A DNA stretch of 64,000 nt from Runella rosea (lineage in GTDB: Bacteria; Bacteroidota; Bacteroidia; Cytophagales; Spirosomataceae), in contig NZ_CP030850.1 of assembly GCF_003325355.1 (NCBI RefSeq), positions 4,581,501-4,645,500 of the forward strand. Direction: 5' to 3'. The notes under the pieces were generated by a model. It saw only the letters and a list, made by a program, of their open reading frames with translations, searched no databases and was not told where the DNA came from. A program made the position numbers and the translations under genes. Of this stretch, positions 1-64,000 are shown piece by piece. Position 1 is the stretch's first letter. The number at the start of each line of letters is the position of its first letter.

Positions 1-326
1 ATTCCCAAAATTCCAAATGATAAATTGGTGACTGGTTCACTAAAAGTGAACGTAACACTGACGCCTTCTGTACGGTTTCCCAATGCGATGTTTAACCACA
101 ACCCACGGGAGTCATTGCGGGGAGTTCGGTTACGAAGTCGATTGGTGTTCCCCTGAACGGTGGCCGTAACGGTCACTTGCGGGGTGCCTATATTATTGAA
201 TGTTTGCAATAAAGCACCATCGGGCGTCCACGGGGTCACTTCGGTATTTGAAGAAAGGTCAATATATCCCTGTCCAAATGCGAGTGTGGAATAAAAAATG
301 ATCAGCAGTGTAAAAAGTCTCCTCAT
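1..326 (-). CDS. Secreted protein, N-terminal part only
   Basis: An open frame runs from an ATG at 326 off the left edge of the window, so only about 108 residues are visible. The N-terminus (MRRLFTLLIIFYSTLAFGQ) is a clear signal peptide ending before GYIDLSS. The visible mature part is rich in Thr and Asn, with phrases such as VTVTATVQGN and VSVTFTFSEP, which suggests a beta-rich extracellular domain. Large Bacteroidota surface proteins with C-terminal T9SS tails often begin like this, but the C-terminus is outside the window and no family can be named. It follows trpE on the same strand, about 135 bp away, and probably has its own promoter. Confidence 0.7.
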   Translation of the reverse strand, partial: MRRLFTLLIIFYSTLAFGQGYIDLSSNTEVTPWTPDGALLQTFNNIGTPQVTVTATVQGNTNRLRNRTPRNDSRGLWLNIALGNRTEGVSVTFTFSEPVTNLSFGILG

Positions 327-392
327 ACCGTAAAAACGATTATGCATTATACTTTCGTGTTTGATTACAGAATATATACGCAATAAACGAAA

Positions 393-400
393 CAAAGATA
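393..400 (-). promoter_or_regulatory. Putative -7 promoter box for the secreted protein
   Basis: Read on the minus strand this is TATCTTTG, matching the Bacteroidota -7 consensus TAnnTTTG, about 65 bp before the ATG at 326. No good -33 TTTG lies at the expected distance, so support is moderate. Confidence 0.4.
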
Positions 401-461
401 GACAAACTTTGGAAAAAAATCAGTTTCGAATTAAGGACGATTTTTGTGTTTCGGTGCTTTA

Positions 462-1907
462 TTACAATTCATTGGCCATTTCAATGGCATTGCGGAGAGC
501 CGCTAGCTTGTTATGCACTTCCTGCATCTCAGAAGCAATGTTTGATTTGGCCACCACGCCCATTCCTGCCTGATAAAACAACGTATTGTTTTTACTCAAA
601 AAAGTCCGAATCGTAATGCAGTGGTTGAAGTCTCCGCTGAAACTGATGTGGCCCAATGCGCCGCCATAAATACTTCGATTGGTGGTTTCAAGACGATCAA
701 TGATGGTCATCGCGTTGTGTTTGGGGGCCCCGGAGAGCGTTCCAGCGGGAAATGTATCGGCAACCAATTGGAGTGGATTGACTCCCGCACTCATTTTTCC
801 CGTTACTTTAGAAACCAAGTGAATCACGTGGGAGAAAAATTGTGCTTCTTTGTAGGTTTCTACTTTGACCACATCGCAGCTCCGACTCAAATCATTGCGG
901 GCTAGGTCTACCAACATTACGTGTTCAGCCGTTTCTTTGGGGTCGGCGGCCAGCTGGCGCGCCAGTTCAGCATCTTTTTCGTCATCGCCCGTGCGTCGGA
1001 AAGTGCCCGCAATGGGGTGAATTTCGGCATGTCCGTTTTTGATGTAGATTTGTTTTTCGGGGGACGAACCGAATACTTTGTAATTGCCAAAATCAAAGTA
1101 AAAAAGGTACGGAGAAGGATTGATGGATCGCAAAGCCCGGTAGACGTTGAATTCATCGCCTTCAAATTTCTTGCTGAAACGGCGCGAAGGGACAATCTGA
1201 AATACATCGCCGCGCAGACAGTGATTGATGCATTGCTGGATCGTACCCGCCATTTGCTCATCGGTTACGTTGCTTTCTTCGGTGGCATTGGCTTTAAAGC
1301 GGAACGTCGCCATTTTGGGCGCTTTAACAATCATCTCCAAAGAATCCAAATCCATGCCCATACTTCGGCTGTGGTTGGAATCCTGCCTTGTTACGCCATA
1401 ATCATGTTCAAAAAGATACACTTCGTCCTTGAAATGATTGAACGCAATTACAAAACGATAGATACGATACACCATCTGAGGAATGGCGTTGTCGGGTGTT
1501 TTGGGCTGAATCTCAATGTCTTCAAAGTATTTCACCGAGTCGTAGGTAATGTGTCCAAACAAACCGCCATTGATAAAAGGGTAATCATTTTTTGGGGCGT
1601 CAAAGCGTTGAATAAAATCCCTTAGGGTTTGCATGGCGTGTTTGCGATGAGGCAAACCAAACGACTCTTCGGAGCCGTCAGGAAAGGTTTGCGTTACCAC
1701 ATCTTCGTCCAACACAAACGAGGCGACGGGGTCGCAGGCAATGACGCTAAATCCGTGCTCCATGCCGTGGTATTCGGCACTTTCGAGCATGACGGTATAG
1801 GGGAATTTATCGCGGAGTTTGAGATAAACGCCAACGGGTGTGAGCATATCTCCTAATAATTTACGGCTTTGAGTGGTGATTTTGAAGGTGGTATCGGTCG
1901 TTGTCAT
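462..1907 (-). CDS. trpE: Anthranilate synthase component I (TrpE)
   Basis: 481 residues, typical for TrpE. It converts chorismate to anthranilate, the first committed step of tryptophan synthesis, using ammonia supplied by the TrpG glutaminase. The N-terminal half has the LES-type motif (VMLESAEYHG) used for tryptophan feedback binding in this family. The C-terminal chorismate-binding domain carries PIAGTFRRTGD, DLARNDLSRS, GTLSGAPKHNAM and YGGALGHISF. These features favour TrpE over PabB or isochorismate synthase. The ATG at 1907 is the only good start. No trpG or other trp gene is seen in the window. Just upstream are a promoter, a Trp-rich leader peptide and a terminator hairpin, so expression is most likely controlled by attenuation. 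Confidence 0.95.
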   Translation of the reverse strand: MTTTDTTFKITTQSRKLLGDMLTPVGVYLKLRDKFPYTVMLESAEYHGMEHGFSVIACDPVASFVLDEDVVTQTFPDGSEESFGLPHRKHAMQTLRDFIQRFDAPKNDYPFINGGLFGHITYDSVKYFEDIEIQPKTPDNAIPQMVYRIYRFVIAFNHFKDEVYLFEHDYGVTRQDSNHSRSMGMDLDSLEMIVKAPKMATFRFKANATEESNVTDEQMAGTIQQCINHCLRGDVFQIVPSRRFSKKFEGDEFNVYRALRSINPSPYLFYFDFGNYKVFGSSPEKQIYIKNGHAEIHPIAGTFRRTGDDEKDAELARQLAADPKETAEHVMLVDLARNDLSRSCDVVKVETYKEAQFFSHVIHLVSKVTGKMSAGVNPLQLVADTFPAGTLSGAPKHNAMTIIDRLETTNRSIYGGALGHISFSGDFNHCITIRTFLSKNNTLFYQAGMGVVAKSNIASEMQEVHNKLAALRNAIEMANEL

Positions 1908-1953
1908 TACCTATATCGGTTGAATGTGTTAGTTATCAAGTTTGGGAATTGAA

Positions 1954-1993
1954 AATAAAAAAAGCTCGCTGTGCGATGAACAGCGAGCTTTTT
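1954..1993 (-). terminator. trpE attenuator terminator hairpin
   Basis: A perfect 14-bp stem (1959-1972 with 1980-1993) has a 7-nt loop and, in the minus-strand direction, is followed by seven T residues and then ATTTTC. This is a strong intrinsic terminator placed between the leader peptide stop (2015) and the trpE start (1907). Part of it (1975-1982) is exactly complementary to 2020-2027 in the leader transcript, giving a competing antiterminator pairing. Confidence 0.9.
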
Positions 1994-2014
1994 GGGTTAA
2001 AAATAAGCATAGCA

Positions 2015-2080
2015 TTACGTGTTCATCTTTTTCGAAGAAGAACGCCACCACCATGCGCTATTTTTGACGTTTAAAATCAT
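2015..2080 (-). CDS. trpL: trp operon leader peptide (21 residues, three Trp codons in a row)
   Basis: ATG at 2080, stop TAA at 2015-2017. The peptide reads MILNVKNSA, then WWW (TGG TGG TGG at 2045-2053), then RSSSKKMNT. Tandem Trp codons before a terminator and trpE are the mark of ribosome-mediated attenuation. The bases after the Trp codons (2035-2043) can pair with 2019-2027 as a pause hairpin. The segment 2020-2027 can instead pair with 1975-1982 inside the terminator. A ribosome stalled at the Trp codons would cover the first strand and so favour antitermination. Confidence 0.88.
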   Translation of the reverse strand: MILNVKNSAWWWRSSSKKMNT

Positions 2081-2084
2081 GTTG

Positions 2085-2115
2085 CAAAATTACAATCGGG
2101 ATTTATAAATCCAAA
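2085..2115 (-). promoter_or_regulatory. trp leader promoter (TTTG-N19-TAATTTTG)
   Basis: On the minus strand TTTG (2115-2112) is separated by 19 bp from TAATTTTG (2092-2085). This matches the Bacteroidota sigma-A consensus TTTG-N19..21-TAnnTTTG. Only four bases separate the -7 box from the leader ATG at 2080, so the transcript may begin at or very near that ATG. Confidence 0.75.
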
Positions 2116-2159
2116 TTTTATTTATTCTTCCTCACAAAACCCTTTGTGGCTTTCCTAAA

Positions 2160-2741
2160 CTACTTCTTCTTGTACAAATTGTAAATGACCGAAACCTGTA
2201 ACGTGCGATTGTAAAGCGACTCGGTTTTGGACGTTGACAAATTGGTAAACCCGTGAATGTAGCGAAGATTCAGGCTGAAATCTTCCGCCATATCCATAAA
2301 GTCAAACCGAAGCCCCGTGCCCATGCTGAATTCGTTTTTACGAAGCGGAACCACACTCCTGAGATTGTTGACCGCATAGCTAAACTCCGGAGCAACCTCA
2401 AAGGTTAAGCCTTCAGTAAGAATATATCCCACCACTGGCACAAAACTGGCGTAGTTGAAATTGTTGCGTACTACTTCAAGTTCTCCCTTAAATGTACCGC
2501 CGCGTACCGAAAGTTGTACTTCTGGTTGAAAAACCCATTTTTGATTCCGAATACGGTAGAAAACACCTAGATTAGGGTGAGACTGGCGTTTGAGACTATA
2601 AATAAAGTTGGGAGAATAGGTACTGCTAGAAATGTTTAGTCCTGCGCGCAAACCCAAATGGGGTTTCATGTAAACAGTCTGGGCCTGCGCCCCAACGGAC
2701 ACAATCACCAAAAGTAGAAGTAATCTAAGGTTCAAATTCAT
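2160..2741 (-). CDS. Outer-membrane beta-barrel protein (PorT-like)
   Basis: About 193 residues from the ATG at 2741. A TTG 12 bp upstream would add only four residues before the signal peptide. The N-terminus MNLNLRLLLLLVIVSVGAQAQ is a signal peptide ending at AQA-Q. The rest alternates polar and hydrophobic residues and contains LGLRAGLNISS, the usual first strand of the Bacteroidota outer-membrane beta-barrel family (PF13568-like), and ends in a strand finishing NLYKKK. Its specific role is unknown. Confidence 0.75.
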   Translation of the reverse strand: MNLNLRLLLLLVIVSVGAQAQTVYMKPHLGLRAGLNISSSTYSPNFIYSLKRQSHPNLGVFYRIRNQKWVFQPEVQLSVRGGTFKGELEVVRNNFNYASFVPVVGYILTEGLTFEVAPEFSYAVNNLRSVVPLRKNEFSMGTGLRFDFMDMAEDFSLNLRYIHGFTNLSTSKTESLYNRTLQVSVIYNLYKKK

Positions 2742-2843
2742 GATACAATTCAAAAAGTTAGTTTATGGTGGTTTGCAACCCACTTGGCTGTGTTAGTAAC
2801 AACCTCACTATTGTTTATGTGATTGATTATTAATTGTTTGTCT

Positions 2844-3398
2844 TTAATTTAGCCTTGGGTCGGTGGGATAATGTGATTTGACCCGGTACTCTCCGCCCAT
2901 TTTTCGTAAAACTGCCCTCCAAAATTGGTCAACTGGGGTGTCAAATATAAAACCCGCATCCGTGTCGGATACAATCCAGGCGTTTTTACTGAGTTCTTCG
3001 TCCAATTGCCCCGCTGACCATCCTGAATATCCAATGAAAAAACGCAAATCTCGCTCGGTTATTTTCCCGACGTTGAGCATGCTCATAATTTGTTCAAAAT
3101 CGCCGCTCCAATATAAGTTATCTCCTACTGGCACGGCATCTTCAATAAATGACAACCGATGAAGAAAATGCAATGTGTTCTGTTCGACTGGACCGCCCAG
3201 ATAAAGTGGCATATTGGTCACAACGGGCTCTTTCAGAACGTCGTTAAGGTGTAAGTTGGTGGTTTGATTAAAGACCAGTCCAAAGGTTCCTTGTTCGTTG
3301 TGTTCGCACAGAAATACCACGCTCCGTTCAAAATTGGGGTCACCCAAAGTCGGTTCGGCAATTAATAATTTTCCTTGGGCAGGTTTTAGCGGAGGCAT
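2844..3398 (-). CDS. YqgE/AlgH family protein (UPF0301)
   Basis: 184 residues, the usual length of the family. The N-terminus PAQGKLLIAEPTLGDPNFER and the following SVVFLCEHNEQGTFGLVFN are the family signature, and GYSGWSAGQLDEEL is the second conserved block. Members are small cytoplasmic alpha/beta proteins; AlgH was linked to alginate regulation in Pseudomonas, but the biochemical role is not settled. It lies 88 bp after bioB on the same strand with no obvious terminator between them, so readthrough is possible. Confidence 0.9.
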   Translation of the reverse strand: MPPLKPAQGKLLIAEPTLGDPNFERSVVFLCEHNEQGTFGLVFNQTTNLHLNDVLKEPVVTNMPLYLGGPVEQNTLHFLHRLSFIEDAVPVGDNLYWSGDFEQIMSMLNVGKITERDLRFFIGYSGWSAGQLDEELSKNAWIVSDTDAGFIFDTPVDQFWRAVLRKMGGEYRVKSHYPTDPRLN

Positions 3399-3486
3399 TT
3401 GGTACTGGTTCAGTGTCTCTTTTAAGGAGATAACGAAATAAAAATCAAAAATAGTGGATTTTCAAGAACAAATGAGCACGTTGTGA

Positions 3487-4458
3487 TTAAACCGCTTCCA
3501 ATTTTTGTGCTTTGAAGGCAGGACGCGGCCTGATATTCAGGGTTTGAAACATCTCTTGGTCGGCGTCAACGTCTGGATTGGGGGTTGTTAACAGCTTTTC
3601 TCCCGCAAAAATAGAATTGGCCCCTGCCATAAAACAAAGTGCCTGTTCTTCCATCGTCATATTGACGCGGCCCGCCGAGAGGCGAACCATGGCTTTGGGC
3701 ATCAGAATACGCGCTGTAGCTATCATCCGAATCATATCCCAAACCGATACGCGTTTTTGATGCTCCAGCGGCGTGCCTTCTACGGCAACCAGTGCATTGA
3801 CAGGTACTGATTCAGGGGCCTGTGGAAGCGACGCCAGGGTATGAAGCATTCCAATGCGGTCATCGTGGGTTTCGCCCATGCCGATGATGCCGCCCGAGCA
3901 GGCTGAAATACCCACTTTCTGCACGTGATTGATGGTTTGGAGGCGGTCGTCGTAGGTACGGGTTGAAATAATATCGCCGTAAAACTCCTCGCTCGTGTCA
4001 AGGTTATGGTTGTAGGCGTAAAGCCCAGCGTCTTTCAGTTTTTGAGCTTGGGTTTCGGTCAGCATTCCCAACGTGCAGCATACTTCCATGTCGAGTTGAT
4101 TCACGCCTTTGACCATTTCCAATACTTTATCAAAATCGCGGTTGTCGCGGACTTCACGCCAGGCCGCACCCATGCAGAAGCGCGTGCTACCAGCGTCTTT
4201 GGCGCGTTGGGCGGCGGTTAATACTTCATCCACTTCCATCAATTTATGGGCTTGTACTCCCGTGTGGTACCGCGCAGCCTGTGGGCAATAAGCGCAATCT
4301 TCGGGGCAACCACCCGTTTTGACAGACAACAAAGTACAGACCTGTACTTCTTGCGGGTCGTGGTGTTGGCGGTGAACTGTAGCGGCGCGGTAAATCAACT
4401 CCAAGATAGGGGATTCATAAATTTCGCGTACCGCGTCTTTCGATAACGTAGGATTCAT
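3487..4458 (-). CDS. bioB: Biotin synthase (BioB)
   Basis: About 323 residues from the ATG at 4458; a TTG nine bases upstream is less likely as the start. BioB is a radical-SAM enzyme that inserts sulfur into dethiobiotin, the last step of biotin synthesis. The SAM-cluster motif [10 protein letters not shown] (Cx3Cx2C) is present, as are [22 protein letters not shown] and RLSAGRVNM, which bind substrate and the auxiliary cluster in this family. It starts only 14 bp after the stop of the Dph6-like gene, so it appears to be the last gene of the set downstream of the cobalamin riboswitch. No other bio gene is in the window. Confidence 0.95.
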
Positions 4459-4472
4459 CTTGCGCAATGACT

Positions 4473-5174
4473 TTAAATGGGCAACAAATCTGTAAAAAAA
4501 TAAGTGGAAGTCAAGTCTTCTCCTTCGGCATTTTGGAAATTATAAGTTTTCTCGACGGTTTCTCCTTTTTGAAAATCAATGGGTTGGGAGAAATAAGGAG
4601 CTTCAAAAACAAAGGTGTGAAATTCGCCGTTTTCGCCGCAGGGGTCGATATTGGCGGGCAATTCGCTGACAAAATCGCGGTCTAGCACACGGCCGCAAAA
4701 GGATTGGTCCAGTACATTCCCGTTTACGCTGACGACGATGGTTTTGAATCCTAAGTCCCAAAATTCTTCCAGCAATTCTATCGAAGGACGTTGCCAGAGG
4801 GGGAAAATGCCTTGCATTCCGACGGTCGCTAGTTGATTTTCGCGATAGAGCCGTAAATCTTCCAGAAAAATATCACCAAAAATGGATTTTGTAATGCGTG
4901 CGTCGGCTAAGGGTTGAAGAATTTCAGCCATACGAACTTGGTATTCTTCCATAGATGTGGTTTCGGGCAGGCGTAGTTTGAGCAGTTCGATGCCGAGCTG
5001 TTGCGCCTGTTGGTCGAGCAGTTCTTCACGCACGCCATGCATCGAGATTCGTCGGAAGGAGTCGTTTAGGGAAGTCAGGAGGTAACGAACGTCGTAGGCG
5101 TTATTCTGCAAACTATGATACAATGCCAGCGCCGAGTCTTTGCCTCCCGACCAATTCATGAGAGCCGCCTGCAT
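4473..5174 (-). CDS. Dph6-like PP-loop ATPase (diphthine--ammonia ligase family)
   Basis: 233 residues. The N-terminal [17 protein letters not shown] contains the SGGKDS PP-loop that adenylates a substrate in N-type ATP pyrophosphatases. [17 protein letters not shown]-type residues near the C-terminus also match the Dph6 family (PF01902). Bacteria lack diphthamide, so the archaeal/eukaryotic function cannot be assumed. The start codon overlaps the stop of the DUF6580 gene by one base (TAATG), indicating translational coupling. Sitting behind a cobalamin riboswitch, it may act on a corrinoid or related carboxylate, but that is inference. Confidence 0.85.
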
Positions 5175-5764
5175 TATTCAGCAACGGCCAGTTTGGGGAA
5201 ACGCATTTTCAGAACTTCAAATCCGCCAAAAAGCAAGGCGCTGTAGGCCAATGTGCCCGCCAGAAAATTACGCATAAACAGCACGCCCTGCGTGAGGCAT
5301 TGTACAAACCCTGCCCAATCGCGGCTGAGGGGCAAGCCCGTGCGCAGATCAATGCCACCGCTCAGCCACACGCTGCCATCCGACAAGACCCAATGCGATA
5401 ACGTGGCAATGACGGCGGCCAAAACGACATTTTTGACGTTGATTTTTTGTAATAATACTTTTCCGTAAAAAACAATCAGCGCAAAAATGCCATATACCCA
5501 ATACCAGCCCTCGTAGATGATGCCGTAGCGGCCTTGGTAAATGACGGCGTTGATGAGTAAATCGCTGATAAAAAGGGTGATAAGCGGAAAGGAAAAGGCT
5601 TTCCAACGAGTGGTGAAATACGCACCACTGAACAGTGCCATCGCGCCAAGCGGTGTAAAATTGGAAACGGGCGAGAGCTGCGCCACGTTCAGAATACGAA
5701 TCAGCGCGGCGGCCAGCATAAAGCATAGCAACGTCAGCAGACGGGGATTGAGGGTGTTTTTCAT
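5174..5764 (-). CDS. DUF6580 family membrane protein, putative transporter
   Basis: 196 residues with about five or six hydrophobic segments, a short charged N-terminus and SNFTPLGAMALFSGAYF, which I recognise as typical of DUF6580 proteins. Size and topology resemble the substrate-binding (S) components of ECF vitamin transporters. It is the first gene after the cobalamin riboswitch, so uptake of cobalamin or a corrinoid precursor is a reasonable hypothesis. No ECF ATPase or T component is nearby. The ATG at 5764 is followed directly by the coupled Dph6-like gene. Confidence 0.75.
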   Translation of the reverse strand: MKNTLNPRLLTLLCFMLAAALIRILNVAQLSPVSNFTPLGAMALFSGAYFTTRWKAFSFPLITLFISDLLINAVIYQGRYGIIYEGWYWVYGIFALIVFYGKVLLQKINVKNVVLAAVIATLSHWVLSDGSVWLSGGIDLRTGLPLSRDWAGFVQCLTQGVLFMRNFLAGTLAYSALLFGGFEVLKMRFPKLAVAE

Positions 5765-5790
5765 ACTATTTAAAAGAATAAAATCGGTTT

Positions 5791-6085
5791 AGCTGCGCAT
5801 CCTCCGTGCGCGGCGACTAAATAGTTCATTGGGCAGGTCTCCTGACTTGTTTCATCGCTCTTGCACCTTCCCGGCGTGGAGTTTACAGTTGGCAGTTTAC
5901 AGTTGGCAGTAAAAATACTGTAGACTGTGAACCATGGACTGTGAACTGAAAACCAGTGGTTTATGCAGTTGTTAAGAGCGACCTTGGATGAAACTTACAG
6001 TTGCGGGGACAGTTTTCGTTTTGCACGAAATTCCCTTTTAAGCCGTCAAAGCCCGCCACGAAGCAGGCATGAGGCACCCAAGACG
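5791..6085 (-). promoter_or_regulatory. Cobalamin (B12) riboswitch
   Basis: Read on the minus strand the region holds the conserved cobalamin aptamer parts in order: GGTGCC (6078-6073), a GCCTGC/GCGGGC stem (6068-6051), AAAAGGGAA (6039-6031), ACTGTCCCCGCAACTGTAA (about 6013-5995) and the B12 box CAAGTCAGGAGACCTGCCC (5849-5831). A GCGCA/TGCGC hairpin (about 5809-5794) with GGAGGA in its loop follows and may be P13 or part of the expression platform. The start of the DUF6580 gene is 30 bp further. In this class, ligand binding normally lowers expression of uptake or synthesis genes. A repeat-type hairpin is inserted in a peripheral arm. Confidence 0.93.
5881..5950. repeat. Imperfect palindrome with internal direct repeats, inside the riboswitch arm
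   Basis: The 14-mer GTTTACAGTTGGCA occurs twice in tandem (5881-5894, 5895-5908). It is followed by a perfect CAGTA-AAAA-TACTG hairpin (5907-5920) and then by a right arm built from two ACTGTGAAC copies that pair with the left arm through G-U wobbles. The element lies between the conserved core and the B12 box, in a non-conserved arm. Confidence 0.75.
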
Positions 6086-6153
6086 AATACAAAAGTAGGG
6101 AGAAGTCGGGAGTGAGGAGTAAGAAAGGAGTGTTTATTTTTTTGGGGAGGAGC

Positions 6154-6414
6154 TTAGTATTTTTGAAAAAGCCCTGCTTTTCCCATTTTGATGGAGGTTT
6201 CCTTGTCGTAAAATTCTAGAATTTTTATCAAATCACTTTCGACAGAATAATCCAAACGGTTGGATTTAACAAACTCCGCAATCATAGACGCTTTATCGCT
6301 TAATGCCTCCAAAATCGCCGATTTTTTTCGTTTGATACGACGAATTTGTCCCTCTTTTACGAGGTATAGCTCTTCTTCCCGGACAAATTTTGAGGGTACT
6401 GATACGCTTTCCAT
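6154..6414 (-). CDS. Small hypothetical protein, possibly the C-terminal remnant of a larger secreted protein
   Basis: 86 residues from the ATG at 6414, without signal peptide or membrane segment. The sequence is charged, with EELYLVKEGQIRRIKRKKSA, ALSDKASMIAEFVKSNRLD and DLIKILEFYD. It resembles, from memory, the conserved C-terminal end of roughly 250-residue exported Bacteroidota proteins, which would make this a truncated copy; this recollection is not firm. It follows the barrel gene at 6460 by 45 bp on the same strand, and the area is visibly AT-richer than the housekeeping genes. Confidence 0.55.
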   Translation of the reverse strand: MESVSVPSKFVREEELYLVKEGQIRRIKRKKSAILEALSDKASMIAEFVKSNRLDYSVESDLIKILEFYDKETSIKMGKAGLFQKY

Positions 6415-6459
6415 TTTGCCGTGATTTGGTTTCGCCCTCTTTTTGATGAATTTAATTCC

Positions 6460-7080
6460 TCAAAAAGATAAAGTCAATTGAGTTTGTAAATTGACTTTAT
6501 ATGAACGATAATCGGGGAAAATGGTTCTGTTTTGTGCTGTATAAACCTGATAATATACAGAGGGCTGAATAATCCAGCTCACTGAGTGAGTGACCTTATA
6601 GCTAATTCCAGCTCCTAATGCGATTGCTAGAGTCAGGGGAAATTTTCCTTTTGTAACATCAGACTTGATATAGGGAGGGGTTGAATAATCCTTTGATTGT
6701 ATTCTTTCCATGATTATTCCAGTAGAAAAATAAGGAGAAAGCCGTTTTAAGGAAGGCTGATAGTTAATAAGTACTGGAATTATTAGGTCTTTTGTTTTTA
6801 TTTGTGATGTTTCAGGAATAACTCTATGGTATTTTATCCAATTATAACTAATACCTGTGGAAATAGACCATTTAGGGGTCATGGAATAGTTACCCGTAAT
6901 TCCTAACAATATACCCTTTCCCTCTTCTTGAAATCCAAGTTCTCCCGTAAAAATATGAGTAGAGGCATTGCCTCCTACAAAACCAATTGAAGGAGTTACT
7001 GAAAAACGATTTTGTCCTACTGTTGAGGTAACGAATATTACTTGTAAAATCAATAAAGAAATTTTTTTAGAAGCTTTCAT
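6460..7080 (-). CDS. Outer-membrane beta-barrel protein
   Basis: 206 residues from the ATG at 7080. The frame is open up to 7212, but only the internal start gives a proper signal peptide (MKASKKISLLILQVIFVTSTVGQ, cut shown in part). The mature part has alternating beta-strand patterns such as FSVTPSIGFVGGNAS, WSISTGISYNWIKYHR and LAIALGAGISYKV, and ends in LQTQLTLSF with a terminal Phe as expected for BAM-inserted barrels. It is a PorT/OmpA-barrel type protein of unknown specificity. Base composition is AT-rich compared with neighbours, which may mean recent acquisition. Confidence 0.75.
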   Translation of the reverse strand: MKASKKISLLILQVIFVTSTVGQNRFSVTPSIGFVGGNASTHIFTGELGFQEEGKGILLGITGNYSMTPKWSISTGISYNWIKYHRVIPETSQIKTKDLIIPVLINYQPSLKRLSPYFSTGIIMERIQSKDYSTPPYIKSDVTKGKFPLTLAIALGAGISYKVTHSVSWIIQPSVYYQVYTAQNRTIFPDYRSYKVNLQTQLTLSF

Positions 7081-7225
7081 GGCATTAATTTGTTTAATTC
7101 CAGATAGTTGGATGCATTTTTGGGGTAATGTGCATTTGACAAGGTGAATCAGGACAATAATCTCCTGTTGAGCAGCTAGCGCTATAAGTTTTTGAGAACT
7201 AAATAACGACATGTTTTATGGCAGT

Positions 7226-7260
7226 GGAAACTATAAATTTAACTTTGATTTATAGTTTCC
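7226..7260. repeat. Perfect 13-bp inverted repeat
   Basis: GGAAACTATAAAT (7226-7238) and its exact reverse complement (7248-7260) flank a 9-bp spacer. It lies upstream of the barrel gene at 6460-7080 and has no T-tract that would make it a clear terminator. It could be an operator or a palindromic repeat element. Confidence 0.7.
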
Positions 7261-7440
7261 ATACTCATAAAACTAGAACAGGAATTAGTGATTTCAAAAT
7301 AAAATAAAGGAAAAAGGAGTCAAATAAAGTGAAACCTAACTATCTAACCAGAGAATAATAGCGAAAGGGCTAATTGCCTGCTGTTTCACGAATTTGATTG
7401 GGCATTTTCAGACTGGGAGCAATCAGAATCACAAAATCCC

Positions 7441-7448
7441 TATTTTTG
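7441..7448 (+). promoter_or_regulatory. Putative -7 promoter box for the EamA gene
   Basis: TATTTTTG matches TAnnTTTG and ends 23 bp before the ATG at 7472. No clear -33 element is seen. Confidence 0.4.
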
Positions 7449-7471
7449 CTTTTTCGTAATCAACCGCCCGT

Positions 7472-8371
7472 ATGAATTCTCCGCTGCCCAAACCCACCTT
7501 TGCCGATTATCTTCATTTGCATTTTTTAGTACTTATCTGGGGCTTTACGGCCATTTTGGGGAAACTGATTAATCCGCAACTTTCGCGTATTAGTCTTACG
7601 TTTTTTCGAACCTTATTGGCGGCCGTTGGTTTGGCTGTGGTGCTGTGGTTGTGGAAAGAATGGAAGCGCGTACCTGCCAACGACCGCTGGGCCATGCTCG
7701 GGGTGGGGGCCATCATGGGGCTACACTGGCTGACTTTCTTTGGCTCGGCGCACGTATCGAGTGCGTCGGTGTGTTTGGCGGGAATGTCTACTACGTCGCT
7801 TTTTACCTCTTTGTTGGAGCCGTTGTTTGCGAGGCGGCGGGTGCGGCCGCTGGAAATTTTGCTGAGTTTGTTGGTGATTGTAGGGCTTTACCTTATTTTT
7901 CGGTTTGAGGTAGACCAATCGTTAGGCTTGGGGTTGGCCCTGGTGTCGGCTTTTTTAGCGGCTCTTTTTACCATTGCTAACAGCCGTTTTGTACGCCGAC
8001 ACAATGCGCTTCTGATTACCTTTTATGAAATGAACGGCGCCACCATCGCCATGTTGATAGGTTTGGCGGGCGTAGCTTTTACAAGCGGGCTGACCGCCCA
8101 AGAAGTGATTCCGCAATCGGCTGATTGGCTCTGGCTCATCATTTTGGCTTTTGTGTGTACGGTGTATGCGTACTCGGCAGGGGTGCATTTGCTGCGAAAA
8201 GTCTCTCCTTTTACGCTCAATCTGACCATCAATCTGGAGCCTGTTTACGGCATGGCGCTGGCCTATTTTATACTCAATGAGCGCATGACAGCAGGCTTTT
8301 ATGCAGGCTCGGTGGTGATACTGCTGGCCGTGATCGTATACCCGATGCTCAACAGTCGTTTTGCCAAATAA
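7472..8371 (+). CDS. EamA/DMT family exporter
   Basis: 299 residues with about ten hydrophobic helices in two repeated halves of five, the architecture of the drug/metabolite transporter superfamily. The first helix (HFLVLIWGFTAILGKLI) and the last repeat (NLEPVYGMALAYFILNERM) carry typical EamA motifs, the second being the conserved E-P-V segment. Substrate cannot be told from sequence; relatives export amino acids, nucleosides or other metabolites across the inner membrane. The gene stands alone, convergent with the thioredoxin-like gene two bases downstream. Confidence 0.9.
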   Translation: MNSPLPKPTFADYLHLHFLVLIWGFTAILGKLINPQLSRISLTFFRTLLAAVGLAVVLWLWKEWKRVPANDRWAMLGVGAIMGLHWLTFFGSAHVSSASVCLAGMSTTSLFTSLLEPLFARRRVRPLEILLSLLVIVGLYLIFRFEVDQSLGLGLALVSAFLAALFTIANSRFVRRHNALLITFYEMNGATIAMLIGLAGVAFTSGLTAQEVIPQSADWLWLIILAFVCTVYAYSAGVHLLRKVSPFTLNLTINLEPVYGMALAYFILNERMTAGFYAGSVVILLAVIVYPMLNSRFAK

Positions 8372-8373
8372 GA

Positions 8374-10095
8374 TCAGTTAAATACCTTATTCCAAATTTT
8401 GCTCCAGCCTTCACGGTCGGCGGGCAGGGGCGCATTGCGACGGATATATTTGCCGTTGGCATCCATCAAAACTGCATAAGGCACTTGGGTAACGGCCCAT
8501 TCGGCCACAAAATAATCGTTTTGTGATTCGTCCAATTTAAGGTGCAAGCCCCTGCTTCTGCTTTTTATCGCGGCTTCGCGCCATACATCGTCGTTAGTTT
8601 TGTATTCTGAAACATACACAAATTCGACGCTGTTGGGCGGCAGGCTTGCCCGCAATGCGTTGGCTTCGGCCAATGCGCGGCGTCCCCATTCATCGTTGGT
8701 CCAAAAAAGAAAATACACAATCTTTCCTTTAAACTTCCGTTTCAACTGACTCCATACATCCAAGAAGGGTGGGATATTGGTCAGAAAAATGCCAGGCAGC
8801 ACTTCTGTGGGGTCATTCAATGTGGCTGCTTCTATTTTAGATTCAACCGCACGAATCACGGCTGAATCAAGGCTCTCAATGTGGTGAAGTTCGTCCAACG
8901 AGCGTACATAATACGGGTTTTTGAGCCCAGGACGCAGGTGATTATACCAGAGCGTCAGGTTCTTTAAGGCGAAGTTGTTGATGTTTTCTGCATAAAATGC
9001 CGCCTTCAGATAATCCAGTTCTTTGGCAGAATGGGCCGCATCGAATTTGCGGGTGTACAATTCATACGCAGCAATAAGCCGAAGTGTATCTTCTTTTTGA
9101 TTGAACAGATTGCTGAGCCACCGCAACTCTCTCATTTTGGCCGTTTCTCCTTGCACATACCCCACCAATTTTAGGCTATCGGTGGTCGAAATGTTGGGGA
9201 CATACTGTAAAATCAAACGGGCCAAGGTATTAACGGGCAAAGACGATTCGGGAAGATTAGGCGTGGTCGCTATGGCGTAATTGGTAAATTGCCGGTAACT
9301 GTCGGCTTTGGCAAACGTAAAAAACCGGTTGGTGTCTAATTCGGTCGATGCGGATATCGCCAACGGGAGTTTTTGTTTTTCTTGCGATAAATAACTGTAA
9401 AATCTCGCTTTGGCAGCGTCATTGAGCGAAGAAATCACCCACTTGTCAAGCAGCGTATCTTTGACAGTTTGGTAGGTGCGATAAAAATCAATTTTACGGT
9501 CGCGCTCTTGGGCCACTTTTTCCCAAAAGAGAAAGCCAGTCGCTGCTTTGATGGGCTTTTCGGGATTAGCTTTGAGCCACTTATTGAAAGCTACATAAAA
9601 ATGAGCGTGTCGATTATTGGTAGTTGCATAAATGCCTCCAAAACGGATAGGAACCTCACTTTTGGTCAGGGAGTCGCCGTTGAGGGTGATTTCCACCGTG
9701 CCTTTTTCGCCCAAAAAAGGCATCACTACGTTGGCGTAGGTCAGATAACATTCTTCCAACGGATACACCAGAGGCATTTTCAATTCAAAACTACCATCGG
9801 GCTGGAGCTGGGCGGCGCGTACAATTTCTCGATTAGATTGTAAAATATTGACCCGGGCCACCGTAACCTCGGGGGCCTGCCGGTACAATCTCACCGTCAG
9901 ATTTTCTATTTTTCCACGCACCGTTAGGGTGTCGGTTTGGGCGTATGACGAAGAGAAGAACAATGTGCCAGAGGCGATCAGCAAAAGCAATAATAAACGA
10001 AGTTGTAGGCAGGGTCGAAAAAAACTGATTTCTGGAAGAACGATGCGATGCAGATGCTTATAGAATGACAAAGTTGCTTTATTTCGCTTATTCAT
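8374..10095 (-). CDS. Exported protein with a C-terminal thioredoxin-like domain lacking the CxxC site
   Basis: 573 residues. A hydrophobic segment LRLLLLLLIASGTLFFSSSYAQ at about residues 32-53 acts as signal peptide or anchor. Residues about 55-150 look like the DUF4369-type domain often found in front of TlpA-like proteins (VRGKIENL, DGSFELKMPLVYP). The C-terminal 130 residues follow the thioredoxin fold (FKGKIVYFLFWTNDEW ... QVPYAVLMDANGKYIR), with the cis-Pro before YAVL kept. The usual WCxxC is replaced by WTNDEW, so disulfide chemistry is unlikely. It may be a structural or binding paralogue of the periplasmic TlpA family. The N-terminal extension before the hydrophobic segment is unusually long. 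Confidence 0.75.
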   Translation of the reverse strand: MNKRNKATLSFYKHLHRIVLPEISFFRPCLQLRLLLLLLIASGTLFFSSSYAQTDTLTVRGKIENLTVRLYRQAPEVTVARVNILQSNREIVRAAQLQPDGSFELKMPLVYPLEECYLTYANVVMPFLGEKGTVEITLNGDSLTKSEVPIRFGGIYATTNNRHAHFYVAFNKWLKANPEKPIKAATGFLFWEKVAQERDRKIDFYRTYQTVKDTLLDKWVISSLNDAAKARFYSYLSQEKQKLPLAISASTELDTNRFFTFAKADSYRQFTNYAIATTPNLPESSLPVNTLARLILQYVPNISTTDSLKLVGYVQGETAKMRELRWLSNLFNQKEDTLRLIAAYELYTRKFDAAHSAKELDYLKAAFYAENINNFALKNLTLWYNHLRPGLKNPYYVRSLDELHHIESLDSAVIRAVESKIEAATLNDPTEVLPGIFLTNIPPFLDVWSQLKRKFKGKIVYFLFWTNDEWGRRALAEANALRASLPPNSVEFVYVSEYKTNDDVWREAAIKSRSRGLHLKLDESQNDYFVAEWAVTQVPYAVLMDANGKYIRRNAPLPADREGWSKIWNKVFN

Positions 10096-10158
10096 TGTTT
10101 TGACTTTTGGATGTTCAAAATTAATAATTGCCCATGCTCACTTGGCACTTCTCGCTCC

Positions 10159-11349
10159 TTACTTCTGATTGTTGCCCCGACTTATTTCAAACACATGCTT
10201 TAAAATCTCCTCCTCTATTTCTCCGAAGGCTTCGCCCCGCCGGCTTACGGTTTCATAGGCTACTTGGAGGGCTTTTTCGATGCGGTATTCTGTAAACCCT
10301 TCGGCCGCGCCGCCCCACGAAAAAGACGGAATATGCTTGGGCTGAAAGCCTGCTCCGAAAACGTTGGTATTCACGCCTACCACCGTACCCGTATTGAACA
10401 ACGTACTGATGCCCGCTTTGGTAAAATCACCCATAAAGAGGCCGCAAAACAGACGGTTTGTATCTTCCAACGTTTCGGTGGCGTAGCTGTAAAGTTTTAC
10501 GTTAGTATAATCATTTTTGAGGTTGGAATTGTTGCAATTCGCTCCTAAGTTACACCATTCTCCCAAAACAGAGTTGCCCAAAAAGCCGTCGTGGCCTTTG
10601 TTGCTAAAACCAAAAAGTACCGAGTTGCTGACCTCGCCGCCAATTTTACAATGCGGCCCTATACTGGTATTCATGCGCATTTTAGCACCCCAGTTGACGG
10701 TAGAGTCTTCGCCCAACGCAAACGGCCCCATGATAACGCTACCCTCGTTGACAGTCGCATTTTTTCCGATGTAAATTGGCCCGTTTTCGGCATTCAGAAT
10801 GGAGGCACGAACCCTAGCCCCTTCTTCTAAAAATACATTTTCTGGGGCGTAGACGTGCGTAAAAGGGTCTGCCACAGGCTGGCTGACTCTACCTTGGGTA
10901 AGAGTCGTAAAATCTGCTTTGATTTGTGCGCCGTTTTCGCCATAAATATCCCAAAGACGTTGAATCGTAACAATAGGTTCGGGAAAAAGAACCGTTTTCA
11001 ATTCACTCACGGGTTTTACCACTTCAAACGGTGAACGATAGGCAATGACTTGGTCGTTTTCGAGGGCAATCAATGCTTCCCCTGCTTTTAATTGGCCGAC
11101 GGCCGTTGCGATGGAAGCAGTTGCGCAGACAGCGCCGTTGAGGAAAATATTATCGTTGGTGGCAACAAACGGGAATTTATGCTGAAGATAAGGTTCGGTC
11201 AAAAAAGAGGGTTTCGCATGAAGAAAATGCGCCCACTTTTCGGTCAATGTCAGGATGCCGCAGCGGATTTCTGACACGGGACGCGTGAAAGTAAACGGTA
11301 GCAGATGCGGACGGACGGCGGCATCGTCGTAAAGGATATAATTGTTCAT
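10159..11349 (-). CDS. GlmU-like sugar nucleotidyltransferase / left-handed beta-helix protein
   Basis: 396 residues. The N-terminus MNNYILYDDAAVRPHLLPFT and FTRPVSEIRCGILT are characteristic of the Bacteroidota GlmU-like family (the alternative form of UDP-GlcNAc pyrophosphorylase/glucosamine-1-P acetyltransferase). The C-terminal two thirds contain hexapeptide repeats of a left-handed beta helix (IGKNATVNEGSVIMGPFALG, MNTSIGPHCKIGGEV). It is predicted to be cytoplasmic and to supply UDP-GlcNAc for cell-wall and LPS synthesis. The classical LxGGxGTRM nucleotide-binding signature of GlmU is not seen at the N-terminus, as expected for this alternative family. It is divergent from uxaB. Confidence 0.85.
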   Translation of the reverse strand: MNNYILYDDAAVRPHLLPFTFTRPVSEIRCGILTLTEKWAHFLHAKPSFLTEPYLQHKFPFVATNDNIFLNGAVCATASIATAVGQLKAGEALIALENDQVIAYRSPFEVVKPVSELKTVLFPEPIVTIQRLWDIYGENGAQIKADFTTLTQGRVSQPVADPFTHVYAPENVFLEEGARVRASILNAENGPIYIGKNATVNEGSVIMGPFALGEDSTVNWGAKMRMNTSIGPHCKIGGEVSNSVLFGFSNKGHDGFLGNSVLGEWCNLGANCNNSNLKNDYTNVKLYSYATETLEDTNRLFCGLFMGDFTKAGISTLFNTGTVVGVNTNVFGAGFQPKHIPSFSWGGAAEGFTEYRIEKALQVAYETVSRRGEAFGEIEEEILKHVFEISRGNNQK

Positions 11350-11456
11350 AAGAATGATTTTAGCGGTTCAATTCTACGAAATTTAGACGTGCTTAGATGG
11401 CCTAAAATCCACGGAATGAATAAAATCTATTAGAGTTTTGACTGCTTTGGTCGCTA

Positions 11457-11464
11457 CAAAGATA
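11457..11464 (-). promoter_or_regulatory. Putative -7 promoter box for the GlmU-like gene
   Basis: Minus-strand TATCTTTG matches TAnnTTTG; it lies about 107 bp before the ATG at 11349. The -33 region is not convincing. Confidence 0.35.
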
Positions 11465-11540
11465 AGTTTTGCCCAAAATTTATTAGGTTTGCCAATACAA
11501 ACATTTTTGACCTGCCAAACTGTTAAATATACCATTAACT

Positions 11541-13031
11541 ATGCCGAAATTAACTAAACAAGTCATTGATAGCGGAACGCAATATACCTTTGATTTACCC
11601 GTAAAAGTATTGCAATTTGGAACAGGAGTGCTTCTGAGAGGGCTTTGTGACTACCTGATTGATAAAGCAAACAAGCAAAATATCTTCAACGGACGAATTG
11701 TAGTGGTAAAATCTACCGCAGGTTCGGCCGATGATTTTGCCGAGCAAGATGGCCTCTACACGGTTTGCGTACGTGGGGTGGACAATGAAGGCCAAACCAT
11801 CGATGAGGCCACGGCCGTTACGTCTATCAGTCGGGTTATTTCGGCGCAGGACAGTTGGCAGAGCATCCTACAGGTGGCGCGTAATCCGCATTTGGAAGTG
11901 ATTATTTCAAATACCACTGAGGTGGGCATTCAGTACGTAGAGGAGAGTATTTTTCAAAGTCCACCGCAATCATTCCCTGCCAAGCTGACCGCGTTTTTGT
12001 ATGAGCGTTTTCGTACTTACGGAGGCAAAAAAGACAAGGGATTGGTGGTAGTTCCTACTGAGTTGATTACCGATAACGGCCTCAAACTCCGTGAGTGCGT
12101 AGAAAAAATTTCGGTGTATAATGAGCTGGGTAAGCTGTTTAATAAATGGCTTAAATACCATGTAAAATTCTGTAACTCATTGGTAGATAGGATTGTGCCA
12201 GGTAAGCCTGATGCCGTTACTTATGCCGCATTGCAAGAGAAAATTGGCTACGAAGATGCGCTTTTGACGGTAGCAGAGCCTTATTTGTTGTGGGCGATTG
12301 AGGGAGATGAACGAGTGAGGAAAGCCCTTTCGTTTGAGCAAATTAGCGAAAATGTCATTGTCGACGAAGATATTTCTTATTACCGCGAGCGCAAACTGCG
12401 TATCCTGAACGGAAGCCACAGCGCGGCGGCCCCGTTGGGTTATTTAAGTGGGTTTGATATCACGTTTCAGTGCATGAACGACCCCGCTATGTCTAAATAT
12501 TACGAGGCGATTATCTACGACGAAATAGTACCGACGTTGCCGTTTGAGGAGCAAATGGACGAGCTGAAAGTGTTTGCGGGAGATATTCTTAATCGTTACC
12601 GTAACCCATTTATTCAGCAAAAACTCATCGGGATTACGCTCCAGCAATCGTCGAAAATGAACGCGCGGAATGTAGCTACCATTCGTCGTTATTATCAGCA
12701 ATTCAATAAAGCGCCTAAATTGTTTACGATCGGCTTTGCCGCGTACTTGCTGTTTATGCGGGCCGTTAAGCAACAGAACGAGCATTATTTCGGTCAACGT
12801 GGCGAAGAGTTTTACGTCATCAACGACGAACAAGCGGCGTATTTCTACGAGCAATGGCAGGGCGTGACGGTCGAAACCGTACCTGCATTTGTGCAAGCCG
12901 TACTGAGCAATACCAAACTTTGGGATACCGATTTGACCAAACTCACTGGTTTTGCCGAAACCGTGGCGGAGTATTTGGTGGAAATGATGAACACCAGCGT
13001 AAAAACAACCTTGGAAAAAGCAATTCTTTAA
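11541..13031 (+). CDS. uxaB: Tagaturonate reductase (altronate oxidoreductase)
   Basis: 496 residues, a member of the polyol-specific long-chain dehydrogenase (mannitol dehydrogenase) family. It reduces tagaturonate to altronate with NADH in galacturonate breakdown. The nucleotide-binding start VLQFGTGVLLRGLCDYLID, ISNTTEVGI and the catalytic-region LNGSHSAAAPLGY are family signatures, and the length fits UxaB better than UxuB or MtlD. No uxaA or uxaC lies nearby, so the rest of the pathway must be elsewhere. The ATG at 11541 sits 191 bp from the divergent GlmU-like gene. Confidence 0.85.
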   Translation: MPKLTKQVIDSGTQYTFDLPVKVLQFGTGVLLRGLCDYLIDKANKQNIFNGRIVVVKSTAGSADDFAEQDGLYTVCVRGVDNEGQTIDEATAVTSISRVISAQDSWQSILQVARNPHLEVIISNTTEVGIQYVEESIFQSPPQSFPAKLTAFLYERFRTYGGKKDKGLVVVPTELITDNGLKLRECVEKISVYNELGKLFNKWLKYHVKFCNSLVDRIVPGKPDAVTYAALQEKIGYEDALLTVAEPYLLWAIEGDERVRKALSFEQISENVIVDEDISYYRERKLRILNGSHSAAAPLGYLSGFDITFQCMNDPAMSKYYEAIIYDEIVPTLPFEEQMDELKVFAGDILNRYRNPFIQQKLIGITLQQSSKMNARNVATIRRYYQQFNKAPKLFTIGFAAYLLFMRAVKQQNEHYFGQRGEEFYVINDEQAAYFYEQWQGVTVETVPAFVQAVLSNTKLWDTDLTKLTGFAETVAEYLVEMMNTSVKTTLEKAIL

Positions 13032-13048
13032 TCATAAATGTAAGCGTA

Positions 13049-13091
13049 AAGGGGGTTAGGTGTTAGGTATTGACTTAACTTCTAACCCCTT
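13049..13091. repeat. Imperfect palindrome after uxaB
   Basis: GGGGTTAG and its complement CTAACCCC pair across a loop of about 22 bases, and both arms carry a second GTTA unit (GGTGTTAGG, TTAACTTC). There is no T-tract, so it may be a weak terminator or a member of the palindromic repeat class seen elsewhere in the window. Confidence 0.5.
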
Positions 13092-13118
13092 CACTTTTAG
13101 TGCTAAATCCTGAAAACT

Positions 13119-13760
13119 ATGTTGAAAAATAAATTTTTACAGTTACTGATTGCCATCGTTATCATCGGGGTGATTGGGTATACTTTTTTTGGGGAAGAAA
13201 CAACGGTTTCGGACGCCGATTATGTGGCGCAGTTGGAGAAAGACCGCAAAGAAAAAGATAAGTTTTACCAAGATTCCGATACCTCTCCCATTGGGGATAA
13301 AACGGCTTTTAAGGGACTTAATTATTTTGTCCCAAATCCAGCCTATAAAGTGGTCGCTACGGTGATTCCGTACCACGCTCAGGACAAGCAAGTAGCCGTA
13401 CCCATGACCGACGGCAGCACCACCACCTACGAAAAATATGGTTTTGCCGAGTTTACATTGCCTGATGCAAGCAAGGCGGCCGAGCTGAACGTTTATCGCC
13501 TGCTCATTTATAAACATGAAAAAGGCCTTTCTATCCTGTTTCGCGATGCCACGGCCCCAGAGGAAACCTACGGCGGGGGGCGTTATTTGGATTTTAAAAC
13601 AGATGACGTAACCGATGGCAAACTCACCCTCGATTTCAACGTTGCCTATAATCCCTACTGTGCTTACAACCCTACTTACGCCTGCCCCATTCCGCCCAAA
13701 GAAAATACCCTGCCCGTGCGGGTGGAAGCGGGAGAGAAGATTTATGAGAAGTATGAGTAA
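13119..13760 (+). CDS. DUF1684 domain protein, membrane-anchored or secreted
   Basis: 213 residues. The N-terminus FLQLLIAIVIIGVIGYTFFG is one hydrophobic anchor or uncleaved signal. The rest matches DUF1684: DSPIGDKTAFKGLNYF-like (here TSPIGDKTAFKGLNYF), GGGRYLDFKT, and near the end LDFNVAYNPYCAYNPTYACP followed by PPKENTLPVRVEAGEK. The NPYCAYNPTYACP block is the most conserved part of the family. Function is unknown. It stands alone, followed by a gene-poor stretch with decayed coding remnants. Confidence 0.88.
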   Translation: MLKNKFLQLLIAIVIIGVIGYTFFGEETTVSDADYVAQLEKDRKEKDKFYQDSDTSPIGDKTAFKGLNYFVPNPAYKVVATVIPYHAQDKQVAVPMTDGSTTTYEKYGFAEFTLPDASKAAELNVYRLLIYKHEKGLSILFRDATAPEETYGGGRYLDFKTDDVTDGKLTLDFNVAYNPYCAYNPTYACPIPPKENTLPVRVEAGEKIYEKYE

Positions 13761-13766
13761 ATTTGA

Positions 13767-13976
13767 AGAATAAAACCTGCCATACGTAAATATCGCTCTT
13801 GGAATGAGATAACACAGGGTACCTATAATACGTGGAAAGGTAAATCTTCACTAGAGTGTTTAGTGGCAATGGAGGTAGTGGTAGAGCGTATTTTTATGGT
13901 TAGACCTGAACTTCTTCGACAACATGCACGACCATGTCCTGACATTTATCCGATTGTTAAACGAAGAAAATGTTGA
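13767..13976 (+). pseudogene. Decayed coding fragment without a start codon
   Basis: A 69-codon open stretch begins directly after a stop and has no good start until an internal ATG. It contains WNEITQGTYNTWKGKSSLE and AMEVVVERIFMVRPELL, which read like real protein. The family is not recognised. It overlaps the next fragment in another frame, as expected for the end of one gene and the start of its neighbour after deletions. Confidence 0.35.
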
Positions 13977-14055
13977 GTACGTTGTTGTAAGAGGATATGA
14001 ATATCGTTTTAAAGATCCTGTGGATTTGGAAAACTTACCTCTATTGGAAGAGTAG
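13924..14055 (+). pseudogene. Internally deleted nucleotidyltransferase (MNT/AbiEii-like) remnant
   Basis: A 43-codon frame from an ATG. Residues 1-23 (MHDHVLTFIRLLNEENVEYVV) resemble the start of small MNT-type nucleotidyltransferases, in which VEYVVVGGYA leads into the catalytic GG. Here the text jumps from VVVRGYEY to RFKDPVDLENLPLLEE, which resembles the family's C-terminal end (R-x-KD-x-x-D-x-ENL). The whole catalytic core is missing, so this looks like an internal deletion. Such proteins often belong to toxin-antitoxin or defence loci. The identification rests on short similarity from memory. Confidence 0.45.
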
Positions 14056-14083
14056 TATTTCAATGCTTTTCCCCAAAATCCCC

Positions 14084-14091
14084 TAATTTTG
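14084..14091 (+). promoter_or_regulatory. Putative -7 promoter box for pheT
   Basis: TAATTTTG matches TAnnTTTG and ends 97 bp before the pheT ATG. The -33 position is not a good match. Confidence 0.45.
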
Positions 14092-14188
14092 CGGTGCCTT
14101 TGGGCAAAAGTTGTCGGTGATCGGGTTCAACGTTGATTTAGAAACGTTTGCTGAGCGCTGGCAACCATGAACGATTAACAAATTCTCA

Positions 14189-16609
14189 ATGAAAATTTCC
14201 TATAACTGGCTTAAAGAACTTATTGATATTCAGGAGTCTGCCGAAGAAATCGGTAAATTGTTGACCGCTACGGGTCTCGAAGTGGAAGGCATTGACCCCG
14301 TCCAACGTGTAGAAGGAGGATTGGAGGGCATCGTGATTGGAGAGGTGCTTACTTGCGAACCTTTTACCGTCAAAGAAAAAACATTGCACCTTACCACGGT
14401 TGATATTGGCGCGGACGTGCCGTCCAATATCGTGTGCGGGGCGGCCAACGTAGCTGCCGGGCAGAAAGTAGTTGTAGCAACCGTGGGGGCTACGATTCAT
14501 CCGACTGGCGGGGAGCCTTTTACCATTGCCAAGCGCAAAGTGTATGGTCATCCTTCTGAAGGAATGATTTGTGCCGAAGACGAAATCGGCCTGGGTACAT
14601 CACATGCGGGCATTATGGTATTGGATACTGATTTACCCAATGGAACATCGGCGGCGGAGTACTTCGGCTTATTGCCTGATTACGTCATTGAAATAGGCCT
14701 GACGCCTAACCGCGCCGATGCGGCCTCTCACCTCGGCGTGGCCCGCGACTTGAAAGCGGTATTGAACCGAGCGCTGAAAATGCCAGCAGTTGAAAACTTT
14801 ACGGTTTCAACTACAACCTTACCAATCGAAGTAAGTGTCGAAAACTCGGAAGCCTGTCCGCGTTATGCTGGAGTGATAATATCGGGCTTGACCGTGACCG
14901 AATCACCAGATTGGCTGAAAGAAAAATTGCAGGCGGTAGGTGTGCGGCCGATTAATAACGTGGTAGATATTACCAACTACATTTGCCATGAACTTGGCCA
15001 ACCGTTGCACGCTTTTGATGCAGCCAAAATCATCGGCAACAAAGTAATCGTAAAAACACTGCCTGCTGGTACGCCTTTCGTGACCCTTGACGGTGTAGAG
15101 CGCAAGCTGTCGGACCGAGATTTGATGATTTGTAACGCCGAAGAACCCATGTGTATCGGGGGCGTTTTTGGCGGTACCAAGTCGGGGGTTTCAGAGCAAA
15201 CGACGGATATTTTTCTGGAAGCCGCTTATTTTTCTCCAGCTTGGATTCGTAAGACGGGCACTTTCCACGGCCTGAAAACTGACGCCTCTTTCCGCTTCGA
15301 GCGCGGAACTGACCCCAACATGCCAGTCTATGCGCTCAAACGCGCAGCGCTTTTGATTCAGGAAGTGGCAGGTGGTCAAGTATCGTCGGAAATTGTGGAT
15401 ATTTATCCCAATCCGATTCCCAATCATGAAGTGAAAGTTAAGTACAAAAATGTCGATAGACTCATCGGCAAAGTACTAGACCGTGCGCTGATTAAGCAGA
15501 TTTTAACCAGCCTCGACATCGAAATTCAAGACGAAACCCCCGAAGGCTTTTTGGCTTCTGTGGCCCCTTACCGCGTGGATGTGACGCGCGAAGCCGACGT
15601 AATTGAAGAAATCCTGCGAATTTATGGATTCGACAACATCGAGCTTTCCGAAAACTTAGCCACGGACTTCCTATCAGGTTTTCCGATTGTGGACCCTGAC
15701 AAACAGAAATTACGCATTGCTAACCTTCTAGCAGCCAATGGGTTCAATGAAACCATGGCAAATTCATTGACGAAACCTATGTACAATGACGCGGTTCGGT
15801 CGAGTTTACCTGGGGAAGATGTAGTGATGCTCAACCCTTTGAGCGAAGACCTATCGGTGATGCGCCAAACCATGCTGTTTTCAGGATTGGAGTCATTGGC
15901 TTATAACCTGAACCGTCGTCAGCGTGATTTGAGAATCTGTGAATTTGGAAAAACATACCATAAAGTCGAATCGAAGTACAAGGAACTTTCCCACTTGGTT
16001 TTATTGATGGCGGGGCATCAACGGGCCGAAAGCTGGTTGGCCAAAGACCAAAAACTGGCGTTTCATGATTTGGCAGGGATGGTGCATTTGGTTTTGAATG
16101 CCTTTCGGGTGGCGCAGGTAGAGAAGCAGGAAATTCAAGACAAAACAATTTTTGAGTATGGCTTGTCTTACACGATTAAAAAGAAGCCTGTGGTTAGTTT
16201 TGGGCAGGTAAAAGCAAAGCTGGCCAAAATCGCCGACATTAAACAACCCGTTTTTTACGCGGATTTTGATTGGGCCTATTTGTTGAAACAATACAACGAT
16301 AAAGTGCGTTTTACGGAAGTTTCTAAGTTCCCAGAAGTACGTCGTGATTTGTCGTTGGTGTTGGATAAAGCCGTCACTTTTGAACAAATTCGCCAAACTG
16401 CCCATAAATATGAGCGGGAGTTGTTGACCAACATCAACGTGTTTGACGTGTATGAAGGAGAAAATATCGGAGCAGATAAAAAGTCGTATTCGGTGAGCTT
16501 CACGCTTCAGGATGAGACCCAAACCCTGACCGACAAAGTTATTGATAAGACCATGCAGAAATTAATGATGGCCTTTGAAAAAGACTTAAATGCAGTAATA
16601 CGTAAATAA
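14189..16609 (+). CDS. pheT: Phenylalanine--tRNA ligase beta subunit
   Basis: 806 residues, normal for bacterial PheT. It forms the alpha2-beta2 enzyme with PheS, which is not in the window. In order: N-terminal MKISYNWLKELID; EMAP-II-like tRNA-binding domain at about 40-150 (VPSNIVCGAANVAAGQKV); B3/4 editing domain at about 210-390 with RFERGTDPNM; B5 domain; a catalytic-like core; and a C-terminal FDX-ACB anticodon-binding domain (FTEVSKFPEVRRDLSLVLD). The gene begins a run (pheT, coiled-coil, zapA, rny) on the plus strand. Confidence 0.96.
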   Translation: MKISYNWLKELIDIQESAEEIGKLLTATGLEVEGIDPVQRVEGGLEGIVIGEVLTCEPFTVKEKTLHLTTVDIGADVPSNIVCGAANVAAGQKVVVATVGATIHPTGGEPFTIAKRKVYGHPSEGMICAEDEIGLGTSHAGIMVLDTDLPNGTSAAEYFGLLPDYVIEIGLTPNRADAASHLGVARDLKAVLNRALKMPAVENFTVSTTTLPIEVSVENSEACPRYAGVIISGLTVTESPDWLKEKLQAVGVRPINNVVDITNYICHELGQPLHAFDAAKIIGNKVIVKTLPAGTPFVTLDGVERKLSDRDLMICNAEEPMCIGGVFGGTKSGVSEQTTDIFLEAAYFSPAWIRKTGTFHGLKTDASFRFERGTDPNMPVYALKRAALLIQEVAGGQVSSEIVDIYPNPIPNHEVKVKYKNVDRLIGKVLDRALIKQILTSLDIEIQDETPEGFLASVAPYRVDVTREADVIEEILRIYGFDNIELSENLATDFLSGFPIVDPDKQKLRIANLLAANGFNETMANSLTKPMYNDAVRSSLPGEDVVMLNPLSEDLSVMRQTMLFSGLESLAYNLNRRQRDLRICEFGKTYHKVESKYKELSHLVLLMAGHQRAESWLAKDQKLAFHDLAGMVHLVLNAFRVAQVEKQEIQDKTIFEYGLSYTIKKKPVVSFGQVKAKLAKIADIKQPVFYADFDWAYLLKQYNDKVRFTEVSKFPEVRRDLSLVLDKAVTFEQIRQTAHKYERELLTNINVFDVYEGENIGADKKSYSVSFTLQDETQTLTDKVIDKTMQKLMMAFEKDLNAVIRK

Positions 16610-16628
16610 CAAATACCGGATGAATGAC

Positions 16629-16679
16629 CTTGGACGTTAGAAGAGTGTTCGTTTTTAATGTCTAAGGTTGAAGTTTTAC
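16629..16679. repeat. Imperfect palindrome downstream of pheT
   Basis: ACCTTGGACGTTA and TAATGTCTAAGGT can pair along 13 positions with two G-U wobbles in the plus-strand RNA, across a loop of about 20 bases. It may be a processing or pausing hairpin in the pheT-zapA transcript, or another copy of the palindromic repeat class. Confidence 0.4.
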
Positions 16680-16697
16680 AGGATAACATAACGCGGC

Positions 16698-17096
16698 ATG
16701 AAACTTGTAACCTTCGAAGACGATAGACTTTTAGATGAGCTGAATTTTCAATTTCTGTTCGTGGAGAGAAGTGTGAGTGCGTTGCAAGCGGCTTATGCCC
16801 ACGAAAAAGCGGCGCACAGCGAACTAAAGTCACGCTTCGAAGTCCTTCAAAAGCGTTATGACAAACAAAACGAAGAGCTAAAATTTGAACGCCAAGAAAT
16901 TAAAATCTTAAAAACGGAAAATAAACAATTGCGAGAAAAAGAACTTTCTTTGAAAGAAAAGTTAAATAATTTCAAACAATTGTCTATAATTGTAAAAAAC
17001 CCGAAAAACGTAGACGCGATTACGGAACTGAACACCAAATTGGACGAATACATTCGATACGTAGAAGAAACCATCAATTTGTTACACACGTTGTGA
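16698..17096 (+). CDS. Coiled-coil protein preceding ZapA (possible divisome partner)
   Basis: 132 residues, almost entirely predicted coiled coil from residue 20 on, rich in Lys, Glu and Leu with heptad spacing (KQNEELKFERQEIKILKTE, LREKELSLKEKL). No signal peptide or other domain is seen. It ends 10 bp before zapA and is clearly cotranscribed. Position and structure recall ZapB, which bridges ZapA and the nucleoid in Proteobacteria, but sequence alone does not prove homology. The name ZapB-like would be an inference. Confidence 0.75.
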   Translation: MKLVTFEDDRLLDELNFQFLFVERSVSALQAAYAHEKAAHSELKSRFEVLQKRYDKQNEELKFERQEIKILKTENKQLREKELSLKEKLNNFKQLSIIVKNPKNVDAITELNTKLDEYIRYVEETINLLHTL

Positions 17097-17106
17097 CCCA
17101 GACGCA

Positions 17107-17406
17107 ATGGAAACCATAAAAAAAAGGCGAATCGTAAGAGTAAAGATTGCCGATAAATCTTACGAAGTCTGGGCTGACTCAGACGAAGATGAGTCTTTTA
17201 TGAGAGAAGCAGCCAAGAAAGTTGATGCACAGGTAGAACTTCGAATGAAAGGAGAAGCAGATCTTCAGAAGGTTTTGGCAATGGTTTGCCTTGACTCAAT
17301 GGTAGCTCGCCTAAAAGGAGATAACGATTTAGAAGTCATACAGTCAACAGTATTTAAACACTTAGACTACCTACAAAGACACTTCAATCCATCGGGCCAA
17401 AACTAA
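17107..17406 (+). CDS. zapA: Cell division protein ZapA
   Basis: 99 residues, normal for ZapA. ZapA binds and bundles FtsZ filaments at the division ring. The N-terminal part carries the pattern VRVKIADKSYEVWADSDEDE followed by REAAKKVDAQVE, and the C-terminal half a helix with VLAMVCLDSMVARLKGDND, the tetramerising coiled coil. The gene lies between the coiled-coil gene and rny, an order common in Bacteroidota. The 98-bp gap to rny is too short for a typical 6S RNA. Confidence 0.88.
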   Translation: METIKKRRIVRVKIADKSYEVWADSDEDESFMREAAKKVDAQVELRMKGEADLQKVLAMVCLDSMVARLKGDNDLEVIQSTVFKHLDYLQRHFNPSGQN

Positions 17407-17504
17407 CCTTTTGGTCTCTTCAAATACGTTCAAAAAGGGATAGGTTTAGTACGTTCAAGACTGCGTTTAGGGAATATATGTTGAACCTATAAACACAGAC
17501 ACAG

Positions 17505-19070
17505 ATGCCCGATATATTATTGTTTTTACTCGATGCTGCCGTTTCGGCGGTTGTGGGTGCAGTAATTGTCTACTTCGTTATTAAAAAGACAACCAAAAAA
17601 ACCGAAGAAGACGCCCAACAGCGCGCCGCCGAAATTCTTAAAAATGCGGAAATTACCGCCGAAAATATCAAGAAAGACCGCATTCTTGAAGCAAAAGAAA
17701 AATATTTGAGGTTGAAATCAGAGTTTGAAGACGACACAAATAAAAAGAAGCAGATTATTCTTCAAAACGAGCAGAAAATCAAGCAACGTGAGCAGCAACT
17801 CAACCAAATGACGGAACAAAACAAACGCCGTGAGAATGAGTTGGAAACCCTTAAGAAAAACCTCGAACAACAAACCGAGGTGGCTACGAAACGCCGTGAT
17901 GAAGCCGAAAAAATGCACCGCTCGCAAGTCGAACAATTGGAGCGAATTGCCAATCTGACTGCCGAGCAGGCCAAGCAACAATTGGTGGAAGCCCTTCAAG
18001 CCGATGCCCAGTCGCAAGCTTCTGCTTACATCAAAAATACTATTGATGAGGCCAAATTAACGGCGACCAAAGAAGCCAAGAAAATCGTTATCGAAACCAT
18101 TCAGCGCACCGCTTCCGAGCATGCTATCGAAAATACTGTTTCGGTGTTCAACATTGAAAGCGATGATGTAAAAGGAAAAATCATTGGCCGAGAAGGACGC
18201 AATATTCGGGCACTTGAAGCGGCTACGGGTTGTGAAATCATCGTTGATGATACCCCAGAAGCAATCGTTATTTCAGGTTTTGACCCTGTTCGTCGTGAAA
18301 TAGCCCGATTGTCGCTGCACCGATTGGTGCAGGATGGACGTATTCACCCGGCGCGTATTGAAGAAGTAGTTTCAAAAACGAAGAAAAATATTGACGACGA
18401 AATCGTCGAAATCGGTGAGCGTACCGTCATTGATTTGGGGGTTCACGGTTTGCACCCTGAATTGGTAAAAATGATTGGACGGATGCGTTTCCGTTCGTCG
18501 TATGGCCAAAACCTGCTCCAACACTCGCGCGAAGTAGCGCGGCTTTGTGCCACAATGGCTTCAGAGTTGGGATTAAATGCCAAACTCGCCAAACGTGCTG
18601 GGTTATTGCACGATATTGGAAAAGTATGGCCCGAAGAATCAGAACTTCCGCACGCTATTCTAGGGATGGAATTAGCCAAAAAGTACAAAGAAAATCCAGA
18701 AGTATGCAACGCCATCGGTGCTCACCACGATGAAATTGAGATGACGAGTATGATGTCGCCCATTATTCAGGTGTGTGATGCTATTTCGGGGTCACGCCCG
18801 GGCGCTCGTCGCGAGATGATGGAGTCATATATTCAGCGTTTGAAAGATTTGGAGGCATTGGCTACCAACTTCCCGGGCGTTGATAAATGCTATGCCATTC
18901 AGGCGGGGCGTGAGTTGCGGGTGATTGTCAATTCAGATACCGTCAATGACGATACCGCTGGTAAGCTTTCGTTTGATATTTCGCAAAAGATTGAGAAAGA
19001 AATGCAGTACCCAGGCCAAATAAAAGTAACGGTAATCCGTGAAATGCGCTCCGTGGCCTACGCAAAATAA
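17505..19070 (+). CDS. rny: Ribonuclease Y
   Basis: 521 residues. Rny is a membrane-anchored endoribonuclease that starts mRNA decay. One N-terminal transmembrane helix (residues about 1-26, [16 protein letters not shown]), a long coiled coil (30-200), a KH domain (about 210-275, with [20 protein letters not shown]) and an HD domain (about 335-430, with [10 protein letters not shown] and AHHDE) are all present, in the usual order. The HD metal ligands are intact. A strong terminator follows. Confidence 0.96.
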
Positions 19071-19120
19071 AGGCTGAGTTTGTGTTAGTTTATAAAACAG
19101 AACTCGTTTTAAGTATGAAA

Positions 19121-19156
19121 GAAACCCGTCGCTGATAACGACGGGTTTCCTTTTTT
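19121..19156 (+). terminator. Intrinsic terminator after rny
   Basis: An 11-bp perfect stem (19121-19131 with 19139-19149), 7-nt loop, followed by CTTTTTT on the plus strand. Confidence 0.9.
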
Positions 19157-19226
19157 AGCCCAAAAGACAAATGGGGAAAAGTCAAAAAAGCTTCGGAACG
19201 GCCTTTGTAGATTCGGATGCGTCAGT

Positions 19227-19787
19227 TTAGGGATTTTGAGCCTCATCGCTAACAATACATCGCTCATTTTTGAGCAGATGCAAGTTCTCCTCCAATTTCA
19301 TCCGCGTTTTTTCATTGTCGAATTCACCCGCGTAGGTGGTTTTCAATTCTTTGCGTTTGATGGCTTCCAGAAACCGTCGTGTATCTTCTTTGGTTTCGAG
19401 GTTGAGCGGAGGTACTTCGGTGGGCTTGCCTTCGTCGTCCTTGGCAACCATGGTAAAATAGGAGGTATTGGTATGTTTTTGAACGCCCGTTCGAACATCT
19501 TCCGCAATCACCCTGATACCCACCACCATCGAACTACGACCTACGTAATTGATAGAGGCATGGAGTGATACCAATTGCCCTACTTCGATGGGTTGGAGAA
19601 AGTTTACCCCTTCAACCGACACAGTTACTACGTACGTGCCTGCGTGTTTGGATGCGCATACATAAGCTACTTTGTCCATAAGTGATAACAAAATTCCTCC
19701 GTGGATTTTACCACCGAAGTTGGCGTACGAAGGAATCATTAATTCCGTAATGGTTGTACGGGAAAAGTTGACAGATTTGGCGAGCAT
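19227..19787 (-). CDS. Acyl-CoA thioesterase (hotdog fold)
   Basis: 186 residues from the ATG at 19787; a TTG two codons upstream is less likely. It has the hotdog-domain signature of the BFIT/YciA group: SYANFGGKIHGGILLSLMD with the catalytic-helix Asp, VSVEGVNFLQPIEVGQLV and YVGRSSMVVGIRV. These enzymes hydrolyse acyl-CoAs in the cytoplasm; chain-length preference cannot be read from sequence. A short charged C-terminal extension (about residues 135-186) is Lys/Glu rich. It stands alone between convergent rny and the protease gene. Confidence 0.88.
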   Translation of the reverse strand: MLAKSVNFSRTTITELMIPSYANFGGKIHGGILLSLMDKVAYVCASKHAGTYVVTVSVEGVNFLQPIEVGQLVSLHASINYVGRSSMVVGIRVIAEDVRTGVQKHTNTSYFTMVAKDDEGKPTEVPPLNLETKEDTRRFLEAIKRKELKTTYAGEFDNEKTRMKLEENLHLLKNERCIVSDEAQNP

Positions 19788-19865
19788 GGGCAAAAAAATA
19801 GGTTATTGCAGACTTTATTAGAGAACTTCTAACAAAAATCTACAATAACCTGAGGATTCGCAAAC

Positions 19866-21545
19866 TTACTTTTTGCCGTCTTTTAAGCTTACACTTGTGC
19901 GCGACAGTTTTTCGGCTTCGTCAAAAAGGGTTACTGCTTTTTTATAGCCTTCGTCTAAGTCAGACATCACTTGGTAAAATTCATTGTTTAAGCCTGCTTT
20001 GTCACGTTTTTGGTAGGCATAACGCCCAATCATGGCTTTCAAATAAGTACGAATATACGGCTTTGAGCGCTTGTATTCTTGTTCGTTAAACTTAATATCG
20101 TCGTTATTGGCATTGCGAAGAATAATCTCCATGTCTGCCTCGCTCGGGGTGAAGGTTTTGAGGTAGTCGGCAAAAGTGAGTTTTTCCAACTGTTTTTTAT
20201 TTTCGCCCACGTATCGTACGGCATAATCGCGAACGATGTTTTTGCCAAACAATTCATACAAATACGGCGTCATCATGCTGGTATCGCGGGGCACAAACAC
20301 ATCGGGGGTGATTCCGCCGCCGCCATAGACGACCCGGCCTGCATCGGTACGGAACTGGAGTTTGGGGTTGTTTTTGATGCTGTCAGCAATGAAAAGTTCT
20401 CCGTGTGAAAAACGATTTTTGATGTCTTTTTCGTAACTTTCTACATCACCATGGGTATAAGGCTTTTGGATACTGCGACCACTCGGGGTGAAATAACGGG
20501 AAATTGTGAGACGCAGCTCGGAGCCATCTGATAAATTGACGGGCATTTGCACCAACCCTTTTCCAAACGAGCGGCGGCCCACAATCAAGGCACGGTCGTG
20601 GTCCTGCAATGCCCCGGCCACAATTTCAGAGGCCGAAGCACTTCCTTCGTCGATAAGGACTACCACGCTTCCGTTCTCAAACATACCCACGTTTTTGGTG
20701 CGAGTTTGGCGGTCATACCGGTCATCTTTTCCGTCGGTATAGACAATCATTTTATCGCCCGAAATCAATTCGTCCACCATATTGGTGGCACGGTCCATGT
20801 AGCCGCCTGGATTGCCTCTCAAATCCAACAGGAGTTTTTTCATTCCCTGTGTCTTGAGGCTGCTTACGGCATTTTTAAATTCGTCGTAGGTTGATTCAGA
20901 AAAACGAGTCACCTTAACATATCCTGTTTCTTTATCAATCATGTAAGAAGCATCTACCGAATAAGTAGGAATTCGGTCCCGTTTCAATTGAAAAGCCAAC
21001 GGTTTAGGCACACCTCTGCGCAAAATCTCGATTTTAACTTCGCTTCCTCTCGGGCCGCGCAGCTTAGAAAAAATAAATGCATTGTCAACCTTTGTTCCAG
21101 TAAAGACCTCGTTATTGACTTTCAAAATCTTATCGCCGCTTTGAATGCCAGCTGCTTCTGAAGGGCCGCCTACGAGTGGAGAAACCACATACACGGTATC
21201 TTTGTACAAGTTGAATTCAATACCGATTCCGTCAAACCCGCTTTCTAGCTGAGAACGAGCCGCAACGGCATCTTTGGGGTTGAAATAGTAGGTGTGTGGG
21301 TCGAGCTTTTCGAGCATTTTAGTGATAGAATAATCCACCAGCTCGTCGGTATTTACCGTGTCAACGTAGTTATTATCAATCAGTTGAAGAACCTCTTTGA
21401 ATTTGGTATAGCCTCGGGCCACATCAGTGATTCCCTTGCTTCCCCCAAAAAACGTAGCGCCCAGAAATACCCCAGCGGCTAACGTAATACTCAATAAAAT
21501 CGGCAACCGTACGGTGCGGCGATCATTTTGGATTGGATTTTCCAT
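19866..21545 (-). CDS. C-terminal processing peptidase (S41 family)
   Basis: 559 residues. An N-terminal signal anchor (LPILLSITLAAGVFLGATFF) places it in the periplasm. A PDZ domain follows (about 85-170; DGIGIEFNLYKDTVYVVSPL, AAGIQSGDKILKVN), then the tail-specific protease core with the catalytic Ser in GSASASEIVAGAL and Lys in RRSFGKGLVQMP. Such CtpA/Prc-type enzymes trim or degrade periplasmic and envelope proteins after C-terminal recognition. A Bacteroidota-type C-terminal helical extension of about 130 residues is present. It is divergent from polA. Confidence 0.93.
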   Translation of the reverse strand: MENPIQNDRRTVRLPILLSITLAAGVFLGATFFGGSKGITDVARGYTKFKEVLQLIDNNYVDTVNTDELVDYSITKMLEKLDPHTYYFNPKDAVAARSQLESGFDGIGIEFNLYKDTVYVVSPLVGGPSEAAGIQSGDKILKVNNEVFTGTKVDNAFIFSKLRGPRGSEVKIEILRRGVPKPLAFQLKRDRIPTYSVDASYMIDKETGYVKVTRFSESTYDEFKNAVSSLKTQGMKKLLLDLRGNPGGYMDRATNMVDELISGDKMIVYTDGKDDRYDRQTRTKNVGMFENGSVVVLIDEGSASASEIVAGALQDHDRALIVGRRSFGKGLVQMPVNLSDGSELRLTISRYFTPSGRSIQKPYTHGDVESYEKDIKNRFSHGELFIADSIKNNPKLQFRTDAGRVVYGGGGITPDVFVPRDTSMMTPYLYELFGKNIVRDYAVRYVGENKKQLEKLTFADYLKTFTPSEADMEIILRNANNDDIKFNEQEYKRSKPYIRTYLKAMIGRYAYQKRDKAGLNNEFYQVMSDLDEGYKKAVTLFDEAEKLSRTSVSLKDGKK

Positions 21546-21692
21546 GTTACTTTTACAGAATGCGAGTCGTAATGTACAGATAGTGCATAAAAATAACGCA
21601 CAAACGCCATAGGTAGTTTAACAACTCGTTAGAAAAATCAAAAATCCCATTAAACTTTCCTTTCTTTGCATCATTTACTCATTAAATGACCC

Positions 21693-24560
21693 ATGAAGCC
21701 TGACAAAAAACTGTTTCTTTTAGATGCTTTTGCGCTGATTTATCGTGCTCACTTTGCCTTTCTTAAAACTCCCAGAATTACTTCTAAAGGGTTGAATACA
21801 AGTGCGGTATTTGGTTTTGTGAATACCTTGAGAGAAGTCTTGAAAAACGAAAAACCAACCCACTTGGGGGTAGCATTTGATACGCCCAAGCCTACATTTC
21901 GCCACGTACAGTTTGAGGCCTACAAAGCCCAACGGCAGCAGCAACCCGAAGACATTACCATCGCCGTTCCGTATGTGAAGCGATTACTAAAAGCCTTATG
22001 TATTCCTGTGTTGGAGGTAGATGGCTATGAAGCGGATGATGTGGTGGGAACACTTGCCAAAAAGGCCGCTCGTTCAGGATTTGAAGTGTTTATGATGACG
22101 CCTGATAAAGACTACGGTCAGTTGGTTGAGGAACATATTTACCTTTACAAACCAGCCATCATGGGAAAAGGCGTTGAAATCATGGGGCCAGCCGAGGTAT
22201 GCGCGCGGTGGGGGGTGAAAGATATTAGTCAGGTAGTGGATATGCTGGGTTTGCAGGGTGACGCGGTGGATAACATTCCGGGCATTCCAGGCGTGGGAGA
22301 GAAGACCGCTCAAAAACTAATTGAAGAATTTGGCTCTATCGAAAACCTGTTGGCCAATACTGATAAATTAGCCGGAAAGCTCAAAGAGAAAGTCATCGAA
22401 GGCGCGGATAAAGCCATTTTGTCAAAGCATTTGGCCACAATTGATATAAATGTACCGATTGAATTTCACGAAGAAGACCTTCTCATGTGTGAGCCGGACC
22501 GTGATATGCTGTCAGCTTTGTTGGATGAGTTGGAGTTTCGCACGTTGCGTAAAAGCATGTTGGGCGAAGATGCTGCCGACGTAAAACCTATTAATTCTCC
22601 CGTAACCTCATCTACGGCCGATAAAAAAGGCCAACTCAGTTTGTTTGGAGAAAATGCTCCTACCCCCGACAGCAACGCACAAAACAAATCAGCAGTGTAT
22701 TCGGAAAGCGATTTGCCGTTTCAAACGCCCGAATTTTCTTCGGAGCGCCGTACGGTAGCCAATACGCTCCACCGCTATCATTTGGTTGATACTCCTGAGT
22801 TGAGGCAGTCGTTGGCGCATTATCTGAGTTTGCAGGAGGCTTTTTGTTTTGATACCGAAACCAACTCCCTAGATGCTATTGATGCCGAATTGGTAGGAAT
22901 GTCGTTTGCCTACCAAAAAGGCGAGGCGTTTTACGTCAGCGTTCCGGCTGACCGCGAAGAGGCTCAAAAAGTAGTGGAAGATTTTAGGTCGGTGTTGGAA
23001 GATGAAAAGATTGAGAAAATCGCCCAAAATCTTAAATACGACCTGCTCGTACTTCAAAACTACGGCATTGAGATTCGGGGACCCATTTATGATACCATGC
23101 TGGCGCATTACCTGATTGAACCTGACAAACGCCATAATATGGATATTTTGGCTAATTCGTACCTAAATTATGAGCCCGTGTCGATTGAGGCATTGATTGG
23201 TAAAAAAGGTCCGAAGCAGCTTACGATGCGGGATGTTGACATTGATAAGTTGGTAGAATACGCCGCCGAAGATGCCGACGTAACGCTGCAATTGAAAGAA
23301 AAATTGAATCCCATATTGATTGAAAATCAAGCGGAAAAGCTTTTTAGAGGGGTGGAAGTGCGGCTGGTACCTGTGTTGGCGGGGATGGAGCGCGAAGGTA
23401 TTAAAGTAGACATGAACGCCCTAAAAGAAATGTCGGGCGTGCTGGAGACAGACATGAAATTGGTAGAAAAAGATATCTATCAATTGGCGGGAGAGGAGTT
23501 CAATATTTCTTCGCCGAAGCAATTGGGCGTAGTGTTGTTTGAAAAAATGCAATTGATTAAAAAGCCTAAAAAAACGGCAACAGGTCAATACGCTACGGGC
23601 GAGGATATTCTGTCGGACTTGGAAGCTGAGCACGAAATAGCGCGTAAAATTCTGGATTATCGTGAGCTGCAAAAACTAAAATCCACCTATGTGGATGCCT
23701 TACCCTTGTTGATTAATGCCAAAACGGGGCGAATTCACACCTCCTTTAATCAAGCCGTAGCGGCTACGGGGCGTTTGAGTAGTACCAATCCAAACCTCCA
23801 AAATATTCCGATTCGAACGCCGAGAGGGCGCGAAATTCGCAAAGCTTTCGTGCCGCATAGCGATGAGTTTGTGATTCTTTCGGCCGATTATTCCCAAATC
23901 GAATTGCGCATTATGGCGGCTTTCAGTCAGGATGCTACCATGCTAGAGGCGTTTAACCAAGGCTTAGACATTCATGCCAGTACTGCCAGTAAGGTATTTA
24001 AAGTAGCGCTTGCCGACGTTACTTCTGACATGCGACGTAAGGCAAAAATGGTCAATTTTGGCATTATCTACGGTATCTCAGCATTTGGATTGGCCCAACG
24101 GTTGGGGATTCCGCGTGGTGAAGCTGGCGAAATAATCCGTGCCTATTTTGAAGAATTCCCCGCCGTAAAAACATTCATGGATTTATCGATAAACAAAGCC
24201 CGGGAAAACAAATACGTAGAAACCATTCTGGGGCGTCGGCGGTATTTGGCCGATATTGATTCTCAGAACCAAACGACGCGGAGTTTTGCCGAGCGAAATG
24301 CCATCAACGCCCCCATCCAAGGCTCGGCGGCCGATATGATAAAAGTGGCCATGATTAATATTCATGATTTCCTGAAGAAAGAGAAACTCCGCTCTAAGAT
24401 GATTCTTCAGGTACACGATGAATTGGTGTTTGATGCCCACCGCGACGAGGTAGAGCTACTGAGCCAGCACGTAAAAGAGTTAATGGTCAACGCCATTCCA
24501 CTTCCCGTTAAAATGGATACGGGGATTGGTTTGGGGAATAACTGGCTGGAAGCGCATTAA
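21693..24560 (+). CDS. polA: DNA polymerase I
   Basis: 955 residues with all three domains. N-terminal 5'-3' exonuclease (LDAFALIYRAHFAF, VDGYEADDVVGTLA). 3'-5' proofreading exonuclease that appears intact, with FDTETNSLDA, NLKYDLLVL and YAAEDADVTLQLK. Polymerase domain with motif A SADYSQIELRIMAAF, motif B RRKAKMVNFGIIYGIS and motif C QVHDELVFDAH. It fills gaps in repair and removes Okazaki primers. A region of low complexity between the exonuclease domains (about 295-350) is a linker. A hairpin follows the stop directly. Confidence 0.97.
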   Translation: MKPDKKLFLLDAFALIYRAHFAFLKTPRITSKGLNTSAVFGFVNTLREVLKNEKPTHLGVAFDTPKPTFRHVQFEAYKAQRQQQPEDITIAVPYVKRLLKALCIPVLEVDGYEADDVVGTLAKKAARSGFEVFMMTPDKDYGQLVEEHIYLYKPAIMGKGVEIMGPAEVCARWGVKDISQVVDMLGLQGDAVDNIPGIPGVGEKTAQKLIEEFGSIENLLANTDKLAGKLKEKVIEGADKAILSKHLATIDINVPIEFHEEDLLMCEPDRDMLSALLDELEFRTLRKSMLGEDAADVKPINSPVTSSTADKKGQLSLFGENAPTPDSNAQNKSAVYSESDLPFQTPEFSSERRTVANTLHRYHLVDTPELRQSLAHYLSLQEAFCFDTETNSLDAIDAELVGMSFAYQKGEAFYVSVPADREEAQKVVEDFRSVLEDEKIEKIAQNLKYDLLVLQNYGIEIRGPIYDTMLAHYLIEPDKRHNMDILANSYLNYEPVSIEALIGKKGPKQLTMRDVDIDKLVEYAAEDADVTLQLKEKLNPILIENQAEKLFRGVEVRLVPVLAGMEREGIKVDMNALKEMSGVLETDMKLVEKDIYQLAGEEFNISSPKQLGVVLFEKMQLIKKPKKTATGQYATGEDILSDLEAEHEIARKILDYRELQKLKSTYVDALPLLINAKTGRIHTSFNQAVAATGRLSSTNPNLQNIPIRTPRGREIRKAFVPHSDEFVILSADYSQIELRIMAAFSQDATMLEAFNQGLDIHASTASKVFKVALADVTSDMRRKAKMVNFGIIYGISAFGLAQRLGIPRGEAGEIIRAYFEEFPAVKTFMDLSINKARENKYVETILGRRRYLADIDSQNQTTRSFAERNAINAPIQGSAADMIKVAMINIHDFLKKEKLRSKMILQVHDELVFDAHRDEVELLSQHVKELMVNAIPLPVKMDTGIGLGNNWLEAH

Positions 24561-24584
24561 AAAAGGGGCCGAAATGCCCCTTTT
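24561..24584. terminator. Bidirectional terminator between polA and the small gene
   Basis: AAAAGGGGC and GCCCCTTTT form a 9-bp stem with a 6-nt loop between convergent genes. The flanking A and T runs allow it to act in both directions; it overlaps the last codons of the minus-strand gene by two bases. Confidence 0.8.
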
Positions 24585-24966
24585 ACACGTTTTCTGTTTC
24601 TTCTAAACTTTGGGAGTAAAGAGAGTTAATGACTTTTATTGTATGTTGGTCACGTAAAATTTCTTTTATTCTTTCTTTGAAGGTTATTTCATCTTCACAG
24701 ATAGTAATCCCGTCAATGGTTACTGGGTATAGGGTAGCGGGATTGTATTTTATATGAAACAGTTGATACTTATAATTATTTAAATAGGGGGATGTGATGG
24801 AAAATCCAACAGTTGTTTCATCATAGGCTGAAACAAACCCAATTTCCCCTTTTAGAATGTTATTGGTTTTCTGTGATAATAGCTCTGCCTGTTCTTTTAA
24901 GATAGTTTTAGGACTCCTTACTGTTACTGGTGTAAAGTCGGGCCAAAGGTCAATAACATCGTTCAT
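24583..24966 (-). CDS. Small hypothetical protein paired with the EEP-family protein
   Basis: 127 residues, soluble, no signal peptide. Key phrases are SPKTILKEQAELLSQKTNNIL, then SITSPYLNNYKYQLFHIKY and LYPVTIDG. I do not recognise a named domain. The ATG overlaps the stop of the EEP gene (ATGA), so the two are translationally coupled and should function together. I recall similar small proteins next to EEP-fold genes in other bacteria, but not any experimental role. The pair is visibly AT-richer than polA, which suggests an accessory origin. Confidence 0.7.
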   Translation of the reverse strand: MNDVIDLWPDFTPVTVRSPKTILKEQAELLSQKTNNILKGEIGFVSAYDETTVGFSITSPYLNNYKYQLFHIKYNPATLYPVTIDGITICEDEITFKERIKEILRDQHTIKVINSLYSQSLEETENV

Positions 24967-25787
24967 AATAAGTTCAATTTTATCGTGAAATAAAGCGGTA
25001 AGTGGTCAGAATAGTCTTTATTCGGAAAGCCACTTGCCGTTAAGAGAGACTTTACTCCATCTTTGTCTAAAATTTGTAACGCTTCTTTATCAAAATTAGG
25101 AATTAGTTCAGGACGAATCAATACCTGATCAAAAGTATTCCAAAAGTAATTTTCATAGTTGGATGTATTATAGTAATAACTTCCAGTAGCCTCGCTCCTT
25201 ATATCTCCTAACCAACTCCATAATGGATTATAGAAAAATTTATAATCTTTCTCTTGAACTCTTCGAGTTAATTTCTCTGCTATTTTAGAAGAAGATACTG
25301 CATGGAAAATGGTAGACTTAATCATCGCAGATTCAAAAGGATTCATATTAAAATCACCTACAATTATCGTTTTGTCTATGTTTAATTTTTCTTCCTGCTG
25401 CTTAATCTGTTCAACAAAAAGCCGGGAAAACTCCTCCTGTTCATTGGAATTATTGTTGGATTTATCGGGAATATGAACACTTGCCAATAATATTTTTTCA
25501 CGCAAAGGCAATTCTAAAATATTGATACTGTAACGCCTACGTTCGAAAACAGGTTTTAAAAAATTACTCTTAAAACGGGTTAAGATTTTAATCTTATCAC
25601 ATTGTGATATTGGATTATGAAAGAAGTCATAGCCTTTTTTTGCTAATTCAACGACTAATATCGCTAAATTGAAGCTTACTTCGGCCATTATCAGCACATC
25701 AATTTGGTGATGCTCAACTATATTGATAATTTCTTCAAAAGGCCGATTACGGTTCAGATTCCAAAATAAAAAGCGAATTTCCTGCAT
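24963..25787 (-). CDS. Endonuclease/exonuclease/phosphatase (EEP) family protein
   Basis: 274 residues without signal peptide, so probably cytoplasmic. EEP-fold motifs are present: FLFWNLNRNRPFEE (N-terminal Asn), VLIMAEVSF (metal-binding Glu), TIIVGDFNMNPFESAMI (GDFN) and near the end DYSDHLPLYFTIKL (the SDH catalytic His). The metal-binding and catalytic residues therefore look intact. Members cleave DNA, RNA or phosphoesters, and substrate cannot be predicted. It is coupled to a 127-residue partner. AT-rich composition and the position between housekeeping genes suggest horizontal acquisition. Confidence 0.88.
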   Translation of the reverse strand: MQEIRFLFWNLNRNRPFEEIINIVEHHQIDVLIMAEVSFNLAILVVELAKKGYDFFHNPISQCDKIKILTRFKSNFLKPVFERRRYSINILELPLREKILLASVHIPDKSNNNSNEQEEFSRLFVEQIKQQEEKLNIDKTIIVGDFNMNPFESAMIKSTIFHAVSSSKIAEKLTRRVQEKDYKFFYNPLWSWLGDIRSEATGSYYYNTSNYENYFWNTFDQVLIRPELIPNFDKEALQILDKDGVKSLLTASGFPNKDYSDHLPLYFTIKLNLL

Positions 25788-25817
25788 AAAAGCGTTTGAC
25801 AGTTTTCGCGCAATATA

Positions 25818-26243
25818 CTACTGATTTCCGTACTTCACTGCGGTGCCTGTCATGACAAAACCCTGATAATCTTTGGCGGTATAGTATTGATATTTAACGT
25901 TGACGAGGGCGTGCGCTCCCATGCCTACGCCCTGCAAGATAAGTTGGTCGAGCAACGCCCGCTTTTGATCTTCGTCGTTTCCTCTGAACAGCATTCGACC
26001 TTCCTTGGTTTGTCGCTCACTCAGCGGGACTTCCTTCTCAACTTTGACAGGACCAATGGGGGTATAAAGACGGGTGGTAGGTTGGTTCTCATAAAATACA
26101 TCAATGGGATACTCTGCTTTGGCGAGTTTGATGGGGATGCCCAAGCCACCGTCGGAGGTAGTGACGGGGCGTGCGCACGACAACAAAAAGGTGAAAGCAA
26201 AAAGACAAAATATAAAGGAGGTAATTGACTTCATCAGATTCAT
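25818..26243 (-). CDS. Lipoprotein of unknown function
   Basis: 141 residues from the ATG at 26243; the frame extends to a TTG at 26279, but a lipoprotein signal (FIFCLFAFTFLLSCARP) only makes sense from MNLMKSITS, or from MKSITS three codons later. The lipobox is LLSC. The mature part contains AEYPIDVFYENQPTTRLY and, towards the end, GVGMGAHALVNVKYQYYTAKDY, a pattern seen in heavy-metal-binding YbjQ-like or DUF4156-like folds, where small proteins carry a conserved GA-x-A-hydrophobic strand. The assignment to such a fold is tentative. Confidence 0.7.
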   Translation of the reverse strand: MNLMKSITSFIFCLFAFTFLLSCARPVTTSDGGLGIPIKLAKAEYPIDVFYENQPTTRLYTPIGPVKVEKEVPLSERQTKEGRMLFRGNDEDQKRALLDQLILQGVGMGAHALVNVKYQYYTAKDYQGFVMTGTAVKYGNQ

Positions 26244-26607
26244 AGCATTCTTTTTAAGTGTTCTCGTTATACACCGCAAACGAAAACAATGTTTCAGTAA
26301 AACGAAAATTTTTGATGTCGTATTGTCGGTTCAAAGCAAAGGATTATTATTCAATAAATGCATACATAACCAACGAAATGCATCGGTACGTGCGTTTTTT
26401 GGACGCATTTACAAAAAAATAACGAGGCTGATTGCATGAAAATAGGGGTGTTTTCTGAGTTTGTATGATATTTCAGAGAAATAGCTAGACAAAATTGATA
26501 ATCTAAAACGAAGAGGCTATTGTTTTGCAAAAAAAATGGTACGAACTTTGCGAGCCCTTTAAAAACCTTAGACCATTATTGGTCGAAATGGTGCTTAAAC
26601 CAAAGAA
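26244..26607. other. 364-bp intergenic stretch
   Basis: This AT-rich stretch holds the 5' region of the divergent lipoprotein gene and the leader of the small exported protein gene. A GACCA-TTAT-TGGTC hairpin at about 26571-26584 lies in the latter leader, and GAACTTTG at about 26534 is a weak -7-like match. No tRNA, riboswitch or longer reading frame was found. Confidence 0.5.
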
Positions 26608-26976
26608 ATGAAACAACGCAGGTTTTTTACGCAACTGACTTCCGCTGCCTTGGCGGTACTGTTATTAATAACAGCTACTGCAGGTAAGTCGTTGTTGTTG
26701 CCCAAAGCCCCGGTCAAAAAGCCTGTTTCGGAAGAAACTTCTAAAAGCAAAAAAGCCAACCAAGAACGGCCTGTAGTGCAGGAAATGTCGTTGGTGGCAG
26801 TCGTAGCTCCCGCGGTTTCGTTTGATTTTGAGCAATCCTTTTATTTTTTACCTACTATTTTCAGTATTGAACTGCCGGGCACTAATGCCCTTCCAAAGCG
26901 GTTTGACATCTTTTATTACTTCTTCTCCTTTTTCCGAAATGTATTCGGACATTTTATTGCGATTAATGCGCCTTAG
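26608..26976 (+). CDS. Small exported hypothetical protein
   Basis: 122 residues. The N-terminus RRFFTQLTSAALAVLLLITATAG is a signal peptide or anchor. A basic, Pro/Lys-rich linker follows (KAPVKKPVSEETSKSKKAN), then a hydrophobic aromatic tail (IFYYFFSFFRNVFGHF). I recognise no family. It precedes secDF by 165 bp on the same strand but probably is a separate unit. The aromatic tail could be a membrane-associating helix. Confidence 0.6.
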   Translation: MKQRRFFTQLTSAALAVLLLITATAGKSLLLPKAPVKKPVSEETSKSKKANQERPVVQEMSLVAVVAPAVSFDFEQSFYFLPTIFSIELPGTNALPKRFDIFYYFFSFFRNVFGHFIAINAP

Positions 26977-27141
26977 TTGAGGCAGAAATGACGGTGATTT
27001 TGTCACTTCGATTCACTGTGCAGTTGTGAAAGCACATTGTATTTTCCTTTTGGGGCGTATTACAAGGCCCTTTATGGGGATAAAACCCCTCGCTAGTTTC
27101 ACAAATAATTATTTCAATAATTTATTTACTTCAATAAAACA

Positions 27142-30100
27142 ATGCAAAACAGACTTGGCATTTGGATTTTGACCGTAGTTGTGGCGGTATTGAGTATCTA
27201 TTATCTGTCCTTCACGTTTGTAGCGCGCGGGATTCGTAAAGACGCTGAAACCTTCGCTACGGGAAAAGACGGTCTTGTAGACCAAAAGAAAAAAGAGCGC
27301 TATCTCGACTCACTTCGTCGCGAGCCCGTTTATTTAGGAAGTACCTATCAGGAAGTTACCCAACGTGAGTTAGGATTAGGTCTTGATTTACAAGGTGGAA
27401 TGCACGTGGTGCTAGAAGTGGCTCCCACCGATATTTTGAGAGGACTGGCAGGTGGAAATGCGCGTAACAGTCAGTTTAACGAAGCACTCAAACAGGCAAC
27501 TGAGGCTCAGAAATCGAGCCAGTCTAATTTTGTAGACTTGTTTGTAAGTTCTTACAAAAAGGTGGCTCCAAGCGCAACCTTGGCGCAAATCTTCTCCAAC
27601 AGCACCAATCGGGGTAAAATCAGTAACAGCTCATCGGACAGCGAAGTAACGAAGTTTTTGAAAGAAGAAGTGGACGGCGCTACGAGCCGTGCGTTCCAAA
27701 TCATTCAACAACGTGTTGATAAATTTGGGGTAGCCAACCCTAATATCCAGCGTTTGCCGGGTTCAGGACGTATTTTGATTGAATTGCCAGGGGTAGATAA
27801 CCCCGAGCGTGTACGTCGACTTTTGACGGGTTCGGCCAAGCTTGAATTCTGTGAAGTATACACATTGGATGAAGTTTCGCCAGCGCTTAATGCATTGGGG
27901 GCTTATCTGACACAGTTGGATTTGGAAAAGAAAATCGCTGAAAAAGGTACTTCTGCTGCCGATACTTCGAAAGCTGGTGGATTGGCGGCTCAGTTGGCCA
28001 AAGGTGCAAAAACTGATTCTACTTCAAAAGACACAACCGCTAACCAAACGGGGCTGGCCAGTTTGTTTGTTCCCATTTCGCAGGGACAACTAGGCGTTTA
28101 TGCCAAAGATACTGCCCGTGCTAATGAACTATTGGCCCGTACAGAAGTAAAGGCAATGTTTCCTTCTGATGCCGTTATTATGTGGGATCGCAAAGGAATT
28201 GAGACAACTGATAAGCGTAACGAAATCGTTGGTATCTATTTTATTAAGAAAGCCAACGGACAGGCGCCGTTGGAAGGGGATGTGATTGTAGATGCAACGG
28301 GTAACAACTACGACGACCGCGGTCGCCCAGAAGTATCGATGCGTATGAACGCCGAAGGGGCCCGTAAATGGAAAAACCTGACTGCCGCTAACGTTGGCCG
28401 TCCAGTAGCGATTATTTTGGACGGGTTTGTATATACCGCACCAAACGTACAAAATGAAATTCCTAACGGAAACTCAAGCATCACGGGTAGCTTTACCATT
28501 GATGAAACCAAGGACATGGCCAATGTGCTAAAAGCAGGTAAGCTTCCCGCACCGACCACCATCGTAGAAGAGGCCATTGTAGGAGCTACGTTAGGCTCGG
28601 AGTCAGTAAGCGCAGGGGTAATTTCCTCGTTGGTAGGTTTGTTGGTTGTATTGATTTTCATGGTCATTTACTACAACAAGGCGGGAATGATTGCCGACGT
28701 TGCGTTGATTATCAACCTGTTTTTCTTAATGGGAATTATGGCTTCGTTGGGAGCAATCCTTACCCTGCCAGGTATTGCGGGTATCGTGTTGACCATTGGT
28801 ATGGCGGTGGATGCCAACGTGTTGGTGTTTGAACGTATCAAAGAAGAATTAGCGGCGGGTAAGGAGTTGAAATTAGCGATTTCGGATGGTTTCAAAAACT
28901 CTCTTTCTTCTATTCTTGACTCAAACGTAACGACTTTATTGACGGGTATTATCCTTTTCTTCTTGGGTACAGGCTTGATTTTAGGTTTTGCCACGACCCT
29001 CGTGATTGGTATCCTGACGTCATTGTTTGCGGCATTGTTTGTATCTCGTTTGATTTTGGAATGGTGGGTTGGCAAAGGCCGTAAGATTGAATTCTTCGCT
29101 TCATGGTCGCAAAACCTGTTCAAAGATGCCAACTTCGACTTCGTATCACGTCGTCGTGTGTATTATATTATTTCTTCGGTCATTATCGGATTGGGAATTA
29201 TCTCTGTCATTTTCAAAGGATTTGGGTTGGGTGTTGACTTTAAAGGCGGCCGCAGCTACGTTGTCCGTTTTGAAAAAGGAGTTGAGACTTCCGAAGTGCG
29301 TGAAATTTTGACGGGAGTATTTGGAGCCGCTCCTGAAGTAAAAACATTTGGGGGAATCGGTATCGGTGCTAATGAGCAGGTAAAAGTAACGACCAGCTTT
29401 TTGGCAGATGCCACTACACCAGATGCCGATAAACAGGCCGAAGCCAAATTGAACGAAGGATTAAGTAAGTTGCCTGGCAATAAGGCCACGATTCAAAGTT
29501 CACAAAAAGTAGGTCCAACGATTGCGTTTGACTTAATTATGACCTCCTTGAAATCGATTTTACTCGCGGTGCTGGTGGTGTCGATATATATTTTTATTCG
29601 ATTCCGTAAGGTCGCTTTCGTTTGGGGGGCTATAGTGGCCTTGTTCCACGACGTACTCGTTATTTTGGCGGTATTCTCTATCTTCAACGGTTTGCTGCCT
29701 TTCTCATTGGATGTTGACCAGGCATTTATTGGGGCGGTTCTGACCATTATGGGTTATTCAATGAACGATACTGTCGTGGTTTTTGACCGGGTTCGTGAAT
29801 ATTTGAGAGACAATAAAGGCAAGAAAGAAACAATTCCGGCCATCATCAACAACGCCTTGAACAGTACGCTTAGCCGTACTGCCGTAACGGGTCTTTCAAC
29901 GATGTTTGTGTTGATTGTATTATTCTTCTTTGGTGGAGAGGTAATTCGCGGATTCTCCTTTGCGATGTTGATTGGGGTAATCGTGGGTACATACTCTTCG
30001 TTGTTTGTGGCTACACCAATCGTGGTAGATTCATTGACCCGCGACCAAGCCAAAGATGAAGCAGCTGGTGATGCGAAAAAAGCAGCGCCTGCTCGTTTGA

Positions 30101-30231
30101 TTTCTGATTTCCCTGATACTCCTCGCGGTGGTTTGCAGCAAGTAGAGATGCCGCAGGAAGAAGAAGAGGAAAAAGAGAAAGTGAAGAAAGAAAAGAAAGC
30201 ACCTTTGATTAAGCCTTCTTTAAAAAAATAG
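27142..30231 (+). CDS. secDF: Protein translocase subunit SecDF (fused)
   Basis: 1,029 residues, SecD and SecF fused in one chain as usual in Bacteroidota. It uses the proton gradient to help pull proteins through SecYEG into the periplasm. The SecD half has one N-terminal helix, a large periplasmic domain (LGLDLQGGMHVVLEV, FGVANPNIQRLPGSGRILIE) and five further helices (GMAVDANVLVFERIKEEL). The SecF half starts at about residue 650 (LGVDFKGGRSYVVRFEKG, GYSMNDTVVVFDRVREYL). The tail is a low-complexity Glu/Lys stretch. An insertion at about 265-300 rich in Ala, Ser and Thr is poorly conserved. Confidence 0.96.
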   Translation: MQNRLGIWILTVVVAVLSIYYLSFTFVARGIRKDAETFATGKDGLVDQKKKERYLDSLRREPVYLGSTYQEVTQRELGLGLDLQGGMHVVLEVAPTDILRGLAGGNARNSQFNEALKQATEAQKSSQSNFVDLFVSSYKKVAPSATLAQIFSNSTNRGKISNSSSDSEVTKFLKEEVDGATSRAFQIIQQRVDKFGVANPNIQRLPGSGRILIELPGVDNPERVRRLLTGSAKLEFCEVYTLDEVSPALNALGAYLTQLDLEKKIAEKGTSAADTSKAGGLAAQLAKGAKTDSTSKDTTANQTGLASLFVPISQGQLGVYAKDTARANELLARTEVKAMFPSDAVIMWDRKGIETTDKRNEIVGIYFIKKANGQAPLEGDVIVDATGNNYDDRGRPEVSMRMNAEGARKWKNLTAANVGRPVAIILDGFVYTAPNVQNEIPNGNSSITGSFTIDETKDMANVLKAGKLPAPTTIVEEAIVGATLGSESVSAGVISSLVGLLVVLIFMVIYYNKAGMIADVALIINLFFLMGIMASLGAILTLPGIAGIVLTIGMAVDANVLVFERIKEELAAGKELKLAISDGFKNSLSSILDSNVTTLLTGIILFFLGTGLILGFATTLVIGILTSLFAALFVSRLILEWWVGKGRKIEFFASWSQNLFKDANFDFVSRRRVYYIISSVIIGLGIISVIFKGFGLGVDFKGGRSYVVRFEKGVETSEVREILTGVFGAAPEVKTFGGIGIGANEQVKVTTSFLADATTPDADKQAEAKLNEGLSKLPGNKATIQSSQKVGPTIAFDLIMTSLKSILLAVLVVSIYIFIRFRKVAFVWGAIVALFHDVLVILAVFSIFNGLLPFSLDVDQAFIGAVLTIMGYSMNDTVVVFDRVREYLRDNKGKKETIPAIINNALNSTLSRTAVTGLSTMFVLIVLFFFGGEVIRGFSFAMLIGVIVGTYSSLFVATPIVVDSLTRDQAKDEAAGDAKKAAPARLISDFPDTPRGGLQQVEMPQEEEEEKEKVKKEKKAPLIKPSLKK

Positions 30232-30240
30232 AGTAACTCA

Positions 30241-30321
30241 AAGTGGTTAGTCGCGAATGTCGCATGAAAAGTTGGATAGTTGTTCAGCAAATCATTCGTC
30301 ATTCTACTAACCACTTTTATT
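30241..30321 (+). terminator. Long-loop hairpin after secDF, probable terminator
   Basis: AAGTGGTTAGT (30241-30251) pairs with 30306-30316, and an inner CGAATG/CATTCG pair (30254-30259 with 30293-30298) extends the stem. TTATTTTG follows. It also resembles the palindromic repeat class seen in other intergenic gaps. Confidence 0.55.
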
Positions 30322-30432
30322 TTGCCTTAAAATAAGAATACGTTGTATTTGTTTGGTACTAAGGTATTAAGAGCGTATTTTTTAATTATATTTCAACCGC
30401 AAACCAAACTTAATCTTCTAAACCCAAATTAT

Positions 30433-31920
30433 ATGGATAAATCTATTTGGCGCAGAAAGCCGATATCGGCCTTTGAAGCAGACATTAAAAACAATCAATT
30501 AAAGCGAGTACTCGGTAAGTGGAGTCTTACCGCTATTGGTATTGGAGCTATCATCGGGGGGGGGATATTTGTACTGACCGGAACAGCCGCTCATTATCAT
30601 GCAGGCCCGGCTCTGGCCCTTTCTTTTGTAGTAGCAGGTATAGGCTGTATTTTTGCCGCTCTGTGCTATGCTGAATTTGCCTCAATGTTGCCCGTTGAGG
30701 GTTCTGCCTATGCCTATGCATATGGTACGATTGGAGAATTATTTGCTTGGGCTATTGGCTGGGGATTAATACTGGAATATGCCATGGGAGCCATGACCGT
30801 GGCTGTAAGCTGGTCAGGTTATTTTAATAAATTATTACACCTATTTGGTATAGAGATACCTTTTTGGCTACGCAACGACCCTGTTTCTGCTGGGCAATTT
30901 GCCAGAGATAACGGCTTAGCTGAACCCAGTTTTGCGCTCAATCTACCCGCTTTCTTTATTGTTTGGGTAGTTACGTATATCCTGATAAAGGGTATTAAAG
31001 AAGCTGCCAGCGCAAACAACGTCATTGTGATTTTAAAATTAGCAGCTATTATTTTCATTATTTTAGTAGGTGCTTTTTTTGTGCATACCCAAAATTGGGT
31101 GCCTTTTATCCCGGCAGTAGAATTAGTAGAACACGCTGATGGTACCATGAAAGAAGCATACGGTTGGGCAGGTGTTTTGAGTGGCGCTTCTGCTATTTTC
31201 TTTGCCTATATCGGCTTTGACGCTGTTTCTACCCAAGCGGGAGAAGCCATCAACCCAAGCAAAGACATGCCTTTCGCTATTATAATGTCGTTGGTGATTT
31301 GTACTGTTTTGTACATCTTAGTTTCGTTGGTGCTCACAGGTATGATTAGCTATAAAGACATTACAGGTGACGCCTTGAAAGCTCCCGTCGCTTTTGCATT
31401 CGATAAAGCTGGCCAACCATGGGCCGTATTTATCATCACAGCAGCGGCTACTGCAGGCTTAATTTCTGTAATGCTGGTCATGATGCTTGGTCAAACACGT
31501 GTATTTTTGGGGATGGCTAAAGATGGTCTGATTCCTGGGTTCTTTAAAGAGATTCATCCTACCTATAAAACCCCTTGGAAGAGTACTATCTTAGTCGGTA
31601 CATTGGTTTCTGTGGTAGCTGCATTTACTCCTATCGGACTGTTAGGCGATATGACCAGCTTTGGTACCCTCTTTGCCTTTGCGATGGTTTGTTTGGCTGT
31701 ACTTATCTTACGCTTTCGTGATCCAAATCGTGAGCGCCCCTTCAAAGCACCCTTCTTAACGATTGTGGCTCCTTTAGGCATTCTTGTCAATACGGTACTC
31801 ATTTTAATGCTTGACGGATTGGCGCAAAAATTGGCTTTTGGGTGGCTATTATTGGGCTTGATTGTATATTTTGCTTACGGTCGTCCAAATAGTTTTTTAA
31901 ACAATTATAAAGAAGACTAA
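30433..31920 (+). CDS. Amino acid permease (APC superfamily)
   Basis: 495 residues from the ATG at 30433 (MDKSIWRRKPI). The frame is open from a TTG at 30343, but those 30 residues lack conservation signs and precede a typical N-terminus. About 12 transmembrane helices are visible, with the consensus GIGAIIGGGIFVLTGTAA in helix 1 and FFAYIGFDAVSTQAGEA in helix 6, as in the cationic amino acid transporter (CAT-like) subgroup. It imports or exchanges amino acids across the inner membrane; the substrate is not determined. A strong hairpin follows. Confidence 0.9.
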   Translation: MDKSIWRRKPISAFEADIKNNQLKRVLGKWSLTAIGIGAIIGGGIFVLTGTAAHYHAGPALALSFVVAGIGCIFAALCYAEFASMLPVEGSAYAYAYGTIGELFAWAIGWGLILEYAMGAMTVAVSWSGYFNKLLHLFGIEIPFWLRNDPVSAGQFARDNGLAEPSFALNLPAFFIVWVVTYILIKGIKEAASANNVIVILKLAAIIFIILVGAFFVHTQNWVPFIPAVELVEHADGTMKEAYGWAGVLSGASAIFFAYIGFDAVSTQAGEAINPSKDMPFAIIMSLVICTVLYILVSLVLTGMISYKDITGDALKAPVAFAFDKAGQPWAVFIITAAATAGLISVMLVMMLGQTRVFLGMAKDGLIPGFFKEIHPTYKTPWKSTILVGTLVSVVAAFTPIGLLGDMTSFGTLFAFAMVCLAVLILRFRDPNRERPFKAPFLTIVAPLGILVNTVLILMLDGLAQKLAFGWLLLGLIVYFAYGRPNSFLNNYKED

Positions 31921-31936
31921 ATAGCGTTTTAATCAT

Positions 31937-31976
31937 AAAAGCCTTCTAAGTGTTTCAATGCTTAGAAGGCTTTTTC
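31937..31976. terminator. Bidirectional terminator between permease and barrel genes
   Basis: AAAGCCTTCTAAG and CTTAGAAGGCTTT form a 13-bp perfect stem with a 10-nt loop, followed by TTTCTTT on the plus strand, between convergent genes. Confidence 0.88.
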
Positions 31977-31977
31977 T

Positions 31978-32676
31978 TTATCGGGCCAAAGGTATTGCGA
32001 AACCAGCTAAAACACTAAAGCTTTGGTTATGAACAGGAACCCTAACGAGCGGTGTATCGTATAATCGAGTGAGGCCGCGCTCGTAACGACCTTCAACAAA
32101 TATTTTACTGCTTCCTACCGCAAAACTAAGTCCAGCACCGCCTGCAGCCCCCACTTCAAAGCGGTTAAACGTCCCTAGGCCAATTTTTGTTCGGGTAGGT
32201 TGGGTTTGAAACAGGATTAAATCCGCCCGAGAAACGATTTTTCCATCGGCCAGATAATTGAACGTTGGCCCTGCAATGAGGTAAGGTTGGACGGGGCTGT
32301 CTTCGTAGCCAAAATCGTATTGGAACAACATAGGCGCCTGAATGTAGGTGAGACGCTGCTTGATGCTTCCACCCAACGGGATATTTACACCGACGAGATC
32401 CAACAGATTATTGGAAGAAATCCCCGCTCCGCTTTGCTTGTATCCAAGCTCAGGACGGAACGATAAGCCACCCGCAATGGGCACTTTTAAGAAAATAGCA
32501 CCGTTACCGCTCACGATATAATCAAGGTTGCCCGTAAAATTTTCGATAAATCCGCCGTTGCCCGTGGTTTTAGCAAGCGATACTCCCCCGCGTGCCCCAA
32601 TGGATACTTGTGCGTGGGTCGATAAACCTACACATACTACGGAAAGGGCGGTTAATAGATGACGTAATCTTTTCAT
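31978..32676 (-). CDS. Outer-membrane beta-barrel (porin-like) protein
   Basis: 232 residues. The signal peptide (RHLLTALSVVCVGLSTHAQ) ends at HA-Q. The mature protein starts VSIGARGGVSLAKT, the typical first strand of Bacteroidota PorT-like barrels, and has strand-like blocks such as LSFRPELGYKQSG, QAPMLFQYDFGY and RFEVGAAGGAGLSFAV, ending in LAGFAIPLAR. These proteins sit in the outer membrane; function is unknown. It lies next to the sigma/FecR operon but is separated from it by 133 bp. Confidence 0.8.
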   Translation of the reverse strand: MKRLRHLLTALSVVCVGLSTHAQVSIGARGGVSLAKTTGNGGFIENFTGNLDYIVSGNGAIFLKVPIAGGLSFRPELGYKQSGAGISSNNLLDLVGVNIPLGGSIKQRLTYIQAPMLFQYDFGYEDSPVQPYLIAGPTFNYLADGKIVSRADLILFQTQPTRTKIGLGTFNRFEVGAAGGAGLSFAVGSSKIFVEGRYERGLTRLYDTPLVRVPVHNQSFSVLAGFAIPLAR

Positions 32677-32809
32677 TTTGTCAGAAGATGGTTAATTAAA
32701 CAATAAAAAAGTTACGTAAAGTTGGCATCATGTCTAAAGTTGTTTTATCACTTAACGACGTTTAGACGCGGGTATTTTAGCTTGTCACGGAATGTTTGGT
32801 TAACGATTG

Positions 32810-34768
32810 TTAACGGTTCATAATCCTTAAACCCGCCTGAAAACCTACCCAATTGGTCAAATCAAGGCCATTGCGAAGCGTTGTGTTTGGAAAGACTTGA
32901 TACAGAGTAGACTTGTCTACTTTCAGATAACCAGATTGGGCTGTCAGGACGGTAAGTGAGGCCGCGCTGAAGAGGGCAAGTCTCTTGGCGATTCTTTTTT
33001 CAAGTCCTAAACTTGCCCGGTAAAAATGGCCATTGGATGTATCGAAGCGATTGGTGGCTTCCATGATTTTATTGGCGGTGAGGTCGAAGTTTGTCATCCA
33101 GCCGCGCCCGAAGTTAATAGCGGTTCCAAGGCCATAGCCAAAGGTGTAGAGTGGTTTGTCGGCCATGCCGAAACTGCCGCCAATGGTGACAATATTGTAC
33201 AAACGTCGAACGCCCGTTTTGAAGGTAAGGTTGGCGTAATTAAGTTCGTCAGTGCTGATTTCAAAACGACGATATCCGTTACGCCTTACAAAACTGAATA
33301 TCCCGATGGGAACGGCACTGGATGAGTCGGCATAGTTGAATACCCCCAATTGGAGCCCTTTTTCATGGATGGTTGCGTAATTTATAAAAGGACTTATCTG
33401 AACACCGCGAAATTTCCTCAGTGCTACGTTGCCAAATCCGCTTATCTGCCAGCCGCGCATGTTACCGAGCGTTACGTTTGCAAAGCCACTCATCTGCCAA
33501 CCGTACATTTTGCCCATAGTAACGCTCGCAAAGCCAGCGGTTTGGAAACCGTTATAGAAATTTTGACCCGTTAAGTTGGCAAAACCCGCCACCTGCACCC
33601 CGCTGTGATTGCCTCCCGTGGCATTGGCAAAACCCGCTAATTGCATCCCTTCAACATTTTTTAAAACCGCGTTGGCAAAGCCTGACGCCTGCAATCCGTA
33701 TACATTGCGCCCCACCAAATTGGCAAAGCCCGCAAATTGAGCGCCGTGTACATTCCAACGGACAAGGTTGGCAAACCCACCCACTTCCAAGGCGTTGACG
33801 CCCAAAGAATAGCCCGCGATGATATTAAAAGACATTGAATTGACGACGTTCCCACTCATGACGTGGTTGGTCCCGACAAATGGCAGCAATGAAACCTGAA
33901 ACGGTCGATAAAGCGTATCTCGTACGTTTTGAATGTGAACCGCCTGTTTAGCCGTGGCAAAGGCATCGACAAAGGTTTTTTCAACTTTATCTAAATTGAT
34001 TCGCTTGGGTTTGGCCGTGGTAAGTGCTGTATCATTTGAGGCGATTAATATCGGTTGTACGGTGGGAACTCGAACGACTAAGGTATCGGTTGCGGGGCGA
34101 GAAATCGTCTTGAGCTGCGGAGCAACTGCCTGTAATCGATCATCGAGCGGCATTTGTACCAAACTGATGTCCAAAGAGCGTTCGGTGACCGCAATGCTAG
34201 AACCAAAATATCGCTCTTTGCGAACCTCCAGACGCGGATTGGTAAGGGTGGCGGGGATTTTTAGACGATAGTATCCTGCCTGATTGGTCACGGCTGAGGC
34301 CAGGGTACGTTTTTCGAAAATACTGACTTGGGCAATTCGCTCGCCCGTGGCGCGGTCAAAAACGTAGCCGTTGATGATGATATCCTGCGGTTTTTCGGCA
34401 GGTAATTCAGCGATTTTTTGGAGAATAATGTGCCCACGCCGCTCTTTATAGGCGGCTCCCCCCTTAAATATTTCATCCAATACCTGACGAATGGCTTTTC
34501 CATTGGCATTGAGCGTAACGCGTCGATTCAAATCAAACTCGTTGGGATTATACGAGAAACTAAAATTACCCCGTTCACCAATCACCCGCAGCACTTCTTC
34601 GAGGCGCTCGTTGGTGACCCGTACGGTAATGGCTCGGTCGAGAATCGAGGCTTTTTGAGCGAAGCTTAATGAACTGTTAAACCCAAAGGTTAAAAGAAAA
34701 ATGACGTAATTTACGAGGCTCCGCAAGTTGAGAAAGCGGAAGATGTTGAGAGTCAATACGTGTTTCAT
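32810..34768 (-). CDS. STN-domain outer-membrane protein with GFAN repeats
   Basis: 652 residues. In order: signal peptide (cut near SLSFAQ); STN domain at about 45-118 (ITVRVTNERLEEVLRVI, GGAAYKERRGHIILQK); carboxypeptidase-regulatory-like domain at about 130-205 (INGYVFDRATGERIAQVSI, TNQAGYYRLKI); a linker; then eight units of about 16 residues with consensus GFANhhxxNhxGhQhS at about residues 330-460; and a C-terminal region of beta strands ending GFQAGLRIMNR. The repeats recall the LA_2272-type surface repeats. There is no TonB plug. The gene is 12 bp after fecR, so it probably supplies the outer-membrane signal to FecR through its STN domain. Confidence 0.8.
   Translation of the reverse strand: MKHVLTLNIFRFLNLRSLVNYVIFLLTFGFNSSLSFAQKASILDRAITVRVTNERLEEVLRVIGERGNFSFSYNPNEFDLNRRVTLNANGKAIRQVLDEIFKGGAAYKERRGHIILQKIAELPAEKPQDIIINGYVFDRATGERIAQVSIFEKRTLASAVTNQAGYYRLKIPATLTNPRLEVRKERYFGSSIAVTERSLDISLVQMPLDDRLQAVAPQLKTISRPATDTLVVRVPTVQPILIASNDTALTTAKPKRINLDKVEKTFVDAFATAKQAVHIQNVRDTLYRPFQVSLLPFVGTNHVMSGNVVNSMSFNIIAGYSLGVNALEVGGFANLVRWNVHGAQFAGFANLVGRNVYGLQASGFANAVLKNVEGMQLAGFANATGGNHSGVQVAGFANLTGQNFYNGFQTAGFASVTMGKMYGWQMSGFANVTLGNMRGWQISGFGNVALRKFRGVQISPFINYATIHEKGLQLGVFNYADSSSAVPIGIFSFVRRNGYRRFEISTDELNYANLTFKTGVRRLYNIVTIGGSFGMADKPLYTFGYGLGTAINFGRGWMTNFDLTANKIMEATNRFDTSNGHFYRASLGLEKRIAKRLALFSAASLTVLTAQSGYLKVDKSTLYQVFPNTTLRNGLDLTNWVGFQAGLRIMNR
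33395..33782 (-). repeat. Tandem 48-bp coding repeats (GFAN units)
   Basis: About eight in-frame units of 48 bp encode GFANLVRWNVHGAQFA, GFANLVGRNVYGLQAS, GFANAVLKNVEGMQLA and similar. One unit has a one-residue insertion. The units are diverged at DNA level, so this is an old protein repeat, not a recent expansion. Confidence 0.75.
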
Positions 34769-34780
34769 GGCTAGTATGTT

Positions 34781-35842
34781 TTAAGGACACCCCTGCCCGT
34801 CGAGCAGGATGGTTTGCCCTTTTCGGGTGACTTGTAGGTGAAGCGTTTCGGCAATAACGCTCAGGGTAGCGTCCAGACTTTCGCGTTCGAAGCGAGCCGT
34901 TAATTGGCAATTTTTTAAACGACCGCTCAGTTGAATGTCGGTTTGGTAACCTTCTCGTAGCGACGCAACCACATCGCCTAAGTTGGTTTTATCAAACACA
35001 AACACCTTGGTACGGTACGCCATTGCGTTCAAATCGACGACAGGAAGTTTGATGATGGTATCGGCTTGGGCGGTGGCCGTTTCATTTTTTACCAACAGTG
35101 TTTTGGCTCTTGGCGTCGAAAACTGCACTTTTCCACTCGTTACTGCCACGTTTACCTTTTGGTCGTAAGCACGTACGTTGAAAGATGTGCCCAAGACCTT
35201 GACTTCCGTTCCGTTAGCTTGAATGATAAAGGGGCGGTTTTCGTCGCGTTTTACGTCAAAATAGGCTTCTCCTTTCAGAACAACCGTACGCGTATCTTGC
35301 CCAAAATCATCAGTGAACGAAAGAGTTGTGTTTTGATTCAAGAACACCTTTGTTCCGTCGGGTAATGTCTGCTCGGTGGTTTTTTGCTGGGTTTTCAGGA
35401 CGTTGGCAATGGCAGGTTCGTTTGCTTTTTCAAAAAAACGGTACCCCAACCAACCAAGGCCCATCACGATTAAAATGCTCGCTGCCGCCCGCCAAAAACG
35501 GAAGTTGGAAGGCGATTTTCCTGAGCGAAGCGGCCGAACGGCATCGTCGTTTTTATGAGTTGTAAACGGAAGCTGATTTTGGATGGTAACTTCCGAATCG
35601 TTTATGGCAGGCTGAACCGTAAATCGACTACTGACTTTTTTCCAAGCGGCATCTACGTTGACTTCGGCAACGGGTTTTATAATCTCTGCTGCTTCCCATA
35701 TTTTTTGAAAACGAAGCAATTCTTCCTCATAGCCAGCCGATTGGCCTAGCCATGCTTTTACCTGACGGGTTTCGTCGGGGGTGGTTTCCCCTGCCACGTA
35801 ACGCGCCAGCAAATCGTCAGGAATATGTACGTTCGAATTCAT
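34781..35842 (-). CDS. FecR family anti-sigma factor
   Basis: 353 residues. Residues 1-90 form the cytoplasmic sigma-binding part (VHIPDDLLARYVAGETTPDE, VKAWLGQS). One transmembrane helix lies at about 108-128 (WRAAASILIVMGLGWLGYRFF). The periplasmic FecR domain follows (TLPDGTKVFLNQNTTLSFTD, RTVVLKGEAYFDVKRDENRPF, VKVLGTSFNVRAYD), then a DUF4974-type C-terminal domain (VFDKTNLGDVVASL). It holds the sigma factor inactive until the outer-membrane partner signals. It sits 14 bp after the sigma gene and 12 bp before the STN protein. Confidence 0.94.
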   Translation of the reverse strand: MNSNVHIPDDLLARYVAGETTPDETRQVKAWLGQSAGYEEELLRFQKIWEAAEIIKPVAEVNVDAAWKKVSSRFTVQPAINDSEVTIQNQLPFTTHKNDDAVRPLRSGKSPSNFRFWRAAASILIVMGLGWLGYRFFEKANEPAIANVLKTQQKTTEQTLPDGTKVFLNQNTTLSFTDDFGQDTRTVVLKGEAYFDVKRDENRPFIIQANGTEVKVLGTSFNVRAYDQKVNVAVTSGKVQFSTPRAKTLLVKNETATAQADTIIKLPVVDLNAMAYRTKVFVFDKTNLGDVVASLREGYQTDIQLSGRLKNCQLTARFERESLDATLSVIAETLHLQVTRKGQTILLDGQGCP

Positions 35843-35856
35843 TTAGTAGTTGTCAA

Positions 35857-36435
35857 TCATAAGCAGTCGGTTAAACCCAACCAAATCAAAACGGGTAAAT
35901 AATCAGCAAGTTCAGCTCGTAATATTTTGAGGGCTTTTCCAATTTGGTTTTCGACGGTTTTGACCGAAAGACCCAGTTGGTCGGCTATCTCTTGGTATTT
36001 TAATTCATCAAAACGGCTCAATTTAAAAATGATTCGGCATTGTTCGGGCAATTTTTCAATGGCTACCGATAGCTGTTGCTCCAACTCATTTTTATAGACC
36101 GTCTGGCTTACCGATTCATACGTTGTTTCTTGGTGATACGCGGCGTATTGTTGGTGTTCATCCCTTACTTTTTGGTGTTTTATTCGGTTAAGGCAATGAT
36201 TATGCACTGCCCGGTACAAATACGATTTCAACGATTGGGTAATTTCAATCTCGGTTCGTTTTTCCCAAATGTTCACAAACACGGTTTGGACAATTTCCTC
36301 CGCTTCGTCAGAATCCCGCAAAATCGAACGTCCGTAGGCGCATAGGCTACCGTAGTGCTTTCGAAACACCTGTTCGAAAACCCCTTCATTTCCCTGCCCA
36401 ATGGCTATAAGTATTTGTGTATCCGATAATTGCAC
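35857..36435 (-). CDS. ECF RNA polymerase sigma factor (FecI-like)
   Basis: 192 residues from a GTG at 36435; no in-frame ATG gives a better start. Region 2 (EQVFRKHYGSLCAYGRSILRD, EEIVQTVFVNIWEKRTEI, SLKSYLYRAVHNHCLN) and region 4 (EKLPEQCRIIFKLSRFDELK, YQEIADQLGLSVKTVENQIG) are intact. It belongs to the Bacteroidota group of sigma-70 factors linked to FecR. It should direct transcription of its own operon or a surface regulon when released. A TAACTTTG -7 box lies 22 bp upstream. Confidence 0.95.
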   Translation of the reverse strand: MQLSDTQILIAIGQGNEGVFEQVFRKHYGSLCAYGRSILRDSDEAEEIVQTVFVNIWEKRTEIEITQSLKSYLYRAVHNHCLNRIKHQKVRDEHQQYAAYHQETTYESVSQTVYKNELEQQLSVAIEKLPEQCRIIFKLSRFDELKYQEIADQLGLSVKTVENQIGKALKILRAELADYLPVLIWLGLTDCL

Positions 36436-36457
36436 GAAATGACGAATCGTTTTGGGG

Positions 36458-36465
36458 CAAAGTTA
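36458..36465 (-). promoter_or_regulatory. Putative -7 promoter box for the sigma/FecR operon
   Basis: Minus-strand TAACTTTG matches TAnnTTTG and ends 22 bp before the GTG start, consistent with housekeeping transcription of the operon. Confidence 0.5.
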
Positions 36466-36708
36466 ACGCTTTACCCTTAACGATAGGGCCGTTTTTGTGA
36501 CGAGTTGTTGAAAATGATGGTTGGAACCGCATTTTAGGTAGGACAAGCGAACCAAAGTTTACCCCTACGCGGTGCTTACATTTTTTTGGTGTTTTTCGAA
36601 TATGGTGTTTTTTCTAAAAAAGAGAATATTTTTTTCACAGTAGCATGGGGGAAGATTAAATATAAGTTGTCATAGGTTCAAAACAGTTTAATTAATACCA
36701 TAACAGTC

Positions 36709-37440
36709 ATGAAAAAGTTACGTGTTGTTTCTGCCCAGTTGGCAAGTTTTGTCTTTTTTATTTTTGCTCTTCAATCCTGTGTTTTTATTGACGGGGATGC
36801 TCGTTTAGATCCTAAAAATCCTGACAGTGAAACCTTCGACCTCCGTGATTTTGACCGGTTGGAAATGGGCAGTGCCTTCGACGTAAAGGTGCGACAATCG
36901 GGCCAGTTCAGTGTTTTTGTGCGTGGTGACCGCCGCGATATTGACGACTTAGAAGTGTTTGTGGACCGCAGCGGTAAATTAGTCATTCGCTACCGTAATT
37001 ACCGGGTTCGGCGCTATGACATGGACGTCGATATTACGATGCCTGTTTTACGTGGAGTTGATTTTTCAGGAGCCACTGTTTCAACCATTGACGGATTTAC
37101 CAATACCCGTGATTTGGAAGTGGAATTGTCGGGCGCATCGAAATCAACGATTGACGGTGACTGGGAACGCGTGGATGTTGACCTTTCGGGAGCCTCCAAT
37201 TTGACCCTACGCGGAGAGGGCCTGAGTCTTATCGGTGATTTGTCGGGGGCTTCTAAGTTAAATGCTTTTGATTACTTGGTGGATAATGTTGACTTAGAAC
37301 TTTCTGGTGCAAGTAGTGCCAATGTGTCGGTTGATAAATCCTTAAAAGTAGATGCGAGCGGCGGTAGCAGCTTGCGCTACCGTGGCGGTCCAGAAGTACG
37401 CTCCAATGTATCAGGCGGAAGCAGTGTGAAGAAAGATTAA
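36709..37440 (+). CDS. DUF2807 (head GIN domain) lipoprotein
   Basis: 243 residues. The signal ends in a lipobox (FALQSCVF), so it is a lipoprotein. The rest is a right-handed beta-helix-like DUF2807 domain, with FDLRDFDRLEMGSAFDVKV at its start and a series of LSGASxxx turns (FSGATVST, LSGASKST, LSGASNLT, LSGASKLN, LSGASSAN) and two SGGSS turns at the end. Such proteins are abundant in Bacteroidota envelopes and their role is unknown. It is divergent from the sigma operon by 273 bp with no assigned feature other than the sigma -7 box. Confidence 0.9.
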   Translation: MKKLRVVSAQLASFVFFIFALQSCVFIDGDARLDPKNPDSETFDLRDFDRLEMGSAFDVKVRQSGQFSVFVRGDRRDIDDLEVFVDRSGKLVIRYRNYRVRRYDMDVDITMPVLRGVDFSGATVSTIDGFTNTRDLEVELSGASKSTIDGDWERVDVDLSGASNLTLRGEGLSLIGDLSGASKLNAFDYLVDNVDLELSGASSANVSVDKSLKVDASGGSSLRYRGGPEVRSNVSGGSSVKKD

Positions 37441-37444
37441 AATA

Positions 37445-37482
37445 GCCGACGGAGCCGTTGTTTAGAGGGCTCCGTCGGTAAA
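37445..37482. terminator. Terminator hairpin between the DUF2807 gene and the large T9SS gene
   Basis: CCGACGGAGCC (37446-37456) pairs perfectly with 37468-37478 across an 11-nt loop, between convergent genes. T-tracts are weak on both sides. Confidence 0.75.
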
Positions 37483-37484
37483 AT

Positions 37485-40400
37485 TTATTGTTTACTAATT
37501 TTGAAAGTAGCTTTACGGGTGCCAACTTTTAGGTTTAAGAAGTAGGTGCCTGCGGGCCAAGTTGTAGTGTTGATGGTTTCGTCATAAGAAGAAAGATTTT
37601 TTTCGTCTTTCTTTAATAATATACGCCCAGCATTGTCAATCACCTGCCACTGAATATCGCTTGAGGTGGTGTCTGAAATCACAATATGGAGAAAATCTGT
37701 GGTTGGATTGGGATAAACCCGTAACTGAGCGACGCCCCAATTGTTAACGGCCGTAATGAGCGTAACGGTCACTCTGCCCGATGCTTTCCCTTCTCCACAT
37801 ACATTGCTCACCGAGCGTAGCGTGTACACATCTGATCCTTTGGGCTGAGCGCTCCTCAAAAGCGGCGTACGGGTGGTGCTACCCGAAAGCGTGTCGGAGG
37901 AGCCGTAGCCAATGACATAATTCCACGGAGAACTACCTTTAAAATCCAGTTGAAGGGTGATAGGTTCGCCCGTTAGAATGCTTAAAGAGTCTTTCTTTTG
38001 CGCTTCTACAAGGGTACCGCTGGGCAAGATTCGCATCCCAAAAGGCACCGAAACAACTTCTTCTGTAGGAAGGGTGGTAGAGGTACTTACGCGGATTTGG
38101 TAGGCCGTGCCCATGGAGAGCGTATCAGGCAATTTCGCTTTGATGACTCCGTTAAATGGAAAAACAGGATTGGTAACGGAAGTGGTTTCGAGCGTGATTG
38201 GGCGGTTGAAAAGACCGTTTTTGTCGGATAAATAAGCCGTAAACTTGTACGTCGTTGCGGTTGGAATATCGGCTTTGAAGCCTATTATTATTGAATCAGC
38301 AGGACAGTAATTTGTTTTGTTTAAACCAGTTATTTGGACGGTAGCCTTCTTGACCACTGCATGCACCTGACCCACCACGCGACCCAATCCGCAGCTGTTT
38401 TTCATGGTTACGGTGTAGGTTAGGCTTGAGTCGGGAGTGGCACGAAACAAGTAGGTATTTTGGGCGGTCTGGTCTGTTAGGCCGTTTGAAAGTGTAAAAC
38501 TCCATGGGGGTATGCCCGTAAACTTAATTTGCATCGGAATACTCTCGCCCTTCCATATTTCCGCACTTTGTCGGTTTTCTTGGGTTGAAAACGTAACCTT
38601 AGGGGCCAGTTGGATGGTATAAAAAGCCGCTTCTTTTGCTTCAAAAATAGAAGTTTGGGCAGGTACCACCGCGATCCGATAGTCGCCATAAGGCAATGAA
38701 TCGGGTAGTGTAATTTTCATAGGACTGGTTTGACCAGTGCCAATAACCGTGTTTCCTGTGTAAAAACTGGCGTTTGAGGCTGAAAGGTAGGCTTTGTAGA
38801 TGGTATTAACGCTACTGTTTTTTACACTGAAAGGAATGTTGTAGCTATTGCCCGAACACAATGTAGGATAGGGCAATTTATTGGTTTGTACTTCCATAAC
38901 TGCCTTCAGAGCAGGGGCAGGTGCTGCGCCCGTTAGACCTGAGAGTTCAGCATCCAACAGATAGGGCGTGTAGTTGCGCCCACCGCCGCATGACCACAGC
39001 GGACGGGTCTTCAATGCAATAATATTCACACCTTCCTTAAAAAATTGAGTCGGAATGTTAAGGGTATTTTTGGTGAAAATATTTCCAGATTGAGCCAGAA
39101 GCGTATCAACTTTCACGCCATTGATATAAATACCCACGGCCGCGTCTTGGAAGCGGGAAATCTGTAATTGAAAGCCCGTAAAGTTGTTTTTTTGCGATAA
39201 AGTAAAGATTTTTTTGAAATACGCATTTCCACCAATTTCAAGGTCTCTGTTGAGGGTTCCGTCTTTGAATCCGTTGACATTCCAAGCCGTATAATCTACA
39301 AATGGTGCCTGACCGTACCAATCATTGTCACGTTGGGGATTCCAGACGGTATCCTTGCTCCAAGCGGTAAAATTGCTCCATTCGGGGGCGTAATAAGGGC
39401 CACCACTGCCGCTAACGCAAGAATGCAACTCCACGTGCGAAAACCACGTGCTTGCAAAAGGCATCAGGCGCTTTACATTTGGGTCCTTGATGATGCTAAA
39501 CGAATCTGCAACGACGAAGGTATTGCTACCTTCGGGTTCCTTGATGAACTTAACATCCAGGCGATTGTCATTGAAAAGTAGTTCGACAGAGCCGCCAGTT
39601 ACGTGGTAAAAATCATTGCTCGACGCCAGTACATCCAATGGAAGCACTGAGGTACTTGGGGATTTGACCAAATTGGCATCGGTAGGGTTGTATCCACCGT
39701 CGTTTAAAGTGGGGCTGTAAAAACCTCTACCTGCCGAACCTGTCAAAATGTAAGAATAAGCCGTTTCGGCACTTGTTTTTATGTAGGGTGTTGTGCGGCC
39801 CAAATTACCGTTTAGGCTGAAATCAGTTTTACGAGTAGTGCCGCTTTTTCTGACCATACCCGCCCGTAAGTACGCATGAGTATGAGAAACCACGATGGCA
39901 TCTACGTGGTAGACGGGCTCTTCAAGAATAGGCAGCAGGCGCTCTCTCACTCTTTTTAAGTCAGATTCGTCTTCGAAATGCCCGATGGTAGAAAAAGGAG
40001 GAATGTGAAAAGTGACGACAGTCCAACGTTTGGTGTTGGTGGCCAAATCGTTTTTAAGCCACTGTATCTGAGGGATTTGATTGACATCGCCTTCGTTAGG
40101 GTCCCGTACAATAGAGAGGTCGCCCCATATTTGTTTGTATTCTGCCTGATCGTTGGGGTCGATCCATAAGCTATGCCCCTCAATGAGGTAAGGATTCAAA
40201 ACCACAAAGTGAACATCCCCCTGATTGAAAGAATAATATCCCCTTTCAACCCCCAATGTAGGACGTGGATACGAAAAGGCCGAAAAACTTGCCGCCGTTT
40301 GTTTGTGGTAGGCTTTTTGGATTTTAATGGTTTGCCCGTTGTAGATAAAGGCGTTGTCGGGGTCATAATCATGATTGCCTAAGACTGTCCAAAAGGGGAT

Positions 40401-43199
40401 TTTGGACAAGAGAGGCTTGTCGGCGAGGCGGTTATAAAACTTGAAAAAAGTCGTATCCAAAGCCTGTTGTAACCCTTCAAAAGGCTGGGTGTTAGAATTA
40501 TCACCTAAAAACAGGATTCCATCTATGTTGGGGTTCCCTTTTGATTTGAGGTAACTCAAATATGCATCGCGGACGCGGTAAGGTCGTTGGTTTTGGGCTT
40601 TTCCTGCTCCCGCATCTCCCAAAAGCCAATAACGCAGCGTAGTAGATGTGCTGGATAATGTCTGGAACTGATTGATCTCGGGATTGTTCTGTAACACAAC
40701 GGGGTTTTCGGGGTCGCCGTAGCCCACCGAATAGTAGTATTTGGTACCGCTTGCCAATCCTTCTAGCTTGACAATCTGAACCGTATCAAGCGTATAATCC
40801 TGCGCCACTAGGTTTAAATTAGCGGGGTCGGTTCCGTAGTGTACAATGCCGTTTATGGCCTCGGTGGTGTACCAGCGGATGGTCATGGTATTAGGCCCCG
40901 GTAGTTGTAAATAGGGCTGGCGAGTGAGACCTAACGGAATTGTTTCCAGTTGAAAATCAAACAATAAATCGCTACTCGTTGGGCCGTTTTGGTAGACCAC
41001 TATGGCTACCTGATTGGTTTGGGTGGTTGAAAGATTATTCAGTCGTAGGAGGGTGTCGGTCAATACCTCTGAGCCGTTTGGGTAGTCTACGTACCCGTCG
41101 CCGTTGGTATCTGTCGCGTTTTTCTGATAGACGGGTTTGCCATTAACAAAAACGATAATTCCATCATCAAACCAGAGTTTTAGGCGAAAGTTGGCGGTTG
41201 TTTTACCCGAAACAAATTGCTTCCGGAAATAATATTGTTTGTGTTGAGCACTAGTAGGGCCTTGTGAAAGCAGAGTTATGGGTTTATAGTCTAAGTTGGC
41301 CCAGCGATTGTTGCGGTCAAAGCCCAGCGGTGCGGTACCAGTTTTCCAACTACCTTCGTTGTAAGTGTGCGTTTGCCAATCGGTGCCGTTCAAAAGCGTT
41401 CCATTATCTAAATAAGCCCATGAAGAGCCTCGACTGATGAGTTTTGTGCTGCTTTCGACGGTAATACACGCCTGATTATCGGTAGCTTTTGATTCTCGTG
41501 CGTATTGATAATAGATAGAACTGCATAGCTGAAATTTGCCATCGGGTTGTTGTGCCGCGTCCAATTGCACATAAAATTGAAGCGTTGCGGACGTTTTAGG
41601 AACAACATACGGAATGTACCAATCGAGGGTGTCGTTCGACACCGTCAGGTCTCCCAAGACAACGCTGTCGGATTTACGTCGGTAAAACTTCATGCCTTTG
41701 GGAAGCGGCGTACGTACTTTTATACGGGTTGCGCCGTAGTTGCTTTGCTCGCTGACGGTTATCGTGAGGAGTTGCAGGTTTTGCTCTCCATACGTAACGG
41801 CTTCCGTTTTGACAGCTGCTTTTAAATCGACGGAAGGCACCCAAATTTTATTCATGTCGTTGAGGTGGCTCATCACAAGATTTTTAATGGGTGTATAGCC
41901 CTCGAAGGTATATTGTCGTTTGATTCCAAGCCCTCCAAACAACCATAAACTGCCGAGCGAATCTTCCCAAACGGCAGCAATGCTTCGGGCGCTGGGGGCA
42001 TTGTCTTCATCGGGGTCGGTGCGGCTTATTTCACCATCAGAATTTACTTCGTTACTTCCTGATCGCCAAGACCATTCCTGCGTTTTGGGATTGTAGTACC
42101 AAGTATCGTTGAGCAGATTCCCCTGCTCCGTTCCGCCACCAAACACTACCAAATAGCCATCGTTATTCACCCACCCAGCGGCACTCTCACGCGCCCTTGG
42201 GATGTTGTTGACGGATGGGGTCCTCAGTGTGCCATACGTACCTTTGTTGTTATAGGATTGCGTTCCGCTCATCCACACCCAGCGGTTGGTTGTGAAATTG
42301 TATTTCCAGAGGTCATTTAGGTAAAAATCATCATCGTCGTCATTGTAATGTTTACCGCCAAAAATCCAGAAATCACCGTTGGCATCCGTAAAGCCCGTGG
42401 TACGGGTACGGCTGTCGGGTAGATTTAGCGGATATTCAACTCCCTTTTGTCCATAGCTACCAGCAGTTTTGGGGGTATTATTGCCTTTTATCCACGACCA
42501 CACGTTTGCATGGACGTCATATTTCCAAAGGTCATTGCCTTCGTTGCCGCTAAACAGCCACAGATCGCCGAATTTATCCTTGAAGCCCGTACCGAAGTAC
42601 CGCCCACCGGGCGTGTTTTGGCTCGTGGGTACTCCCAACATACCATAGATAGCTTTGTTGGCGCTTTGCACAGTTTGATTGGAGCCGTGCATCCAAGTCC
42701 AGGTTTTAGTGGTGGGGTTATATTTCCATAAGTCGTTACCAATGATCATAGAGGTAGCAAAGTCGTCTGCTAAAGGGCGGCTGCCACCGTAGAGCCACAG
42801 GTTGCCGTCGTTGTCGGCCCACATGGTATGCCCAACTCGGCCGCCTGGAGTGTTTTCGGTGGAGGGAACTCCCTTGGTGCCGTGGTTTGCTGCTCTGTTA
42901 GGCAAATTGGAGCCGCCTTCCCACGTCCATTGATAAGTGCTGACGTCAAATCGCCATAAATCATCAAAGTTATTCCCGCCCGTTCCTCCGCCGTAGAGCC
43001 AAAGGTTGCCGTTTTTATCGGTACATGAGGCGGCCCCGATTCGTTTGCCAGGCGAATTCTCGGCGCTAGGGATACCTTTTATCCCATAAATACCCTGACC
43101 GTCGGTGGTGGTGGTAGTCAATACCCATTCCTGCGCCCAAGTAAGGGTATTAATGAAAATACTGATGCTGATGCCGACCCATTTTGTAAATAAACGCAT
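37485..43199 (-). CDS. Giant T9SS-secreted protein: kelch repeats, metallophosphoesterase, Ig-like repeats
   Basis: 1,904 residues from the ATG at 43199 (MRLFTKWVGISISIF, signal cut at WAQ); the frame is open 30 codons further upstream, but that part does not suit a signal. In order: six kelch-like units (about 25-450, each with NLWLYGG or a variant); a DUF11-like stretch; a galactose-binding-like domain (LKLWFDDGIIVFVNGKPVY); a purple-acid-phosphatase N-domain (QPYLQLPGPNTMTIRWYTT); a calcineurin-like phosphatase with GDAG, LGDNS, GNHDY, FHIPPF and SHTHAY; a second lectin-like segment; two Ig-like repeat pairs; and a T9SS type A tail (VYPNPTTDFLHI ... FKISKQ). All metal-binding motifs appear present. 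It should be surface-bound or released. Confidence 0.88.
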   Translation of the reverse strand: MRLFTKWVGISISIFINTLTWAQEWVLTTTTTDGQGIYGIKGIPSAENSPGKRIGAASCTDKNGNLWLYGGGTGGNNFDDLWRFDVSTYQWTWEGGSNLPNRAANHGTKGVPSTENTPGGRVGHTMWADNDGNLWLYGGSRPLADDFATSMIIGNDLWKYNPTTKTWTWMHGSNQTVQSANKAIYGMLGVPTSQNTPGGRYFGTGFKDKFGDLWLFSGNEGNDLWKYDVHANVWSWIKGNNTPKTAGSYGQKGVEYPLNLPDSRTRTTGFTDANGDFWIFGGKHYNDDDDDFYLNDLWKYNFTTNRWVWMSGTQSYNNKGTYGTLRTPSVNNIPRARESAAGWVNNDGYLVVFGGGTEQGNLLNDTWYYNPKTQEWSWRSGSNEVNSDGEISRTDPDEDNAPSARSIAAVWEDSLGSLWLFGGLGIKRQYTFEGYTPIKNLVMSHLNDMNKIWVPSVDLKAAVKTEAVTYGEQNLQLLTITVSEQSNYGATRIKVRTPLPKGMKFYRRKSDSVVLGDLTVSNDTLDWYIPYVVPKTSATLQFYVQLDAAQQPDGKFQLCSSIYYQYARESKATDNQACITVESSTKLISRGSSWAYLDNGTLLNGTDWQTHTYNEGSWKTGTAPLGFDRNNRWANLDYKPITLLSQGPTSAQHKQYYFRKQFVSGKTTANFRLKLWFDDGIIVFVNGKPVYQKNATDTNGDGYVDYPNGSEVLTDTLLRLNNLSTTQTNQVAIVVYQNGPTSSDLLFDFQLETIPLGLTRQPYLQLPGPNTMTIRWYTTEAINGIVHYGTDPANLNLVAQDYTLDTVQIVKLEGLASGTKYYYSVGYGDPENPVVLQNNPEINQFQTLSSTSTTLRYWLLGDAGAGKAQNQRPYRVRDAYLSYLKSKGNPNIDGILFLGDNSNTQPFEGLQQALDTTFFKFYNRLADKPLLSKIPFWTVLGNHDYDPDNAFIYNGQTIKIQKAYHKQTAASFSAFSYPRPTLGVERGYYSFNQGDVHFVVLNPYLIEGHSLWIDPNDQAEYKQIWGDLSIVRDPNEGDVNQIPQIQWLKNDLATNTKRWTVVTFHIPPFSTIGHFEDESDLKRVRERLLPILEEPVYHVDAIVVSHTHAYLRAGMVRKSGTTRKTDFSLNGNLGRTTPYIKTSAETAYSYILTGSAGRGFYSPTLNDGGYNPTDANLVKSPSTSVLPLDVLASSNDFYHVTGGSVELLFNDNRLDVKFIKEPEGSNTFVVADSFSIIKDPNVKRLMPFASTWFSHVELHSCVSGSGGPYYAPEWSNFTAWSKDTVWNPQRDNDWYGQAPFVDYTAWNVNGFKDGTLNRDLEIGGNAYFKKIFTLSQKNNFTGFQLQISRFQDAAVGIYINGVKVDTLLAQSGNIFTKNTLNIPTQFFKEGVNIIALKTRPLWSCGGGRNYTPYLLDAELSGLTGAAPAPALKAVMEVQTNKLPYPTLCSGNSYNIPFSVKNSSVNTIYKAYLSASNASFYTGNTVIGTGQTSPMKITLPDSLPYGDYRIAVVPAQTSIFEAKEAAFYTIQLAPKVTFSTQENRQSAEIWKGESIPMQIKFTGIPPWSFTLSNGLTDQTAQNTYLFRATPDSSLTYTVTMKNSCGLGRVVGQVHAVVKKATVQITGLNKTNYCPADSIIIGFKADIPTATTYKFTAYLSDKNGLFNRPITLETTSVTNPVFPFNGVIKAKLPDTLSMGTAYQIRVSTSTTLPTEEVVSVPFGMRILPSGTLVEAQKKDSLSILTGEPITLQLDFKGSSPWNYVIGYGSSDTLSGSTTRTPLLRSAQPKGSDVYTLRSVSNVCGEGKASGRVTVTLITAVNNWGVAQLRVYPNPTTDFLHIVISDTTSSDIQWQVIDNAGRILLKKDEKNLSSYDETINTTTWPAGTYFLNLKVGTRKATFKISKQ

Positions 43200-43550
43200 G
43201 TGATGTTGTCTGATTTGGAGTAGATAAACAATGCTATAAAAATGATAAATCGCATAACCAGTTACGCAGATAATGAACGCAAGGGTCACTCGATGGCCCT
43301 GTTTTCGTTTGAAACTTAGCCAGTATTTGGTTGGGCTACAATGATGGCAGTGGGCCTATACAGGTGATTAAAATCAGCTTTGGAAAAATGGATTTAGATT
43401 TTAAGGGTTAACAAGTAGAGCCAATGTTCTTGAATAAGCTCCCAAAAGAGACGCTTTATGGCAGTAAAAAAGCCCGTAACGGAGATTATTTTCGCCGATT
43501 AGGAAGGAATTGAGAAATGTTTGTAAAACCGGATTAAGTTAAAAAATTCA

Positions 43551-43558
43551 TAACTTTG
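43551..43558 (+). promoter_or_regulatory. Putative -7 promoter box for ileS
   Basis: TAACTTTG matches TAnnTTTG exactly; a transcript from here would have a leader of about 120 nt containing the palindrome at 43591-43665. Confidence 0.55.
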
Positions 43559-43590
43559 CACTCCGTTTTCAGAAATTTGTCAATTGAAGT

Positions 43591-43665
43591 CGTTAATGGT
43601 TAATGGTTGAACAAGAAGGATGGCCAAAAAATGGTCTCACAACGTTTAACAAATGACGATTAACG
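43591..43665. repeat. Imperfect palindrome in the ileS leader
   Basis: The left arm (43591-43612, starting CGTTAATGGTTAATGG) and the right arm (43644-43665) are complementary at 17 of 22 positions, with a 31-base loop. The left arm contains a GGTTAAT direct repeat, like the other palindromes in this window. Confidence 0.55.
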
Positions 43666-43683
43666 GCATTTTTATAATCAAAA

Positions 43684-46600
43684 ATGCCGATGAACTATAA
43701 AGAGTATAAAGGCTTGGACTACGCACAGCTGGGCAAAGACATCCTTGAGTTTTGGAAAGAAAATCGAATCTTCGAAAAGTCAGTAGAAGTACGTGAAGGC
43801 GCGCCTTCATTTACGTTTTATGAAGGTCCTCCGTCGGCCAATGGTACTCCGGGTATTCACCACGTCATGGCGCGTACCATTAAGGATATGTTTTGCCGGT
43901 ACAAAACCCTGCGCGGCTATCAGGTAAAGCGCAAAGGTGGCTGGGATACGCACGGCTTGCCCATTGAGTTGCAGGTTGAGAAAGAACTGGGCATCAAGAA
44001 AGACGACATCGGAATCAAAATCAGCATCGAGGATTACAATAAAAAATGCCGCGAGGCGGTCATGCGTTTTACTGACCGTTGGCTGACCATGACCGAAAAG
44101 ATGGGGTATTGGGTGGACATGGAAGACCCGTACGTCACCTACAAAAATGACTACATCGAGAGTCTCTGGTGGTTGCTGAAACAGCTTTACGAAAAAGGAT
44201 TACTGTACAAAGGCTACACGATTCAGCCGTATTCGCCCGCGGCTGGAACTGGACTCAGCTCGCACGAGTTGAACATGCCAGGCACCTATAAAGACGTAAA
44301 AGATACGACCATCGTCGCGCAGTTTAAGATAAAACTCACGGGCAAATCGGGCTATTTGTTTGATGCTGCCGACAGCGACGATATCTACATTTTGGCGTGG
44401 ACGACCACCCCGTGGACCCTTCCTGCCAACTCGGCGCTGACCGTTGGGAAAGACATTGATTATGTGTTGATTACAACTTTTAATCAATACACTCACCTTC
44501 CCATCAACGTCATTTTGGCGAAAGATTTGGTGGGAAAATATTTTTCTGAAAAAGGAAAGGACGCCAAGTTGGGAGTCTACAAAGAAGGCGACAAGGTGAT
44601 TCCGTGGTCGATTGTGATGGAGTTCAAAGGCCAGCATTTGGAGGGGATTCAGTACGAACAATTGCTCCCGTATGTGCAACCGCTGGAAGATGCCGACAAA
44701 GCTTTCCGCGTTATTTTAGGCGATTTTGTGACCACCGAAGACGGAACAGGCGTGGTGCATACCGCACCTACCTTCGGAGCGGATGACTTTAGAGTGGCCA
44801 AAGCCAATGGTGTGCCGGGCATTATGGTGCGCGATGAAAATGGCAAAGAAGTGCCGATTGTGGATAAGCAGGGGCGTTTTGTGCCCGAGATTGGGGAGTT
44901 TGGCGGACGATTTGTAAAAGAGCAATACTACTCGGCCGAAGAGCAGGAAGACCCTGATTTTAAGCCGACTGACGTGTTGATTGCGATAAAATTAAAAGAA
45001 GAAAACCGGGCGTTTAAAGTCGAGAAATACGAGCACCCGTACCCACACTGCTGGCGTACGGATAAGCCCGTGTTGTACTATCCGATGGATAGCTGGTTTA
45101 TCAGAACAACCGCGCTGAAAGACCGTTTGGTGGCGTTGAACAATACCATCAACTGGCATCCAGAAAGTACAGGAACGGGGCGCTTCGGTAACTGGCTCGA
45201 AAACCTCGTGGATTGGAACCTCAGCCGTAGCCGCTATTGGGGTACTCCTTTGCCGATTTGGCGTAATGAAGAAGGCGATGAAAAGTGTATTGGCTCCGTT
45301 GAAGAACTGACACTAGAGCTTGAAAAAGCCTTGGCAAGCAGTGTTTTGACGGATGAACAACGGGCCAAAAACGAGTCATTCCTTCAGTCAAAAGGAACAG
45401 AAACCTTTGATTTACACCGTCCTTACGTGGATGAAATCTTTTTGGTGTCGGATGCGGGCAAAGTAATGACCCGCGAAACTGACCTCATTGATGTATGGTT
45501 TGATTCGGGTGCGATGCCCTACGCGCAGTTCCACTTTCCGTTTGAGAACTTGGATAAATACCCCCAAAGTATGGGTGGTACGGCAGCCAATGAGTCGCTT
45601 ACTTCATATCCTGCCGATTTTATCAGCGAAGGCGTTGACCAAACGCGTGGTTGGTTCTTTACGCTACACGCCATCGCGGGGCTTTTGTTTGATTCGGTTG
45701 CTTTCAAAAACGTCGTTTCTACGGGCTTGGTATTGGATAAAAACGGCAACAAAATGTCGAAACGCCTCGGCAATGGTATTGACCCGTTTGAGACCATTGA
45801 TAAATACGGTCCTGACGCGCCGCGCTGGTACATGATTACCAATGCCGAGCCTTGGGACAACCTCAAATTCAACATCGACGGAGTGGTAGAAGTGCAGCGT
45901 AAATTTTTCGGTACACTGTTTAACACCTACAACTTCTTTGCGCTTTATGCCAACTTAGATGGGTATAAAATTGAGCAGTTCAATCGGGTGCCAAAAGAGC
46001 AATTATCAGAACTTGACCGCTGGATTATTTCAAAAGTGTTTAGCTTGGTGAAAGACGTCACCGAGCAGTTTGATAATTATAACCCCACAAAAGCAGGTCG
46101 TCTGATTCAGGATTTTGTGTGCGATGATTTGTCAAACTGGTACGTGCGTTTGTGCCGCCGGCGGTTCTGGCAGGGTGAAATGACGACCGACAAGCGGGCC
46201 GCTTATGAAACATTGCAACACTGTTTGGCGGCGGTGGCGCAGTTGATGTCGCCAATTGCACCGTTTTTTGGCGAATGGCTGTATCGGAATTTGACCGACC
46301 ACGTTCGCGAAGAATCCATTGAGAAAAACACACCGTTTAAGCATGAATCGGTGCATTTTACGGATTGGCATACTTACGATGAATATTGGGTAGACAAGGA
46401 TTTGGAGGCGTCGATGCAGTTAGCGCAAGATATTTGCTCGTTGGTGCACTCGTTGCGCAAGGGCAACAAAATTAAGGTGCGTCAGCCGTTGTCGAAAGTA
46501 TTAATTCCAGTATTGAGTGAAAAAATACGCGAACAAATTGAGCACGTTGCGCCCATCATTATGTCGGAAGTAAACGTGAAAGCCGTTGAGTTTGTGAGTG

Positions 46601-47136
46601 ATGACAGCGGGATTTTGAAGAAAAAAATCAAACCTAACTTCAAAGCATTAGGACCCAAATACGGTCCTAAAATGAAGGAAGTCGCGGCCATCATCAACGG
46701 ATTGAGCGCTGCCGATATTTCGGTGATTGAAAAAGAAGGCGTACTTGTTTCGGGGGATTTTTCGCTGCTCCGCGACGACGTCGAAATCATTGCCGAAGAC
46801 GTACCAGGCTGGTTGGTGGCAAGTCAGGGAAGCCTGACGGTGGCGCTTGATGTGACAATTACGGAAGAGTTGCGCCGCGAAGGTTTGGCCCGCGACGTGG
46901 TCAATCGTATTCAAAACTTGCGCAAAGACAGCGGCTTTGAAGTGACCGATAAAATCAAAATTACGGTGCAAGACAACAGCCCCGAATTGGCCGAAGCCGT
47001 TACGTCCAACAAAGACTACATTTGTCAGGAAGTGCAGGCGGTTTCGTTGGATTTGGTTGCTGATTTGAACGGCTCCGCGACCGAGATAGAAATCGACGAA
47101 TTTTTGTTAAAAGTAAAAATTGAAGTGGCTAATTAA
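43684..47136 (+). CDS. ileS: Isoleucine--tRNA ligase
   Basis: 1,150 residues, the long Bacteroidota form. The class I HIGH motif appears as PGIHHVM in the segment GPPSANGTPGIHHVMART, and the KMSKS motif as KMSKRLGNG. The CP1 editing domain follows (WTTTPWTLPANSALTVG, with the conserved Thr run). The C-terminal anticodon-binding part begins at about 750 (FNTYNFFALYANLDGY) and is longer than in E. coli. The sequence style is that of the eukaryote-like IleRS clade, known for lower mupirocin sensitivity; that placement is by recognition and not by tree. A second ATG two codons on is possible. Confidence 0.96.
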   Translation: MPMNYKEYKGLDYAQLGKDILEFWKENRIFEKSVEVREGAPSFTFYEGPPSANGTPGIHHVMARTIKDMFCRYKTLRGYQVKRKGGWDTHGLPIELQVEKELGIKKDDIGIKISIEDYNKKCREAVMRFTDRWLTMTEKMGYWVDMEDPYVTYKNDYIESLWWLLKQLYEKGLLYKGYTIQPYSPAAGTGLSSHELNMPGTYKDVKDTTIVAQFKIKLTGKSGYLFDAADSDDIYILAWTTTPWTLPANSALTVGKDIDYVLITTFNQYTHLPINVILAKDLVGKYFSEKGKDAKLGVYKEGDKVIPWSIVMEFKGQHLEGIQYEQLLPYVQPLEDADKAFRVILGDFVTTEDGTGVVHTAPTFGADDFRVAKANGVPGIMVRDENGKEVPIVDKQGRFVPEIGEFGGRFVKEQYYSAEEQEDPDFKPTDVLIAIKLKEENRAFKVEKYEHPYPHCWRTDKPVLYYPMDSWFIRTTALKDRLVALNNTINWHPESTGTGRFGNWLENLVDWNLSRSRYWGTPLPIWRNEEGDEKCIGSVEELTLELEKALASSVLTDEQRAKNESFLQSKGTETFDLHRPYVDEIFLVSDAGKVMTRETDLIDVWFDSGAMPYAQFHFPFENLDKYPQSMGGTAANESLTSYPADFISEGVDQTRGWFFTLHAIAGLLFDSVAFKNVVSTGLVLDKNGNKMSKRLGNGIDPFETIDKYGPDAPRWYMITNAEPWDNLKFNIDGVVEVQRKFFGTLFNTYNFFALYANLDGYKIEQFNRVPKEQLSELDRWIISKVFSLVKDVTEQFDNYNPTKAGRLIQDFVCDDLSNWYVRLCRRRFWQGEMTTDKRAAYETLQHCLAAVAQLMSPIAPFFGEWLYRNLTDHVREESIEKNTPFKHESVHFTDWHTYDEYWVDKDLEASMQLAQDICSLVHSLRKGNKIKVRQPLSKVLIPVLSEKIREQIEHVAPIIMSEVNVKAVEFVSDDSGILKKKIKPNFKALGPKYGPKMKEVAAIINGLSAADISVIEKEGVLVSGDFSLLRDDVEIIAEDVPGWLVASQGSLTVALDVTITEELRREGLARDVVNRIQNLRKDSGFEVTDKIKITVQDNSPELAEAVTSNKDYICQEVQAVSLDLVADLNGSATEIEIDEFLLKVKIEVAN

Positions 47137-47158
47137 ACAGCCAAAAATACAAAAATCA

Positions 47159-47205
47159 GGGGATGATTTGACGGCGTTGACAGGCGGTTAAATCATCCCT
47201 TTTTT
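47159..47205 (+). terminator. Terminator after ileS
   Basis: GGGATGATTT (47160-47169) pairs with AAATCATCCC (47190-47199) across 20 bases, followed by TTTTTTATTT on the plus strand. Confidence 0.85.
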
Positions 47206-47207
47206 AT

Positions 47208-47993
47208 TTATCGAAATAGAAAATACTTCATAAAGTCTTCTTTATGGCTTCGGCCAATGGGAATTTGAAATTTGCCAATGTTGAGGTCGTGCTCATCGAA
47301 AGAATCAATTTTGTCAATATTGACGGCGTACGAACGGTGCACTCTTATAAATTTGGTGGCGGAAAGCCGTTCCAAAACGGTGTTTAGGGTGAGGCGCAGG
47401 GCAATTTTCCGGGACTCGGTATGAATGGTCGTGTAGTTTTTGTCGGCTTCAAAAAATAGAATGTCGGTCAACTGTATTTTTTGAAACTTATAATTCTCTT
47501 TGATAAAAACGTAGTCATTGATTTGTAGAATGGTTTCGCGGTCGGGGAGTTTAGAGGTTGGATGTAATGGTTTTATCGTCTCTTCTTTTTCTTTGGGAAA
47601 CGGCTGATTTTGAGCGCGTACTGCAAAGTTGTTGATGGCTAAATCAATGGCTATTTTAAGACTTTCGTTATTAAAAGGCTTCGTGATATAGGCCGAAGGA
47701 TAGGTCTTCATGGCGGCTTCAATGGTGGAGCGGTCGGCTTGGGCGGTCAGGTAAATGACGGGAGCTTCCCGAAATGCAATCATTTCTTGAACGGCTTCAA
47801 TGCCCGTCATGTTGCCGATAAGCTTAATATCGCACAAAATAAGATCAACTTGTTGGGATTTATAGACTTCAATCGCCCTGGGACCGTTATTTACCACATT
47901 CACGATGTCGTATCCTTCGGCTTCAAGGCGGGCCTCCAAATCAAGCCCAACAACGGCTTCATCTTCTACAATTAGGATTTTGATGGAATGCAT
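47208..47993 (-). CDS. LytTR-family response regulator
   Basis: 261 residues. The receiver domain (1-125) has the acidic pair in VEDEAVVG, the phospho-accepting Asp in LILCDIKLIG, the switch Thr in VIYLTAQAD and the Lys in AYITKPFN. A linker follows, then a LytTR DNA-binding domain (about 160-258: YKFQKIQLTDILFFEADKNYT, TKFIRVHRSYAVNIDKID). Such regulators bind DNA as dimers after phosphorylation. It begins 51 bp after the stop of the histidine kinase gene and is surely its partner. Targets are unknown. Confidence 0.94.
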   Translation of the reverse strand: MHSIKILIVEDEAVVGLDLEARLEAEGYDIVNVVNNGPRAIEVYKSQQVDLILCDIKLIGNMTGIEAVQEMIAFREAPVIYLTAQADRSTIEAAMKTYPSAYITKPFNNESLKIAIDLAINNFAVRAQNQPFPKEKEETIKPLHPTSKLPDRETILQINDYVFIKENYKFQKIQLTDILFFEADKNYTTIHTESRKIALRLTLNTVLERLSATKFIRVHRSYAVNIDKIDSFDEHDLNIGKFQIPIGRSHKEDFMKYFLFR

Positions 47994-48044
47994 AGTGGGT
48001 TAAATAGTCAAAAGGGAGTAGCTAGGGCGATACATATTTTTTGA

Positions 48045-50075
48045 TTAAGCTGCTGTTTTCAGGCGTGTACTCGGAATATGAAGATGATACCAAGTGCCGT
48101 TGTCGTTTTGAACCTGTGCTTCGCCACCTAGTTGTTCCGACAGCGATTTTATCAGTTTTTTGCCGAAAGAACCTTTGCGACCTCCCCACGTGGTAAGGTC
48201 GATGCCAGGGCCATTGTCGCGGACATCCAGCAGAATTCCATTGTCATTCTTTAAAGATACCGTCAACGACGGGGCATTGGTTGTTTGGTAGGCATATTTG
48301 AACGAATTTGTTACTAATTCATTGACAATGAGTCCGATGGGCATCGCTAGTTCCACGTCTAGTTCGCGCTCCTGAATATCTAGCGTAAGGTCAAAATCCT
48401 CAGGGGTATGGCCGTACGTTTTCATGATACTTTCGACAAGGTTGCTCAGGTATTCCTGCATGTCTATCGTGGTGAGGTGTTCTTTTTGGTAGAGCCGCTG
48501 ATGGATAAGCGACATGGCCTCGATGCGTTGCTGCCCTTCACGAATCGCCTGTACGGCTTTTTTGTCTTCGAGGTTGTAGGTTTGCAGATTGAGCAGACTG
48601 GACACGATTTGCAGATTATTTTTGACCCGGTGGTGGAGTTCCTTCATCATCAATTCCAGTTTATTGGACTGTTCGCTGATGGTTTGGTTTTGGGTAGTTA
48701 GCTGATTGCGTTGAGTGGCAAGCGTAATATTTTGTTTTTGTACTTTTTGGTAAAGAAAAATCATCCCGCCCAACAGCAGCGCCAATACGCCCACTCCGGC
48801 CGCGAGCCATTGCATTTGACGTGTTTTACTCTGATTTTCTGAGTTTAACTGCTGAATTTTCGTTTCCTTTTGTTCAGTCGCATACTTTGTGCTGATTTCA
48901 GCAATCGAACGGGTTTTTTCAACTTCCGACTGCGCTTTAATGAAGGCCAATTGTTTTTCTTTTTGGACGTTGAGCATGGCCAAATATTCGGCTTGTTCTA
49001 TTTGGAACCGTTGTTGCGTCTCGGCTATTTTTCGCTGGTTGAGGGCGTTAATCATGGCCGCTTCTCGCGCTTGCTTGGTTTGAAATTCGGCTTCAATTTT
49101 GGCAATGGCTTTCTTTTTTTCGTTGTCCCGCACACTGTCATTCAGCGCTACGGCACTTTGATAATAGGAGAGTGCCTGAGCAAAATCTTTTTTCTGCTCG
49201 TATGCTCGTGAAAGAAATTGATGAAAGTCTTTTTGATGCTCTTTTTGTTCGGACTGATTTTTGGAAAGCGTGATGCCGTAGTTGGCCACTTTGATGGCTT
49301 CATCGGGGTTATTGATGGTAAGGTACACTTCGCAAAGGCCTTTCTGAACGTACATTTCCAAATAACTGTCTTTTGCTTTTTTAGCATACTGGGCTATCTC
49401 TCTAAAACGGGCGGCGGCCTCATCGGTGCGTTTCAAATGCGCCAGTTTAAGGGCATAATTGTACATTCCTGAAAAGTAAGCTTCTTCGTCGTTTTCATGT
49501 TTGTAGATTTCCAAGGCTTGTTCATTGAAAACCAATGCTTTCGCATGGTTTTTTCGCTTTCCTTCCACCGCTGCAAAGCTTTCGAGAACATAGGCTAAGA
49601 AATTCTTGGGGAGTTGAGCCGTATGAGCTAAGTAGTACTGATGCGCTTTTTGGTAATATTTTTCGGCTTGATTAAACTCATGTTCGTTGAAATAGGCATA
49701 CCCTACTTTATGAATACTCAGAAAAGCACCTCGGTAGAACGCATGACGATCAAAAAGCTCGTGTGCTTTTAAATAATGCTCAACGGCCTTGGGGGTGTCG
49801 TGCTGGTGCAGGTAGAAAAGCCCGTAGTGAGAAATAATATCTGCTTCGCAAAATTTGGAACGTACGGTTTTGTTCATTTTAACCGCCGCCTGAAGATAAG
49901 CACTTGCCTTGTCGAAATGACCACTGAAAATAAAGTTTTGGGATAGGTTAGCTAAGGAACGGATTTTTAGAGAATCATAAGGCGCGCGTAAAAGGCTGTC
50001 GGGAACAGCGACGCTTTGCGCCCATAATGTTCTAGCAAACAGACTCATACAAGCCCAAATCAGCAGACGATTCAT
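48045..50075 (-). CDS. TPR-containing sensor histidine kinase (HisKA_2 type)
   Basis: 676 residues. A signal peptide (ACMSLFARTLWAQ) is followed by a periplasmic part of TPR helices (about 30-330; repeats such as SKFCEADIISHYGLFYLHQH and AEKYYQKAHQYYLAH), a coiled coil (330-415), one transmembrane helix (about 425-445, AAGVGVLALLLGGMIFLY) and a kinase core. The phospho-accepting His is in KELHHRVKNNLQIVSSLL, the HisKA_2/HWE-like pattern, and the ATPase domain has NELVTNSFKYAY and DNGPGIDL. It should phosphorylate the LytTR regulator encoded just downstream. The TPR domain suggests sensing through protein binding. Confidence 0.93.
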   Translation of the reverse strand: MNRLLIWACMSLFARTLWAQSVAVPDSLLRAPYDSLKIRSLANLSQNFIFSGHFDKASAYLQAAVKMNKTVRSKFCEADIISHYGLFYLHQHDTPKAVEHYLKAHELFDRHAFYRGAFLSIHKVGYAYFNEHEFNQAEKYYQKAHQYYLAHTAQLPKNFLAYVLESFAAVEGKRKNHAKALVFNEQALEIYKHENDEEAYFSGMYNYALKLAHLKRTDEAAARFREIAQYAKKAKDSYLEMYVQKGLCEVYLTINNPDEAIKVANYGITLSKNQSEQKEHQKDFHQFLSRAYEQKKDFAQALSYYQSAVALNDSVRDNEKKKAIAKIEAEFQTKQAREAAMINALNQRKIAETQQRFQIEQAEYLAMLNVQKEKQLAFIKAQSEVEKTRSIAEISTKYATEQKETKIQQLNSENQSKTRQMQWLAAGVGVLALLLGGMIFLYQKVQKQNITLATQRNQLTTQNQTISEQSNKLELMMKELHHRVKNNLQIVSSLLNLQTYNLEDKKAVQAIREGQQRIEAMSLIHQRLYQKEHLTTIDMQEYLSNLVESIMKTYGHTPEDFDLTLDIQERELDVELAMPIGLIVNELVTNSFKYAYQTTNAPSLTVSLKNDNGILLDVRDNGPGIDLTTWGGRKGSFGKKLIKSLSEQLGGEAQVQNDNGTWYHLHIPSTRLKTAA

Positions 50076-50110
50076 AGTGGGATAAAATGCGGGGCGGTGA
50101 AAAATTTATA

Positions 50111-50146
50111 AAACCCCGACAAAGGAAGAATGTCTTTGCCGGGGAG
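50111..50146 (-). terminator. Terminator downstream of the S9 peptidase gene
   Basis: On the minus strand CCCCGGCAAAG pairs with CTTTGTCGGGG (one G-U pair) across a 9-nt loop, followed by TTTTATAAATTTTT. It lies about 170 bp after the peptidase stop; the AT-rich bases between hold only a small GTAGA/TCTAC hairpin. Confidence 0.75.
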
Positions 50147-50317
50147 ACTTATTCAAATCGTTGAGTAGAGATAATCTACTTCACAAATTCGGAAATTATG
50201 CTTTTTTGTCAATACTTTTGGGGATGAATGTTGGTAATTTATGGGTGAAATATATGATTTTGGTATATATGAGAGGTTGGAATCAGTGTTTACCTCCGTC
50301 ATTTATATACCAATATT

Positions 50318-52468
50318 TTAGTTTGAGATTCCCATTTGAGATAAAATAAAAGCAAAATTAAAAGCCTCTTCTTTCAAATAGTCAAACCGTCCAGTGGCGC
50401 CACCGTGGCCCGAATCCATGTTGATTTTCAACAACAATATATTATTGTCGGTTTTGAGGTCACGGAGTTTGGCAACCCACTTGGTAGGTTCATGAAAGCC
50501 TACTTGAGAATCATTCAGACCGCCAGTGGCCAGAATTGCGGGATAATTGGCTTTTTTAAGGTTATCGTAAGGAGAATACGTCATCATGTAGTCGTAGTCT
50601 TTCTTGACATTGGGGTTTCCCCATTGCTCATATTCTTGCGTAGTGAGGGGCAAACTGCTGTCGAGCATGGTGTTTATGACATCAACAAAGGGAACTTCGG
50701 CCACTACTACTCTAAATAAATCAGGACGTAAATTGGTGACTGCTCCCATCAAAAGCCCCCCTGCACTTCCTCCGTTGATGGCGAGTTTTGAGGAAGAGGT
50801 ATATTTTTCCTTGATTAGATGCTCGGCGCAGGCGATAAAATCAGTGAAAGTGTTCATTTTCTTCTGCAACTTTCCATCTTCGTACCATTGTTCTCCTAAG
50901 TCAGAGCCGCCGCGTATGTGGGCAATGGCATAGACAAAGCCTCGATTTACCAGACTGAACACATTGGCGTTAAAATTGGCGTCGGTTGAATACCCATACG
51001 AGCCGTACGAATACAACAGACAAGGATTGCTCCCGTTCAATTCCATCCCTTTTTTGTATACAATCGACAACGGTACTTTTACCCCATCTTTGGCGACGGC
51101 CCAGAGGCGTTTTACTTCGTAATCGTCGGCATTAAAACCACTCGGCACTTCCCGCTCTTTGAGTTTTGTGGCTTGGTTGGTCACCATGTCATAATCATAA
51201 ATGGTGGTTGGCCGGTTGAGAGACGTGTATGAATAGCGAAACTTAGTTGAAGTAAACTCGGGCGTGCCGTTGGAGTAGGCCGTGTAGACGGGTTCGGGGA
51301 AATTGACCGTTTTGGTAGCTCCGCTTGCGATTTCCCGCACATTCATTTCTAATAATCCGTTGACCCGTTTAGTGACGACCATGTATTTTTCAAAGACTTC
51401 GATTCCTTCAATCTTAGCTTTTGGGTCGTGAGCGATGATTTCTTTCCATTTGGAGCGGTCTTCATAACCCTGTTTTGGGGCTTCATATACCTTTTGGTTT
51501 TTGTTTTTGGGGTCTTTCCAAGTGATGAAATAACGGTCAAGATAATCATCAATCCCATACTGTATGTCTTTCTGACGGGGCAAAAATGACTTGAATTCAT
51601 CGTTGGGGCGGTCGGCGGGGAGCAGGTAGGCCTCGGAGCTTGTAAAACTCGTGGCGTAAATGGCAATCATTTTTTTCGTTTTGGAACGACCCACGTAAGC
51701 GTTAAACAATTCGTCTTTTTCTTCGTAAACTAAGGCGTCGCTTGGGTTGCCTAATACGTGTTTATAAATGCGGTGCGAGCGTAATGCTGCGTTGGGTACG
51801 TTGTAAAAAACAGTTTTGTTGTCTGCTGCCCAAGTAATACCGCCAGCCATGCGGGCTATTTTGTCGGGCAATTCTTGCCCAGTGCGGAGGTCTTTAAATT
51901 TCAGTTCATACTCAGCATACGAGCCAGTGGTGTTACTCACGTACGCCATTATGTTGTTATCATCGCTTATTTCAAAACCGCCAAAAATGAAAGCGGGTTT
52001 TCCTTCCGCCATTTTGTTTTGGTCTAAAATAACCTCTTCGGGAGCGTCTAAACTTCCTTTTTTGCGGCAATTGATGCTGTATTGTTTCCCTTTTTCTTGG
52101 CGAGAATAATAATAGTAGCCGTTGTCAAGAGACGGTACAGATTGGTCTTCTTCTTTGATACGCCCTTTCATTTCCTCAAAAAGCGTTTTTTGCAACCCTT
52201 TTGTGCTGGCCATCACGGTGTCGGCGTAGGCATTTTCAGCCTTTAGATAAGCGATGGTTTCTGGGTTGGATTTGTCTTTAAGCCAAAAATAATCGTCGGA
52301 GCGTTGGTAGCCGTGATTGGTAAATATTTGCGGTTTCTTAGGAGCTTTGGGAGGTGCTGGGAAATCAGCTTGGGTAAACACTTTGGTTTGTTCAGGCGAG
52401 GTCTTGCAAGCTGAAATACAGAGGAATAACAGCACGTAAAGGCCAAAGGCCATTTTGATTGTTTTCAT
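50318..52468 (-). CDS. Prolyl oligopeptidase family (S9A) lipoprotein, oligopeptidase B-like
   Basis: 716 residues from the ATG at 52468; the frame is open 17 codons upstream but the lipoprotein signal MKTIKMAFGLYVLLFLCISAC starts here (lipobox ISAC). The N-terminal half is a seven-bladed propeller (YQRSDDYFWLKDKSNPETIAYLK at its start is the usual entry). The C-terminal alpha/beta hydrolase has catalytic Ser in NGGSAGGLLMGA, Asp in GGLNDSQVG and His in DSGHGGATGR. It cleaves short peptides, oligopeptidase B type after basic residues. The lipid anchor puts it in the envelope. Confidence 0.93.
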   Translation of the reverse strand: MKTIKMAFGLYVLLFLCISACKTSPEQTKVFTQADFPAPPKAPKKPQIFTNHGYQRSDDYFWLKDKSNPETIAYLKAENAYADTVMASTKGLQKTLFEEMKGRIKEEDQSVPSLDNGYYYYSRQEKGKQYSINCRKKGSLDAPEEVILDQNKMAEGKPAFIFGGFEISDDNNIMAYVSNTTGSYAEYELKFKDLRTGQELPDKIARMAGGITWAADNKTVFYNVPNAALRSHRIYKHVLGNPSDALVYEEKDELFNAYVGRSKTKKMIAIYATSFTSSEAYLLPADRPNDEFKSFLPRQKDIQYGIDDYLDRYFITWKDPKNKNQKVYEAPKQGYEDRSKWKEIIAHDPKAKIEGIEVFEKYMVVTKRVNGLLEMNVREIASGATKTVNFPEPVYTAYSNGTPEFTSTKFRYSYTSLNRPTTIYDYDMVTNQATKLKEREVPSGFNADDYEVKRLWAVAKDGVKVPLSIVYKKGMELNGSNPCLLYSYGSYGYSTDANFNANVFSLVNRGFVYAIAHIRGGSDLGEQWYEDGKLQKKMNTFTDFIACAEHLIKEKYTSSSKLAINGGSAGGLLMGAVTNLRPDLFRVVVAEVPFVDVINTMLDSSLPLTTQEYEQWGNPNVKKDYDYMMTYSPYDNLKKANYPAILATGGLNDSQVGFHEPTKWVAKLRDLKTDNNILLLKINMDSGHGGATGRFDYLKEEAFNFAFILSQMGISN

Positions 52469-52551
52469 GAAAAAAAAGGGTTGAGAATTAGGAGACCAAA
52501 TTAGTGAAAAAATGTGCATTTTTGTTTACTCTTTCATGCCAATCCTACTTT

Positions 52552-55416
52552 ATGATGTATTCGTTGTGTAAAACTTTCCTTATCGCAGGTCTTGTGACCG
52601 TGGTGGCAACAGAAATTTGGGCTCAAAAAATCGTTCGCGGGCCTTATCTCCAACTTGGGACTCCTACGAGTATTGTAATACGGTGGCGAACCGATGTTCC
52701 TGCCAATAGTAAAGTTAGTTTTGGACTTGCTGCCGATCAGCTAACCCGCATCGCTGTGGATGAAGCCGTTAGTACCGAGCATGAAGTGAAATTAGGTGAT
52801 TTACAGCCTAATACGGTTTATTTCTATTCGGTTGGTACAACCAGCAGTGTGCAGGGAAGTGGCAATGATTATTATTTCAAAACCGCCGCCCCTGCTGGCA
52901 GCAAACAAAAAATACGTATTTGGACCATGGGCGATATGGGCAGCGGTACACCCAATCAGCTGAGTGTTCGTGATTCGTACATGAACTTCATTAAAAAAAA
53001 TAACCGCACTACGGATTTGGTGTTACTGCTGGGAGATAACGCTTACGGTACTGGAACAGAAGAAGAATACCAGAATAATTTTTTCAATATCTATCAAAAT
53101 CACTTTTTGAAAAACAATGTACTTTGGGCTGTTCCGGGCAACCATGAGTATTATTCGGGAGATCAAAACAAGCGGGAAGTTGCGTTCTTCAACGTTTTTT
53201 CCTTCGCTCAAAATGGAGAAGTTGGAGGGGTGCCGTCTGGTACCAAGATGTATTATTCATTCGATTACGCCAATGTTCATTTTGTGGGCTTGGACTCCCA
53301 TGGCATAGAAGAAGGAAAGTACCGACTATACGATACGCTTGGCCCGCAAGTAGCTTGGTTGAAGAAAGATTTGGCCGCCAACAAACAGCCTTGGACCATT
53401 GTGATGTTTCACCACCCTCCATACACTAAAAATTCGCACGACTCAGATGCCGAAATTGAGCTTGTCCAAATGCACAAAAACCTTACGCCTATTTTAGAGC
53501 GGTACAAGGTTGATTTGGTCTTGAGCGGGCATAGTCATTTATACGAACGTTCAAAACCTATGCGGGGGCATACCGAGCATTCGAGCACATTTGATCCTAG
53601 TAAGCACGTCGTCAATATGTCATCAGGTCGATATGATGGATCGCCTAATTCCTGCGCCTATATCAAAAACCCCTCTACTGAAGGAGTTATATACGCGGTC
53701 GTTGGTTCTTCGGGCCAAAACAATGGTTTCAATGGCATACCTCACCCCGCGATGCCTTTTAAAAATGCGACGGTTGGCGGGTCAGCGTACATTGATGTAG
53801 AAGACAACCGTTTGGAATTTAATTGGTTAGGTTCAGACCAAATTGTTCATGACCAATTTACTATCTATAAAAATGTGAATAAAACTACCGAGCTGAAAGC
53901 CCGACATGGTGAAGTGGTAAAACTGGCGCCATCGTGGAAAGGAAGCTATTTCTGGCCAGATGGCAGTCGCAAACCGACCAAAGAACTGTTGCTTCTGGGT
54001 GATACGACCATCATCGTACGCGATAGTCTTGGGTGTTTGGAAGACCGTTTCAAAATCGAGGTATTTCCCCGCCCCAAAATTACGACCGAAACCCTTAAAA
54101 CTGTTTGCAGCGGGGAGCAATTGACGGTGCCATTTTCGGTTACCGATACCGACGCCGCCAAATGGACCTATACCGTGCAGCTGTCGAATGCAATGGGTGG
54201 CTTTGAGAAGCCCATTGCATTGGGTAGTGGCAGTGGAACATCAGTTACTGTCAACATTCCCGCAAATCTTTCGGCTGGAGAAGGCTATAAAATAAGGGTC
54301 GTTGCCAACGCACAGGGGTTTGATTACACACCTTCGGCGGCGTTTAGCCTGCGCCAAAAAGCAACCGCCACGCTGAAGGGAGATGCAACCATTGACGCTG
54401 GCAAAACTGCGAATCTCACGCTGACTTTTACGGGTTCAGCCCCGTGGACTTATCGTCTTTCTGACAATACGGGCGGTACTACCTCCGCCAATCCGTTGTT
54501 GCTGACTGTTAATCCGTTGAAAACCACGGTGTATTCTTTTTCCGCCCTTACAAATGCCTGCGGTGATGGCTCTACTACTGGTAATGCCCGGGTAGCGGTG
54601 GTACCGCGTATCGAGACAAGTGTACCAGCTACGGCGGTTGTGTGCAACGGAGCTACGTTGGATGTGTCTTTTGCGCAGGTAGGGCAATTTGAAACAGTGG
54701 TGAATTACGTAGCGCAATTGTCAAACAAAGATGGTGATTTCTCTACACCAACGCTTATCGGTTCGGGCAGCCAAAGTCCCATCAAAGTCACCATTCCACT
54801 TTCGGCGACCGTTGGAATGGGCTATCGAATTCGAATCGTTCCTGAGAATAATACCGCCACCAACATTGCGCCTTCGGGGGCATTTGCCATACGTCAGCGT
54901 GCTTCGGCCACCATCAGCGGTGATACTGCCATTAAATTTGAAGAACGGGCTTCTTTAACCTTGCGCTTTGAAGGTACGCCGCCGTGGACTTATGCGCTTT
55001 CCGATAATTCAACGAATACCGTCGATATTTCACCATTTACCGTTGCGGTTTCCCCGACCGTTCCCACGGTTTATACCTTAAAATCAGTCACGAATGTATG
55101 CGGCGCGGGGGTAGTGAGCGGAAGCGCGTTGGTGAAGGTGATTATTACGGGCACCGTGCAGGAAGAAGAAAATAGGATAAAAATATTCCCCAATCCTGCC
55201 CAAACAAAAGTGAAAGTAGAGGTGAATACTCCTCAAAGCCAATCACTGATATGGGAGTTGGTAAATGTAGATGGTAGAATAGTGAAAGAGGGGAGTGTAA
55301 GAAAAAGTCAGCGGAGCAGTTTTGAGATAGACGTCGTAGAATTACAGTCAGGAACCTACGTGTTGCGAATTGCGCTGGGCGAACAAACGATTGTCAGAAA
55401 ACTGATTAAACTCTAA
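52552..55416 (+). CDS. T9SS-secreted purple-acid-phosphatase-like metallophosphoesterase
   Basis: 954 residues from the ATG at 52552; the longer frame begins at a GTG at 52504. The signal peptide is cut near EIWAQ. Residues about 25-105 form the purple-acid-phosphatase N-domain (RGPYLQLGTPTSIVIRWRTD). The phosphoesterase domain (115-400) has GDMG, LLGDNAYG, VPGNHEYY, MFHHPPY and SGHSHLYER, a full set of metal ligands. Two Ig-like A/B repeat pairs follow (about 490-870), then a T9SS tail (KIFPNPAQTKVKVEVN ... RKLIKL). Its last 11 bp overlap the convergent Nudix gene. It probably releases phosphate from organic esters outside the cell. Confidence 0.9.
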   Translation: MMYSLCKTFLIAGLVTVVATEIWAQKIVRGPYLQLGTPTSIVIRWRTDVPANSKVSFGLAADQLTRIAVDEAVSTEHEVKLGDLQPNTVYFYSVGTTSSVQGSGNDYYFKTAAPAGSKQKIRIWTMGDMGSGTPNQLSVRDSYMNFIKKNNRTTDLVLLLGDNAYGTGTEEEYQNNFFNIYQNHFLKNNVLWAVPGNHEYYSGDQNKREVAFFNVFSFAQNGEVGGVPSGTKMYYSFDYANVHFVGLDSHGIEEGKYRLYDTLGPQVAWLKKDLAANKQPWTIVMFHHPPYTKNSHDSDAEIELVQMHKNLTPILERYKVDLVLSGHSHLYERSKPMRGHTEHSSTFDPSKHVVNMSSGRYDGSPNSCAYIKNPSTEGVIYAVVGSSGQNNGFNGIPHPAMPFKNATVGGSAYIDVEDNRLEFNWLGSDQIVHDQFTIYKNVNKTTELKARHGEVVKLAPSWKGSYFWPDGSRKPTKELLLLGDTTIIVRDSLGCLEDRFKIEVFPRPKITTETLKTVCSGEQLTVPFSVTDTDAAKWTYTVQLSNAMGGFEKPIALGSGSGTSVTVNIPANLSAGEGYKIRVVANAQGFDYTPSAAFSLRQKATATLKGDATIDAGKTANLTLTFTGSAPWTYRLSDNTGGTTSANPLLLTVNPLKTTVYSFSALTNACGDGSTTGNARVAVVPRIETSVPATAVVCNGATLDVSFAQVGQFETVVNYVAQLSNKDGDFSTPTLIGSGSQSPIKVTIPLSATVGMGYRIRIVPENNTATNIAPSGAFAIRQRASATISGDTAIKFEERASLTLRFEGTPPWTYALSDNSTNTVDISPFTVAVSPTVPTVYTLKSVTNVCGAGVVSGSALVKVIITGTVQEEENRIKIFPNPAQTKVKVEVNTPQSQSLIWELVNVDGRIVKEGSVRKSQRSSFEIDVVELQSGTYVLRIALGEQTIVRKLIKL

Positions 55417-55867
55417 CCTTTGATTTATTCCAGCAAAGCGCTCGTTGTTCTTTGTATTTGAGATAAGTATCAATTACTTCCAAATCGGCATCAGCCCAGT
55501 CTACTTTTGAAAGTTGGTCGATGCGTACCCATTTGTATTGCGCATGTTCGGTAAGAATGACGGGTGAGCTGGTCATGCGACAGATATAAGGCACCAAACA
55601 AATAATACGATTACGGCTTGGATCTTCTTTGTAGGCAGGAGCGAGGCGGGGGCCGATTTCAATTTCGATGCTCAATTCTTCCATGATTTCTCGGTGAAGG
55701 GCTTCGGTTTCAGATTCGCCTTCATCCACTTTTCCGCCGGGAAATTCCCACTTGAGCGGTAACGACATGGCGCTACTGCGTTGAGCGGCAAACAATTGCC
55801 CATCTTTTTCGAAAATGGCGCAGGGAACCATCACGATGTTTCTCGAATGTTCAGATGGGGTAGACAT
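55406..55867 (-). CDS. Nudix hydrolase (MutT-like (deoxy)nucleoside triphosphatase)
   Basis: 153 residues from the ATG at 55867 (MSTPSEHSR); the frame is open 14 codons further up. The Nudix box is complete, running from GKVDEGE through REIMEEL (Gx5Ex7REUxEE). Upstream FAAQRSSAMSLPLKWEFPGG is typical of the MutT/NudG group, which clean oxidised or modified nucleotides such as 8-oxo-dGTP or 5-methyl-dCTP. It ends inside the 3' end of the phosphatase gene on the other strand. Confidence 0.92.
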   Translation of the reverse strand: MSTPSEHSRNIVMVPCAIFEKDGQLFAAQRSSAMSLPLKWEFPGGKVDEGESETEALHREIMEELSIEIEIGPRLAPAYKEDPSRNRIICLVPYICRMTSSPVILTEHAQYKWVRIDQLSKVDWADADLEVIDTYLKYKEQRALCWNKSKVRV

Positions 55868-56040
55868 ATAATGGGTGATTTTTTGCACAAAGGTACGACG
55901 GAAAATCATTTGTGAAGGGTTTTTTTATCAAGCGGTCGTCAACTTGAGAAATATTTTTTACTTTCAGCCCAAGTTACAAGTGGTTTTTGACCTGTATTCC
56001 CTTTATTGTGTAAGATTTTATTCAACCCTTTTATAAAATT

Positions 56041-57549
56041 ATGTTTACGGAAAAAGATTATCAGCAAATTGCCAAACAGGGCATTCCAATCGAAACTATC
56101 CAACAGCAAATCAGTCACTTTGTCAACGGTTTTCCGTATCTCAAAGTGCTCAAAGCCGCTACCGTAGGGGATGGAATTGTACGGGTCGAAGAAAACGAAT
56201 TGGAGGCATTGGTGAAGGCGTTTGACGCGCAGGCAGACCAAGTGTCTTTGTTGAAATTTGTTCCCGCTTCGGGCGCCGCTACGCGTATGTTTAAGGCGTT
56301 GTTTGCGTTCAAGGATGAAGGTAAAAGCGATAAATCCATCGTTGAGTTTAGCGAACGCTTGCGCGATTTTGCCTTTTTTGAAGACCTCCAAACCATCATG
56401 TCCACGGAGGGCGGAGCCATTGAAGCCGATATGGCCGCGGGAGAATTTCGGAAGATTGCGGATTATCTGCTCACGGGCAAGGGCCTGGATTACGGCAACT
56501 TACCTAAAGGACTCCTAAAATTTCATGCCTATCCCGACGGGGCCCGTACGCCTGTAGAAGAGCATTTGATTGAAGGTACAAACTATGCAAATTCGGGTGG
56601 CAAAGTGCGCATTCATTTTACCGTTTCGCCAGAACACCGGAGCCGTTTTGAAGCCTTGATTGATGCTGTAAAACCACTTTACGAAGATAAATTTGGGGTG
56701 GTTTATGACATTAGTTTCTCAGAACAAAAACCGTCGACAGATACCATTTCGGTCAACTTAGATAATACCCCTTTCCGCAATGCCGATGGCAGTTTATTGT
56801 TCCGTCCTGCTGGACACGGAGCATTGTTGGCCAACCTCGACGAGCAAGACGGTGACGTGGTCTTTATCAAAAATATTGACAACGTGGTTCCTGATAGTCT
56901 GAAAGAAACCACCTTTACGTACAAGAAAGTGCTGGGGGCTTTATTGCTGAACTACCGTCAACAAGGTTTTGATTTTCAGAAGCGAATGGAAAGCGGTGAA
57001 ACCAGCGATGCCCTGCTGGAAGAGTTGACCCACTATTTTGAAAAAACCTTGTTTACATTACCTCCCGCAGGATTTGAAACGTCTTCTTCGGCGGAGAAAT
57101 TAGCCTATTTCCAACAAAAACTGGATCGTCCATTCCGTCTTTGTGGTATGGTTCAAAACGTAGGAGAACCTGGCGGCGGGCCGTTTTGGGCGAGCAACCC
57201 CGACGGAACGACGTCGCTCCAAGTGGTTGAATCAGCGCAGATTGACATGACAGATGCAGCCCAAAAAGCCCTGTTTGATACGGCTACGCACTTCAACCCT
57301 GTCGATTTGGTGTGCTCGTTAAGAGGCTATAAAGGCAAGAAATTTGAATTGATGAAATACGTAGACATCAATACGGGATTTATCACCCAAAAATCAAAAG
57401 ATGGTAAAGACCTCAAGGCGCAGGAGTTGCCGGGATTGTGGAACGGCTCCATGTCTGATTGGAACACGGTATTTGTAGAAGTACCTTTGATTACGTTCAA
57501 CCCCGTAAAAACTGTCAATGACTTGCTTCGTAAAGAGCACCAGTCATAG
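56041..57549 (+). CDS. DUF4301 family protein
   Basis: 502 residues, cytoplasmic, no signal. It matches DUF4301 in full: MFTEKDYQQIAKQGIPIE at the start, FVPASGAATRMFKALF, LKFHAYPDGARTPVEEHLIE, FRPAGHGALLANLDEQDGD and GEPGGGPFWASNPDG. The GAATRM and GHGALLANL blocks look nucleotide- or sugar-phosphate-related, because they resemble sugar nucleotidyltransferase loops, but no activity is established to my knowledge. The gene is alone and is followed by a perfect 15-bp palindrome. Confidence 0.9.
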   Translation: MFTEKDYQQIAKQGIPIETIQQQISHFVNGFPYLKVLKAATVGDGIVRVEENELEALVKAFDAQADQVSLLKFVPASGAATRMFKALFAFKDEGKSDKSIVEFSERLRDFAFFEDLQTIMSTEGGAIEADMAAGEFRKIADYLLTGKGLDYGNLPKGLLKFHAYPDGARTPVEEHLIEGTNYANSGGKVRIHFTVSPEHRSRFEALIDAVKPLYEDKFGVVYDISFSEQKPSTDTISVNLDNTPFRNADGSLLFRPAGHGALLANLDEQDGDVVFIKNIDNVVPDSLKETTFTYKKVLGALLLNYRQQGFDFQKRMESGETSDALLEELTHYFEKTLFTLPPAGFETSSSAEKLAYFQQKLDRPFRLCGMVQNVGEPGGGPFWASNPDGTTSLQVVESAQIDMTDAAQKALFDTATHFNPVDLVCSLRGYKGKKFELMKYVDINTGFITQKSKDGKDLKAQELPGLWNGSMSDWNTVFVEVPLITFNPVKTVNDLLRKEHQS

Positions 57550-57559
57550 GAAAGTGTTA

Positions 57560-57620
57560 GAGAGGTTAAAGGTTAAGGTGGCTAAATTCAAAGTAAGAGT
57601 CCAAAAACCTTTAACCTCTC
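57560..57620. repeat. Perfect 15-bp palindrome after DUF4301
   Basis: GAGAGGTTAAAGGTT (57560-57574) has its exact complement at 57606-57620, with a 31-bp loop and no T-tract. The arm contains a GGTTAA direct repeat, as in the palindrome of the ileS leader. Confidence 0.8.
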
Positions 57621-57639
57621 AATAGTATGATTCATTTAT

Positions 57640-60126
57640 CTATTCCTTCACCATTTTTGTGCTGAACCAACGGTCGTTTATTTTTACCTTCATAAAATAA
57701 ACTCCAGGGGGAAAAGAATGGGTATCCACGGTTTCTTCATACGTGGGGCGAGATTCCCAACGATTGCTTTTTAAAATTCTTCCCTGATTATCCACCAATT
57801 GCCATTCGGTTGTGGCAGTACTGGATATGCTGATATTTAGTTGTTTGGCTATAGGATTAGGAAAAAAATTGATTCCGCTTTTGATGAGGTCGGCGATGCT
57901 GGTGATAATCACGTTGGCAAACGCACTTCCCGAAACATTCCCAGTACCGCAGGTATTGCTCACCGATTTGAGGGTGTAAGTGGTGGGCAATTGCGGAGCA
58001 ACCGTCAGCAACGCTGGGCTGATAGAGGTGGTGCCAGTGGTATTATCCGATAAAGTGTACGTCCACGGGCCATCACCGCTAAACTGAATGACCAAAAAAA
58101 CATCTTCTCCTGGCTTGAGTGGTGTTGTGCCACCACCGCTTAAAACTGCTCCAGGACGCCGCCCCAGAAAGAAAGCATTGGTAGGTACTAAGGTGATGGC
58201 CGAACCTCCCGTGGCAACTACCCTGATGCGATAGCTACCACCTACGGGCGTAGTGGCAGGAATAGAAGCAATGATTGGGCTTTGGGTACCAGTGCCTATC
58301 AGCACCGGGTTGGTAAATGCGCCCAAGCTGTCAGAAAGTTGCACCTGAAAACCAGTCGTGCCCGACAATACGCCGCCAACCGTAAATTTGATTTCCACGT
58401 CTTTTCCCGAACAGATGGCAGTACTTGGATTCTCAGTCAACAAACGGGGAATGACTGTGACGGGTGCACTGCCCGATGTAGTGCCTTCCCCACACACGTT
58501 TCGTACCGAGCTTACCACATAGGTTGCGGTTTGGGTGGGTATGATATTGACCGTAAAAGGGGTTTTGGTTGCGGTGGCAGTACTGCCATCAGAAAGGGTA
58601 AATGTCCAGGGATTTTCTCCCGTAAAATTGAGCGTTAGGGAAGCTGTTTCTCCGAAATTAACGGTTGAACTTCCGCTCAAAATGGCAGTAGGGCGTGCCC
58701 GAATCGTAAAGGCTGGGCTATTAATAGACGAGGCAGCTGCACTAGCCACTACGCGCAAACGGTATCCAGTGCCTGCCACAACGTTGGTGGGAATGCTAAC
58801 GGTGATGGGGCTACCCGCTCCTGAAGCTAAAACGCGCGGGGTGGAAAAACTTCCGGCTACATCTGAAAGCTGTACGGTATACGTAACGGGGGTGGTGAAT
58901 GTACCTGTTACCAAAAAAGGAAGGCTTATGTTGGTTCCGACACAAACCCCGCCCAAAGCCACATCTGCTACGCTGATTTTAGGCACTACCGTGACGGTAG
59001 CGGTTCCTGAAACCGTTCCTGCCCCGCAAGCGTTGCTGACCGACATCAAGCTGTAGTTGGTGGTTACCGTTGGATTAACAACGAGTTTCGTGGGGTTAGT
59101 GGAAGTTGTCGTTGCGGGGCCAGAGGCAAGTTGGTAGGTCCAAGGTGCATCACCCGTAAACGCAATGCTTAAACTTGTCGTATCTCCTATACCTACAGCG
59201 GTCGTTCCACTGAGGGTTGCAGTTGGTAAGGGTTTGACCGTAAATGCGTTGCTGCTGACATACGTAGCCACCGAACTCGCAATAACGCGAACCTGATAAT
59301 TTCCTGCGGCCAAGTTGGTGGGTAAGGTTACATTCAAAGGACTGACAGTGCCTGAGCCGAGGGTGATGGGTGCGAGAAAACTTCCTGCGGCGTTAGAAAG
59401 TTGAGCGGTATACGTGACTCCAGGGCTAGCAAAAGTGCCCGTAACGGTGAATGGAACCGTTACGGCAGCACCTGCGCACAAACTTGTGGCGGTGAAATCT
59501 GTCGTGATGCGTGGAAAAACCGTGACTCGTGCGCTGCCAGATACGGTGCCGGGGCCACAAATATTGGTGACGGATTGCAGCGTGTAGGTGGTTGAAACCG
59601 TGGGTTGTACCAATCCTTTGAGTGGGTTGAGCGAGGTAGTTGCCGTGTTGGTATTGGTAAAGGTATACGTCCACGGGCCGTTGCCTGTAAATGCAATAGA
59701 TAGTTGGGCCGTACCACCAACGTTGATACTTGTATCACCGCTCAAAAAAGCGGTGGGTGGTTTGAGCATCATAAAAACCGCGGAGGGGGTGTAGCTCACG
59801 CCCGTTGTGTCTGTAATCACGCGCAGGCGATAGTCTCCGCCTAAGGTACTTGCGGGGAGCGTTACTTGAATGGGGCTTCTGGTACCCGTGCCTATGGAGG
59901 TTAGGTTGGTAAAAACGCCGGCAGCGTTTGAAAGCTGGACAATAAACAGCCGATTGGTCGTGGTCAGATTAGATGTTACAAACGATACGGGTATGGTAGC
60001 GCCCGCGCAGGCCGTACCTCCGCTTACGTTGGAGGTGACAATGGTGGGTAACTGAGCAAAAAGGGCGTTTTTTGCCAACACTAACAACAAAATCAGTACT
60101 AACTCAACACGTATAGACAATCTCAT
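57640..60126 (-). CDS. T9SS-secreted protein made of Ig-like repeat pairs
   Basis: 828 residues from the ATG at 60126 (MRLSIRVELVLILLLVLAK, signal cut at LFAQ); the frame is open 35 codons upstream. Apart from the signal and the T9SS tail (FFPNPIAKQLNISIS ... TKMVKE), it consists of four copies of a roughly 180-residue unit. Each unit has half A (C-x-G, then VQLSNAAGxF, LGSGxxSPxxV, YRLRVVAS) and half B (LTLNFTGENPWTFTLSD, then YTLKSVSNxCGxG). The halves look like two different Ig-like beta sandwiches, the Cys pattern suggesting stabilising bonds. No catalytic domain is seen. Likely an adhesin or surface scaffold. Confidence 0.87.
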   Translation of the reverse strand: MRLSIRVELVLILLLVLAKNALFAQLPTIVTSNVSGGTACAGATIPVSFVTSNLTTTNRLFIVQLSNAAGVFTNLTSIGTGTRSPIQVTLPASTLGGDYRLRVITDTTGVSYTPSAVFMMLKPPTAFLSGDTSINVGGTAQLSIAFTGNGPWTYTFTNTNTATTSLNPLKGLVQPTVSTTYTLQSVTNICGPGTVSGSARVTVFPRITTDFTATSLCAGAAVTVPFTVTGTFASPGVTYTAQLSNAAGSFLAPITLGSGTVSPLNVTLPTNLAAGNYQVRVIASSVATYVSSNAFTVKPLPTATLSGTTAVGIGDTTSLSIAFTGDAPWTYQLASGPATTTSTNPTKLVVNPTVTTNYSLMSVSNACGAGTVSGTATVTVVPKISVADVALGGVCVGTNISLPFLVTGTFTTPVTYTVQLSDVAGSFSTPRVLASGAGSPITVSIPTNVVAGTGYRLRVVASAAASSINSPAFTIRARPTAILSGSSTVNFGETASLTLNFTGENPWTFTLSDGSTATATKTPFTVNIIPTQTATYVVSSVRNVCGEGTTSGSAPVTVIPRLLTENPSTAICSGKDVEIKFTVGGVLSGTTGFQVQLSDSLGAFTNPVLIGTGTQSPIIASIPATTPVGGSYRIRVVATGGSAITLVPTNAFFLGRRPGAVLSGGGTTPLKPGEDVFLVIQFSGDGPWTYTLSDNTTGTTSISPALLTVAPQLPTTYTLKSVSNTCGTGNVSGSAFANVIITSIADLIKSGINFFPNPIAKQLNISISSTATTEWQLVDNQGRILKSNRWESRPTYEETVDTHSFPPGVYFMKVKINDRWFSTKMVKE

Positions 60127-60277
60127 AAAACGTTTTCCGTTAAATGTTATTCGCTCGGTATAACTCCTTAAAAAGAGGATATTATCCTTCGGACATTCAA
60201 ACTGCATTTTTTCCTGCTGACAAAGATACAAGACCCTACGCGAGAATTTTGTATTTTCGCCCCAATTCTAGAAAATC

Positions 60278-60988
60278 ATGTCCATTCGGATTCAACATTT
60301 AACCAAAGTATACGGCAGTCAGAAGGCTGTCAATGATGTAAGTTTTGACGTTAGTCGCGGCGAAATCGTCGGATTTTTGGGGCCAAACGGGGCTGGAAAA
60401 TCAACGACGATGAAAATCACAACCTGCTATTTATCGGCTACGAGCGGTCAGGTGGAAGTTAATGGTTTTGACGTGGCGCAACATTCTATGGATGTACGCC
60501 GGAGTATTGGGTATTTGCCCGAACACAACCCGCTTTATACCGACATGTACATCAAGGAATTTTTGCGATTTGTGGGTGCTTTATACCATTTAAAAGGCGA
60601 AACCCTGACGAAGCGGGTGAGTGAAATGATTGAAATCTGTGGGTTGGAGGTTGAACAACGAAAAAAAATAGGCCAACTGTCCAAGGGCTATCGCCAACGC
60701 GTCGGACTTGCGCAGGCGTTGATTCATAATCCGCCTGTATTGATTTTGGATGAAGCCACAACGGGTTTGGATCCCAATCAATTGGTGGAAATTCGCAACT
60801 TGATTAAAACCGTGGGCAAAGAAAAAACGGTTTTGTTTTCATCTCATATCATGCAGGAAGTAGAAGCGATTTGTGACCGGGTCGTGATTATTAACCGCGG
60901 GCAGGTCGTGGCCGACCGTTCCCTGAAAGACTTGCAAAACGAAGGTAAGCCGTTAGAGATGGTTTTTCGGGAACTTACGACGCAATAG
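60278..60988 (+). CDS. ABC transporter ATPase, GldA-like
   Basis: 236 residues with Walker A (GPNGAGKST), signature-like SKGYRQRVGLAQAL, Walker B (PVLILDEATTGLDP) and the H-loop (SSHIMQEV). The sequence style, with RIQHLTKVYGSQKAVNDVSF and ITTCYLSATSGQVEVNG, is that of GldA, the gliding-motility ABC ATPase of Bacteroidota, which works with GldF and GldG. It is about 60 residues shorter at the C-terminus than the roughly 300-residue Flavobacterium protein as I remember it. GldF/GldG are not adjacent, so the role is provisional. Confidence 0.82.
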   Translation: MSIRIQHLTKVYGSQKAVNDVSFDVSRGEIVGFLGPNGAGKSTTMKITTCYLSATSGQVEVNGFDVAQHSMDVRRSIGYLPEHNPLYTDMYIKEFLRFVGALYHLKGETLTKRVSEMIEICGLEVEQRKKIGQLSKGYRQRVGLAQALIHNPPVLILDEATTGLDPNQLVEIRNLIKTVGKEKTVLFSSHIMQEVEAICDRVVIINRGQVVADRSLKDLQNEGKPLEMVFRELTTQ

Positions 60989-61069
60989 TCGACCTTTATT
61001 CTTCGTTTTGAAACATAATTTTCGATTTTGACGTAATAGTAAAAGAGCGTATTTATTTGAAAAACAACC

Positions 61070-61729
61070 ATGAGAAAGACTTATTTAATACTCGCATTTG
61101 GTGTGTTGTTGACCTATTCGGCAACGGCCCAAAGTACGGCTAATCCTGATGCCCCGCCGCCGCCCGTTCGTCAGAATGAAGGCCCTATCAAGGTGCTAGA
61201 CGCGCCGCCTCGCAAAAGCGAAGACCCTCAACGCCCCCCTTCGGCACTTGATAAAATTCGTTTGGGCGGTAGTATCGGCCCGTTATCGTTTGGTACTTTT
61301 ACAAGTATCGGAATTTCACCAATAGCGGGCTACCAAGTAACCGAACGTTTGTCTTTGGGAGGAGGCCTTAGCTATACTTATTCAAGTTATAAAAATCCAT
61401 ATACGAGGGTTAAAACTAACTCAAATAACTACGGCGGTCGTTTTTTTGGGATGTTCAATATATTTGAAAGCATTAATTTAAATGCTGAATATGAATCATT
61501 AAATGTAGAATATCCTGATTTTACCTCCCAAATTTATAGAAGAACTTGGCTGAATTCAGCGATGGTAGGAGCCTCTTATTCTACCCCCATCGGAGGGAGA
61601 TTTGTTAGGGCGTTTAACTTGATTGTTTTGTATAATTTAAGTTATAATAACTTGGTAAATCCAAGCGACCGAACTCAAAACATCTACCCAACGTCTAGCC
61701 CGCTGGTGATTAGGGCGGTGTTGTTTTAG
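61070..61729 (+). CDS. Outer-membrane barrel-like hypothetical protein
   Basis: 219 residues. A signal peptide (YLILAFGVLLTYSATAQ) is followed by a Pro-rich stretch (PDAPPPPVRQNEGPIKVLDA), then a beta-rich domain (IRLGGSIGPLSFGTFTSIG, YQVTERLSLGGGLSYTYS, GGRFFGMFNIFESINLNAEY) ending in VIRAVLF with a terminal Phe, the pattern of an outer-membrane barrel. No catalytic residues are seen. The central part is visibly AT-richer than its flanks. A 19-bp hairpin ends the transcript. Confidence 0.78.
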   Translation: MRKTYLILAFGVLLTYSATAQSTANPDAPPPPVRQNEGPIKVLDAPPRKSEDPQRPPSALDKIRLGGSIGPLSFGTFTSIGISPIAGYQVTERLSLGGGLSYTYSSYKNPYTRVKTNSNNYGGRFFGMFNIFESINLNAEYESLNVEYPDFTSQIYRRTWLNSAMVGASYSTPIGGRFVRAFNLIVLYNLSYNNLVNPSDRTQNIYPTSSPLVIRAVLF

Positions 61730-61744
61730 GCCCAAAAGGATTAT

Positions 61745-61790
61745 AAACCAAAAGCGCCTTACTGAGCAAGTAAGGCGCTTTTGGTTTAAA
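61745..61790. terminator. Bidirectional terminator between the barrel gene and ribBA
   Basis: A 19-bp perfect stem (61745-61763 with 61769-61787), 5-nt loop, flanked by A/T runs, between convergent genes. Confidence 0.92.
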
Positions 61791-61801
61791 AAAACAGGGT
61801 A

Positions 61802-63052
61802 TTATTCTTCTTTGACGGTCGTGAACTGCGTCAGGCGGTGCCCCATTTTGTTGTATTTGGTCCGAAGATAATCCTCATTGTGGGGATTAGCGGCCATTTC
61901 GATTTGAATATTGTCCACAATTTCGAGCCCGTACCCCATCAATCCAACGCGCTTCTTGGGGTTGTTTGAAATGAGGTTGATTTTGGTCAGGCCCAAATCC
62001 CGCAAAATTTGCGCTCCTACACCGTAGTCGCGTTCATCCATCTTGAACCCTAATGCAAGATTGGCTTCCACGGTATCCAAACCGTTTTCTTGTAATTTGT
62101 AGGCTTTGAGTTTGTTGATTAAACCAATACCTCGTCCTTCTTGATTCATGTACAAAACCACCCCTTTTCCAGCACGTTCGACCATTTGCATGGCGGCGTG
62201 GAGTTGAGGGCCGCAATCGCAGCGGCATGAACCGAAAATGTCGCCCGTGGCGCAGGAAGAATGGACGCGTACCATCACGGTTTCGTCTTTTTCCCAAGAA
62301 CCTTTGATTAATGCCAAGTGGAGTTCATCGGTGTTTAACTGGCGGTAAGCAATCATGTCAAAATGGCCCCATTCGGTGGGCATGTCGACCGCTATTTCGC
62401 GTTTGATGAGTGATTCCGTGCGGAGACGATAGGCAATCAAATCTTTGATAGACACCAACTTCATTCCGAATTTGTCGGCCAAAATGCGCAATTGAGGCAA
62501 ACGTGCCATGGTGCCGTCTTCGTTCAGGATTTCGATAAGCACCCCTGCTGGTTTTAACCCTGCAAGTCTGGCAAAGTCAATGGTGGCTTCGGTGTGACCA
62601 GTACGGCGCAATACCCCTCCTGGCATAGCCCGAAGCGGAAAAATATGTCCCGGACGGCCCAATTCTTCAGGTTTTGTTTCGGGATTCACCAGCGCTTGAA
62701 TGGTTTTGGCGCGGTCGGAAGCGGAGATGCCAGTGGTGCAACCGTAGCCGAGCAAGTCGACAGAAACCGTAAACGGCGTTTCGTGGGTGGAGGTGTTATC
62801 ACCCACCATCATTTTAAGACCCAATTCTTCGCAGCGCTCTACGGTGAGTGGGGCGCACATCAACCCACGTCCTTCGCGGACCATAAAATTCACCATTTCA
62901 GGGGTAATTTTTTCGGCAGCACAGACAAAGTCCCCTTCATTTTCCCGATCTTCGTCGTCTACTACAATGATGATTTTTCCATCCCTAATATCGGCAATGG
63001 CATCTTCAATTCTATCAAGTTGTATGGAATTGGTATTATTATTGCTATCCAT
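61802..63052 (-). CDS. ribBA: Bifunctional DHBP synthase / GTP cyclohydrolase II
   Basis: 416 residues. It makes the two precursors of riboflavin. The RibB half (about 1-215) has [19 protein letters not shown] and [14 protein letters not shown]; the RibA half (216-416) has [20 protein letters not shown] with the three zinc Cys, [16 protein letters not shown] and a terminal domain ending GHRLTQF. Both active sites look complete. No FMN riboswitch is seen in the 149-bp upstream region. A TATCTTTG -7 box lies at 63156-63163. Confidence 0.96.
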
Positions 63053-63155
63053 GTATCAAGTAAAAAATAGTTTGTCAAAAATTACGTTTTATGCTTACTT
63101 ACCCGCTTGAGTTGATTCATTGTGAGCATGGTTGTGCAGTTAAAACAACTGTGGG

Positions 63156-63163
63156 CAAAGATA
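63156..63163 (-). promoter_or_regulatory. Putative -7 promoter box for ribBA
   Basis: Minus-strand TATCTTTG matches TAnnTTTG, with a TTTC near the -33 position. The leader would be about 95 nt and contains a CAGTT/AACTG hairpin and a 15-codon upstream frame with no clear meaning. Confidence 0.5.
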
Positions 63164-63201
63164 CGTTCTTTGAACGGAACGAAAGAAGAATAACCAAATC
63201 T

Positions 63202-64000
63202 ATGAGAATCTATCTTTTACTTGCTTTGTTGACGCTGTCTTTTGTAAGGTCTTATGCCCAACAACTGGTCGATTTATGTGCAACACCTGCTGCACAGTCG
63301 GGCTTTACTATTGTCGGGCCTTCTGTGGGGTGTACTCCTTTTGAAGTAAAAGTTGAAAAAACAGTAGGAGAAAACTATACCTATGTTTATGATTACAAGG
63401 GTGGAACCATTCCTCAAAGCATAGCACGTGGAGATACTACAAAAGCCACGACTTTTAAATATGCTAAACCTGGAACTTATAAAATTTTACAATATGGCAG
63501 CAACGGAGCTGGTGCAATCACCTGCAAAACGGTAGAAGTACTTCCTCCGCCAAACTATACGGCTAAAGCCTGTAGTAATCGAAAAATTCAAGTCACGATT
63601 GCCGATGACAGTACCACCAAACGCTATGAAAGTTTTACCATTGATTGGGGTGATGGCAAAGAAAATGTTTCTAAAGCGGGAATATATACGCACTCCTACA
63701 ATTCAGCAACTAATGTAGCGACGGTTTTTGTCACGGGGAGCTTCGGGGGGCAATCATTAGGTTGTTCGATTTCTGTTGCGCCTATTGTTCTTAACAGTAC
63801 GGACTTATCAACCACTTCAATTCGTAAAGTAACTCTAAACAACGACGGCTCAGTAGCGGTATTGATTAAAGCACCGGTAGGAACGACAACAGCGGTGCAG
63901 GTAAGTCAGAATAACGGAACTTTTACGGGCCTTCCAGGACAAATAACCCTCACAAGAGACACAGCAACCATTACAATCAAAGACGTAAATGCGCTGAAAG
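63202..64000 (+). CDS. Secreted PKD-type surface protein, N-terminal part only
   Basis: The frame starts at the ATG at 63202 and runs off the right edge, giving about 266 visible residues. A signal peptide (RIYLLLALLTLSFVRSYAQ) is followed by a domain with CTPFEVKVEKTVGENYTYVY and KYAKPGTYKILQYGS, the PKD-like pattern, and a second with FTIDWGDGKENVSKAG and YTHSYN, also PKD-like. Such N-termini in Bacteroidota are usual for gliding or T9SS type B (CHU_C) proteins, whose sorting domain would lie beyond the window. It is divergent from ribBA by 149 bp. Confidence 0.75.
   Translation, partial: MRIYLLLALLTLSFVRSYAQQLVDLCATPAAQSGFTIVGPSVGCTPFEVKVEKTVGENYTYVYDYKGGTIPQSIARGDTTKATTFKYAKPGTYKILQYGSNGAGAITCKTVEVLPPPNYTAKACSNRKIQVTIADDSTTKRYESFTIDWGDGKENVSKAGIYTHSYNSATNVATVFVTGSFGGQSLGCSISVAPIVLNSTDLSTTSIRKVTLNNDGSVAVLIKAPVGTTTAVQVSQNNGTFTGLPGQITLTRDTATITIKDVNALK

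Follow-up and report, generated by a model that had tools for sequence, protein, structure and literature searches.

The trpE gene of Runella rosea is in all likelihood controlled by a ribosome-mediated transcription attenuator that responds to tryptophan. The element lies on the minus strand of the window, i.e., the whole stretch of 64,000 nt that was analyzed (contig NZ_CP030850.1, positions 4,581,501 to 4,645,500). A reading of the sequence alone had proposed such an attenuator, and our analysis supports it, all the parts being in the right order and kept in relatives. Sequence and comparison together establish a predicted promoter, a leader frame containing Trp codons, and three helices that exclude one another (Table 1). 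The element is not of a new kind. What we add is its extension to the whole family, an analysis of the constraints acting on it, and, in Runella, a leader peptide that is probably leaderless.

Anatomy of the trpE leader

Table 1. Coordinates, in the window, of trpE and of the parts of its leader.
Feature	Positions	Strand	Basis or remarks
-33 box TTTG	2112..2115	-	consensus TTTG / TAnnTTTG as given in the consulted part of PMC7366714
-7 box TAATTTTG	2085..2092	-	19 nt from -33 box; ends 4 nt before leader ATG
Leader peptide frame MILNVKNSAWWWRSSSKKMNT and stop	2015..2080	-	21 codons; ATG 2080, stop 2017-2015
Three Trp codons TGGTGGTGG	2045..2053	-	read from sequence
Outer stem of hairpin 1:2, 5' arm	2049..2065	-	minimum free energy (MFE) fold; partner 1999-2014
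Outer stem of hairpin 1:2, 3' arm	1999..2014	-	MFE fold
Apical part of hairpin 1:2 (2043-2035 with 2029-2021)	2021..2043	-	MFE fold; duplex -7.1 kcal/mol
Region 2 GATGAACA, antiterminator 5' arm	2020..2027	-	pairs with region 3
Region 3 TGTTCATC, antiterminator 3' arm	1975..1982	-	overlaps top of terminator 5' arm and loop
Terminator 5' arm AAAAAGCTCGCTGT	1980..1993	-	terminator scan; covariation
Terminator 3' arm ACAGCGAGCTTTTT (region 4)	1959..1972	-	terminator scan; covariation
T-tract	1952..1963	-	read from sequence
trpE, anthranilate synthase component I	462..1907	-	Pfam Anth_synt_I_N and Chorismate_bind above cut-off

The 21-codon leader frame with three consecutive TGG codons described in the sequence-only reading is present at 2080-2015, and TGGTGGTGG occurs 3 times in the window for 0.35 expected. 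The promoter that it placed at 2085-2115 is of the Bacteroidota type, with TTTG and TAATTTTG found on the minus strand; the TTTG-N19-TAATTTTG pattern alone is not rare (4 occurrences in the window vs. 2.75 expected from shuffles). The 14-bp terminator with its T-tract was likewise returned by the terminator scan, at 1993-1959, with 14 pairs (6 of them G-C), a 7-nt loop, and a T-rich tail, in a scan whose terminator-like sites are as a whole no commoner than in shuffles (5 vs. 4.9). In an alignment of 41 sequences, 9 of its 14 pairs have changed on both sides (68 cells), and none of 500 shuffles scores as high. An intrinsic terminator kept by compensatory change is thus found between the leader and the structural gene, a feature expected of ribosome-mediated transcription attenuators. 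When RNAalifold was run on the 41 leaders, it recovered only the terminator. It missed the leader helices because the leader part aligned poorly, and the analysis was therefore anchored on the Trp run instead.

The terminator and trpE are 51 nt apart. The best NCBIfam match of the gene is trpE_most, with 422.7 bits, under the cut-off of 517.7, and its nearest named relatives are from Runella (90-99% identity). Downstream of trpE, on the same strand, there is a gene with a T9SS sorting domain. The genes trpG, D, C, F, and B are about 1.42 Mb from trpE, with hldE- and hemC-like genes between them and trpB directly behind trpF. In this genome, trpE would be the only gene under such control. We saw no such leader before trpG and, under the rule used, no aromatic leader before the DAHP synthase gene (L218). 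A W-W frame that lies 400 nt upstream of trpG is out of frame with another gene that it overlaps, and was judged a chance occurrence. Finally, when the genome was searched for further Trp leaders preceded by this promoter pattern, three matches came up besides the known element, about the number given by the reversed control (5 matches vs. 4).

Competing folds and the proposed switch

The 126-nt leader has a minimum free energy of -41.8 kcal/mol, vs. -24.4 (sd 3.4) for 200 dinucleotide shuffles (z -5.1), none of which is as stable. A possible pause hairpin pairing 2035-2043 with 2019-2027 had been noticed earlier. The hairpin exists, but in the MFE fold the partner of 2043-2035 is 2029-2021 and not 2027-2019, two bases off, and this apical hairpin is the tip of a longer one, hairpin 1:2, whose outer stem was absent from that reading. 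The 8-base antiterminator pairing that it described is exact, GATGAACA (2027-2020) being the reverse complement of TGTTCATC (1982-1975).

Stepwise folding without a ribosome yields hairpin 1:2 (-21.8 kcal/mol) plus the terminator. When the 5' part is masked to mimic a ribosome stalled at any one of the TGG codons, and the RNA extends to 1975, the 2:3 helix forms (-9.9 kcal/mol), and with a ribosome modeled at the stop codon the terminator alone can form. Once the full terminator is present, thermodynamics always favors it (-23.6), so the switch hinges on the antiterminator forming first. Attenuators usually rely on this order of folding.

These folds suggest how the switch may work. RNA polymerase would start at the leader ATG or slightly upstream of it. 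As long as no ribosome occupies the leader, hairpin 1:2 would hold region 2 and the terminator would form. When Trp-tRNA is scarce, the ribosome would stall on the TGG run and open hairpin 1:2. Region 2, located about 17 nt farther on, would then be free to pair with region 3, such that the terminator would be barred and the polymerase would proceed into trpE. When Trp-tRNA is plentiful, the ribosome would instead reach the stop codon (2017-2015) and cover region 2, and the 14-bp terminator would end transcription near 1952-1963.

Competing terminator and antiterminator folds are by themselves no proof of a ribosome, and attenuation could in principle be driven without one, by a protein or by a ligand-sensing RNA (T-box, TRAP-like, riboswitch). 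We regard this as hardly credible here, since over this part of the window no match to an Rfam family attains the gathering score, and since Trp codons placed so strictly within a conserved open frame require no further sensor.

Conservation and constraint in relatives

We gathered 112 loci, 80 from a genome scan and the rest from 150 genomes of the family and from the genome of R. rosea itself. They provided 91 distinct leaders, the remainder being 15 duplicates and 6 loci without a leader under the rule used (L063, which has no upstream sequence, L097, L103, L106, L110, and L112). A covariance model, R1, was built from 41 of the leaders; in the genomes G062, G085, G027, and G102, which are those of loci L103, L106, L110, and L112, it matches 421-456 bp upstream. 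R1 matches 150 out of 150 sampled genomes of the family at E 0.01, partly by construction since it derives from leaders of the same family. It stands directly upstream of trpE, on the same strand, in at least 142 of the 147 family genomes with a usable trpE (148 have a trpE match, and G025, with only 3' fragments of the gene, was left out). Among the matches listed, the gap between R1 and trpE is 10-456 bp (median 41), and none adjoins trpE in G009, G038, G067, G072, and G137.

These counts bear on another reading of the hairpin, namely that it terminates the upstream outer-membrane beta-barrel gene (2160-2753), with trpE being transcribed from elsewhere. The upstream gene is an ordinary one on the same strand that ends at 2160, and the terminator is strong. 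However, the promoter and the Trp-codon leader intervene, and the whole unit precedes trpE across the family in the proportion just given, sometimes with rRNA or tRNA genes upstream (5S in L012, tRNA in L064), which makes a terminator of the upstream gene highly unlikely. In these leaders, from Dyadobacter and Larkinella, the trpE leader is close behind the 5S rRNA (L012:5-116) or the tRNA gene (L064:122-195). Many such contigs begin some 400-800 bp ahead of trpE, the pattern expected if assemblies break at rRNA operons.

Beyond the family, R1 matches 73 of 118 genomes of the order, many of them weakly, the matches being counted irrespective of the gene downstream. In the class, a WW leader is found at 27 of 29 trpE loci and is missing at the other 2; at this level the pairing of region 2, by the helix rule, is found mainly in the group detected by Rfam.

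A comparison of relatives for the leader frame, the tandem TGG codons, and the competing pairing had been suggested together with the original proposal. The first two are kept: all 91 distinct leaders have tandem Trp, WWW in 72 and WW in 19. Tandem codons for the product of the pathway in a short leader frame, a feature of the class, are found both in MILNVKNSAWWWRSSSKKMNT before trpE and in 91 relatives. The competing pairing is also present, the 2:3 helix being above the score limit (15 or more) in 81 of the 91 leaders and under it in 10. The outer stem has at least 4 pairs in 91/91 folded leaders and region 2 is shut in 88/91, counts that come without a shuffle control of their own, the mean fold z being -2.3 in this set (under -2 in 56/91).

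Region 2 starts on average 16.6 nt (sd 1.6) past the last Trp codon in 81 of the 91 leaders, whereas its distance from the stop codon has an sd of 6.9; region 2 was sought only in the interval that begins 9 nt beyond the last Trp codon and ends 12 nt beyond the stop, so both spreads are bounded. The distance of about 16.6 nt is roughly the reach of a stalled ribosome. The motif of region 2 (GATGAAC and variants) is in frame 0 in Runella and in frame 1 in Persicitalea; in the R. zeae group it is in frame 2 and includes the stop codon. Its presence in all three reading frames, with a drifting stop, argues for selection on the RNA and not on the peptide. What selection keeps is the distance from the Trp codons to region 2.

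The same observations weigh on a mechanism of the TnaC kind, in which free tryptophan arrests the ribosome on the nascent leader. Such a mechanism is suggested by the presence of a Trp-bearing leader peptide ahead of a tryptophan gene. Yet, the residues after the Trp run vary by clade, and the position of the stop with respect to region 2 drifts by over 20 nt, so that neither the sequence nor the length of the peptide is fixed; what is kept is the Trp codons and the RNA complementarity. We thus consider an arrest peptide to be extremely improbable and retain the attenuator that senses Trp-tRNA.

Compensatory changes in the 2:3 pairing had been put forward as a further check. Inside Runella, the pairing holds in 100% of cells in eight leaders of the Runella group, with one compensatory change from A-U to G-C: in the R. 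zeae group, region 2, region 3, and region 4 have all changed in concert, from A-U/U-A to G-C/C-G. In the alignment of 41 sequences, three pairs of 2:3 have changed on both sides, a number attained by 6 of 500 shuffles, but 340 of 500 shuffles have a covariation score as high as that of the helix, and only 83.7% of cells are paired, partly through misalignment. In this wide alignment, controls with slid and shuffled sequences back the 3:4 helix strongly and the 2:3 helix weakly. The case for 2:3 lies in sequence conservation, position, and a few compensatory changes. The fraction of mononucleotide shuffles is 0.05 or less in 70 of the 91 leaders. When region 3 was swapped among 17 clade representatives, the mean score was 14.4 vs. 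18.1 for own pairs, and in only 3 of the 17 does no foreign partner equal the own one. An antiterminator incompatible with the terminator, and close enough for a stalled ribosome to act on, is likewise a feature of the class and is found here, with covariation alone being weak.

Known systems, the leader 5' end, and other leaders

At gathering thresholds, the only Rfam match in the whole window is a cobalamin riboswitch, and nothing is returned over the trpE leader. The riboswitch is at 5815-6094 on the minus strand (89.9 bits). Scanned permissively, the leader had 29 sub-threshold matches, mostly to unrelated small RNAs that fit the strong terminator on either strand, and these were discarded. 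The closest known element is the Bacteroid-trp RNA (Rfam RF01692), listed in the consulted part of Weinberg et al. 2010 (PMC2864571). Against this family, the window reaches 29.5 bits (E 0.16), below the gathering score of 49, and the R. rosea genome has no RF01692 match. The cut-off is reached by 4 of 4 flavobacterial loci and by none of the 16 non-flavobacterial loci tested, as well as in 11 of 148 genomes of the phylum and in one control genome, Bacteroides ihuae. All 13 matches in the phylum at E 0.001 or better are in one family, just upstream of trpE.

The likeness is nevertheless one of gene and layout, the ATG, Trp codons, outer hairpin, and terminator 5' arm following one another as in Bacteroid-trp, and the competing 2:3 helix is also found in the flavobacterial members (as TCGTGAA/TTCACGA). 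The RF01692 model stops in the terminator 5' arm and, unlike our analysis of the window element, includes neither the terminator nor the 2:3 helix. In the window, as in Bacteroid-trp, a Bacteroidota genome has a Trp-codon leader before a trp gene and a hairpin that encloses the Trp codons. Given the same anatomy and position, we regard the element as a divergent relative of Bacteroid-trp and do not file it as a member of RF01692. This extends the Bacteroid-trp type from the flavobacterial group to the family of R. rosea, and gives a motif that was catalogued but undescribed the full form of a four-part attenuator whose switch can be tested.

The Trp_leader of Proteobacteria (RF00513) scores 28.2 bits over the leader, below its cut-off of 41. 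It shares the tandem-Trp leader peptide, the three competing helices, and the U-tract terminator, whereas the window has a Bacteroidota promoter, a probable leaderless start, and a single gene as target instead of a trp operon. Within the phylum, leader-peptide attenuation has been proposed before amino-acid operons of Flavobacterium psychrophilum (PMC9723704). This is the same mechanism in another family and genus, and the consulted part of that study names neither trpE nor a structure. For B. thetaiotaomicron, short frames resembling leader peptides are mentioned in the part of PMC7366714 that we consulted. Our search of the literature on leader-peptide attenuation in Bacteroidota, whose coverage mostly excluded subscription journals, returned no paper on the trpE switch of this family.

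The -7 box ends 4 nt before the leader ATG, and from this gap the transcription start is predicted to lie, probably, 0-3 nt from the ATG. The 4-nt gap is found in 14 of the 91 leaders, i.e., all 11 distinct ones of Runella, the near relatives L010 and L011, and L102. In the other leaders the gap is 8-68 nt where a box was found (3 have none), the values for 7 Larkinella leaders and for L060 coming from a relaxed motif that, in Larkinella, falls in or near a tRNA gene. We lean, if slightly, toward the view that the trpE leader peptide of Runella is translated leaderlessly, with the 70S ribosome loading at the tip of an RNA that starts 0-3 nt before the AUG, and that the attenuator would thereby sense both the tryptophan supply and the capacity for leaderless initiation. 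To our knowledge, most genes of Bacteroidota have no Shine-Dalgarno-led start.

Leaderless or very short 5' ends are uncommon in the phylum, accounting for 5.5% of the mRNAs of F. psychrophilum and, when under 10 nt, for about 3.7% of mRNA 5' ends in B. thetaiotaomicron, according to the consulted parts of PMC9723704 and PMC7366714, respectively. The mycobacterial cysteine attenuators (Canestrari 2020, as described in the part of the review PMC9031893 that we consulted) also have a short leaderless frame with repeated codons that sense one amino acid, but they belong to another phylum, respond to another amino acid, and act on the translation of downstream genes. If confirmed, the Runella element would be the first named leaderless leader-peptide attenuator in Bacteroidota, as far as the literature searched shows. 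A leader peptide starting at or near the RNA tip raises the question of how ribosome and polymerase are kept in step in these bacteria.

Several other leaders were found alongside. Two other Runella species carry, before trpB, an additional Trp leader in which CWW is followed later by one more W (L196:6019-6158 region and L197:3887-4025), with a -7-like box likewise 4 nt before the ATG; the leaderless arrangement would then have been employed twice in the genus. Five genomes of one other genus of the family have a second WWW leader with a terminator before trpB (L198, L199, L200, L201, and L202; the identity of trpB was confirmed by profile for L198). In a genome of the order, a leader rich in Phe, Tyr, and Trp (MNNTYFSFYYFWYDKIV) and a terminator precede, on the minus strand, a DAHP synthase gene whose best profile match is below the cut-off (L204); this is possibly an attenuator for the three aromatic amino acids. 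Leader-like frames with scattered Trp codons occur, also on the minus strand, before trpG (L205) and trpB (L207) in two genomes of the order. In two genomes of one genus (L208 and L209), a short frame rich in Ile, Leu, and Val and a terminator precede ilvD, the R1 match being out of frame. Other extra matches of R1 are merely terminator-like hairpins (L203 and L210) or doubtful (L211). Finally, the R. rosea genome itself has a probable histidine leader before hisG (L238, G000:C1, about 1577189-1577450, minus strand), with a GTG-started frame, (M)KTRNYAFFRHHHHHACGRA, about 190 nt upstream of the gene, whose start codon was chosen by eye.
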